A stretch of 35,754 nt of DNA. Origin: Fimbriimonadaceae bacterium. Its GTDB lineage: Bacteria > Armatimonadota > UBA10988. Position 1 is the stretch's first letter. Each line of letters opens with the position of its first letter. The translations under genes and the position numbers were made by a program. The notes below the pieces were generated by a model, which saw only the letters and a list, made by a program, of their open reading frames with translations, was not told the DNA's origin and ran no database searches. Of this stretch, positions 1-35,754 are shown piece after piece. Where the stretch lies: contig JADZEX010000091.1 in assembly GCA_020850355.1 (NCBI GenBank), positions 1 through 35,754 on the forward strand, in the 5' to 3' direction.

Positions 1-2
1 AA

Positions 3-104
3 GGAGCCGGCATGAACTGGAGCCCCGACGGTCTGACCGCCCTGCTGACCGTCCTGGCCGACGAGCTGACCGACCCAGCCGTCCGCCGGCCCCGCGCCGC
101 CTGA
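3..104 (+). CDS. Short or left-truncated ORF of unknown function
   Basis: An ATG at 12-14 is preceded by AAGGAG at 1-6, five bases upstream, and opens a 30-codon frame ending in TGA at 102-104. The frame is also open to the left edge, so this may instead be the last 33 codons of a longer gene. Third codon positions are almost all G or C, as in real genes of this window, which argues for coding. The visible peptide starts MNWSPDGLTALL and ends VRRPRAA. I recognise no family. It lies upstream of the rpmH promoter. Confidence 0.4.
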   Translation, partial: GAGMNWSPDGLTALLTVLADELTDPAVRRPRAA

Positions 105-134
105 CCCTACGCTGTGACTCGCACCCGGCTGCGG

Positions 135-164
135 TTGCCCGTTGCGGCCGGTCGATGCTATACT
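135..164 (+). promoter_or_regulatory. Promoter of the rpmH operon
   Basis: TTGCCC (135-140) is separated by 18 bases from TATACT (159-164). TG at 156-157 makes the -10 an extended type (TGCTATACT). Transcription would start near 171, about 40 bases before rpmH. This is one of the few AT-containing spots in the region. Confidence 0.55.
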
Positions 165-210
165 GAATGCTCTGAGACCAGCGCAGCAGCGCCCGAGGAG
201 TGAGCGCGTA

Positions 211-345
211 ATGAAGAGGACGTATCAACCCAAGGCCCGGCGGCGCCAGCGGAAGCATGGCTTTCGCGCCCGCATGGCGACCCGCGCGGGGCGGGCGGTG
301 TTGTCGCGGCGACGGCGGGCCGGCCGCCAGCGGCTGACGGTCTAG
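211..345 (+). CDS. rpmH: 50S ribosomal protein L34
   Basis: This encodes the 44-residue large-subunit ribosomal protein L34. The N-terminus [20 protein letters not shown] carries the family signature (KRTYQP, then the basic HGFRxRM stretch), and the rest is Arg-rich, as expected for an rRNA-binding protein. The ATG at 211 has GAGGAG at 195-200 and gives the exact family length. An upstream in-frame extension from 142 would add 23 residues foreign to L34 and was discarded. It is the first gene of the classic rpmH-rnpA-yidD-yidC-jag cluster near bacterial replication origins. The stop is six bases before rnpA. Confidence 0.97.
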
Positions 346-351
346 GCGGCC

Positions 352-702
352 ATGGGACTGCCGCGGGAGGCCCGCCTGGGTGGCCGTCGGCAGATCCGTG
401 AAGTGTGCCGTCGCGGGCGGCGCGTGGCGCTCGGTTGGGCGCTGTTGTGGTGGCTGCCCAACTCCGGCGGGGGTGCCCGTCTGGCGGTCCAGGTGCCGCG
501 GCGGGTTGGTGGCGCGGTCGTCCGCAATCGGCTGCGGCGGCGGCTGCAGGAGCAGTTTCGCGCCGGCTGGGCTGGGCTGCGGCCCGTTGATCTGGTCCTC
601 CGCCTGAGCCCTGCCGAGCCGGCCGCAGCCGAGCTCGGGACGGTCTGGGATCTGCTCTGTCAGCGGGCCGGCCTCTGGCGGGAGGCCCGTTGTGGCCGCT
701 GA
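352..702 (+). CDS. rnpA: Ribonuclease P protein component
   Basis: This is the protein subunit of RNase P, which helps the catalytic RNA remove 5' leaders from tRNA precursors. The protein has 116 residues, normal for RnpA. The conserved RNR motif region is visible as VVRNRLRRRLQEQFR near residues 56-70, preceded by VQVPRRVGGA, which corresponds to the usual V(S)KKVGNAV strand. The start ATG at 352 lies six bases after the rpmH stop, and the 3' end overlaps the GTG start of yidD by 11 bases, indicating one transcript. The identification rests on the motif plus position; the sequence between is diverged and strongly Arg/Gly/Trp-biased by base composition. Confidence 0.93.
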   Translation: MGLPREARLGGRRQIREVCRRGRRVALGWALLWWLPNSGGGARLAVQVPRRVGGAVVRNRLRRRLQEQFRAGWAGLRPVDLVLRLSPAEPAAAELGTVWDLLCQRAGLWREARCGR

Positions 703-949
703 AGGCGAGGCGGACGAGCGGCCGCCGCGGCTGTCGCTGGGCGCGCGCCTGGCGGTGGCGCTGATCCGTTTCTACCAGCGCTACCTGACGCGCCTGTTGC
801 CCGCGATGTGTCGTTTCGAGCCGACCTGTTCGCAGTACACCCTCACCGCGGTCCGCAAGTACGGCCTGCTGCGAGGGTGCTGGTTGGGTGGTAAGCGCAT
901 CTGTCGGTGCCATCCGTTCAACCCGGGCGGCTATGACCCGGTGCCCTGA
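692..949 (+). CDS. yidD: Membrane protein insertion efficiency factor YidD
   Basis: YidD is a small membrane-associated helper of YidC-dependent insertion. The 85-residue protein shows the family core LIRFYQRYLTRLLPAMCRFEPTCSQYTLTAV followed by KRICRCHPFNPGGYDPVP, with the conserved Cys residues (CRFEPTCSQY and RCHPFNPGG). The start is GTG at 692 with GGAGG at 681-685, overlapping rnpA by 11 bases. The acidic N-terminal tail (AAEGEADERPP) is variable in the family. The stop at 947-949 is directly followed by yidC. Confidence 0.95.
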   Translation: MAAEGEADERPPRLSLGARLAVALIRFYQRYLTRLLPAMCRFEPTCSQYTLTAVRKYGLLRGCWLGGKRICRCHPFNPGGYDPVP

Positions 950-954
950 GCGGA

Positions 955-2433
955 ATGAGGACGGCCGTGAGTCAAGCCAATCCGCAACGCCAGGCCCAGC
1001 GTTCGATGAACCTGGCCATTCTGATGCTGGTGACCGCGTTCATGCTCTGGATGACCCGTCCGCGGGCGAATCCGCAGCAGGGCGCGGCGACCGCGCCGAC
1101 GGCCAATCCCCCGGCGGCCAGCAGTCTCCTGACCAAGGACGCCGCGGCGCGGCTACAGCGCGGCGGCGCGCCGGTCTTTGTCGGTGACCTGGTGCTGCGT
1201 GACTCGGCCTGGAAGGACCTCCAGCCGGCGGATCAGGTGGCGGCGATCCGGACCCGCCTGAAGAACGCGGCGAAGGACGACCCGGGCCTGCCGCAGTACC
1301 ATTTGACGATCGCCTACCTCTACGAAACGGCGCTCAAGGACCTCACCCAGGCGGCCAGCGAGTACAGCGCGCTGGGCCGCTGGGTGCAGCCCGACAAGGC
1401 CAAGGGCGGCAAGGTGGCGGCCTACCTCTACGCTGCCCAGGCCAAGCTCCGGGCGGCCGAGCTGTACCAGCAGCTCTACGAGCAGGGCCAGGATCCGCAA
1501 TACAAGAAGAAGGCGCGCAAGGAACTCGATCTCCTGGCGACCGACCTGCAGCGCTACGGCGCCGGGGCGGTGATGCTGTGGCGGCGACAGGGCGAGCAGT
1601 GGGTCGCCGTGAGCCAGGATCTGCGTGCCAAGGACAACACCTACGGCTACGTGCTGCAGCGGATCGACGCGCTGACGCGCGACTCCACGATGTACAAGAT
1701 CCTGCACAGCCTGGTGCGCCTGTGCGGTGGCCAGAACGGCTTCTCGATGACGCTGGCGCTGGTGCTGCTGGCGATTGGCCTGAAGCTGGCGATGTTCCCG
1801 CTGAGCCGCAAGAGCTACCGCTCGATGGCCGAAATGCAGCGCCTGCAGCCGGTCGTGCAGGAGCTGCAGAAGAAGCACAAGGACAACCCGCAGAAGCTGA
1901 ACCAGGAGATGATGGCGATCTACGCCGAGCACGGGGTCAACCCGCTCGGCGGCTGCCTGCCGATGGTGCTGCAGATCCCGGTCTTCATCTTCGTCTACCA
2001 GGGCATCCGCGCCTACACGCTGCATTACCACCAGCAGCCGTTCCTGTGGGTGCCGTCGCTGGCCGGGCCGGACCTGCCGTTGCTGCTGCTCTACGGCATC
2101 AGCATGTTCGTGACGCAGTGGCTGACGATGAAGCGGCAGCCGAAGCCGGCGGATCCGTCGCAGGCGCAGATGCAGCAGATGATGGGCTGGATGATGCCCA
2201 TCATGTTCACGTACATGATGTACCTCTGGAACCTCCCGTCGGCCTTCTACCTGTACTGGCTGACCTTCAACATCCTGGGAGCGGTGGAGCAGTGGTACAT
2301 TCATAAGACCAAGCCGGCGGCACCTGCCGCGGTGGTGGTCGCCCCGCTCGGTGAGGCCCCCCGGCCGACGCCGGCGCGGAAGGCAGGACGAACGGCCCCG
2401 CGGAAGAAGCACCGCAGCGGCCGAGGAGGATAG
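955..2433 (+). CDS. yidC: Membrane protein insertase YidC (atypical periplasmic domain)
   Basis: This is the Oxa1/YidC-family inner-membrane insertase, 492 residues. A first membrane segment lies at about residues 19-34 (NLAILMLVTAFMLWM). The insertase core starts near residue 245 with FSMTLALVLLAIGLKLAMFPLSRKS. It continues with the charged cytoplasmic hairpin (MQRLQPVVQELQKKHKD) and the diagnostic NPLGGCLPMVLQIPVFIFVY, and ends in further membrane segments and a basic tail (RKAGRTAPRKKHRSGRGG) that could touch ribosomes. The segment between, about residues 85-240, is helical with TPR-like character (YHLTIAYLYETALKDLTQAASEYSALG) instead of the usual beta-sandwich P1 domain. A GTG at 967 with better spacing to an upstream AGG-rich site is an alternative start four codons in. 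Confidence 0.95.
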   Translation: MRTAVSQANPQRQAQRSMNLAILMLVTAFMLWMTRPRANPQQGAATAPTANPPAASSLLTKDAAARLQRGGAPVFVGDLVLRDSAWKDLQPADQVAAIRTRLKNAAKDDPGLPQYHLTIAYLYETALKDLTQAASEYSALGRWVQPDKAKGGKVAAYLYAAQAKLRAAELYQQLYEQGQDPQYKKKARKELDLLATDLQRYGAGAVMLWRRQGEQWVAVSQDLRAKDNTYGYVLQRIDALTRDSTMYKILHSLVRLCGGQNGFSMTLALVLLAIGLKLAMFPLSRKSYRSMAEMQRLQPVVQELQKKHKDNPQKLNQEMMAIYAEHGVNPLGGCLPMVLQIPVFIFVYQGIRAYTLHYHQQPFLWVPSLAGPDLPLLLLYGISMFVTQWLTMKRQPKPADPSQAQMQQMMGWMMPIMFTYMMYLWNLPSAFYLYWLTFNILGAVEQWYIHKTKPAAPAAVVVAPLGEAPRPTPARKAGRTAPRKKHRSGRGG

Positions 2434-2438
2434 GCGAG

Positions 2439-3089
2439 GTGAGCGAGGTCAAGGTCCATGCTGGGAGCCGCGACGAGGCCCTCGCCGAGGGAGCCGCGGC
2501 GCTGGGGTTGGCGCCACACCAGGTCGGGGTGGAGATCCTGGAGTCCGACGAAGACGGTGTGACGGCCCTGGTCTGGGCGCTGGACGAGCCGGCCGCCGCG
2601 CCGCCGGCCGAGTCCTCGTCCGAACTGGCGCCCGGCGAGAGTCAGGCGGTGGCCGCCCGCGACTGCCTCGCCGAGTTGCTGCGGCTGATCGGCCTGGAGG
2701 CCGAGGTGCGGATCGCCGCCGAGACCGATGACGAGGTCGTGCTGAACGTCTCGGGCGAAGACCTCGGCGTGATCATCGGCAGCTTCGGGCAGACCCTCAA
2801 CGCCGTGCAGTTCCTGGTCAACCTGATGGTCAACCGCAGCGGCCGCCGGCAGCGGATCGTGGTCGATGCGGGTGGCTACCGCGACCGTCGCCGCGAGAAG
2901 CTCGAGCAGATCGCCCTGGAGCACGCGCAGCGCGCCAAGAACGAGCGGCGCGGGGTGATCTTGGAGGGGCTGCGCGCCGCCGAGCGGCGAATCATCCACA
3001 CGGTGTTGCAGAACGACCCGGACGTCGTCACCTTCAGCGAAGGCGATGAGCCGCACCGGCGTCTGGTGATCTCGCCGCGGACCCACTAG
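2439..3089 (+). CDS. jag: Jag, RNA-binding protein with KH and R3H domains
   Basis: This is the SpoIIIJ-associated protein Jag (called KhpB or EloR in some species), a cytoplasmic RNA-binding regulator linked to YidC and cell elongation. It has 216 residues. The Jag-N domain covers about 4-50 (HAGSRDEALAEGAAALGL). The KH domain covers about 75-145, with GVIIGSFGQTLNAVQFLVN in place of the more usual LIGKRGQTLDALQ. The R3H domain lies at about 152-213 with AERRIIHTVLQND and FSEGDEPHRRLVI. The start is GTG at 2439, five bases after the yidC stop. This is the standard yidC-jag pairing. The KH loop has Ser-Phe where the GxxG-type loop is usually basic. Confidence 0.94.
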   Translation: MSEVKVHAGSRDEALAEGAAALGLAPHQVGVEILESDEDGVTALVWALDEPAAAPPAESSSELAPGESQAVAARDCLAELLRLIGLEAEVRIAAETDDEVVLNVSGEDLGVIIGSFGQTLNAVQFLVNLMVNRSGRRQRIVVDAGGYRDRRREKLEQIALEHAQRAKNERRGVILEGLRAAERRIIHTVLQNDPDVVTFSEGDEPHRRLVISPRTH

Positions 3090-3167
3090 CCTGCGCGCTG
3101 GGAGCCGCGGTAGCGGGGTCGCCGGGCGCCCGCGGCGGCTCGCGACGATCGGCTGAGGGAGGCAACG

Positions 3168-3845
3168 ATGCGGTACGAGATTCGCGGTACGGTGTTGCAG
3201 ATGGTCGACATCCACCTGGAGGCTGGCGAGGCCGTCTTCACGGAGTCGGGCGGGATGGCCTGGATGAAGGGCCCGATCGACATGAAGACGGGCACCCGCG
3301 GCGGCGCGCTGAAGGCGATCGGCCGGATGCTCGGTGGCGAGTCCTTGTTCCTGACCACCTACACCGCCCAGGGCGCGGCGATGGTGACGTTTGTGCCGGA
3401 GGCAATCGGCAAGGTGCTGGCGATCCCGCTGCAGGCGGGCCAGTCGCTGATCTGCGCCAAGGACTCGTTCATGTGCGCCGAGGACGGCGTGCAGTTGGAA
3501 GTCCATTTCCGCGGCAAGGTCGGCGCCGGGCTGTTCGGCGGCATGGGCTTCGTGCTCCAGAAGATCAGCGGGCCGGGGACGGCGTTCCTGGAGATCAGCG
3601 GCGAAGTCACCGAGTACGCGCTCGGCGCTGGCGAGACGATGAAGGTCGACCCCGGCCACATCGCCTTCTTCGAGCCGTCGGTCAGCCACAGTGTCGAGAC
3701 GGTCAAGGGGCTCGCCAACATCTTCGGTGGCGGTGAGGGGCTGTTCCTGGCGACGCTCACCGGGCCGGGCAAGATCTGGCTGCGCAGCATGCCGCTCCCG
3801 AACCTGGCGCAGGCCATCTCGCGCTACAGTCCTTCCAAGGGCTAG
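3168..3845 (+). CDS. AIM24 / TIGR00266 family protein
   Basis: A 225-residue cytoplasmic protein of the AIM24 superfamily, whose members fold as a tryptophan-RNA-binding-attenuator-like beta-barrel and have no agreed function in bacteria. Family features seen are the start MRYEIRGTVLQMVDIHLEAGEAVFTESGGMAWM, Gly-rich GTRGGALKAIGRMLGGESLFLTTY, and late LANIFGGGEGLFLATLTGPGKIWLRSMPL. The ATG at 3168 follows a GAGGGAGG ribosome site. It sits 78 bases after jag and directly before parS cluster A, in a place where many bacteria carry mnmE, mnmG and rsmG. The name is secure; the role is unknown. Confidence 0.9.
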   Translation: MRYEIRGTVLQMVDIHLEAGEAVFTESGGMAWMKGPIDMKTGTRGGALKAIGRMLGGESLFLTTYTAQGAAMVTFVPEAIGKVLAIPLQAGQSLICAKDSFMCAEDGVQLEVHFRGKVGAGLFGGMGFVLQKISGPGTAFLEISGEVTEYALGAGETMKVDPGHIAFFEPSVSHSVETVKGLANIFGGGEGLFLATLTGPGKIWLRSMPLPNLAQAISRYSPSKG

Positions 3846-3860
3846 CGCGTCTCCCGGCGT

Positions 3861-3876
3861 GGTTTCACGTGCAACA
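3861..3876. promoter_or_regulatory. Degenerate parS-like site (cluster A)
   Basis: GGTTTCACGTGCAACA differs from the 16-bp parS consensus TGTTTCACGTGAAACA at the first base and at one arm base. It lies 46 bases before a perfect site, so it may be a decayed or weak ParB site. Confidence 0.45.
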
Positions 3877-3906
3877 GCCGCCGCCTGGTCGGCCGACCGG
3901 AGGGGC

Positions 3907-3922
3907 TGTTTCACGTGAAACA
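3907..3922. promoter_or_regulatory. parS: parS site (cluster A, perfect 16-mer)
   Basis: A perfect TGTTTCACGTGAAACA palindrome, 115 bases before the parA start. Its position could let ParB influence parA-parB expression as well as serve as a centromere. Confidence 0.95.
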
Positions 3923-3986
3923 CGGCGGGCCGGCAACCGCTGTGGCAGGGTCCGGGGCGACGGTGGCGCGAGCGGGAGGCGGGAGC

Positions 3987-4002
3987 TGTTTCACGTGAAA
4001 CA
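3987..4002. promoter_or_regulatory. parS: parS site (cluster A, perfect 16-mer)
   Basis: A perfect TGTTTCACGTGAAACA palindrome ending 19 bases before the parA start codon, next to its ribosome site. ParB bound here would lie on the parA promoter or leader region. Confidence 0.95.
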
Positions 4003-4021
4003 GCGCGCGCCGGAGGCAGGC

Positions 4022-4828
4022 ATGGGGCACGTCACGGCGGTGATCAACCAGAAGGGCGGCGTTGGCAAGACCACCACGGCGGTCAGCCTGGCGGCCTGGA
4101 TGGCGCACCTCGGCCGCCGCGTGCTGCTGGTCGACATCGACCCGCAGGGCAACGCCACCAGTGGCCTCGGGATCGACCGCCGCGACCTGCCCTACTGCGT
4201 GTACGACGCCCTGATTGGTCGGCGTAGCCTGGCCGAAGTCACGGTGGCGACGCGCTGGGAGCGGCTGCGGGTGGCCCCGTCGACGCTCAACCTGGCGGGC
4301 CTCGAAGTGGAGTTGGCGGCGGCCACGCAGGATGCTGGCTGGCGCGAACGGCGGCTGCGTGAGGTGCTCGACAGCGGGCGTGAGACCTTCGACATCGCCC
4401 TGATCGATGGTCCGCCGTCGCTCGGTCTGCTAACCGTCAACGCCCTGGCCGCTTCCGACGGGGTGGTGATTCCGGTGCAGACCGAGTACTACGCCCTGGA
4501 GGGGCTGAGCCAACTGCTGAACACGCTACAGTTTGTGCAGCGCCGGTTGAACCCCGCGCTGGACCTCGATGGCGTGGCCCTCACGATGCACGACCACCGC
4601 ACCAACCTGGCGCGCCAGGTGGCGGCCGAAGTGCGCGCGTTCTTCGGCCGGCGGGCCTTCGAGAGCATCGTGCCGCGCAACGTCAAACTCGGTGAGGCGC
4701 CCAGTTTCGGCGAGCCGATCACGACCTACGCGCCGGACTCGCCCGGCTCGGTGGCCTATCGCGAGATGGCCCGCGAGCTGCTCCACCGCGTCGGGCTGGG
4801 CGCCGCCTGGGCTGGGGAGGCCAACTGA
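4022..4828 (+). CDS. parA: Chromosome partitioning ATPase ParA (Soj)
   Basis: ParA is an ATP-dependent nucleoid-binding ATPase that moves ParB-parS complexes. The 268-residue protein has the deviant Walker A motif KGGVGKTTT (residues 11-19, with both the signature and P-loop lysines), VDIDPQGNATSGLG, the Walker B-like IDGPPSLGLLTVNAL and VIPVQTEYYALEGLSQLL. The C-terminus has the expected NVKLGEAPSFGEPI. The start chosen is ATG at 4022 with GGAGG at 4012-4016. The frame stays open upstream to 3869 through parS sites, but that extension is not ParA-like. It overlaps parB by one base (TGATG). No long N-terminal HTH domain is present, so this is the short chromosomal type. Confidence 0.97.
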   Translation: MGHVTAVINQKGGVGKTTTAVSLAAWMAHLGRRVLLVDIDPQGNATSGLGIDRRDLPYCVYDALIGRRSLAEVTVATRWERLRVAPSTLNLAGLEVELAAATQDAGWRERRLREVLDSGRETFDIALIDGPPSLGLLTVNALAASDGVVIPVQTEYYALEGLSQLLNTLQFVQRRLNPALDLDGVALTMHDHRTNLARQVAAEVRAFFGRRAFESIVPRNVKLGEAPSFGEPITTYAPDSPGSVAYREMARELLHRVGLGAAWAGEAN

Positions 4829-5727
4829 TGAACCGCACCGGACTCGGCAAAGGCCTCGCGGCCCTGCTGCCCGACGGCGCCGCCCCGGCCGGCCGGCCGG
4901 TGATGGAGCTGGCGCTGGACGCGATCCAGCCGAATCCGCACCAGCCGCGCAAGGAGTTTGACGAGGCGGCGCTGGCGGAGCTCGCCGCGTCGCTCCGCCA
5001 ACATGGCCTGCTGCAGCCGATCTGTGTGCGTCCGATCCACGGCGGGCGGTACCAGTTGATCAGCGGTGAGCGCCGCTGGCGAGCCGCGCAGGTCGCCGGT
5101 CTGACCACCATCCCAGCGATGGTGCGGCCAGCCAACGAGCGCGAGATGCTGGAACTGGCGCTGGTCGAGAACCTGCAGCGCGAGAACCTCAACGCGATGG
5201 AGGCTGCCGAGGCCTACCACCGGGCGATGGAGGAGTTCGGGTTCACCGCCGAGGAGCTGGCCGAGCGGGTTGGCAAGTCGCGCGCGGCGGTCGTCAACAC
5301 GATGCGCCTGCTGAAGCTGAGCCCGACGGTGCAGGAGTACATCTCCAGCGGTCGCCTGACCGAAGGCCACGGCCGCGCGCTGCTGATGGTCGACGAGGAA
5401 GGCGAGCAGGAGCGGCTGGCGCGGCATGTGCTGAACTCCGGCCTGCCGGTGCGCCAGGCCGAGGTGCTGGCGCGCCAGACCAGTCGCCGCTTGGGCGGCC
5501 AGCCGGAGCCGACCAGTGGGCCCGAGCGGCGGGAGCGGGAGCTGCCCGAAGCGGTGCAGACCGCCCTGGCGGCCGACCCCGACGTACTCGACTATCAGAA
5601 GCGCTTGCGCCGGTTGTTCGGTACCAAGGTCGAGCTGCGGCTCGAGCGCGGCGGCGGTGGGACGATCGTGATCCACTGGTTCGGCCAGGAAGATCTCGTG
5701 CGGATCGCCGAGTCGTTGGGCGTCTGA
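4828..5727 (+). CDS. parB: Chromosome partitioning protein ParB (Spo0J)
   Basis: ParB is a CTP-dependent DNA clamp that loads at parS, spreads and recruits SMC. The 299-residue protein begins GLGKGLAALLP, the typical ParA-stimulating N-terminus. The CTP-binding region includes PNPHQPRKEF and GERRWR at residues 80-85. The helix-turn-helix that reads parS is at about 137-163 (FTAEELAERVGKSRAAVVNTMRLLKL). A C-terminal dimerisation domain follows a linker at about 215-240. All key motifs are intact, which makes the many consensus parS sites in this window plausible targets. It is translationally coupled to parA and overlaps the next gene by one base. Confidence 0.97.
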   Translation: MNRTGLGKGLAALLPDGAAPAGRPVMELALDAIQPNPHQPRKEFDEAALAELAASLRQHGLLQPICVRPIHGGRYQLISGERRWRAAQVAGLTTIPAMVRPANEREMLELALVENLQRENLNAMEAAEAYHRAMEEFGFTAEELAERVGKSRAAVVNTMRLLKLSPTVQEYISSGRLTEGHGRALLMVDEEGEQERLARHVLNSGLPVRQAEVLARQTSRRLGGQPEPTSGPERRERELPEAVQTALAADPDVLDYQKRLRRLFGTKVELRLERGGGGTIVIHWFGQEDLVRIAESLGV

Positions 5728-6020
5728 TGCTGCGGGTCGACGAGGTGGCCGACGGCACGGTGCTGGCAGTGCGGGTGCAACCGCGGGCCGCGCCGGCCGG
5801 CCCGGCCGGGGTCCGCGACGGCTGCCTGGTGGTCAAGGTGACCGCGGCGCCGGTCGACGGCGCCGCCAACCAGGCCTTGCTGAAGCTGCTGGCGAAGGCC
5901 CTCGGCCGCCCGCCGCGCGACCTGCAACTCGTGGCCGGCGAACACCGCCGGGAGAAGCGCGTGCTGGTCCGCGGCGCCACCGCCGACGAGGTCCGGCGCC
6001 GCTTGGAGGAGCTCTGCTGA
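5727..6020 (+). CDS. DUF167 / YggU family protein
   Basis: A small cytoplasmic protein of 97 residues. Family landmarks are LAVRVQPRAAPAGPAGV near the N-terminus, CLVVKVTAAPVDGAANQALLKLLAKALG in the middle and LVAGEHRREKRVLVRG towards the end, matching the YggU pattern of a Pro-rich strand, the APVDGxAN turn and the GxxxRxK strand. Biochemical function is unknown. ATG overlaps the parB stop (TGATG) and its own stop overlaps the next ATG, so it is cotranslated with parB. The location may be incidental, as YggU genes often ride in unrelated operons. Confidence 0.9.
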   Translation: MLRVDEVADGTVLAVRVQPRAAPAGPAGVRDGCLVVKVTAAPVDGAANQALLKLLAKALGRPPRDLQLVAGEHRREKRVLVRGATADEVRRRLEELC

Positions 6021-6508
6021 TGCCACCGTGGCTGGAGCGCACAGGCCCGCTGGGGCTGGTCCTGACGGTGCTGAGCAGTCTGCTGTTGGTGGCGGTGCTG
6101 CTGCAGGCCGCGCGTCTGCGGGATGTCCGCCGCCGCTTCAACGCCCTGGCCGCGGGCCGGGGCGACCGGCCGCTGGAGGCGCTGCTGGACCACCACCTGG
6201 CACGCATCGCGGCGGTCGAGCAGCAAGTCCAAGCCGCCCAGGCTGGCCTCGGGCAACTGCAACAGGATCTGCGGCGCACGCTGCGCAAGGTCGGCCTGGT
6301 GCGCTTCGATGCCTTCGGCGACGTCAGTGGCGAAGTCAGCTTCGCTCTGGCGGTGCTCAACGAGGACGACCAGGGCTGGCTGCTGAGCAGCCTCTACCAC
6401 CGCGACGGCAGCACCGTCTACGCCAAGCCGATCACCCAGGGTCGCGCGCGCGTGCCGTTGTCGGACGAAGAGCAGGCTGCCCTCGACAGTGCCCGGCGGG
6501 GCACCTGA
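6020..6508 (+). CDS. DUF4446 family membrane-anchored protein
   Basis: A 162-residue protein with one N-terminal membrane segment (about 10-31, LGLVLTVLSSLLLVAVLLQAA), a helical, probably coiled-coil stretch (about 55-95) and a C-terminal domain with VGLVRFDAFGDVSGEVSFALAVLN, LLSSLYHRDGSTVYAKPI and LSDEEQAALDSA. These match DUF4446, a family that I recall often sits beside parA/parB in Bacillota and related groups. Function unknown. It is the last gene of the parA-parB-YggU operon, with a one-base overlap; the next unit downstream is a tRNA with its own promoter. Confidence 0.88.
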   Translation: MPPWLERTGPLGLVLTVLSSLLLVAVLLQAARLRDVRRRFNALAAGRGDRPLEALLDHHLARIAAVEQQVQAAQAGLGQLQQDLRRTLRKVGLVRFDAFGDVSGEVSFALAVLNEDDQGWLLSSLYHRDGSTVYAKPITQGRARVPLSDEEQAALDSARRGT

Positions 6509-6522
6509 GCCGCTCACGGTCG

Positions 6523-6531
6523 TGCTACAAT
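6523..6531 (+). promoter_or_regulatory. Extended -10 promoter of tRNA-Ser
   Basis: TGC followed by TACAAT (6526-6531) forms an extended -10 element nine bases before the mature tRNA 5' end. No good -35 hexamer is visible at 16-18 bases upstream, which is common for extended -10 promoters. Confidence 0.45.
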
Positions 6532-6539
6532 CAGGCCCT

Positions 6540-6622
6540 GGAGGGATGGCCGAGTGGTCGATGGCGGCGGTCTTGAAAACCGTAGGGCGCAAGCCCCGGG
6601 GGTTCGAATCCCTCTCCCTCCG
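6540..6622 (+). tRNA. tRNA-Ser (anticodon TGA)
   Basis: The acceptor stem GGAGGGA (6540-6546) pairs with TCCCTCC (6615-6621), with discriminator G at 6622. The D-arm has GCCGAGTGG. The anticodon stem GCGGT/ACCGT encloses loop CTTGAAA, giving anticodon TGA at 6574-6576. A long variable arm (GGGCGCAAGCCC) marks the class II serine tRNA. The T-arm carries GGTTCGAATCC. The 3' CCA is not encoded. Confidence 0.96.
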
Positions 6623-6670
6623 TCCAGCGCCCGGCGCCGCAACCGCAGCCTCGCCCCGAATCCCCGGCGA

Positions 6671-7891
6671 CTGTGGGAAGCGGGCTACGCCGAACAGCCC
6701 CTGACGCCTCCGGCTGGGGCGCTGTTGGGTCGGGTGGCTTCCGAACAGGTCGCGGCCGAACGGCTGGGCGAGCCGCTGGCGGTGCGCGCGCTGGCGTTGA
6801 GCTGCGGCGGGGTGGGCTGGGTGGTGGTGAATGTCGACGCGGCGCTGCTGACCGTCGAGTGCGCCACGGCGATCCGGGCCGCGGTGCAGGCTTTGGGGTG
6901 GCAGGCCACCGTGGTGGCCAGCGGGCAGCGGTCCCACCCGGCGCTGCCGCGGGCGACCGGCGGGGCCTGGGCTGCTCAAGTCCAAGAACTGGCCGCCGCC
7001 ACCGCCCAACAGGCGATGCTGCGGCTGTCCCCGGCGACGCTGCAGATTGCCGGCGCCACGCTGGACGACGAACCTGTCGACGGCCAGGAGACCATCAACC
7101 GCCTGCCCTTCGTGGACCTGCTGCTGGTCAGCGCCGGGCGCGACCGGCCGGCCATCCACCTCGCCACGGCGGCGCTGCCGCGGCTGGTCGACGCCTTCCG
7201 CGGTGAGGTCCGTCGCGGACCCTGGCGGCGGGCCGCGACGATTGCTGCGGCGCTGCTGGACGAGCCGGTGGCGCTGGTGGCGTTGCCCAGCAGCGGGGTG
7301 CAGGAAGTCGACCCGCAGTTGCAGCGGAGCGGGCGCGAGCCGCGCGTGGCCAGCCGCCTGGCGGCGGCGGTGGCGGCGGCGCTGAGCAGCCGCGCGGAGC
7401 CGGTCACGCCGCAGTTGACGGTCCAGGAGGTCACCCTCGAGCTGCCGACGCAGCCCTTGCCAGACCGCTACGAGGTCCGCCGCGCCGCCGACCGGGCCGA
7501 GTTCGGGTGCGAGGACGGCACGCTGGCCAAACGGTCCGAGGCAACCTGGCGCTGGCAGTGGTTGGAGCGCCTCTACCAGGCCGCGATGGAGGGCCGCACG
7601 GCGACGGTGCCAGTGCTGTTGCAGGTGGTCCATCTCGGCGCCGTGAAGGTGGTCGGCCTCGCCGCCGATGTCTCGGACAGCGTCGCCGAGACCCTCACCG
7701 AACGCTTCGGCGACGAGCCGGTGCTGTTCATCTCGGGCGCCAACGGCCGCGCCGCGCCGTTGCTGTCGCAGCCGAGTCGGGCGACAGTTGGCGGAGGCCG
7801 GGAGCTGGAGCCGCTGACCGACCTCTGGCCGCTGGCGTCGGCGGCCACTGGACTGGTCCTGGCGAGTCTGCTGGAGCTGACCAACCGCTGA
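6671..7891 (+). CDS. Diverged neutral ceramidase-like (N-terminal domain) protein
   Basis: The frame is open from 6554 inside the tRNA to 7891. Family-like sequence begins only at AGYAEQPLTPPAGALLGR (from about 6680) and continues PLAVRALALSCGGVGWVVVNVDAALL, the pattern of neutral/alkaline ceramidase N-terminal domains. The usual HTHSGP metal motif corresponds to SGQRSHPALP, and the late GANGDxxP motif to FISGANGRAAPLL, so metal ligands look altered. At about 407 residues it is a short version. No ATG, GTG or TTG precedes the conserved strand after the tRNA. I mark the CTG at 6671 as a placeholder; the next conventional codon, TTG at 6725, would remove the first strand. An enzyme role is doubtful. 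Confidence 0.6.
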   Translation: MWEAGYAEQPLTPPAGALLGRVASEQVAAERLGEPLAVRALALSCGGVGWVVVNVDAALLTVECATAIRAAVQALGWQATVVASGQRSHPALPRATGGAWAAQVQELAAATAQQAMLRLSPATLQIAGATLDDEPVDGQETINRLPFVDLLLVSAGRDRPAIHLATAALPRLVDAFRGEVRRGPWRRAATIAAALLDEPVALVALPSSGVQEVDPQLQRSGREPRVASRLAAAVAAALSSRAEPVTPQLTVQEVTLELPTQPLPDRYEVRRAADRAEFGCEDGTLAKRSEATWRWQWLERLYQAAMEGRTATVPVLLQVVHLGAVKVVGLAADVSDSVAETLTERFGDEPVLFISGANGRAAPLLSQPSRATVGGGRELEPLTDLWPLASAATGLVLASLLELTNR

Positions 7892-7902
7892 CCGCCCGCG
7901 GC

Positions 7903-7918
7903 TGTTTCACGTGAAACA
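7903..7918. promoter_or_regulatory. parS: parS site (cluster B, perfect 16-mer)
   Basis: A perfect TGTTTCACGTGAAACA, 12 bases after the stop of the ceramidase-like ORF. First of four sites in a 306-base gene-free gap. Confidence 0.95.
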
Positions 7919-7954
7919 GGACCAGCCGGCGGCGGCGCGACGGAGGCCTGCGGC

Positions 7955-7970
7955 TGTTTCACGTGAAACT
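7955..7970. promoter_or_regulatory. parS: parS site (cluster B, 15/16)
   Basis: The 14-bp core is perfect; the last base of the 16-mer is T. It starts 52 bases after the previous site. Confidence 0.9.
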
Positions 7971-8010
7971 CCGACGGCCGGGCCGCCAGTCAGCCCGCGG
8001 GTGCGCGGCC

Positions 8011-8026
8011 TGTTTCACGTGAAACA
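8011..8026. promoter_or_regulatory. parS: parS site (cluster B, perfect 16-mer)
   Basis: A perfect 16-mer starting 56 bases after the previous site. Apart from parS I see nothing convincing in 7892-8197; the spacer 8027-8144 holds only a small ORF remnant. Confidence 0.95.
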
Positions 8027-8144
8027 GGGGTGGGCTGCGCGCAGCGCCTCCCAGCCGCGGCGACAGGAGCCATGCTTGGATTGTGAAATGGAACGCCGCG
8101 GCGGCGGTTCCTGAGCACTGAGCAAGGACGGCGGCCCGCGGCGC

Positions 8145-8160
8145 TGTTTCACGTGAAACA
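8145..8160. promoter_or_regulatory. parS: parS site (cluster B, perfect 16-mer)
   Basis: A perfect 16-mer 37 bases before the aminotransferase start. Its internal GTG is in frame with that gene and can be miscalled as a start codon (8153). Confidence 0.95.
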
Positions 8161-8197
8161 CTGCCGGCAGCGGGCCGGGTCGAAGGAGAGTGGCACG

Positions 8198-9370
8198 ATG
8201 CGGGTAGCGAGTCGGGCGCAGATGGCGACGGAGTCGCCGACCTTGGCGTTGACGGCGAAGACCAACGCGCTGAAGAAGGCCGGCGAGCCGGTGATCGGCT
8301 TTGGCGCTGGCGAGCCCGACTTCGACAAGCCGGAGCACATCAAGGAAGCCGCGATCCAGGCGATCCGCGACGGCTTCACGAAGTACTGTCCGACCGCCGG
8401 CACGCTGAGTCTGCGTGAAGCCATCGTGGCCAAGATTGCGCGCGACCAGGGGCTGCAGTACCAGCCGAACCAGGTCTGCGTCAGCGTCGGCGGCAAGCAC
8501 TCCTTGCACCAGATCTTCGAGACGCTGCTCGACCCGGGCGACGCGGTCTTCTTGCCGGCGCCTTACTGGGTCAGCTATGTCGACCAGATTCGCCTCGCCG
8601 GCGGGGTGCCGCTGCTGCTGCCGACGACCGAGGCGACCGGCCTGAAGGTCACGCCGGCGCAGTTGGCCGAGGCGCTCGAGCTGTACCCCTTCGCCAAGGC
8701 GCTGGTCCTCAACTCGCCGTCCAACCCGACTGGCGCGACCTACGACGAGGCCGAGATGGCTGCCCTGGCGGCCGTCCTGGAGCAGGCCCCGGAGCTGACG
8801 ATCATCTCGGACGAGATCTACGAGCACCTGATCTACGGCGGCCGGCGGCACGTCAGCATCGCCGAGCAGGAGGCGCTGCGCGACCGCGTGATCCTCTGCA
8901 ACGGGGTCTCGAAGGCGTACAGCATGACCGGCTGGCGGTGCGGCTGGGCGGTCGGGCCGAAGCCCTTCATCGAGGCGATGGTGCGGGTCCAGAGCCACGA
9001 CAGCTCGGGCACCTGCTCGATCACTCAGGCGGCAGCCGAAGCGGCGCTGCGCGGCGACCAGAGCTGTGTCGAGACGATGCGGCAGGCGTTTGAGCAGCGG
9101 CTGCGGGTGATGATCGACGGCCTCAACGCGCTGCCTGGCGTGAGCTGCTCCGAGCCGGGCGGCGCCTTCTACGCGTTCCCGAACATCACCGCGCATCTGG
9201 CGCCGGGTGAGACGGCCAGCGCCTTCGCCGACCGGCTGCTGGTGGAGGCCAAGGTGGCGGTGGTGCCGGGTGAGGGCTTCGGCGCGCCCGGCAATGTCCG
9301 GCTTTCGTACGCCGCCTCGATGGCTGACATCGAGGAGGGCCTGGCCCGCATCGCCGAGTTCCTGAAGTGA
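8198..9370 (+). CDS. aspC: Aspartate-type aminotransferase (class I, PLP)
   Basis: A cytoplasmic PLP enzyme that moves amino groups between amino acids and 2-oxo acids; aspartate/2-oxoglutarate is the likeliest pair, with prephenate possible in this subgroup. The 390-residue protein shows SPTLALTAKTNALKKAGEPVIGFGAGEPDFD, NSPSNPTGA, the cofactor-binding D205/Y208 (ISDEIYEH) and Schiff-base Lys239 in SKAYSMTGWRCGW. The ATG at 8198 with AAGGAG at 8183-8188 is preferred over the in-frame GTG at 8153, which lies inside a parS site and adds 15 non-family residues. Ten bases separate its stop from the nitrilase gene, so the two may be cotranscribed. Confidence 0.92.
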   Translation: MRVASRAQMATESPTLALTAKTNALKKAGEPVIGFGAGEPDFDKPEHIKEAAIQAIRDGFTKYCPTAGTLSLREAIVAKIARDQGLQYQPNQVCVSVGGKHSLHQIFETLLDPGDAVFLPAPYWVSYVDQIRLAGGVPLLLPTTEATGLKVTPAQLAEALELYPFAKALVLNSPSNPTGATYDEAEMAALAAVLEQAPELTIISDEIYEHLIYGGRRHVSIAEQEALRDRVILCNGVSKAYSMTGWRCGWAVGPKPFIEAMVRVQSHDSSGTCSITQAAAEAALRGDQSCVETMRQAFEQRLRVMIDGLNALPGVSCSEPGGAFYAFPNITAHLAPGETASAFADRLLVEAKVAVVPGEGFGAPGNVRLSYAASMADIEEGLARIAEFLK

Positions 9371-9380
9371 CGGTGCCACG

Positions 9381-10277
9381 ATGAAGGTCACCCTGGCGCA
9401 GATCGCCCCGCGGCTGGGCCGGCTGGACGACAACCTGCAGCGACACCGCGAGATCCTGGGGGCCCAGGCCGCCGAGGGCGCCGCGCTAGTGGTCTTCCCC
9501 GAGCTCAGCCTGACTGGCTACCTGCTCCGCGACCACGTCCCACATGTGGCCTTGAGCGCGGCCGAGTTGCCCGGCCTGCTGGCCGATCTGGTGCCCGCAG
9601 GCGCGACGGGCCTGGACGTGGTGGTGGGCTTCGTCGAGCTTGGAGCGGACTGCCGCTGCTACAACAGCGCGGCCTACCTGCACCTGCCGCCCGGCGCGCC
9701 GCCGCGGCTGGTGGCTTGCCACCGCAAGGTGCATCTGCCGACCTACGGGATGTTCGACGAGGCGCGCTACTTCGCCCCCGGCCGGGCGCTCCGGGCCTTC
9801 GACTCGCCGACTCTCGGGCGCTGCGGGCTGCTGATCTGCGAGGACCTCTGGCACCCCACGAGCGTCTTCGTGCTGAGCGTCGACGGGCCGCAGCACGCCG
9901 GCATCCAGACGCTGCTGGGAGTCGCCAACTCGCCGGCCCGTGGGGTCCAGGATACCAGCGAGTTCGGGGTCCAGAACCTGACCACCTGGCGGCGCCTGAA
10001 CGGCCTCTACGCTCAACTCTTCGGGGTGGTGGTGTTCCACTGCCAGCGCGTCGGCGTCGAGGACAGCTACATCTTCACCGGTGGCAGCGAGGTGCTGGCC
10101 CCTGGCGGCGAGCCGCTGGCGCGGGCGCCGCTGTTCGACGAAGACTGTCTGACCGTCGAGCTGGACCCGGGCGACCTGGTCCGCTGGCACCGCAGCCTGC
10201 GGCCCTTCAGCATGGCCGACGGCCTGGAGGTGGTGCGGCGCGAACTCGACCGAGCTGCTGCGGAGGCCTGGCGATGA
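9381..10277 (+). CDS. Nitrilase-superfamily amidohydrolase, likely partner of NAD synthetase
   Basis: A 298-residue carbon-nitrogen hydrolase. The catalytic triad is visible as Glu41 (FPELSLTGY), Lys116 (HRKVHLPTYGMFDE) and Cys153 (LLICEDLWHP), all in family positions. The sequence around KVHLPTYGMFDExRYF resembles the glutaminase domain found fused to glutamine-dependent NAD synthetases. It overlaps nadE by four bases (ATGA), so the likely role is to release ammonia from glutamine for NadE as a separate subunit. Alternative amidase substrates cannot be excluded from sequence alone. Confidence 0.88.
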   Translation: MKVTLAQIAPRLGRLDDNLQRHREILGAQAAEGAALVVFPELSLTGYLLRDHVPHVALSAAELPGLLADLVPAGATGLDVVVGFVELGADCRCYNSAAYLHLPPGAPPRLVACHRKVHLPTYGMFDEARYFAPGRALRAFDSPTLGRCGLLICEDLWHPTSVFVLSVDGPQHAGIQTLLGVANSPARGVQDTSEFGVQNLTTWRRLNGLYAQLFGVVVFHCQRVGVEDSYIFTGGSEVLAPGGEPLARAPLFDEDCLTVELDPGDLVRWHRSLRPFSMADGLEVVRRELDRAAAEAWR

Positions 10278-11158
10278 GCGACCGGCTGGAGCAACTCTGG
10301 GCGGACGAGGCGGTGCCGACCGAGCTGCGGATCAACGCTGCCGTGGTCGAGCGGATGTTGGTCGGCTTCCTGGCCGACGAGATCCGGAAAGTTGGGTTTG
10401 GACGGGCCGTGATCGGACTGAGCGGCGGGATCGACTCGGCGGTCAGCCTCTATCTCGCGGCCCGCGCGTTGGGCGCCAACCAGGTCCACGCCGTGTTGAT
10501 GCCCTACCGGACCTCCAGCCAGGCCAGCCTGGACGACGCGATGGCCTGCGTCGAGGACCTCGGCACGCCGTATGCGGTGGTCGACATCAGCCCCCAGATC
10601 GACGCCTACTACGCCCAGCCGGTGGTGCCGGTCGACCCGCAGATCGACCAGGACCGGCTGCGCCGGGGCAACAAGATGGCGCGCGAGCGGATGACCATCC
10701 TGTACGACTTCTCGCAGCACCTTGGGGCGTTGGTGGTGGGAACCTCCAACAAGTCCGAGCTGCTGCTGGGATACGGCACGCTGCACGGCGACATGGCCCA
10801 CGCGCTCAACCCGATCGGCGATCTCTACAAGACCCAGGTACGGCAGTTGGCGGCGCATCTGGGCGTACCCGAGCCGGTCCTGGTGAAGCCGCCGACGGCT
10901 GACCTCTACGAAGGCCAGACCGACGAGGATCAGATCGGCTACTCCTACGCGGCGATCGACAGCGTCTTCATTCACCTGGTCGAGCGCCGCCTGCCACCGG
11001 AGAAGGTGATCGCGCTGGGCTTCGAGGAGCACTTCGTCCAGCGGGTGATGCGGATGGTGCAGCGCTCACAGTTCAAGCGCCGCCTGCCGGTGATCGCGAA
11101 GGTCAGCGAACGAACCATCGACCGCGACTTCCGCTACAGCCGCGACTGGTGCTACTAG
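10274..11158 (+). CDS. nadE: NAD synthetase
   Basis: The enzyme converts nicotinate adenine dinucleotide, ATP and ammonia to NAD, the last step of NAD synthesis. It has 294 residues. The PP-loop SGGIDSA is at 50-56. Further family sequence includes VLMPYRTSS, GNKMARERMTILYDFSQHLGALVVGTSNKSELLLGYGTLHGDMAHALNPIGDLYKTQV and PPTADLYEGQTDEDQIG. It lacks an internal glutaminase domain; the upstream overlapping nitrilase gene could supply that function. The ATG at 10274 overlaps the nitrilase stop; a longer open frame upstream is an antiphase shadow. Confidence 0.95.
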   Translation: MSDRLEQLWADEAVPTELRINAAVVERMLVGFLADEIRKVGFGRAVIGLSGGIDSAVSLYLAARALGANQVHAVLMPYRTSSQASLDDAMACVEDLGTPYAVVDISPQIDAYYAQPVVPVDPQIDQDRLRRGNKMARERMTILYDFSQHLGALVVGTSNKSELLLGYGTLHGDMAHALNPIGDLYKTQVRQLAAHLGVPEPVLVKPPTADLYEGQTDEDQIGYSYAAIDSVFIHLVERRLPPEKVIALGFEEHFVQRVMRMVQRSQFKRRLPVIAKVSERTIDRDFRYSRDWCY

Positions 11159-11193
11159 GGGGCGTCTAACCAGCAGCACCATCAGGAGCTGCC

Positions 11194-11862
11194 ATGCGCC
11201 GCTGGCTGTCGATTTGTGCCCTGCTGACCGCCGGGCCCCTCGGGGCGGCGGGCAGCGTCGACCTGACGGCTGACTTCGTCTCGCAGTACGTCTTCCGCGG
11301 GCAGTCGCTGCGGCAGGGCGTCTCGGTCCAGCCGACCCTGCACTACGACCTGCTCGACAACCTCTCGCTGGCTCTCTGGGCCAACTTCCGCCTCGCCAAC
11401 TCGCTGGCTGTCTCGGAGACCGACTACTCGGTCCAGTGGACCGCCCTGACGCTGCGGCCGGCCGCGCTGACGCTGGGCGGTGTCGTCTACGACCGCGGCA
11501 CGAACCTCGGCCTCCGCAGCACTTCGGAGCTGTTCGGCGGCCTGGACTTTGACGTGCCCGGCCGGCCGGCGGTCTACCTCTGGTACGACTGCGCCCAGCG
11601 CACCGGCCTCTACGCCGAGCTGTCGGCGCGGCAGCGCTGGCTGCTGGCCGACTACCGCGGGACCGTCGACCTGGGCGCCGCGCTGGGGTTCGATGCGGGG
11701 CGGGTCAACGGCTTCCACGACGCGCGGCTCTCGCTCGGCTTCACCCGCCACCTCGGCGACTGGCAACTGCGGCCGAGTGTCGACCTGCACTTCCCAGCGG
11801 CGGCGGTCGACGCGCAGGGCTTCCAGCCGGTCTTCCGGGTCAGCGCAACGCGGTCGTTCTGA
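11194..11862 (+). CDS. TorF-type putative outer-membrane beta-barrel
   Basis: A 222-residue exported protein. The signal peptide is MRRWLSICALLTAGPLGAAG. The mature start SVDLTADFVSQYVFRGQSLRQGVSVQPTLHYDL matches the TIGR02001/TorF pattern (a strand, Y-x-FRG, then paired strands), with alternating hydrophobic residues throughout and a C-terminal aromatic, FRVSATRSF, as expected for BAM-inserted barrels. It implies a diderm envelope. Substrate unknown. It is preceded by a ribosome site (CAGGAGCTGCC) and ends six bases from a convergent gene. A 35-base gap from nadE leaves cotranscription possible. Confidence 0.8.
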   Translation: MRRWLSICALLTAGPLGAAGSVDLTADFVSQYVFRGQSLRQGVSVQPTLHYDLLDNLSLALWANFRLANSLAVSETDYSVQWTALTLRPAALTLGGVVYDRGTNLGLRSTSELFGGLDFDVPGRPAVYLWYDCAQRTGLYAELSARQRWLLADYRGTVDLGAALGFDAGRVNGFHDARLSLGFTRHLGDWQLRPSVDLHFPAAAVDAQGFQPVFRVSATRSF

Positions 11863-11868
11863 CCAGCC

Positions 11869-12525
11869 TCAGGCGTCCAACACCGCGTCGGCCTCGCGCT
11901 CCGCGGTGACCAGGCGGGGCTGCTCGGACGCGGGGCGAATCAGCCGCTGGATTTCGCGATAGAGCCGCTGATTGTCGAGATTGCAGGCCGAGTGCGGCCA
12001 GCGGTCGCGGGAATCGAACAGCACCACCTCCTGGGGCTCGCCGTCGCGGGTGGTCACCTCGACTCGCCGCGACAGGAAGAACGAGTGGGGGTCCCGTCGC
12101 ACCCGCACCGCAGCGATCTGCACGGCCGGAATCCGGAACTCGATGCCGTCCCCCAGAAAGGTCAGGCCCTCCGCGTCGACCGTCAGAAAGCCGACATCAT
12201 CGTCGGTCTCGACCTGCCGTCGGTTGGTCTGGAAGAACGCCGGGTAGGCCAGTCCCACGAAGCGGTCGTCGCCCGTCTCCACGGCGCGGCCGTAGCCTTG
12301 CAGCTTGGCGACGACGGCCTGTCGCAGCCGGCGGTTGCCAGCCAGCACCCCAAACTCCAGGCTGCCCCAAACATAGCCGGCCACGAAACCGGCCGCCGCG
12401 CCGGGCGCTCCCGCGATCAGCCCGCCCAGCGCCGCCGCCGGGAGTGCTGCCAGCAGCGCCGCGACGACCGCTTCCAGCGCGAGCTGGACCACTCCTTGGC
12501 GGTACTCGTCGAACGGGCGTGGCAT
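11869..12525 (-). CDS. Unknown protein with N-terminal membrane hairpin
   Basis: A 218-residue protein I do not recognise. The start MPRPFDEYRQG at 12525 has GGGAGG just upstream on the minus strand and is preferred over a start seven codons earlier. Residues about 13-60 are hydrophobic and Gly/Ala-rich, with a likely membrane hairpin (ALEAVVAALLAALPAAALGGLIAGAPGAAAGFVAGYVWGS when read in two parts). The C-terminal part has beta-rich character (VGFLTVDAEGLTFLGDGIEFRIP, VEVTTRDGEPQEVVLFDS) reminiscent of PH/GRAM-like domains. This resemblance is only a guess. It converges on the TorF-like gene and starts 30 bases after the sialidase-like gene ends. Confidence 0.7.
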   Translation of the reverse strand: MPRPFDEYRQGVVQLALEAVVAALLAALPAAALGGLIAGAPGAAAGFVAGYVWGSLEFGVLAGNRRLRQAVVAKLQGYGRAVETGDDRFVGLAYPAFFQTNRRQVETDDDVGFLTVDAEGLTFLGDGIEFRIPAVQIAAVRVRRDPHSFFLSRRVEVTTRDGEPQEVVLFDSRDRWPHSACNLDNQRLYREIQRLIRPASEQPRLVTAEREADAVLDA

Positions 12526-12552
12526 CGGGCACCTCCCGCAGGGCACGGCGCC

Positions 12553-12581
12553 AGTCTACTCAGCGGGCAGCCGCCCGTCCA
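12553..12581 (-). promoter_or_regulatory. Possible promoter inside the end of the sialidase-like gene
   Basis: On the minus strand TGGACG (12581-12576) is 17 bases before TAGACT (12558-12553). It would start transcription near 12546, 20 bases before the ATG at 12525. Confidence 0.35.
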
Positions 12582-13608
12582 TCGCCCACAGCCCGGCGAC
12601 ACCGTCGAGCGTGGTGCTGCTGACGACCGTGACTAGGCCCGGAGCCTTCGCAAACACGCTGTTCCAGCGCTGCGGCGCTCGGGTCAGGGCGGCAAACGGC
12701 TGGCTCGCCGCGCCGAAGCTCCGGCCGCTGGCGTCGCCGCAGTAGACCGTCAGCCGCACCACGCCGTCCGCCTCGGCCTGCTGACAGCTCAGAATCGTGC
12801 GGCCGTCGGCCAGGACCGCCAGGTAGGGCGCCCCGGCGTAGCGGTCGGGCGGCAGGGCTGGCGTGATCGCGGGCCAGCGCAGGGGATCGTCGCCGCGCAC
12901 CGGCTGCGCGAAGGGCGGCGCCAGCAGCGCCAGCGCTGGCTGCAATGCGCCGGTGCCGTTGTCTTCGAAGGCCACCGCCAGCCGGCCGTCGGCGAGCACC
13001 CGCGGCACCGGCATGCCGTCGCGGCCGCCCGGCCGGTAGAGCACCTGGCGCGGCGGTTCCCAAGTGGCGCCCGCGTCGTGCGAGACCAGCCCGCTGATCT
13101 CCTGCTCCTGGCTGTGGTGGTAGGGCTGCTCGTTGGCAAACAACAGGACCACCCGGCCGTCGGGCAGTTGCGCGGCCGCCGGTTCCCAGCAGCCGTCGTC
13201 GGCGTCGGTGCCGGCCTCGTAGAGCCGTTGCGCCGCCTGCCAGGTCTGGCCGCCGTCCAGGCTGCGCCGGGCGACGATGGCGAACGGATGGACTCCGTCG
13301 CGCGGGCGCTCGTTGTAGCTGCACAGCAGCACGCCGTCGCGGAGCACCGTCAGTTCCGGGTTCGCGGCGGTCCCGGCGGCGAACTCGGCCAGCAGGGCGG
13401 CGTCCGACCAGGTCCGGCCGGAGCTGCTGCTGCGCCGCAGCCAGCAACGCCCGCCGGCCTCGAAGACCGCCAGCAGTTCGCCCTCCGGCAGCCGCGCCAG
13501 GCGGCCGTAGAGGCCACCGCGGTGGATCAGCACCAGGCTCTCACGATCCCAGGTGAGCGGCGCGCCGGCCGTGATCGCCAGCAGCAGCGCCGGGAGCACG
13601 GTGTTCAC
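12556..13608 (-). CDS. Secreted sialidase-like (BNR/Asp-box) protein
   Basis: A 350-residue protein with a likely signal peptide (VNTVLPALLLAITAGA) and a six-bladed-propeller type sequence. Asp-box motifs are visible as SSSGRTW, SLDGGQTW and SHDAGATW. The stretch YGRLARLPEGELLAVFE matches the first blade of exo-sialidase-like proteins. The Arg triad of true sialidases cannot be verified by eye, so substrate is unassigned. The GTG at 13608 overlaps the cbiR stop (GTGA), indicating translational coupling to the cobamide operon; an earlier in-frame start at 13878 would run antiphase through cbiR and is rejected. A functional link with cobamide metabolism is not evident. Confidence 0.8.
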   Translation of the reverse strand: MNTVLPALLLAITAGAPLTWDRESLVLIHRGGLYGRLARLPEGELLAVFEAGGRCWLRRSSSSGRTWSDAALLAEFAAGTAANPELTVLRDGVLLCSYNERPRDGVHPFAIVARRSLDGGQTWQAAQRLYEAGTDADDGCWEPAAAQLPDGRVVLLFANEQPYHHSQEQEISGLVSHDAGATWEPPRQVLYRPGGRDGMPVPRVLADGRLAVAFEDNGTGALQPALALLAPPFAQPVRGDDPLRWPAITPALPPDRYAGAPYLAVLADGRTILSCQQAEADGVVRLTVYCGDASGRSFGAASQPFAALTRAPQRWNSVFAKAPGLVTVVSSTTLDGVAGLWAMDGRLPAE

Positions 13609-14375
13609 GGCTGGACCCGCGCCCGGGCGGCGTGCCAGGCCGCCAGCGACGAATCGAAGTCGTTCTCTCCGAACACCTCGAGGGTGATCACCCCGGCGTA
13701 CCCCGCGCACAGCGCCGCCACCACCGGATCGAGCTGTTCCGGGTCCTGCCAGGCCAGCGACTGGTGATCGCGCTCGGCCAGGCCGTGCAAGTGCACCACC
13801 CGCGTGCGCGGCAGCCAGGCCGGCAGCACCTCCAGCGGGTCGCGCCCCATCTTCCAGAGGTGACCGATGTCCGCACAACGACTGATCGGTAGCTCCTCAA
13901 ACAGCGCTGCGAAGTGCGCCGGATCCCAGGTCTCCAGGTTCTCGACCGCCAGTAGCTCCAGATCGCCGACGTGCGCCCCGACGACTTCCAGCGACCGGCA
14001 GGCCCGCCGGCGCCACGCGGCGGCGCCGGTGGCGGACGGCCCGCCCAGCAGGTCCTCGCCATTCAGGTGTAGCACGTAGGCGTACGGCGACAGGTCGCGG
14101 ACGGCGTCGATCACGCGGCGGGCCAGGTCGATGGAGACGTCGGCGGCGCTGCCATCGGCAGCCAGCTTGAGGTCCAACGGCAGGTGGACGGTGTAGGTCA
14201 GGTCATGCGCCGCGGCCAGTTCGGCGAGGCGCTGCCGCACGGTGACGTCGGGCAGGTTCGACTGCTCGTCCAGCTCGAACAGCACCAGCTCGACGTCGTC
14301 GACTCGCGGTGCCAGGAACTCGACGTTCGGCACGATGTCGGCCGGGATGATGTAAGAGGTGGTGCCCAGGCGCAT
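13605..14375 (-). CDS. cbiR: Cobamide-remodelling phosphodiesterase CbiR
   Basis: A 256-residue TIM barrel of the AP-endonuclease-2/xylose-isomerase-like superfamily. The N-terminus MRLGTTSYIIPADIVPNVEFLAPRVDDVELVLFE, then LTYTVHLPLDL, YVLHLNGED, LLAVENLETW, CADIGHLWKMG and VVHLHG show the metal-ligand His/Glu/Asp series and match my recollection of CbiR, which cuts the nucleotide loop of cobamides so that it can be rebuilt with another lower ligand. The product can re-enter through CobU and CobS. The assignment is reinforced by position: its ATG is one base after the cobS stop, last of the cobU-cobT-cobS series. A generic sugar isomerase is the alternative, but the start and context favour CbiR. 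Confidence 0.88.
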   Translation of the reverse strand: MRLGTTSYIIPADIVPNVEFLAPRVDDVELVLFELDEQSNLPDVTVRQRLAELAAAHDLTYTVHLPLDLKLAADGSAADVSIDLARRVIDAVRDLSPYAYVLHLNGEDLLGGPSATGAAAWRRRACRSLEVVGAHVGDLELLAVENLETWDPAHFAALFEELPISRCADIGHLWKMGRDPLEVLPAWLPRTRVVHLHGLAERDHQSLAWQDPEQLDPVVAALCAGYAGVITLEVFGENDFDSSLAAWHAARARVQP

Positions 14376-14376
14376 C

Positions 14377-15114
14377 TCAAATCCCCAACGCCACGGCCAC
14401 CAGGACCGTGGTCTCAACCAACTCGACAGAAGCCCCATAGACGTCGCCGCTGAGGCCACCAAGCCGCTGCAGCGCGACGCGGAACAGCCACCAGGCGGCG
14501 GCCAGACCGACCAGCAGGGCGGGCCAGACCGCCGGCCCGCAGAGCAGCCCGACGGCGACGGTAGTCAGGCCGGCGATGACCTGCTCGCGCCGCCCGAGGC
14601 CACGACCGAGCTGCGCCGCCAGCCCGGTCGGCCGGGCCAACGGGTAGTGGGCCGCCGCGCAGACGATCACCCCACGAGCGACGGTCGTCGCCGCCACCAG
14701 GGCCGGTCCGAGTTTCACGTGAAACAGGGCACCGAGGGCCGCCAGTTTCACGTGAAACAGCAGCGCCAGTCCAACCAACGCAAACGCCCCGGTGTGCGGG
14801 TCCTGCAAGATGGCCAGGCGTTTGGCGCGGTCGGCAGGCACCCAGAGCGCGTCGCACAGGTCGCACCAGCCATCGAGGTGGAGCCCGCCGGTCAGGGCCA
14901 CCCAGCAGACCAGCAGCAGCGCGGCCCGCAGCCAGTGGGCCGCCTGACCGCCGAGCGGCGCGAGCAGACCGGCCAGCAGCCAGAGTAGCAGCCCCAAGCC
15001 AGCGCCGACCGCGGGGTACCAGGCCATCGCCCGACCAGGCGGCGCCGGGTCGTCCCAGTCCGGCCGTACCGGCAGCCGAGTCAGCAGGCTGATGGCGCGG
15101 CGCAGGTCATTCAT
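14377..15114 (-). CDS. cobS: Adenosylcobinamide-GDP ribazoletransferase CobS
   Basis: An integral-membrane enzyme that joins adenosylcobinamide-GDP to alpha-ribazole (phosphate), the final assembly step of cobalamin. It has 245 residues. The metal/substrate motif GGLHLDGWCDLCDAL is at about 76-90 and ILQDPHTGAFALVGLALL follows at 102-119; several membrane segments complete the protein. Unusually, two parS palindromes are read in frame as FHVK at residues 120-123 and 131-134, in the segment where relatives have a Lys followed by an Ala/Leu-rich stretch. The start at 15114 overlaps cobT by eight bases. Confidence 0.95.
   Translation of the reverse strand: MNDLRRAISLLTRLPVRPDWDDPAPPGRAMAWYPAVGAGLGLLLWLLAGLLAPLGGQAAHWLRAALLLVCWVALTGGLHLDGWCDLCDALWVPADRAKRLAILQDPHTGAFALVGLALLFHVKLAALGALFHVKLGPALVAATTVARGVIVCAAAHYPLARPTGLAAQLGRGLGRREQVIAGLTTVAVGLLCGPAVWPALLVGLAAAWWLFRVALQRLGGLSGDVYGASVELVETTVLVAVALGI
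14711..14726. promoter_or_regulatory. parS: parS site inside cobS (cluster C, 15/16)
   Basis: A perfect 14-bp core with A at the first base of the 16-mer. It is read on the minus strand as FHVK, residues 131-134 of CobS. Confidence 0.88.
14744..14759. promoter_or_regulatory. parS: parS site inside cobS (cluster C, 15/16)
   Basis: A perfect 14-bp core with A at the first base. Exactly 33 bases (11 codons) from its neighbour, so both are read as FHVK in the same frame (residues 120-123 here). Confidence 0.88.
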
Positions 15115-16165
15115 GGCCGGCGGCCACCCCGGCCTCGGCGAACGTGGCCATCTCCGCCAGCAGCCGCGCGGCCGCGATCACCAGATGGCACGCCAGCACC
15201 GCCCCCGTGCCCTCGCCGAGGCGCAGGCCGAGGTCGAGCAGTGGCTCCAACCGCAGGGCCTGCAACGCCGCGCGGTGTCCCGGCTCCTGCGAGCAGTGCC
15301 CGCCGATCAGGTAGTCTCGCACCCCGGGGCAGAGGCCCACCGCGAGCAGGGCTCCGGCCGTGGCGATGAAGCCGTCCACCACCACCGGCACCCGCGCGGC
15401 GGCGGCCGCCAGCAGCGCCCCGGCCAGCGCCCCCAGCTCGAAACCGCCCACGGCGGCCAGCAGCTCCAAGGGCGCGGCGGCCGTCGGGCCGTGCAAGCGC
15501 AACGCCGCCGCGATCACCGCGGCCTTGTGCTGCACCGCCGGCGCGGCCAGCCCGGTGCCCGGACCGGTCACCTCCTGCGGTGAGCGGCCGGTGCAGACGG
15601 CGGTGATGGCGGCCGCTGGGGTGGTGTTGCCGATCCCCATCTCGCCGCAGGCCAACAGGTCGCAACCGGCCGCCAGGCGTTCCTGGGTGACTCGCACACC
15701 CAGTTCCAGCGCCGCCTGCGCCTGGTCGACGGTCATCGCCGGCTGCTGGCTGAAGTCAGCCGTGCCCGCGGCGATCTTGGCGCGGACCAGGCCGGGTGTT
15801 GGCGGCAGCTCCACCGCCACGCCGGCGTCAACCACCGTCACGGTGGCCCCGAGCTGTCGGGCCAGGACGTTGATCGCCGCCCCGCCGCGCAGGAAGTTGA
15901 GGACCATTTGGGGCGTCACTTCCGGCGGAAACGCGCTGACGCCCTGCGCCACAACGCCATGGTCGCCGGCGAAGATGATCACCTCGGGCCGCTGTGGCAC
16001 CGGCGCCGGACAGCCGCCAGCGATGCCGGCGAGCTGGGCGCTGAGCGCCTCCAACCGGCCGAGGCTGCCGGGCGGCTTGGTCAGCCGGTCCTGCCGGGCC
16101 AACGCCGCGGCGACCGCTGCCGAATCCCCGGGCCGCACCGCCGCCACGCACTCCTGCCAACCCAT
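15107..16165 (-). CDS. cobT: Nicotinate-nucleotide:dimethylbenzimidazole phosphoribosyltransferase CobT
   Basis: The enzyme activates the lower-ligand base (such as 5,6-dimethylbenzimidazole) to alpha-ribazole phosphate using nicotinate mononucleotide. Its 352 residues match the family length. Landmarks are LTKPPGSLGRLEALSAQLAG (about 28-47), IIFAGDHGVVAQGVSAFPPEVT (63-84), GEMGIGNTT (174-182), GPGTGL (201-206) and the catalytic base Glu318 in RLGEGTGA. It lies 12 bases after cobU and overlaps cobS by eight bases. The residues that select the base are not judged here, so the native lower ligand is unknown. Confidence 0.97.
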   Translation of the reverse strand: MGWQECVAAVRPGDSAAVAAALARQDRLTKPPGSLGRLEALSAQLAGIAGGCPAPVPQRPEVIIFAGDHGVVAQGVSAFPPEVTPQMVLNFLRGGAAINVLARQLGATVTVVDAGVAVELPPTPGLVRAKIAAGTADFSQQPAMTVDQAQAALELGVRVTQERLAAGCDLLACGEMGIGNTTPAAAITAVCTGRSPQEVTGPGTGLAAPAVQHKAAVIAAALRLHGPTAAAPLELLAAVGGFELGALAGALLAAAAARVPVVVDGFIATAGALLAVGLCPGVRDYLIGGHCSQEPGHRAALQALRLEPLLDLGLRLGEGTGAVLACHLVIAAARLLAEMATFAEAGVAAGHE

Positions 16166-16177
16166 CGCCGTCTCCCT

Positions 16178-16723
16178 TCACCGCGCTCCCGGCAGCGGCT
16201 TGACCGGCACCGGCAGCCCGCACACCATCCACGTGACGCTCTCGGCCGCCGCCGCCACTTGGGCGTTGCAGCGGCCCTGTAAGTCGCGGAACCGCCGGCC
16301 CAGCGCCGACTCCGGCACGATGCCCTGGCCGACCTCGTTGCTGACCACCAGCACCGGTCGCGCCCGAGCCGCTGCGACCTGCAACCAGGCAGCCGTCAGC
16401 GCCTCACAGCGCGATTCGTCGAAGCCGTCCTGGTCGGCCAACAGACAGTTCGTCAGCCAGAGCGTCAGGCAGTCGATCAGCACGACCGCGGCGGAGGCGA
16501 TCTGCTGCAAGGCCCCGGCCAGGTCGCAGGGCTCCTCGCAGGTCGTCCAGCCCCGCCCGGCCCGGTCGGCCCGGTGCCGCGCGACGCGGTCGCGCATCTC
16601 GTCGTCGAAGGGCTGGCCGGTGGCCAGATAGACGCGCGGCCCGGGCAGGCGCTCGGCGGTCTGTTGGGCCTGGCGGCTCTTGCCGGAGCGGGCCCCGCCG
16701 ACGAACAACCGCAGTTCACCCAT
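16178..16723 (-). CDS. cobU: Adenosylcobinamide kinase / guanylyltransferase CobU
   Basis: A bifunctional enzyme that phosphorylates adenosylcobinamide and transfers GMP to give adenosylcobinamide-GDP, the substrate for CobS. The 181-residue protein has the P-loop GGARSGKS (9-16), RVYLATGQPFDDEMRDRVARHRADR with the His that accepts GMP, VVLIDCLTLWLTN, and VLVVSNEVGQGIVPESALGRRFRDLQGRCNAQVAAAAE. The ATG at 16723 puts the P-loop at the normal distance; a GTG at 16738 would add five residues. It is the first gene of cobU-cobT-cobS-cbiR, with a leader of about 180 bases. Confidence 0.95.
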   Translation of the reverse strand: MGELRLFVGGARSGKSRQAQQTAERLPGPRVYLATGQPFDDEMRDRVARHRADRAGRGWTTCEEPCDLAGALQQIASAAVVLIDCLTLWLTNCLLADQDGFDESRCEALTAAWLQVAAARARPVLVVSNEVGQGIVPESALGRRFRDLQGRCNAQVAAAAESVTWMVCGLPVPVKPLPGAR

Positions 16724-16909
16724 CGCGGCGGCACCCACCCGACGGCCGGCCGGGTCTGCTGGGTTGTGGAGTCACCATGATCCCTCGCGGACCGCTGCTG
16801 GAGCTGGTCACCTGACGTGTGGCGCGTCGCCAGGCCAGCGCTTGCCCGGCCCGGCCGTGGGCGCCGGAGTCGCCCTGGCGGCGCGGGACGGCCAGGCTGG
16901 TCCGGCCGC

Positions 16910-16938
16910 ACCATACCACGCCGCCGCAGCGTGGTAAA
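16910..16938 (-). promoter_or_regulatory. Likely promoter of the cobU operon
   Basis: On the minus strand TTTACC (16938-16933) is 17 bases before TATGGT (16915-16910), with TG at -15/-14. Transcription would begin near 16903, leaving an unusually long 180-base leader before cobU. Confidence 0.45.
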
Positions 16939-16955
16939 GCACGGCGGCGGCGTGG
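16915..16955. promoter_or_regulatory. Overlapping inverted repeats in the cobU/OYE divergent region
   Basis: ACCACGC (16915-16921) pairs with GCGTGGT (16929-16935). CCACGCCGCCG (16916-16926) can alternatively pair with CGGCGGCGTGG (16945-16955). They overlap the predicted cobU promoter, so they may be an operator or alternative DNA/RNA hairpins. The rest of the 16739-17038 gap holds the two promoters and the cobU leader. Confidence 0.35.
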
Positions 16956-16979
16956 CTGCCGAGGGGTGCTGGCTGCTGG

Positions 16980-17008
16980 TTGACGGTCGGCTGGCGCCCG
17001 GCTAAGAT
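16980..17008 (+). promoter_or_regulatory. Promoter of the Old Yellow Enzyme-like gene
   Basis: TTGACG (16980-16985), a 17-base spacer, and TAAGAT (17003-17008). Transcription would start near 17015, 24 bases before the ATG at 17039. It is a close match to the housekeeping sigma consensus. Confidence 0.6.
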
Positions 17009-17038
17009 GCCGCCGACCGCCTGTGAGATGGAGCCACC

Positions 17039-18502
17039 ATGGCCGACGCCTATCCCTTGATTGGACGCCTCGCCGATGTCGCCGCCTTCCGAGCGCGGCT
17101 GGCCGAGCTGGGCCTGGAGCTGCCGGTCGAGGCGACGATCCTGTCCGCGCCGGAGTCCCCGTTGGCCGAGCCGGCGGAGGTCGACGGACTCGCCATTGGC
17201 AATCGCTGGTGCATCCATCCGATGGAAGGCTGGGACGGCACGGCCACTGGCTTGCCGACCGACCACACGATGCGGCGTTGGCAGCGCTTCGGGCAGAGCG
17301 GGGCGAAGCTGATCTGGGGCGGTGAAGCGGTCGCCGTGCGGCACGACGGGCGGGCCAACCCGAACCAGTTGCTGCTGGCCGACTACACCACCGCCGCCAT
17401 CCGCGACCTGCGGCTGCAGTTGGTGCGGGAGCACCGCGAGCGGTACGGTGAGACGGACGACCTGGTGGTCGGGCTCCAACTGACCCACTCCGGCCGCTTC
17501 TGCCGGCCGAACGACAAGCGGCGCCTGGAGCCGCAAATCCTCTACCACCACCCGATCCTCGACCGCAAGTTCGGCGTCGCGCCCGAGGCGCCGGTGCTGA
17601 CCGACCAGCAGATCTGGGAGTACATCGGCGATTACCACCGCGCCGCGGTAGTCGCCGCCGAGCTGGGCTTCGACTTCGTCGACCTGAAGCACTGCCACGG
17701 CTACCTCGGCCACGAGTTCCTGAGCGCGTACGACCGGCCCGGCGAGTTCGGCGGCAGCTTCGAGAACCGCACCCGCTTCCTGCGCGAGATCGTCAAGGGG
17801 ATCCGCGCCCAGGCGCCAGACCTGCGGCTGGGCGTGCGCCTGAGTGCCTTCGACTTCGTGCCCTTCCGGCCCGACCCCGCCCGACCTGGCGACGGCGGCA
17901 AGCCCGGTCCGGGCGTCCCTGAGCCGTTCGACGAGGCATTGCCCTACGCCGGCTTCGGCTGCAATCGGCAGCACCCCCTGGCCATCGACCTGACCGAGAC
18001 GCACCGCTTCCTGTCGCTGCTCGAGGACCTGGGCATCCGGCTGGTCAACCTCACCGCGGGCAGCCCGTACTACAATCCGCACATCCAGCGTCCGGCGATC
18101 TACCCGCCCTCCGACGGCTACCAGCCGCCCGAGGATCCGCTGGTGGGCTGCGTCCGCCAGATCCACGCCGTGCGCGATCTGAAGGCCTACTTCCCGCAGC
18201 TCTTCATCGTCGGCACCGCGTACACCTACTTCCAGGAGTACCTGCCCCACGTCGCCCAGGCCGTGGTGCGCGAAGGCTGGGTCGATAGCGTCGGGATCGG
18301 GCGGATGGTGTTGTCGTACCCCGAGCTCTGCGCCGACTCGCTGCGCGCTGGCAGCCTCGAGAAGAAACTGCTCTGCCGCACCTTCAGCGACTGCACGACG
18401 GCGCCGCGCAACGGCTTGCGGTCGGGCTGTTACCCGCTGGACGAGTTCTACAAACGGAGCCCCGAACGGCGTGATCTCGCGGCGCTGAAGCGCGCTGACT
18501 AG
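17039..18502 (+). CDS. Old Yellow Enzyme-family NADH:flavin oxidoreductase
   Basis: A 487-residue FMN-type TIM-barrel oxidoreductase. Family landmarks are [59 protein letters not shown] and [19 protein letters not shown], then [16 protein letters not shown] near the phosphate-binding end. The usual HxxH/N active-site element reads KHCH (Lys217 to His220), so the first His is replaced. A C-terminal cluster C446-x5-C452-x11-C464 could bind metal or an Fe-S cluster, but spacing is not the standard 2,4-dienoyl-CoA reductase motif. Substrate unknown. The ATG at 17039 has GGAG at 17030-17033. It ends one base from a convergent gene. Confidence 0.85.
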
Positions 18503-18503
18503 A

Positions 18504-19685
18504 CTAGCTCTGGCCGACCGCCGCCAGGGCCTGCTCGAGGTCGGCGATCAGGTCGTCGGGGTCCTCCAGGCCAACTGACAGCCGGACCAGCTCGGGGACG
18601 ATCCGGAGCGCGGCGTCCTGGGGCGTCAGGTGGTGGTGCATGATGCTCCAGAGGTGCAGCGCCAGCGACTCGACGCCGCCCAGGCTGGTGCCATGGGTGA
18701 TCAGCCGCAGCGCCGCGATGAAGCGGCCCACACCAGCCAGATCGGCGTTCAGCTCACAGCTCAGGAGCCCGCCGAAGCCGTCCAGGTCGCGGCAGGCCAA
18801 GGCGTGCGAGGGATGCGACTCCAAGCCGGGGTAGTAGACCGCTTTGACCTCCGGTCGTTCGACCAGCCAGCGGGCGATCCGCAAGGCCGACTGGTTCTGC
18901 CGCTGGATGCGCACCTCGAGGGTCTTGATCCCGCGCAGCAGCAGGTAACAGCCGGCCGGGTCGAGGGTCGCGCCGAGGTTGAAGTGCAGCTCGCGGATCC
19001 GGTCGATCAGCTCCTGCCGCCCGGCGATGGCCCCGCACAGGACATCGTTGTGGCCAGCCAGGTACTTCGTGGCGCTGTGGATCACCAGGTCGGCGCCGAG
19101 CTCCAGCGGCCGTACGTTGGCCGGTGAGGCAAGGGTCGCATCGACCGCCAGCAGCCCGCCGCGGTCGTGGCAGAGCTGCGCCAGGGCCGGCAGGTCGAGC
19201 ACATGCAGGTGCGGGTTGCTGGGGCTCTCGACCAACACCAGCCGCGTCGTTGGGCGCCAGGCTGCGGCCACGGCGGCCACGGCCTCGCCGGCGGCGACCC
19301 ACTCGCCGCAGATCCCGAACCGCGGCAGGGCGTCGCGGGCGAAAGTCAGCGTGCGCTTGTAGCCGTCGTCGGTGACCAGCACGTGGTCGCCGTGGCTGAG
19401 CAACGCGAGATAGGTGGTGGTCACCGCCGCCATCCCGGAGCTGGTGACAATCGCCGCGTCGGCGCCCTCCAGCGCGGCGAGTTTGGCCTCGACCGCCGCG
19501 GCCGTCGGGTGGCCCATCCGGCTGTACTCGAAGCGGCTCGCGTCGCCGGCCGCCGTGCGGTCCAGATCCTCAATCGTCGGGAAGACGAACGGCGCGCTCC
19601 GCACAATCGGCGTGGTCAGTCCGAGCAGGGGGTCGGGCTGCTCGCCGGCCCGCACGGCGCGGGTTCCGAAGCGCGGTCGGTCCAT
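18504..19685 (-). CDS. Cys/Met metabolism PLP enzyme (cystathionine gamma-synthase/lyase type)
   Basis: A 393-residue trans-sulfuration-family enzyme. It has the family start RFGTRAVRAGEQPDPLLGLTTPIVRSAPFVF, FEYSRMGHPTAAAVEAKLAALEGADAAIVTSSGMAAV, the cofactor Asp182 (LLAVDATLASP) and Schiff-base Lys207 in HSATKYLAGHND, then the late HGTSLGGVESLA. It could be cystathionine gamma-synthase, a beta/gamma-lyase or a sulfhydrylase; sequence alone does not decide. The ATG at 19685 has GGAG seven bases upstream. The longer open frame to 19910 passes through both parS sites of cluster D and produces spurious FHVK peptides, so it is rejected. Confidence 0.9.
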   Translation of the reverse strand: MDRPRFGTRAVRAGEQPDPLLGLTTPIVRSAPFVFPTIEDLDRTAAGDASRFEYSRMGHPTAAAVEAKLAALEGADAAIVTSSGMAAVTTTYLALLSHGDHVLVTDDGYKRTLTFARDALPRFGICGEWVAAGEAVAAVAAAWRPTTRLVLVESPSNPHLHVLDLPALAQLCHDRGGLLAVDATLASPANVRPLELGADLVIHSATKYLAGHNDVLCGAIAGRQELIDRIRELHFNLGATLDPAGCYLLLRGIKTLEVRIQRQNQSALRIARWLVERPEVKAVYYPGLESHPSHALACRDLDGFGGLLSCELNADLAGVGRFIAALRLITHGTSLGGVESLALHLWSIMHHHLTPQDAALRIVPELVRLSVGLEDPDDLIADLEQALAAVGQS

Positions 19686-19764
19686 CGTGATCTCCGTCCG
19701 GGGAAGCGCTAGTGTGCCGTCGGAGGATCTGCCTGTCAACGCGCCGGCCCGCCAGGCGCCGCGC

Positions 19765-19780
19765 TGTTTCACGTGAAACA
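19765..19780. promoter_or_regulatory. parS: parS site (cluster D, perfect 16-mer)
   Basis: A perfect 16-mer in the 218-base divergent gap between the PLP enzyme and the mannosidase, so it lies in or near their promoters. Confidence 0.95.
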
Positions 19781-19809
19781 GGCCCTGCCCCGGGCGGCGC
19801 CGCGCCCGG

Positions 19810-19825
19810 CGTTTCACGTGAAACA
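19810..19825. promoter_or_regulatory. parS: parS site (cluster D, 15/16)
   Basis: A perfect 14-bp core with C at the first base, 45 bases after the previous site and about 50 bases before a TATGCT -10-like element (19877-19882) of the mannosidase gene. Confidence 0.9.
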
Positions 19826-19903
19826 GGGCGGGCGGGCCGCGCGCTGGTCCGACTCGGCGCGGTCCGGCTCGCATGGTATGCTGCGCGGCGATGGGAGCAG
19901 GCG

Positions 19904-22603
19904 ATGGCACGGCGGGTCCACTATGTCCTCAGCACGCACTGGGATCGCGAGTGGTACCAGTCCTTCCAAGACTACCGCGCGCGGCTGGTGCAACTGCTCG
20001 ACCGGGTGCTCGATGGCCTGGCGAGCGGTGTCCTGGCCGGCCCGTTCACCTGCGACGGCCAGGCCATCATCCTGGAGGACTACCTCGAAATCCGTCCCGA
20101 GCGGCGGGCCCAGATCGCCGAGTTCGTCGCCGCCGGGCGCCTCGTGGTCGGGCCGTGGTATGTCTTGCCGGACGAGTTCCTGGTGAGCGGTGAGGCGCTG
20201 GTTCGCAACTTGCGGCTGGGGCGGGAGGTCGCGCGGCAGTTCGGCGGCACGCCCTCGTCGGCTGGCTTCGCCTGCGACCTGTTCGGCCACCACAGCCAGC
20301 TTCCGCAGATCCTGGCCGGCTGCGGTATTGGCTTCGCCATCGTCTGGCGCGGCCTGAACAGCATCGAGCACCGCAACCTGCTCTGGCGCGGGGCTGACGG
20401 CACGACGCTCCCGGTGCTGCGGTTCGGCTGTCACGGCTACTGCAGCTACGACTTCTTCGTGCGCCACGCCAATGATCACCGGCACCAGCCCTCCCGCGAG
20501 GCAACCTTGGCCGATCTCGACCGCTGGCTGGCCGCCGAAGCCGCCGCCACCGTGGTCGATCCGATCCTGATGTTCGACGGGGGCGATCACCTGGAGTGGA
20601 ACGAGGCAAACTACGCGATACTGCGGGAGCGGTTCGGGCAACACGGCGACTTCGAGATCGTCCACTCGAGCCTCGATGCCTACGGCTGCGAGTTGCTGGC
20701 GCAGCGCGATCGGATCGCCGCCGAAGTCAGCGGCGAGCTGCGCGAGCCAGCCAGTCTGCCGAGCGACCAGGACAACCAGTGGCTGATTCCGGGTGTGCTG
20801 GCCAGCCGGGTCTGGATCAAGCAGCAGAACGCCGCCTGCCAGGACCTGCTCTGCCTCTGGGCGGAGCCCCTGGCGGCAGTCGCGAGCAGCGCGCTGGGCG
20901 ATCCGGCGCCGGACGGCTACCTGCAGGTCGCCTGGCGCTGGCTGTTGCAGAATCACCCCCATGACAGCATCTGCGGCTGCAGCATCGACCAGGTCCACGA
21001 CGACATGGTCTACCGCTTCAGCCAATGTCGCCAGATCGGTGAGGGCGTCGCCGACCGGGCCGCTCACCGCCTGACGGCTGCGGTCGCCGGGGACCTGGCC
21101 GATGGCGAGCTCCGCGTCGGGGTGTTCAATCCGCTGCCGCAAGCAGTCGATCGGGTCGTCGAGCTGGAGCTGCCGATTCCGGCCGAGTGGCCGAGCTTCC
21201 AGGAGTTCTTCGGTTTCGAGGCCAAGCCGGGCTTCCGGATCTACGGGCCGGACGGCGCCGAGTTGCCGTACCAGCGCCTGGCGCAGCGACCGCAGGTCAC
21301 CCACAAGCGCTTGCCGCCGAGGTGCTTCCCGGGCACCTACCGCTGTCACCACGTCACCGTGGCCCTCCGCCTGCCGATCCCGGCGCTTGGGTACACCACG
21401 CTGACGGTGCGACGGGCGGGGCCCGGCGAGCCGACCCGCTACCCGACGACGCCGGCCCAGGCCAGCAGCGAGCGAGGCTGCAGCAACGGGCTGCTGTCGT
21501 TGACGATCCAGCCGAACGGCGCGGTCGACCTGCTGGACCAGCGCACCGGACGGCGCTACGAGCGGCTGCTGACCTTCGAGTCGGTGGCCGACATCGGCGA
21601 TGGCTGGTACCACGGCCAGGCCGTCAACGACCAGGTCCAGGTCTCGTCCGGTGCTCACGCTGAGCTCGCCCTGGTCGCCGACGGCCCGCTGCAGACCACG
21701 TTCCTGGTGCGCACCCATCTGCGGCTGGCGACCGACTTCGACTTTGGCCGCATGACGCGCAACCAGCAGACCGTCGAGCAGGTGATCGAGTCCCGCCTGA
21801 CGCTACGCGCGGGTTGCGACTGGCTGGAGGTCGAGACGCGGCTGGTCAACCAGGCAGCCGACCAGCGGCTGCGCGTCCTCAATCCCTCTGGCTGCCGCAA
21901 GGCCGCTACCTGGTGGGCCGACAGCCCGTTCGACGCCCTCGAGCGGCCCATCGCGCTGCGGGCCGACAACCACACCTACCGGGAGCTGGAGGTCGAGACC
22001 AAGCCACAGCAGAGCTGGTCGGCGGTCTGCGATGCCAGCGGCGGCCTGGCCGTGGTGACCACCGGACTCTTGGAGACCGCGGTCCGCGACCTGCCGGAGC
22101 GGCCTTTGGCGCTGACCCTCCTGCGCAGCACGCGCCGCACGGTGATGACCGACGGGGAGCCGGGTGGCCTGCTGCTGGGCAAAGAGCTGGTGTTCCGCTA
22201 TCGCCTGGTACCGCTCAGCGGCCCACCGGATCCGGTGCAGCTCGGACGCCTGGCGCAGGACCTGGCGGCTGGGCTGCGGAGCGTCGCGCTGCAGCCGGCC
22301 GACCTGGCGATCGAGCGTCCCACGGCGGCCGTACCAGCGGCAGCCGGCCGGCTCGCGGTGACCGGCGAGGTGCTCGTGAGCAGCGTGCGTGACGTCGCCG
22401 GTGGGCTGGAGGTACGGCTGTTCAACCCGACTGCCCGCCCCACGGTGGCCAGGCTGTCCTTCGACGCCGCCCTCGGCGCACTGCCTGTTCAGGCGACGCA
22501 GGTCGATCTGGAGTCCACCCCACTGGCGGACCTGCCCTGCCCTGGTGGCGGCTGCCAGGTGGCCGTGGCCCCGAAGCAACTGACGACGATCCGTTTCACG
22601 TGA
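19904..22603 (+). CDS. Glycoside hydrolase family 38 alpha-mannosidase-like enzyme
   Basis: An 899-residue GH38-type retaining glycosidase, probably cytoplasmic (no signal peptide), likely acting on alpha-mannosides or mannosylglycerate-type substrates. The zinc ligands His12 and Asp14 lie in LSTHWDREWYQSF. The nucleophile is Asp125 in SAGFACDLFGHHSQLPQIL, and a second metal/substrate motif is NHPHDSICGCSIDQVHDDM from residue 350. The central and C-terminal beta domains follow. The ATG at 19904 with GGGAG at 19893-19897 is chosen; the frame extends up to 19712 through parS DNA without family sequence. The last codons ATC CGT TTC ACG TGA lie inside a parS site, which therefore supplies the stop codon. 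Confidence 0.92.
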   Translation: MARRVHYVLSTHWDREWYQSFQDYRARLVQLLDRVLDGLASGVLAGPFTCDGQAIILEDYLEIRPERRAQIAEFVAAGRLVVGPWYVLPDEFLVSGEALVRNLRLGREVARQFGGTPSSAGFACDLFGHHSQLPQILAGCGIGFAIVWRGLNSIEHRNLLWRGADGTTLPVLRFGCHGYCSYDFFVRHANDHRHQPSREATLADLDRWLAAEAAATVVDPILMFDGGDHLEWNEANYAILRERFGQHGDFEIVHSSLDAYGCELLAQRDRIAAEVSGELREPASLPSDQDNQWLIPGVLASRVWIKQQNAACQDLLCLWAEPLAAVASSALGDPAPDGYLQVAWRWLLQNHPHDSICGCSIDQVHDDMVYRFSQCRQIGEGVADRAAHRLTAAVAGDLADGELRVGVFNPLPQAVDRVVELELPIPAEWPSFQEFFGFEAKPGFRIYGPDGAELPYQRLAQRPQVTHKRLPPRCFPGTYRCHHVTVALRLPIPALGYTTLTVRRAGPGEPTRYPTTPAQASSERGCSNGLLSLTIQPNGAVDLLDQRTGRRYERLLTFESVADIGDGWYHGQAVNDQVQVSSGAHAELALVADGPLQTTFLVRTHLRLATDFDFGRMTRNQQTVEQVIESRLTLRAGCDWLEVETRLVNQAADQRLRVLNPSGCRKAATWWADSPFDALERPIALRADNHTYRELEVETKPQQSWSAVCDASGGLAVVTTGLLETAVRDLPERPLALTLLRSTRRTVMTDGEPGGLLLGKELVFRYRLVPLSGPPDPVQLGRLAQDLAAGLRSVALQPADLAIERPTAAVPAAAGRLAVTGEVLVSSVRDVAGGLEVRLFNPTARPTVARLSFDAALGALPVQATQVDLESTPLADLPCPGGGCQVAVAPKQLTTIRFT

Positions 22604-22607
22604 AACA
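22592..22607. promoter_or_regulatory. parS: parS site overlapping the mannosidase stop (cluster E, 15/16)
   Basis: A perfect 14-bp core with C at the first base. The TGA stop of the mannosidase gene (22601-22603) is the central TGA of the palindrome, so the site encodes the C-terminal Arg-Phe-Thr. Confidence 0.9.
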
Positions 22608-22646
22608 CGGCAGCGGCGCCCCCACAGGTGCGCGCCGCGACCGCGC

Positions 22647-22662
22647 CGTTTCACGTGAAACA
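22647..22662. promoter_or_regulatory. parS: parS site (cluster E, 15/16)
   Basis: A perfect 14-bp core with C at the first base, 55 bases from the previous site, in a gap between convergent genes. Confidence 0.9.
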
Positions 22663-22702
22663 GGCTGGTCCTCGCCAGCACCCCGCCCAGGGGCGCCGCC
22701 AC

Positions 22703-22718
22703 TGTTTCACGTGAAACA
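22703..22718. promoter_or_regulatory. parS: parS site (cluster E, perfect 16-mer)
   Basis: A perfect 16-mer, 56 bases from the previous site and 12 bases beyond the end of the convergent minus-strand gene. Confidence 0.95.
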
Positions 22719-22730
22719 GGCGGCCACCGT

Positions 22731-23423
22731 TCAAGCCGGTGGGCGCCGCCGTTCCAGTTCGAGGGCGACGACCAGCGGCTCTGTGCCGACGATCTCCGCC
22801 AGGCGGTCGATAGCGCGCGAGAGCAGTCGCTCCTTCATCGCCGCGGGCCCTTCGAGGTCGGCAATCTGGCGCTCGGCCTCCAACAGCCGATCGATGGCCT
22901 GCGACACGAACCGGCCGCGGACCAGCGACTGCGTGCGGTTGGCGAGCTGGCGGTAGCCGTTGTGGAAGTCGCGGGTGACGCCCAGCAGCAGTCGATTGAC
23001 ACTGCTGCCGTCACCGCTGTCGGCGACCTCCTCGCCGGCCTCCGCGGCGGCGGCGGCGTCATCCTTGGCGGCGCGCGCTTCGGCGACTTCAACCGTCCTC
23101 TGGCGCAGCGCTGCGGTGGCTGCCGCCCGCTCCTTCCAGCGCTCGTACTCCTCGACCGTGGTCCCGTCGATCAGTTGCAGCGTGAGCGGCTTGCTGACGA
23201 TCCGCGCCAGCACTTTGTCGATCACCGCCCGGTTGGCGGGCAGGTCGAACTGGCTCGCCTCGTGCTGGTCGGCCGGGTCCAGGCCCACCACCAGCACGGT
23301 GCCGTCCAGCGTCACCGGCACCGCCAGGTCCAGGGCCCGGTACAAGGGCGGGTTGATATCGACGGCCTTCACCTTGGTCCTCACCTGCGACCAGAGCTTC
23401 TGGAGCTGTTCAGCCGGGATCAT
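22731..23423 (-). CDS. Unknown protein with DnaA-N/tau-like N-terminal segment
   Basis: A 230-residue cytoplasmic protein with no family I can name. The N-terminal 90 residues ([31 protein letters not shown], then [11 protein letters not shown] and [23 protein letters not shown]) recall, by helix/strand order, the KH-like N-terminal domain of DnaA or the C-terminal part of DnaX. This is pattern recognition, not proof. Residues about 100-140 are charged and Ala-rich, probably coiled. The C-terminal part is helical ([35 protein letters not shown]). ATG overlaps the preceding epimerase stop (ATGA). It terminates beside parS cluster E. Confidence 0.75.
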
Positions 23424-24382
23424 GAGAGGCCCTTTCCCGCCGCTGCTTCGTCGCGGAGCCGGCGGCGCATGTCGTCGATGGTCCGAACCATGCCCTCTTC
23501 AAACGGCACCCGCGGCTCCCAGCCGAGTAGGGTGCGGGCTTTGGTGATGTCGGGCCGTCGTTGCTGCGGGTCGTTGTCGGTCGGCATCGGCTGGTAGACG
23601 ATCTGGCTGCGGCTGCCCGTCAGCCGCAGAATGTCCTCCGCGAACTGCCGGATCGTCCGCTCGTCAGGATTGCCGATGTTGACCGGCAGCGCTTCCTGCG
23701 ACCAGGCCAGCCGGACCATCCCGTCGACGGTGTCGTCGACGTAGCAGAACGACCGCGTCTGCTGCCCGTCGCCGTAGATCGTGAGATCCTCGCCGTTGAC
23801 CGCCTGGCAGATGAAGTTGGGCACCACGCGGCCGTCGCGTAGCCGCATCCGGGGCCCGTAGGTGTTGAAGATGCGGATGATCCGCGTGGGGATGCCGTGC
23901 TGCCGCTGGTAGGCCATCACCAGCGCCTCGCCGAAGCGCTTCGCCTCGTCGTAGCAGCCGCGCAGGCCGGTCGTCGAGACGTTGCCGTGGTAGGTCTCGG
24001 GTTGCGGGTTGACCAGCGGGTCGCCGTAGACCTCACTGGTCGAGGCGAACAACAGCCCGCAGCCCTTTTCCTTGGCCAGGCCCAACGCGTTGTGGGTGCC
24101 GAGGGAGCCCACCTTGAGGGTCTGGATCGGGTACTCCAGGTAGTCGACCGGGCTGGCCGGCGACGCCAGATGGAACACGAAATCGACGGCGCCAGCGAGG
24201 TAGATGAACTTCGAGACGTCGTGGTGGAAGAAGTCGAAGCGCGGATCGCGGAGGTGCGCGATGTTCGCCACGCTGCCCGTGATCAAGTTGTCGATGGCCA
24301 CCACCTCGTGGCCGTCGGCCAGCAGCCGCTCGCAGAGGTGCGAACCCACGAAGCCGGCTCCGCCGGTTACCACACAGCGCAT
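23420..24382 (-). CDS. UDP-glucuronate decarboxylase-like NAD-dependent epimerase
   Basis: A 320-residue extended short-chain dehydrogenase. The NAD-binding GGAGFVGSH is at 7-15 and the catalytic Tyr144/Lys148 pair in [40 protein letters not shown] and [25 protein letters not shown] are characteristic of UDP-xylose synthases, which oxidise and decarboxylate UDP-glucuronate to UDP-xylose for surface polysaccharides. A related dTDP/UDP-sugar epimerase is possible. It lies 19 bases after the DUF6807 gene and overlaps the unknown 230-residue gene by four bases, so all three are likely one minus-strand operon. Confidence 0.9.
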
Positions 24383-24401
24383 CAGCCTGCTCCTTCGACG
24401 G

Positions 24402-25535
24402 TCAGCCGACCTTCACGACCGGCGGATGGATGTAGTCGTGGTACTTCGTCGCGACCTGTCCCTGCTGGGCATCGCCAGCGTGGAAGTAGACGCGGTAGGC
24501 GAAGTGCAGCAGCTCGCCCGCCGGCAGCACATAGGTCCCGTCGGAGGCGCCATTGGTGAAGTGGCTCCAGCCAAAGCAGTTGGCGGTCATCAGCCCGTAG
24601 TTGCGGACATGCCACCAGGTCGGGTAGCGGAAGCTGCTGGGGTGGTCGAAGGCCGCGATGCCGACCCAGTTGCCGTTGACTGGCCCGGAGTAGTCACACC
24701 ACTGGGCGCGCTTGCCCCAGGTCTCGTCCTCGTTGATCCCGCCGATGGCGTTCTCGATCCGGCCCTTGGGAGCGTCCATCGATGAGGTCACCCGGAGCGA
24801 CAACAGCCCGCCCTCCTTGGTGTCGCCGAAGCGCACGTCGCCGGCGCCGGGCGCGGCGATCAGGATGATCTCCAGGTCCCAGATCCGGGACGACGCCGGC
24901 AGGTCGTAGACCCGCCACTGGCGCCGCTCGAGCAGCACCGGATCGCCGGCCGGGTCCAGCCAGGTCAGCTCGTGGTCCAACAGCGCGTAGACCGGCCCGG
25001 CCAGCAGCGCCTGCCAGCGCTCGTGCTGCTGCGTCGCGTGGCCGGGCTCTTCACTCCAGTTGTCGGTGCCGTTGACGTCACCGTAGGCCACCCACATGCT
25101 CTTGTGATGCTTGTGGTCGGCGCGCTCACCCGGCTGCGGGTCCATCGGAAAGCCGCGGGTGCAGCGCCCGCCGTGCGGGTCAAACAACGGGTACCAGTAG
25201 GGTCGGGCGGCGTTCGGGTCGGCGACGTGGTAGGTGCCCAGCAGGGCCCCGGACTGGAGTAGCGAGACCGCCGCACCATCGTCCTGGATCGCCAGATTGC
25301 CGCCGGTCGCCGGCTCGCCAAGGGTCGCCACATACTCCCGCGTCTGGCCGGCGGCGAGGCGGTCGACGATGAAGCGAACCTCGCAGTGGTTGTCGGGCAG
25401 CGGGATCGACTGGCACGGGACGCTCACCTCGCCCAGCCGCAAGACGGCCACGCCCGGTCCGTCGAGAATGGCCTTCACGGGGCAGAGAGAGCGGTCTCGG
25501 ATACCCGCAGAGACCGTCAGCTTCAGATCGCTCAC
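24402..25535 (-). CDS. DUF6807 (PmoA-named) family protein
   Basis: A 377-residue protein of the family once labelled methane oxygenase PmoA, a misleading name; members are common beside carbohydrate genes and are probably enzymes or binding proteins for sugars. Landmarks are [46 protein letters not shown] (the conserved DHxHH motif) and [31 protein letters not shown]. No signal peptide is seen. The ATG at 25535 has a GAGGTG-type site upstream. It is the first gene of the operon with the epimerase. Catalytic activity is unknown. Confidence 0.87.
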
Positions 25536-25567
25536 CGGCGCACCTCACTCAGTCGGGATCGCCGGCG

Positions 25568-25596
25568 AGGATAGCACACCACGATGGCCGCGGCAA
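25568..25596 (-). promoter_or_regulatory. Promoter of the DUF6807-epimerase operon
   Basis: On the minus strand TTGCCG (25596-25591) is 17 bases before TATCCT (25573-25568), with TGC directly upstream (extended -10). Transcription would start near 25561, 26 bases before the ATG. Confidence 0.55.
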
Positions 25597-25650
25597 CGCA
25601 GCCGGAACCTGTGTACGGGTCCAGCAGCGACTCGCCCGACCGCCGAGGGC

Positions 25651-25680
25651 TTGACTCGGCTGCCCAAGGCTGGCTAGACT
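25651..25680 (+). promoter_or_regulatory. Promoter of the secreted beta-rich protein gene
   Basis: TTGACT (25651-25656), an 18-base spacer, and TAGACT (25675-25680). The start would be near 25687, 26 bases before the ATG at 25713. It diverges from the DUF6807 promoter. Confidence 0.55.
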
Positions 25681-25712
25681 CCGGCCATCCTCCGGATTCT
25701 GGGAGCTACGAC

Positions 25713-26621
25713 ATGCGCAGGCTGCAGTTTGTCCTGATCCTCTCGACGGCATCCGTCGCCTGGGCCCAAGGTAACGGCCCACAGCCGCCCGACGCCAAGC
25801 CCGAGCGCCAGCCCGAGGCGCAGGCCAGCGGTACGTTGGTCGCAGTCGACGCGGCGGCCAACAAGGTGGTGGTGAAACGTGAGGCGGGTGAGGAGACCTT
25901 CCGGACCGACGACAAGACGCAGGTCCTGGTGGATGACACCAAGGCCGCGCTGGCTGGCCTGACCGTCAACTCCGCCGTGCGCGTGGCCTACCTCAAGGAC
26001 GGCCAGCCGCCCTACCTGGCACTACGAATCTACGACGCCAAGACGATCGCCGTGCTGGACGCGGAGCTGGTCGGCGTCGCCGCCAAGATCGACGCCATCG
26101 AGACCAAGGGCGAGGGTGAGGCGAAGGTCGTGACCATCACCGTCACCACGGCCCAAGGCAAGCAGCGCGCTCTGCGGGTGGTCGCTGCCGGGCCGCAGGG
26201 CTCGCAGATCTGGCGCGATGGCAAGCCGGCCGACGCCAGCGCCTTCAAAGTCGGCGACCAGGTCACCGTCTCGATCCGCCGCGGTGAGAAGGCGCTGCGG
26301 CTGAAGGGGTTGGCAGACCCGGTGACCTTCGCCGCGTTCCTGGCGATGCGCACGCTGCAGGGCAAGGTCAGCGCCATCGACACCGAAAAGCGGTCGTTCA
26401 CCCTGACCCCCGATAGCGGCGCAGCACAAACCGTGCATTGGACCCGCAACACCGGCTGCTTCACCGCCGGCGCCAAGCACAAGGGGATGCCCTTCAAGGA
26501 CGGCGACGCGGTGGTGGTGAAGTTCGAGCTGGTCCAGAAGAAGGTCGTCCAGGCGCGCGCGATCTTCGCGCCCGAGAGCTGGCAGGCTTACGGGCAAGCG
26601 GCCATCCAACCAGCACCGTAA
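25713..26621 (+). CDS. Exported protein with repeated beta-barrel-like segments
   Basis: A 302-residue protein with a signal peptide (MRRLQFVLILSTASVAWAQ). Three related segments follow a SGTLVAVD / GVAAKIDAIE / GKVSAIDTEKRSFTL start, then a polar strand and a VGDQV or KDGDAV turn leading to a VxVxF/Y strand. This is the layout of small OB-like repeats, similar in look to DUF5666 proteins. No catalytic motif is visible. The ATG at 25713 with GGGAG at 25701-25705 is chosen over an upstream in-frame start at 25584 that would precede the promoter. It converges on a membrane protein across parS cluster F. Confidence 0.75.
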   Translation: MRRLQFVLILSTASVAWAQGNGPQPPDAKPERQPEAQASGTLVAVDAAANKVVVKREAGEETFRTDDKTQVLVDDTKAALAGLTVNSAVRVAYLKDGQPPYLALRIYDAKTIAVLDAELVGVAAKIDAIETKGEGEAKVVTITVTTAQGKQRALRVVAAGPQGSQIWRDGKPADASAFKVGDQVTVSIRRGEKALRLKGLADPVTFAAFLAMRTLQGKVSAIDTEKRSFTLTPDSGAAQTVHWTRNTGCFTAGAKHKGMPFKDGDAVVVKFELVQKKVVQARAIFAPESWQAYGQAAIQPAP

Positions 26622-26648
26622 GCGCTACCCGCCGCCCGCTGGAGCCAT

Positions 26649-26680
26649 CCGCCGGCTGTTTCACGTGAAACAGCCGGCGG
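26649..26680. promoter_or_regulatory. parS: parS site in a 32-bp perfect palindrome (cluster F)
   Basis: The perfect 16-mer at 26657-26672 is extended by GC-rich arms (CCGCCGGC / GCCGGCGG) into a 32-bp perfect inverted repeat just after the secreted-protein gene. It could fold as a terminator-like RNA hairpin, although no T-run follows. Confidence 0.93.
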
Positions 26681-26712
26681 CGCCCTCCGCGTGCCGACCC
26701 GCCGCGCGGTCG

Positions 26713-26728
26713 TGTTTCACGTGAAACA
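26713..26728. promoter_or_regulatory. parS: parS site (cluster F, perfect 16-mer)
   Basis: A perfect 16-mer, 56 bases after the 16-mer of the previous site, between convergent genes. Confidence 0.95.
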
Positions 26729-26780
26729 GCGACTCCAGCGTGCTGCTGCCCGACCGCACCGCCTGGCCGCGGCGGCGGCG

Positions 26781-26796
26781 TGTTTCACGTGAAACA
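26781..26796. promoter_or_regulatory. parS: parS site (cluster F, perfect 16-mer)
   Basis: A perfect 16-mer 68 bases after the previous site and 31 bases past the end of the small membrane-protein gene. Confidence 0.95.
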
Positions 26797-26827
26797 GCGG
26801 GTAGCCACCGCAACCGGCAAGTCCAGT

Positions 26828-27145
26828 TCAGCGTGAGCGCGGCCACCACTGCAGCAGGCCGGCCAGCAACAGCGGCGCCGACATCGCCCAGCGCGTGAAG
26901 TTGTGGTGGTAGAACCGCCACGTCAGCGCCGCCAGCAGCACCAGGGCCAGGCCGCCCAACACGGGGTGGCGCCACGCCAGGCCAGTGGCCACCAGGATCA
27001 GAGTGCCCGGCAGCAGGTGCAGCAGCAGCCCCCACAGGCCTTCGCTGACACCGTCCAGCAGCCCGAAGCCGACCCAGAACAGGCCAACCGCCAAGCCCAG
27101 CAGCAACCCGTAGTTGGCTGGTTGGGTCCACCAGGAGGTCTGCAT
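26828..27145 (-). CDS. Small integral membrane protein of unknown function
   Basis: A 105-residue protein that is almost entirely hydrophobic, with about four membrane segments (YGLLLGLAVGLFWVGFGLL, LWGLLLHLLPGTLILVATGLA, PVLGGLALVLLAALTWRFY, WAMSAPLLLAGLLQWW). The ATG at 27145 has GGGAG eight bases upstream; an earlier in-frame start at 27196 adds an Arg-rich stretch and is less likely. I do not recognise a family. It lies between parS cluster F and the tandem 117-bp repeats. Confidence 0.7.
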   Translation of the reverse strand: MQTSWWTQPANYGLLLGLAVGLFWVGFGLLDGVSEGLWGLLLHLLPGTLILVATGLAWRHPVLGGLALVLLAALTWRFYHHNFTRWAMSAPLLLAGLLQWWPRSR

Positions 27146-27185
27146 CGTGGTCTCCCTGCCCCTTCTACGCCGCCCGCCACCGTTT

Positions 27186-27302
27186 GCGCAGGACAAGCGG
27201 GAGGTTGCCGTCGGCCATCGCGCTGAGCCCCGAAGGGGCGACTCAAGCTAGCCCGGGGCAACGCCCTGGGCAGCCCGCCACGGCAGAGTCCGAGTCGTCC
27301 GC
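27186..27302 (+). repeat. 117-bp direct repeat, copy 1 (two hairpins)
   Basis: Matches copy 2 (27359-27475) at all but two adjacent positions. It holds hairpin GCCCC-GAA-GGGGC (27227-27239) and a 9-bp stem GCCCGGGGC-AAC-GCCCTGGGC (27251-27271). The region 27146-27624 has no convincing gene. Confidence 0.92.
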
Positions 27303-27358
27303 GCTCCTGTGAGGCGGAGGGTGCACCGGAACACGGCCGGCGGCGCGGCGCAGCCGTC

Positions 27359-27475
27359 GCGCAGGACAAGCAAGAGGTTGCCGTCGGCCATCGCGCTGAG
27401 CCCCGAAGGGGCGACTCAAGCTAGCCCGGGGCAACGCCCTGGGCAGCCCGCCACGGCAGAGTCCGAGTCGTCCGC
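27359..27475 (+). repeat. 117-bp direct repeat, copy 2 (two hairpins)
   Basis: Second copy, 173 bases downstream of the first, same orientation, AA instead of GG at the 14th-15th positions. It keeps both hairpins. The 56-base sequence between copies is unrelated and Arg/Gly-codon-like but not a credible gene. Confidence 0.92.
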
Positions 27476-27624
27476 TGTTGGCGCGGTCGCTGGGACCTGA
27501 CCAGGCGGTCAGCGTGCTGCTGGACCCAGCGGCGGCGGCCCGGCCAGCCCCGCCGTGAACCTGGCGGCTGGAGTCCAGGCGCCAGGCTCACGCGAACAGG
27601 CCACGCCCGCGGGGGCGACGTGGT

Positions 27625-28374
27625 TCAGAACTGCCAACCGATCCCGAACATCGGCCCCGACATGCGGAAGTTCACGAAGTCCGGGTCGTCCTTGGCCTTG
27701 AGCTGGAACAGGCGGTAGACGGCGGTGACTCGCAGGTACTGATCTGGGTTCAGCGAGACACCCGCCTCGAGGTTGTAGAGGTGGCCGTACTTGCCGGCAC
27801 TGATGCCGGCGGCCTCGGCGTAGAGGTCGAGGATCTTGGACGGGGTCAGATGGATGGTCACCCCAGGGTTGGGCAGGGGCAGCAGCGCGCTTTGGCGCTC
27901 GGCGATGCCGCGAGCGGGGACATTCAGGGTCGCATCGCCGAAGGCTGTCGTGACATTGAACAGCAGACCCACCTGGACTTGCTTCCACTGTAGCGGTTCC
28001 CAGTGGTAGCCGAGGTTCAGGAGGTTGACATTGAGCGAGCTGAGCACGCGGTCGCCAAGGACGTAGGCCGTGCCGTCGTAGGTGAAGGTGCGGGTCAGGA
28101 CGTTGTCGCCAGCGTACGACCAGTTGGTGTAGCCGAGCCGCAGCGAGCTGCGGCGGCCCCACTGCCACCGCGCCCGCAACTCGGGGAAGTTGCGGTTGCG
28201 GATCCCCAGGTCGGTGGCGAAGTCGACCGTGTCGGCGAGTCCGGCCGACTGCCGCACCGAGCCCTTGAGGTCTGGGAACCAGGCCAGCAGGTCGATGTCA
28301 ACACTGGCCCGGGCCGGCGACCCGAGCGCGGCGCAGAGGCCGCAGGTCAGGAGCAGACGAGGCAGCGCCAGCAT
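27625..28374 (-). CDS. Putative outer-membrane beta-barrel protein
   Basis: A 249-residue exported protein. The signal peptide MLALPRLLLTCGLCAALGSPARA leads to alternating strands (VDIDLLAWFPDLKGSV, SSLRLGYTNWSY, LNVNLLNLGYHW, QVQVGLLFNVTTAFGD, YLRVTAVYRLFQLKA) and the C-terminal FGIGWQF, ending in Phe as barrel proteins do. No specific family or substrate can be named. The ATG at 28374 has GGAG seven bases upstream; the GTG at 28377 immediately before it is an alternative. It is divergent from the TIM-barrel gene at 28579. Confidence 0.8.
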   Translation of the reverse strand: MLALPRLLLTCGLCAALGSPARASVDIDLLAWFPDLKGSVRQSAGLADTVDFATDLGIRNRNFPELRARWQWGRRSSLRLGYTNWSYAGDNVLTRTFTYDGTAYVLGDRVLSSLNVNLLNLGYHWEPLQWKQVQVGLLFNVTTAFGDATLNVPARGIAERQSALLPLPNPGVTIHLTPSKILDLYAEAAGISAGKYGHLYNLEAGVSLNPDQYLRVTAVYRLFQLKAKDDPDFVNFRMSGPMFGIGWQF

Positions 28375-28513
28375 CACAGCACTCCATTCCGGGGCGGCGA
28401 CCTGCGGCCTGAGAGAGCGTCGGCGAACCGCTGGGCCGTCGCCCCTGCAGCGGTGCAGGCCCGATTACGCAGCGCCGCCGGCAGTCCTCCAGTCGGCGTC
28501 CGTGGTCCGCGGG

Positions 28514-28522
28514 AGGATAGCA
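28514..28522 (-). promoter_or_regulatory. Extended -10 element upstream of the beta-barrel gene
   Basis: On the minus strand TGCTATCCT is identical to the extended -10 before the DUF6807 gene. No clear -35 is seen. The start would be about 135 bases before the barrel ATG. Confidence 0.35.
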
Positions 28523-28578
28523 CCGCGGCAAAGGCCAACGCGTCGGCGACCGACGTCGTGAGGCAGGAGGTCTGCGCC

Positions 28579-29346
28579 ATGAAGATCGGGATTCGCGACG
28601 GCTGTCTGAAACTGGCCGCCGTTGAGGCCGCCGGGCTGGCTGGGCAACTAGGTTTTGACGGGCTCGAGGTGTGCATCGGGCCTGAGGAGGCCGCCAACGT
28701 GCTGTGGCAGGCAGGCGGCTTCGACCGGCTCAATGCGGCCTGTGAGGCGGCCGGCGTGGTGGTGGCCTCGCTGTCGCCGGGGCGGTATGCGCAACTGCAC
28801 CCGGTGGTGGACGACCCGGCGCTGCGCGCGGCGGGGCGCCGGCTGTTGCTGGACTGCATCGAGCGCTGCCGGCCGGTCGGTGCTGACGCGATTCTGGTGC
28901 CGCTGTTTCCGCAGGACCTGGAGACCTGGGCCGACGCCACCTGGCAGGCGCTGATCGACGGGTTCAAGCCACTGGCCGCGGCCGCTGGCGAGGCGGGTGT
29001 GACGCTGCTGCTCGAGACCACCTTCTCGGCCGACCACCTGGCGCGCATCCTGGACGGGGTCGATCATCCGGCGCTACAGGTCTACTACGACACCGCCAAC
29101 ACGACCAACCGGGGCTACCATGCGCCGACCGAGATCCGGCAACTCGGCCGCCGCGTGGGGCGGGTGCATGTGAAGGACACCAACGGCCAGATGCTGGGTG
29201 ATGGCCGGGTGCCGTGGGCGGATTGCCGCACGGCGCTGCGCGACATACGTTACGACGGGTGGCTGGTGCTGGAAACGCCTGCCGGTGACGACGCGGCGCT
29301 GGCCGCGGCGCGGAACTACGGCTTCACGCGCGGCTGGCTGCCCTGA
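28579..29346 (+). CDS. Sugar phosphate isomerase/epimerase-like TIM barrel
   Basis: A 255-residue protein of the xylose-isomerase-like/AP-endonuclease-2 superfamily. It has MKIGIRDGCLKLAAVEAAGLAGQLGFDGLEVCIG, then GADAILVPLF, VTLLLETTFSADHLARILDG, VYYDTANTTNRG, VGRVHVKDTNGQMLGDGRVPW and YDGWLVLETPAGDD. The Glu/Asp/His/Glu metal-ligand series (LLLET, YYDTANT, VHVKD, LVLET) is intact. Likely a keto-sugar epimerase or hydroxypyruvate-isomerase-type enzyme; substrate unknown. The ATG at 28579 follows AGGAGG at 28565-28570. It is not an obvious cotranscript of the A2M gene, 151 bases downstream. Confidence 0.87.
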   Translation: MKIGIRDGCLKLAAVEAAGLAGQLGFDGLEVCIGPEEAANVLWQAGGFDRLNAACEAAGVVVASLSPGRYAQLHPVVDDPALRAAGRRLLLDCIERCRPVGADAILVPLFPQDLETWADATWQALIDGFKPLAAAAGEAGVTLLLETTFSADHLARILDGVDHPALQVYYDTANTTNRGYHAPTEIRQLGRRVGRVHVKDTNGQMLGDGRVPWADCRTALRDIRYDGWLVLETPAGDDAALAAARNYGFTRGWLP

Positions 29347-29497
29347 AGCGCGGCCGCGCGGGTGGCGTTAGGTTGCGGCGCAGTGACAGCGTTTGGCCGC
29401 TGGCCGTGCCACGCTCTGTGAACGCCCGGCGCGCGGTGGTGGTATCGCCGTCGGTGCATGCCGCTGCAGGCGGCGCAGAAGCGGAAGAGGTGTGACG

Positions 29498-32400
29498 ATG
29501 CTCGGTTCGAACGGCTGGCGCAGCGCACTGCTGCTGTTGACGGCGACGATGGTGGGAGGGCCGGCGATGGCGCAGACCGCCGATCAACTCTACCAGCAAG
29601 GCGAAGCCGCCTACGCGGAGTTCACCTGGGACAAGGCGATCGAGTCGTTCGGCGCCCTGGTGGCGAAGCACCCGCAGGACCCGCGCGTTCCCGAGGCCCG
29701 CTTCAAGGTGCTGCACGCCCGCGCCCGGCTCGAGCGGTGGGACGACTTCGAGGCCGACTGCACGGACTTCATTGACACCTACCGGCGCACGCTGTGGGGC
29801 GCGCGCGGCCGGCAGTTGTTGGCGGAGTTCCTGTTCCAGCACCGGCGGTGGCAGAACTGGGAGCGGATCGGCAACCTCTGGGCCGAGGCGCTGCGCGACT
29901 ACCGCTCGGCGATCGGGCGGCGCCCGATGTCGGCGGCCGAGAAGCGCGTCTATGTCGAGATGCTGTTCAGCGCGGCGGAGTTCTACAGCGACTGGTACCT
30001 GGAGCGCTCGCGCGACCTGGCGAAGGAACACCTCGAGACGATTCTCGCCACCAAGCTGGACGCGGACACCACGGCCCGGGCGTTGCTGGAGCTCGGGCAG
30101 CTCTACGCCGACCGTTACGACGACCGCGCCAAGGCCGAGGCGTCCTGGCTGCAGATCGCCAAGGGCTACGAGCAGACCAGCTCGGCCGACGACGCGCTCT
30201 GGCGACTGGGCTGGCTGGACTACCAGAAGGGCGATTACGTCGGCGCCCGGGCGCGCTTCGTGCTGCTGCGCCAAAAGTACCCGAAGTCGGAACTGGAAGA
30301 CGACGCGCTCGGTCGGATCAAGGAGATCGAAGCCCCACAGGTCAACCTCGGCATCTCGCAGACGCACCTGCCGGGGGCCGGGATCCCCGCCTGGCTGCAA
30401 ACCCGCAACCTCAAGAGCGTCACCTTGACGGCCTACCGCGTCGACGTGTTCGGTCTGTTCGACCAGGCGGCCGTCGCCGACTTCTCGGCCGAGACGCTGC
30501 TCAAGCGCGGTCAAGTGGTGGCGACCTGGAAGCAGGCGATCCAAGACAAGGGCGATTACCAGTGGGTCAAGCTGAAGCTGCAGCCCCCCATCAAGCAGGC
30601 CGGGTTCTACCTGCTTGAGGCCCAGGCCGACGGCGCCAAAGTGCGCGACCTGGCTCCGGTGAACATCACCAGCCTGGTGCTGGTGCAGCAGTACGCCGCC
30701 CGCAAGCTGGTCAGCTACGTCGGCTCACGCGAGACCCGGCAACCGGTGGCGGGCGCCGAGCTGCGGGTGCTGCGGCCGGCCCGCCGCGCGCTGCGGCCGA
30801 TTGGCAAGGGCACCACCAACGCCGATGGTCTCTGGGAGACCCAGACCCCGGTGCGCGCCGATGAGGACAGTTGGCAGCTCTTGACGGTCGGCCGCAAGGG
30901 CGATGAGGTGGTGCTGCAGGACGACGGCCTCTACGCCTGGTGGAACGAGCCGACCGCTGCGCTCGACGCCTATGTCTACACCGACCGGCCGGTCTACCGT
31001 CCCGAGAACACGGTCCACTACAAGGCGATCCTACGGACCGGCCTGGAAGGCCGCTTCCAGAACCTGCCCTCCGAGAAGGTCGAAGTGGTGGTGCGCGATG
31101 CGCGCGGCGAAGAGGCGCAGAAGGTCGCTCTGCAGACCGACTCGTTCGGCACTGTGGAGGGCGAGCTGACCCTGGGTGCCGAGCCGTCGCTGGGGGTCTG
31201 GAACATCCAGATCAACTGCCAGGGCCAGAGCGAGAACGGCAGCTTCAGGGTGGAGGAGTACCGCAAGCCGGAGTTCAAGGTCGAGGTCGGCCGGCCGCTG
31301 GCGGACGTGCGCCCGGGCGGTGCCGCGGCGGTGCCGGTTGAGGCGGCTTACTACTTTGGCGCGCCGGTCGCCGACGCCGAAGTGAAGTACGTCGTGAAGC
31401 GCCGGCCCTACTACCACTGGTACTGGTTCCCCGGCCCGTGGGACTGGTTCTACGCCGGCTGGCGCGAACGGCCGGGGCGCTACTGGGGTGACCAGGTGGT
31501 GCGCGAAGGGACGGTCAAGACCGATGCCGCGGGCAAGGCGGTGATCGAGTTCGCGACGGCCGAGGATGCCAACCAGGACTTCACTTACACCCTCGACGTC
31601 GAGGTGGCCGACGTCACGCGGCGGGTGGTCGAGGCGACCGGCAGCCTGACGGTGACCCGCAAGGCGTTCTACCTGTTCGCCAACGCCAGTCAAGGCCTGT
31701 ACGCGCCGGATGACGACGTGGCGATCACCGCGAAGGCCGAGAACGCCGACCGGCAGCCGGTCGAGACGCCGGTCACGGCGACGCTCTGGAAGATGAAGTG
31801 GGTGCCCGAGAAGGTCGACCCGCAGACCAAGAAGGTCACCCTCGCGGCGCACTACGAGCGCGACAGCAAGGTCTGGCCGTCCGAGCAGCGGGTGGTCACG
31901 GACCCGGCCAGCGGTGAGAAGGCGCTCCGGTTCAAGGCCCCCGGCGATGGTTACTACACCGTCGAGCTGAGCGCCGCCGACCGCTTCGACCCGCGTGCCA
32001 GCATCGTGGCCAGCGCCGAGTTCTGGGTCTCCAGCAAGGCCTGGAAGGGCGTCAACTACAACCACGCCAACCTCCAACTGGTGACCGAGAAAGACCTCTA
32101 CCAGAAGGGCGACACGGTCCGGGTGCTGGTCAACTCGCCGGTGCCCGACGCGGCGCTGCTGCTGACGATTGGGGCCGAGCACATCTACCGCACGCAGGTC
32201 TACCGCCTGAGTGGCAACACCAACGTGATCGAGGTGCCGGTCGCCGACAACTACGCGCCGAACGTCTACCTCAACGCGGTGGTGGTGGCGGCCCGCCAGG
32301 TCTACTTCGCCGACAAGGAGCTGATGGTCCCGCCGACCGACCGCTTCCTGAAGGTCAAGGTGAGCAGCGACCGGGCGGAGTACAAGCCGCGCACCAAGGG

Positions 32401-34948
32401 CACCTTCGCGCTGGAGACCACCGACCAGCACGGCCGGCCGGTGGCGGCGCAGGTCAGCCTGGGGATCACCGACGACAGCGTCTACGCGATCCAGGAGGAG
32501 CTGGTCGCGCCGATCGGCGTCCACTTCTACGGCCGCAAGCGTTGGAACGGGATGCGCACGGCGGTCTCCTTCGAGGGGCAAGGCGCGCAGGACGAGGAGT
32601 TCGCGCAGAGCCTCGACCGCAAGTCGGTCCGCCGCGGCGAGGGTGGGCCCGCGGCCGGCCTGGCGGCGCCTGCGCCAGCCGCTGAGACCGCCGCGGCGCG
32701 TCCCGCGGCGCCGATGAAGGACGGCGCTCCGGGCGGCATGGGCGGCGGCGGCGGCGCTGGCGAAGAGCCGATCGCCATCCGGGAGTTCTTCCCAGACACC
32801 ATCCTGTGGCAGCCGACCGTGACCACCGGGGCCGACGGCAAGGCGACGGTCACGGTGGAGGTCCCCGACAGCCTGACCACCTGGCGCGCCACGGCGCGGG
32901 CGATCACCGCCGACACAATCGTCGGCCAGCAGGTCGAACGGGTGGTCAGCACCAAGGACCTGATCGTGCGCCTGCAGGCGCCGCGGTTCTTCACGCAGCT
33001 CGACGAGACGACCATCTCGCTGGTGGTCACCAACAAGACCTCGCAGCAACAGCAGGTCGCCGTGGGGCTGCAGATCGAAGGTCTGGAGCTGGTCGGCAAC
33101 CCGACCGACAGCGTGGTGCTGCCGCCGAACGGCCAGGCCCGGGTGGACCGGGTGGTGAAGGCCGTGACGCCGGGCCGGGCGACGATCACCGCCACGGCCC
33201 GCGGCGCCGACGACAGTGACGGCGTGAAGCTGACCTTCCCGGTTCTGCCGCACGGCGCCGAGAAGTTCGCCGCGGCCGCTGGTCGCGTCGGTGCTGAGGG
33301 CACCGCGCAGGCTACCCTCAACCTGCCAGCGGCGCGCCGTGAGGACGCCACCAAACTGACCGTGACGGTCTCGCCGACGCTGCTGGCGTCGCTGCTGGAC
33401 GCGCTGCCCTACCTGATCGAGTACCCCTACGGGTGCGTCGAGCAGACCACCTCGAAGTTCCTGCCGGCGGTGATGGTGGCGCGGGTGCTGGACTACACCG
33501 GCCAGCCGGCGGCTGGTGGGAAGCCGAAGCAGGTGCCGGACTGGTGGCAGGGCCGCGGGCTGGATGAACTGCCCGAGATGGTCCGCACCGGCATTGAGCG
33601 CCTCGGCGGGATGCAGAATCCTGACGGTGGCTACGGCTGGTTCGGCGGCATGCGCTCCGACCCCTGGATGACCGCCTACGTCACCCAGGGCCTGCTGCAG
33701 GCCCGGCTGGCAGACTTCAGCGTGCCGAACGAGATGCTGGAGCCGGCCGGCGCCTTCCTGCTGAGCAACCTGCACCTCCTGCGGGGCCGCCACGACGACA
33801 CGGCCTACGTCCTGTGGGTCGTCGGGCAGCTTGAGAAGAGCGGGGTCGTGAAGCCGGACGCGGCGCAGCGCAAGGAGCTGGAAGACGGCTTCCAGCGGGT
33901 CTACGCCAACCGCGACGAGTTGAACGACTACACTCGCGCGCTGCTGATCCTGGCGCTCCACCAGAAAGGCGACGCCGACAAGGCGGCGGTGGTCTGGCGC
34001 AACTTGCAGGCGCGGCGGATCGAAACCGAGCACGGCGTGCACTGGGGCCAGAACCGCTGGGGCTGGCGCTGGAGCGAAGACCAGGTCGAGACCACCGCGA
34101 TGGTGTTGCTGGCCACGCTGGCGGTGGAGCCGAACTCGACACTGGCCGACAAGGCCGTGCAATGGCTGCAGATGAACCGCACCGGCAACCGCTGGTACAA
34201 CACCAAGGACACCGCCACCGCGATCTACGCGCTGTGCAGCTACGCCGACCAGAAGGGCGAGCTGAAGTCGAACTACAGCCTGACCTTGCTGGTCAACGGC
34301 CAGGAGGTCAAGGGCTGGGAGGTTACCCCCCAGAATGCCCTGCGGCTGGACGGCCGGGTGACGGTCGATCCGAAGCTGCTGCGGAGTGGCGACAACACCG
34401 TCGAGCTGCGCCGCACCGGTAACGGCAACGTCTACTACGGTGCGCTCCTGGAGTTCTACACCAAGGAGGACCCGATCACCGCGGCTTCGAGCTTCGTCTC
34501 GGCGTCGCGCAAGTACTACCGGATCCGCGAGTTCACCGACGAGAACAAGGTCCGGCAGGTGAAGCGTGAGCTGCTCCTGAACAACGACCAGGTCGCCTCC
34601 GGTGACCAGATCGAGGTCGAGGTGACGGTCGACGCCGAGAACGAGTTCGACTACGTCTGCCTGGCCGACCCGAAGCCGGCCGGCTGCGAACCGGTCGACC
34701 AAACCTCGGGCGGAACCTGGGGCGGCGCTTACATGTACCGCGAGCTGCGCGACGAGGAGGTCACCTTCTTTGTGGACCACCTGCCGCAGGGCAAGACGAC
34801 CTTCAGCTACCGGCTCCGCGCCGAGTCGCCCGGGACGTTCCGCGCTCTGCCCCACCGCGGCTTCAGCATGTACCGCGACGACGTGCGCTGCCTCAGCGAT
34901 GAGGCCATCCTGAAGATCGGCGAGCGCCCCGCCGCGGTCGAAGGATAG
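29498..34948 (+). CDS. Exported TPR/alpha-2-macroglobulin family protein with thioester
   Basis: A 1816-residue protein. A signal peptide (residues 1-26, ending GGPAMAQ) has no lipobox Cys, so it is likely soluble in the periplasm. Residues about 28-290 are TPR-like (ADQLYQQGEAAYAEFTWDKAIESFGALV). The MG2-type domain starts near 493 (YVYTDRPVYRPENTVHYKA). An aromatic-rich loop, YYHWYWFPGPWDWFYAGW, lies at about 637-654. A Gly/Ala/Pro-rich flexible stretch at about 1048-1089 precedes the A2M domain (FFPDTILWQPTVTTGADGKA). The thioester motif GCVEQT is intact with Cys1313, followed by the helical thioester domain and a receptor-binding-like end. Such proteins trap proteases that attack the envelope. 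The usual partner pbpC is not seen here. Confidence 0.92.
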   Translation: MLGSNGWRSALLLLTATMVGGPAMAQTADQLYQQGEAAYAEFTWDKAIESFGALVAKHPQDPRVPEARFKVLHARARLERWDDFEADCTDFIDTYRRTLWGARGRQLLAEFLFQHRRWQNWERIGNLWAEALRDYRSAIGRRPMSAAEKRVYVEMLFSAAEFYSDWYLERSRDLAKEHLETILATKLDADTTARALLELGQLYADRYDDRAKAEASWLQIAKGYEQTSSADDALWRLGWLDYQKGDYVGARARFVLLRQKYPKSELEDDALGRIKEIEAPQVNLGISQTHLPGAGIPAWLQTRNLKSVTLTAYRVDVFGLFDQAAVADFSAETLLKRGQVVATWKQAIQDKGDYQWVKLKLQPPIKQAGFYLLEAQADGAKVRDLAPVNITSLVLVQQYAARKLVSYVGSRETRQPVAGAELRVLRPARRALRPIGKGTTNADGLWETQTPVRADEDSWQLLTVGRKGDEVVLQDDGLYAWWNEPTAALDAYVYTDRPVYRPENTVHYKAILRTGLEGRFQNLPSEKVEVVVRDARGEEAQKVALQTDSFGTVEGELTLGAEPSLGVWNIQINCQGQSENGSFRVEEYRKPEFKVEVGRPLADVRPGGAAAVPVEAAYYFGAPVADAEVKYVVKRRPYYHWYWFPGPWDWFYAGWRERPGRYWGDQVVREGTVKTDAAGKAVIEFATAEDANQDFTYTLDVEVADVTRRVVEATGSLTVTRKAFYLFANASQGLYAPDDDVAITAKAENADRQPVETPVTATLWKMKWVPEKVDPQTKKVTLAAHYERDSKVWPSEQRVVTDPASGEKALRFKAPGDGYYTVELSAADRFDPRASIVASAEFWVSSKAWKGVNYNHANLQLVTEKDLYQKGDTVRVLVNSPVPDAALLLTIGAEHIYRTQVYRLSGNTNVIEVPVADNYAPNVYLNAVVVAARQVYFADKELMVPPTDRFLKVKVSSDRAEYKPRTKGTFALETTDQHGRPVAAQVSLGITDDSVYAIQEELVAPIGVHFYGRKRWNGMRTAVSFEGQGAQDEEFAQSLDRKSVRRGEGGPAAGLAAPAPAAETAAARPAAPMKDGAPGGMGGGGGAGEEPIAIREFFPDTILWQPTVTTGADGKATVTVEVPDSLTTWRATARAITADTIVGQQVERVVSTKDLIVRLQAPRFFTQLDETTISLVVTNKTSQQQQVAVGLQIEGLELVGNPTDSVVLPPNGQARVDRVVKAVTPGRATITATARGADDSDGVKLTFPVLPHGAEKFAAAAGRVGAEGTAQATLNLPAARREDATKLTVTVSPTLLASLLDALPYLIEYPYGCVEQTTSKFLPAVMVARVLDYTGQPAAGGKPKQVPDWWQGRGLDELPEMVRTGIERLGGMQNPDGGYGWFGGMRSDPWMTAYVTQGLLQARLADFSVPNEMLEPAGAFLLSNLHLLRGRHDDTAYVLWVVGQLEKSGVVKPDAAQRKELEDGFQRVYANRDELNDYTRALLILALHQKGDADKAAVVWRNLQARRIETEHGVHWGQNRWGWRWSEDQVETTAMVLLATLAVEPNSTLADKAVQWLQMNRTGNRWYNTKDTATAIYALCSYADQKGELKSNYSLTLLVNGQEVKGWEVTPQNALRLDGRVTVDPKLLRSGDNTVELRRTGNGNVYYGALLEFYTKEDPITAASSFVSASRKYYRIREFTDENKVRQVKRELLLNNDQVASGDQIEVEVTVDAENEFDYVCLADPKPAGCEPVDQTSGGTWGGAYMYRELRDEEVTFFVDHLPQGKTTFSYRLRAESPGTFRALPHRGFSMYRDDVRCLSDEAILKIGERPAAVEG

Positions 34949-34970
34949 CGCCCGCGGCCCGGCGTGAGAC

Positions 34971-35001
34971 GCGGCCCGCCGGCCGACCGCCGGCGGGCCG
35001 C
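34971..35001 (+). terminator. Strong hairpin after the A2M gene
   Basis: GCGGCCCGCCGGC (34971-34983) pairs perfectly over 13 bp with 34989-35001 around loop CGACC. It starts 22 bases after the A2M stop. No T-run follows, so termination is inferred from stem strength only. Confidence 0.55.
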
Positions 35002-35023
35002 GTTGTGGCGGGCATACCCCGCG

Positions 35024-35051
35024 GCCCGCTGTTTCACGTGAAACAGCGGGC
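35024..35051. promoter_or_regulatory. parS: parS site in a 28-bp perfect palindrome (cluster G)
   Basis: The perfect 16-mer at 35030-35045 is extended by GCCCGC / GCGGGC into a 28-bp inverted repeat. First of four sites in a 456-base gap (34949-35404) between convergent genes that contains nothing else I can support apart from the preceding hairpin. Confidence 0.93.
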
Positions 35052-35124
35052 GCCCGTGGTGGTGGAGGCCGTCCCAACGTCGCACCGCGGCGACGCCCGC
35101 GTGGGTCAGCGGCGATCAGCCGGC

Positions 35125-35140
35125 TGTTTCACGTGAAACC
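35125..35140. promoter_or_regulatory. parS: parS site (cluster G, 15/16)
   Basis: A perfect 14-bp core with C as the last base, 95 bases after the previous 16-mer. Confidence 0.9.
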
Positions 35141-35214
35141 GGTTGGCTACCTCGGCGGCGCCTGGCATCGGTCGCCTCGTGCGGTGGGCGGTCCGGCGGG
35201 TCGACCCCGGTCGC

Positions 35215-35230
35215 TGTTTCACGTGAAACA
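35215..35230. promoter_or_regulatory. parS: parS site (cluster G, perfect 16-mer)
   Basis: A perfect 16-mer, 90 bases after the previous site. Confidence 0.95.
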
Positions 35231-35297
35231 GGGGCCACCGCCGACACCGCCGGTGGGGCGCTGGGCGGAGACCTCAGCGGGCTGCGGTCGCGGTTGC

Positions 35298-35313
35298 TGT
35301 TTCACGTGAAACA
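35298..35313. promoter_or_regulatory. parS: parS site (cluster G, perfect 16-mer)
   Basis: A perfect 16-mer, 83 bases after the previous site and 92 bases beyond the end of the convergent gene at 35405. Confidence 0.95.
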
Positions 35314-35404
35314 GCGCGCGCACCCCGCCCGGCAACGCCCAGGAGGTCACCGTGGTGATGCGCTGCGTAGTCGCGAGAGCCGCCTGGCGACCCGCGAAGT
35401 GGCC

Positions 35405-35752
35405 TCAGAGCGCGCCGCGGTTCAGTTCCTCATCGCGGCAGCGGGCGACGAAGCGGTGGTAGACCCGCCGCGCGAACGGCTCGAGGGGCTGCTTCTGCAG
35501 CGCGGCGTCGGCCTCACCCAGCACGACCAGGTCGGTTGGACTGAGGCGGGTTAGCGTGCGGATCACGTAGTCGCCCTCGCGGCGCTGCACCTGCAGGTCG
35601 GTCGACCGCAGCCCGCGGGCCAGCGCCCGGTTGATCGCCAGCGCGGCATCGGCGGCGCGGTCGGCGGCGGGGGTGTCTTGGCGGCCCACCAGTTGGACCA
35701 GCACCTGGTCGCCGAGCAGCAGTTCGGCCTGCGCCTCGGCCCCTTCGCCGAC
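35405..35752 (-). CDS. C-terminal part of an unknown, probably exported protein (runs off window)
   Basis: The minus-strand frame is open from the right edge to a TGA at 35407-35405, giving 115 visible residues; the start is outside. The sequence LLLGDQVLVQLVGRQDTPAADRAADAALAINRAL, followed by YVIRTLTRLSPTDLVVLGEADAALQ and PLEPFARRVYHRFVARC, recalls the periplasmic domain that precedes channel or kinase domains in some cyanobacterial and Armatimonadota-type proteins (a strand ending in an ADA turn, then a helix). That is a loose resemblance. A GTG at 35704 would be an internal codon rather than the start. Confidence 0.6.
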   Translation of the reverse strand, partial: VGEGAEAQAELLLGDQVLVQLVGRQDTPAADRAADAALAINRALARGLRSTDLQVQRREGDYVIRTLTRLSPTDLVVLGEADAALQKQPLEPFARRVYHRFVARCRDEELNRGAL

Positions 35753-35754
35753 CA

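Follow-up and report, generated by a model that had tools for sequence, protein, structure and literature searches.

Tandem copies of an Acido-Lenti-1 repeat in a Fimbriimonadaceae genome, a very likely REP-like mobile element with a subclass-1.2-type Y1 HUH transposase as partner

The systems closest to the repeat described here are the REP elements and REPINs that accompany RAYT (TnpA-REP) transposases, and the REPtrons, in which the repeats flank a Y1 HUH transposase gene. According to the excerpts of the papers on which this comparison draws, in vitro processing of single-stranded REP DNA by the E. coli TnpA-REP depends on the palindrome and on a motif before the palindrome (PMC8266576), and a 2013 study described both REPs in Planctomycetes and Verrucomicrobia and transposase genes flanked by inverted repeats (Di Nocera 2013, PMC3733652). 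The inverted repeats of the latter TIRtrons are in some cases doubly palindromic and in some cases belong to repeat families (PMC3733652). The excerpted classification of Y1 transposases places 26 TIRYT examples in subclasses 2.1, 2.2, and 2.5 and none in subclass 1.2; this last subclass (TnpA-Y1) is characterized by the motifs DH[IV]H, WQ, and YIKNQKEHH and a median length of 148 aa, and its table entry reads 'no' for REP and Cyanobacteria/Bacteroidetes for taxa (Quentin 2018, PMC6006769). Acido-Lenti-1 was discovered by Weinberg 2010 (PMC2864571), where the taxa given are Acidobacteria and Lentisphaerae, and it is filed in Rfam as RF01687, type sRNA, function unknown. An annotation paper on Vibrio anguillarum names Acido-Lenti-1, and a 2026 paper (PMC13298647) raises the possibility that protease genes of Tannerella are regulated by nearby Acido-Lenti-1 "ncRNAs", both sources being cited from excerpts. 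The literature searched, whose scope excluded most subscription papers and preprints, gave no report, in the portions covered, that linked Acido-Lenti-1 or subclass 1.2 to REPs, and the passages on Acido-Lenti-1 therein contain no mention of REPs or of a transposase partner.

The window, i.e., the whole 35,754-nt stretch of DNA that was analyzed, belongs to a Fimbriimonadaceae genome of 6.67 Mb in 117 contigs. It carries two same-strand 117-bp direct repeats with a start-to-start spacing of 173, which are identical at 115 of 117 positions (98%), the two differing bases being adjacent (GG vs. AA). This agrees with a preliminary description of the locus, as do the two hairpins per copy with loops GAA and AAC, both of which are read directly in the sequence. 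The same description placed the pair between two genes: it does lie between two minus-strand ORFs (26661-27131 and 27625-28377), but neither of them has a Pfam match, and thus their gene status stays putative. Other mechanical ORFs extend into the 117-bp repeats, and the listing of Tandem Repeats Finder is without the pair. The folding energy of the 117-mer (z from -0.86 to -1.80) is unexceptional for such G+C-rich DNA and was dropped as evidence. An ORF neighboring the repeat pair, sought for an empty-site comparison of the locus, had no match in 10 relatives. Coordinates of all features are collected in Table 1.

Table 1. Positions of the repeat units, hairpins, Rfam matches, parS-like clusters, and transposase-adjoining element copies (window numbering unless contig C85 is given)
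Feature	Positions	Strand	Basis and remarks
First 117-bp repeat unit	27186-27302	+	Repeat comparison; element duplicated together with flanks of ~40 bp (left) and ~30 bp (right)
Second 117-bp repeat unit	27359-27475	+	Repeat comparison; 2 substitutions vs. first
Acido-Lenti-1 (RF01687) match, core of copy 1	27226-27270	-	cmscan 40.3 bits
Acido-Lenti-1 (RF01687) match, core of copy 2	27399-27443	-	cmscan 40.3 bits
Hairpin A of copy 1, GCCCC-GAA-GGGGC	27227-27239	+	Sequence; corresponding helix covaries
Linker of copy 1, ending in CTA of foot CTAG	27240-27250	+	Sequence; 11 nt
Hairpin B of copy 1, GCCCGGGGC-AAC-GCCCTGGGC	27251-27271	+	Sequence; corresponding helix covaries
Hairpin A of copy 2, GCCCC-GAA-GGGGC	27400-27412	+	Sequence
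Hairpin B of copy 2, GCCCGGGGC-AAC-GCCCTGGGC	27424-27444	+	Sequence
TGTTTCACGTGAAACA clusters	3861-4002, 7903-8160, 14711-14759, 19765-19825, 22592-22718, 26657-26796, 35030-35313		Seven clusters, 2-4 sites each
Element copies beside the C85 transposase gene	C85 48-92, 181-225, 249-293, 853-897, 921-965, 976-1020, 1014-1058		

The core of each 117-bp copy is a two-hairpin element of approximately 46 bp that matches Acido-Lenti-1, both copies scoring above the RF01687 gathering cut-off of 37 bits. For copy 1, the Rfam strand is the minus strand, and the order of hairpin A, linker, foot, and hairpin B, termed here the REP orientation, is read on the plus strand. BLAST located the 45-47-bp core at 32 places in the genome at E<=0.01, the window pair included, and the covariance model gave 28 RF01687 matches at E<=1, 14 of them above the cut-off and the weakest being an 18-nt fragment; an exact 29-base pattern had no match among the genome contigs. 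The preliminary description held that a repeat present only twice genome-wide would favor a simple local duplication. This is true of the full 117-bp unit, which BLAST matched in only two places of the genome, both in the window, but false for the 46-bp core with its 28-32 places. Since the 117-bp form is confined to the window, the tandem pair is read as a local duplication around one element, which would have occurred later and included the flanks of that element.

Flank comparison of 26 printed copies revealed that about 50 bp (AGCCCCGAAGGGGCGACTCAAGCnAGCCCAGGGCAACGCCCTGGGCA-like) are common to all, with one copy (L015) in the other orientation. Beyond these ~50 bp the copies diverge, except that some groups, array members among them, have longer flanks in common; one group shares CTCCGGA before and CACGACGGTG after the element. 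Some copies in the window genome are located at contig ends or in tandem arrays; for instance, the array on contig C95 consists of 91-bp units (delimited by eye), each with one plus copy and one reversed, shortened copy. Contigs C85, C95, C66, C49, C7, C104, and C75 have element copies at their ends, so the assembly was probably interrupted by repeats, and the true copy number may be higher than counted. Frames crossing the element carry translated hairpin stretches, e.g., SPGQRPG, in the window (27186-27475) and at two other loci (L082 337-945 and L102 1336-1932). As to the earlier remark that such repeats are often mistranslated, PGQRPG stretches were incidentally observed in reading frames; three such translations were without a Pfam match, and a Pfam family built from mistranslated repeats was rejected as an explanation. 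Spurious protein sequences may arise from these translated hairpin stretches.

In REP orientation, many copies conform to the arrangement GCCCC-[GA]A[AC]-GGGGC, approximately 12 nt ending in [CT]AG, and then CCCAGGGC-A[AT]C-GCCCTGGG. For 112 matches (102 distinct), 98.2% of the paired cells are standard, and 12 of the 13 pairs have changes on both sides, a result that greatly exceeds those of shuffles and slid controls; the underlying alignment was fitted to the model and leans towards it. The four-base foot before hairpin B ends in AG in 229 of the 231 distinct copies of two model-fitted alignments, being nYAG in 208, GTAG in 30, and GTGG in none of them. Acido-Lenti-1 copies therefore carry a foot that is akin to the GTAG found in canonical REPs without being the same, and they depart from the canonical REP foot GT[AG]G.

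The window genome encodes two Y1_Tnp (PF01797) genes, and a single gene, C85:337-786, matches protein profile A1 at E<=1e-12. It encodes a product of 150 aa, and seven element copies are placed around the gene, at 48-293 and 853-1058. With core copies genome-wide and a Y1 transposase gene embedded among them, the suggestion of the preliminary description that the repeat could be a REP-like mobile element, accompanied by a REP-type transposase, is supported. Similar proteins, also encoded near elements, were found in three relatives (G033, G035, and G006), the G033 match being weak (23.1 bits). The four aligned proteins, each of 150 aa, share invariant DH.H, WQ, and Y...Q..HH motifs and the tail FQ.E...E.DE.YVW. 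All four have the WQ and Y---Q--HH motifs and the length of ~148 aa typical of subclass 1.2, an assignment that was made by motif against the published table, without reference sequences. The HUH motif takes the published form DH[IV]H in two of the four (DHIH or DHVH), and it is DHTH in the window genome and DHCH in G006. The solved structures nearest by sequence to a profile of the four proteins are ISHp608 and related IS608-type transposases. As in subclass 1.2, the genomic copy number is low, with one profile match in the window genome and 1-10 matches per genome among the 85 positives of 291 genomes.

The association of gene and element was analyzed in 79 loci of named genomes, selected solely by their protein (from the best 80 among 431 matches), the record titles of which include Verrucomicrobia, Planctomycetota, Lentisphaerae, Terriglobia, Armatimonadota, Bacteroidetes, and others. 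Occurrence of the repeat in Planctomycetota and Verrucomicrobiota, to which the preliminary description pointed, is thereby confirmed. Elements were detected by covariance model R1, which was built from 13 copies (alignment A3) of genomes G005, G006, G032, G033, G035, and G037 and gives rough E-values; alignment A3 was used instead of the mixed MAFFT alignment A2, in which the 5' arms were offset. An element is located within 500 bp of the gene in 51, 63, and 66 of the 79 loci at E<=0.01, 0.1, and 1, respectively, and elements are present on both sides of the gene in 24, 34, and 38 of them at the same thresholds. The first of these counts departs from the published 'no associated REP' of subclass 1.2, and the same element stands beside a Y1 HUH transposase gene as in REPtrons. 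Element density near the gene is 21 to 23 times that of the remaining locus flanks, and gene-element distances are concentrated at 40-90 bp. As for orientation at E<=0.01, 26 of the 35 nearest upstream copies are on the minus strand, and 32 of the 40 nearest downstream copies are on the plus strand. There was no nearby match, even at E<=1, in 13 of the 79 loci, many of which are from Bacteroidetes. Among 30 loci of the window's own phylum, counted from the model match rows nearest the genes, an element is near the gene in 25 (E<=0.01) or 28 (E<=1), and on both sides in 17 or 24, respectively. As for the two phylum loci with no R1 match, L217 has an RF01687 match 184 bp away and L222 has none. 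These counts include loci within R1 source genomes (L135 among the 79; L203, L205, and L206 among the 30, the copy adjoining the gene in L206 being itself part of R1) and non-independent loci (L198/L202 with identical matches, L139/L149 from one genome, and L126/L192 from one isolate).

As a control we used 28 of the 32 Y1 loci L082-L113, leaving out L082, L090, L094, and L102, which carry a 1.2-type gene; the motifs of the control loci were read from translations, L097 excepted. An element lies within 500 bp in three of the 28 loci at E<=0.01 (L087, L093, and L096) and in seven at E<=1. The former three have the Y...Q..HH motif but a different tail, and the additional matches at E<=1 are in L089 and L092, which have a related motif, and in L084 (E 0.86) and L110 (E 0.19) of other classes. 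Four control loci with Y...Q..HH (L088, L091, L098, and L100) gave no near element in the R1 search; it is thus among enzymes that carry the DE.YVW tail that the link is most evident.

At the level of whole genomes, RF01687 was found in 36 of 39 protein-selected genomes (32 above the cut-off), and as many as 105 matches were counted in one genome; these 39 are the genomes behind 40 of the 79 loci, L164-L202 being left out of the genome-wide RF01687 search. It was also found in 46 of 291 genomes drawn from the window's phylum (31 above the cut-off, under stricter filters and E-limit) and in 9 of 41 genomes drawn from the closest to the phylum level (five above the cut-off), the window genome included. 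The protein profile matches 85 of the 291 phylum genomes at E<=1e-12, and RF01687 occurs in 37 of these 85 vs. 9 of the other 206 (odds ratio 17, p 3e-15). For the full-length-type threshold E<=1e-34, which was picked after seeing the match list, the corresponding counts are 31 of 51 vs. 15 of 240 (odds ratio 23, p 2e-17); both p-values ignore kinship among the 291 related genomes. RF01687 was not found at E<=1e-4 in 20 of the 51 phylum genomes with a full-length-type gene, and 15 of the 46 RF01687-positive ones are without a gene at E<=1e-34; draft incompleteness and repeat divergence may account for these mismatches. One genome of the window's own family (G001) has the transposase gene, with RF01687 not found at E<=1e-3.

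Palindromic dimers of the element, nearly constant in spacing, are seen in several genomes. Among the 150 best-scoring copies listed in the protein-selected genomes, 34 neighboring pairs lie within 300 bp of each other: 29 of them have the -+ order that is also found around the gene (spacing of 79-114 bp in 24 of the 29), five are in the +- order, and none is same-strand. The 78 copies of the phylum relatives form 21 pairs of mixed order (nine -+, seven +-, and five same-strand), and in the window genome 8 of 11 neighboring copies are same-strand. A genome-wide short palindromic repeat and regularly spaced inverted pairs, by which REP/REPIN systems are recognized, are both present. At a locus of another genome (L232 319-1450, G314), 15 same-strand copies, mostly ~71 bp apart and with one reversed at the end, adjoin the transposase gene.

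Larger palindromic units of the form A-B, spacer, A..A', spacer, B'-A', with unrelated outer flanks, were identified in the genome of locus L129 (G046, a Phycisphaerales record with 58 RF01687 matches), and similar ones elsewhere. All 12 central A..A' pairs found by pattern in G046 (L266-L277) are bordered by the arms of such a six-hairpin unit; nine of the 12 units match the full expression, and the other three have mutated arms, as judged by eye. In the nine full units, the hairpin parts are 0.75-0.82 identical, and the 21-26 nt spacers are near the shuffled level (0.40 vs. 0.40 and 0.42 vs. 0.37). Simple recent copying does not explain this pattern of kept hairpins and free spacers. Spacers are conserved in five of six aligned units of G005 and three of four of G067, thus those copies look younger. 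An origin of the six-hairpin units by inverted duplication is not supported, as the spacers within a unit are not complementary beyond chance (p 0.95 and 0.18). We offer as a conjecture, which we hold to be unlikely though conceivable, that Acido-Lenti-1 is the two-hairpin substrate of a separate kind of single-strand transposition system, whose class-1 enzyme reads both hairpins and adds further ones at a set distance from those already present; if true, such insertion would build the G046 units (A-B, 21-26 nt, A..A', 21-26 nt, B'-A'). These six-hairpin units of fixed spacing and free spacers pose the question of how such repeats are assembled or kept.

A separate feature of the window is the palindrome TGTTTCACGTGAAACA, with 21 occurrences at <=2 mismatches, 13 of them exact, where none is expected by chance. 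We take TGTTTCACGTGAAACA to be the parS site bound by ParB. At <=1 mismatch, it occurs 159 times in the window genome vs. 0-6 times in each of 40 relatives, which looks like a genome-wide expansion of parS-like sites. This expansion may be more unusual than the hairpin-repeat finding.

Taken together, it is very likely that the window contains two tandem copies of a REP-like mobile element, Acido-Lenti-1, whose partner is a subclass-1.2-type Y1 HUH transposase. The best reading of Acido-Lenti-1 is a REP-like single-strand DNA element that is not primarily an RNA gene, and by analogy with described systems the element is probably spread by the adjoining transposase. The unit consists of hairpin A, a linker, a short foot ending in AG, and hairpin B (~46 bp), and the proposed partner is a Y1 HUH transposase of ~150 aa with DHxH, WQ, Y...Q..HH, and the tail FQ[DE]E...DE.YVW. 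On the model of IS608 TnpA and E. coli TnpA-REP, the hairpins would fold while the strand is single (lagging-strand template), and the enzyme would bind hairpin and foot, cut next to the element with its tyrosine, and mobilize or copy single elements or inverted pairs, the gene itself being left in low copy. The notion that the tandem pair is only a local duplication of an ordinary intergenic stretch fits the full 117-bp unit, which occurs twice in the genome and nowhere else there, but is extremely improbable given that the 45-47-bp core is found ~28-32 times in the genome and also in dozens of other genomes. Alternatively, Acido-Lenti-1 could be a trans-acting small RNA gene, as Rfam files it, with the transposase as a passenger. 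The existing Rfam entry, to which the structured RNA considered in the preliminary description corresponds, the excerpted table of Weinberg 2010 (PMC2864571; RNA 'y', cis-regulatory 'n'), and the two covarying helices fit such a gene; however, covariation is equally expected for single-strand DNA hairpins, and neither strand nor arrangement evidence favors an RNA function. Mismatches that would be G-U number 19 on the Rfam strand vs. 35 on the opposite one (p 0.04, a guide only, the copies being related); the Rfam strand thus has no excess of wobble pairs, and this count does not support an RNA read from that strand. Tight inverted pairs with near-constant gaps or tandem arrays in several genomes, the up to 105 matches per genome, and the presence of copies at one or both borders of the transposase gene also argue against an RNA gene, which we regard as very improbable.

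The element might instead be a classical IS200-type insertion sequence, in which the hairpins are the ends and the gene is the mobile cargo. The gene is often bounded by inverted elements, typically 40-90 bp away, and the protein is class-1-like (NCBIfam transpos_IS200 matches it, and its nearest structures are IS608-type). Such an insertion sequence is nevertheless improbable in view of one transposase gene against ~28 elements in the window genome, where gene copies moving with hairpin ends, as in IS200 (subclass 1.1), are not seen. Since the profile is matched more than once in a few genomes (10 times at most, in G163), the gene may still be moved in some lineages. It is also possible, if rather doubtful, that Acido-Lenti-1 is a host-maintained structural element (terminator, mRNA stabilizer, or nucleoid/topology site), seeded by transposition and now kept by selection. 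The constant six-hairpin layout of G046 (12 of 12 centers), with free spacers and kept hairpins, and the compensatory changes between copies are consistent with selection of this kind, but the recent-looking copies with conserved spacers in G005 and G067 are not, and the transposase association is not required by it. A host-maintained role is compatible with the REP-like mobile element that we prefer, as a secondary role of the same repeat.

The proposed pairing would supply an orphan Rfam family with a function and, at the same time, an orphan transposase subclass with a substrate, and it is testable with one purified protein and one oligonucleotide. If Acido-Lenti-1 is REP-like DNA, the regulation of Tannerella protease genes suggested in the excerpted 2026 paper (PMC13298647) needs other evidence. 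The system resembles REP/REPIN repeats with RAYT (TnpA-REP), and REPtrons, in its short palindromes, many copies, inverted pairs, and tandem arrays, and it resembles REPtrons in that the elements flank a Y1 HUH transposase gene of low copy number. It differs from REP/RAYT systems in having two hairpins per unit, a foot nnAG (GTAG in 30/231), and a partner of subclass 1.2 type (Y...Q..HH), not of classes 2 or 3. In light of the REPs described in 2013 (PMC3733652, as excerpted), we therefore file it as a variant within the REP/RAYT kind, although it is neither a canonical GTAG-foot member nor does it have a class 2 enzyme. It shares with subclass 1.2, as tabulated in the excerpt of PMC6006769, the WQ and Y---Q--HH motifs, the length of ~148-150 aa, and the low copy number, and differs from the published subclass in that the gene is bounded by Acido-Lenti-1 in most loci and occurs in further phyla; the best reading is that subclass 1.2, which in 2018 was without a REP partner, has one. 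TIRtrons/TIRYT (Di Nocera 2013, PMC3733652, as excerpted) likewise have a Y1 gene bounded by inverted repeats, but an identity with TIRYT was rejected on subclass, as the protein has Y...Q..HH and not Y...NP. The likeness to IS200/IS605 (IS608 TnpA) lies in the transposase domain, matched by sequence profile, and in hairpins near the ends, and the differences are the elements that far outnumber the genes in the window genome and the two-hairpin ends. Finally, the RF01687 'sRNA' has the same sequence and two-hairpin structure as the repeat described here, which we reinterpret as a DNA element whose functional strand would be the opposite one.
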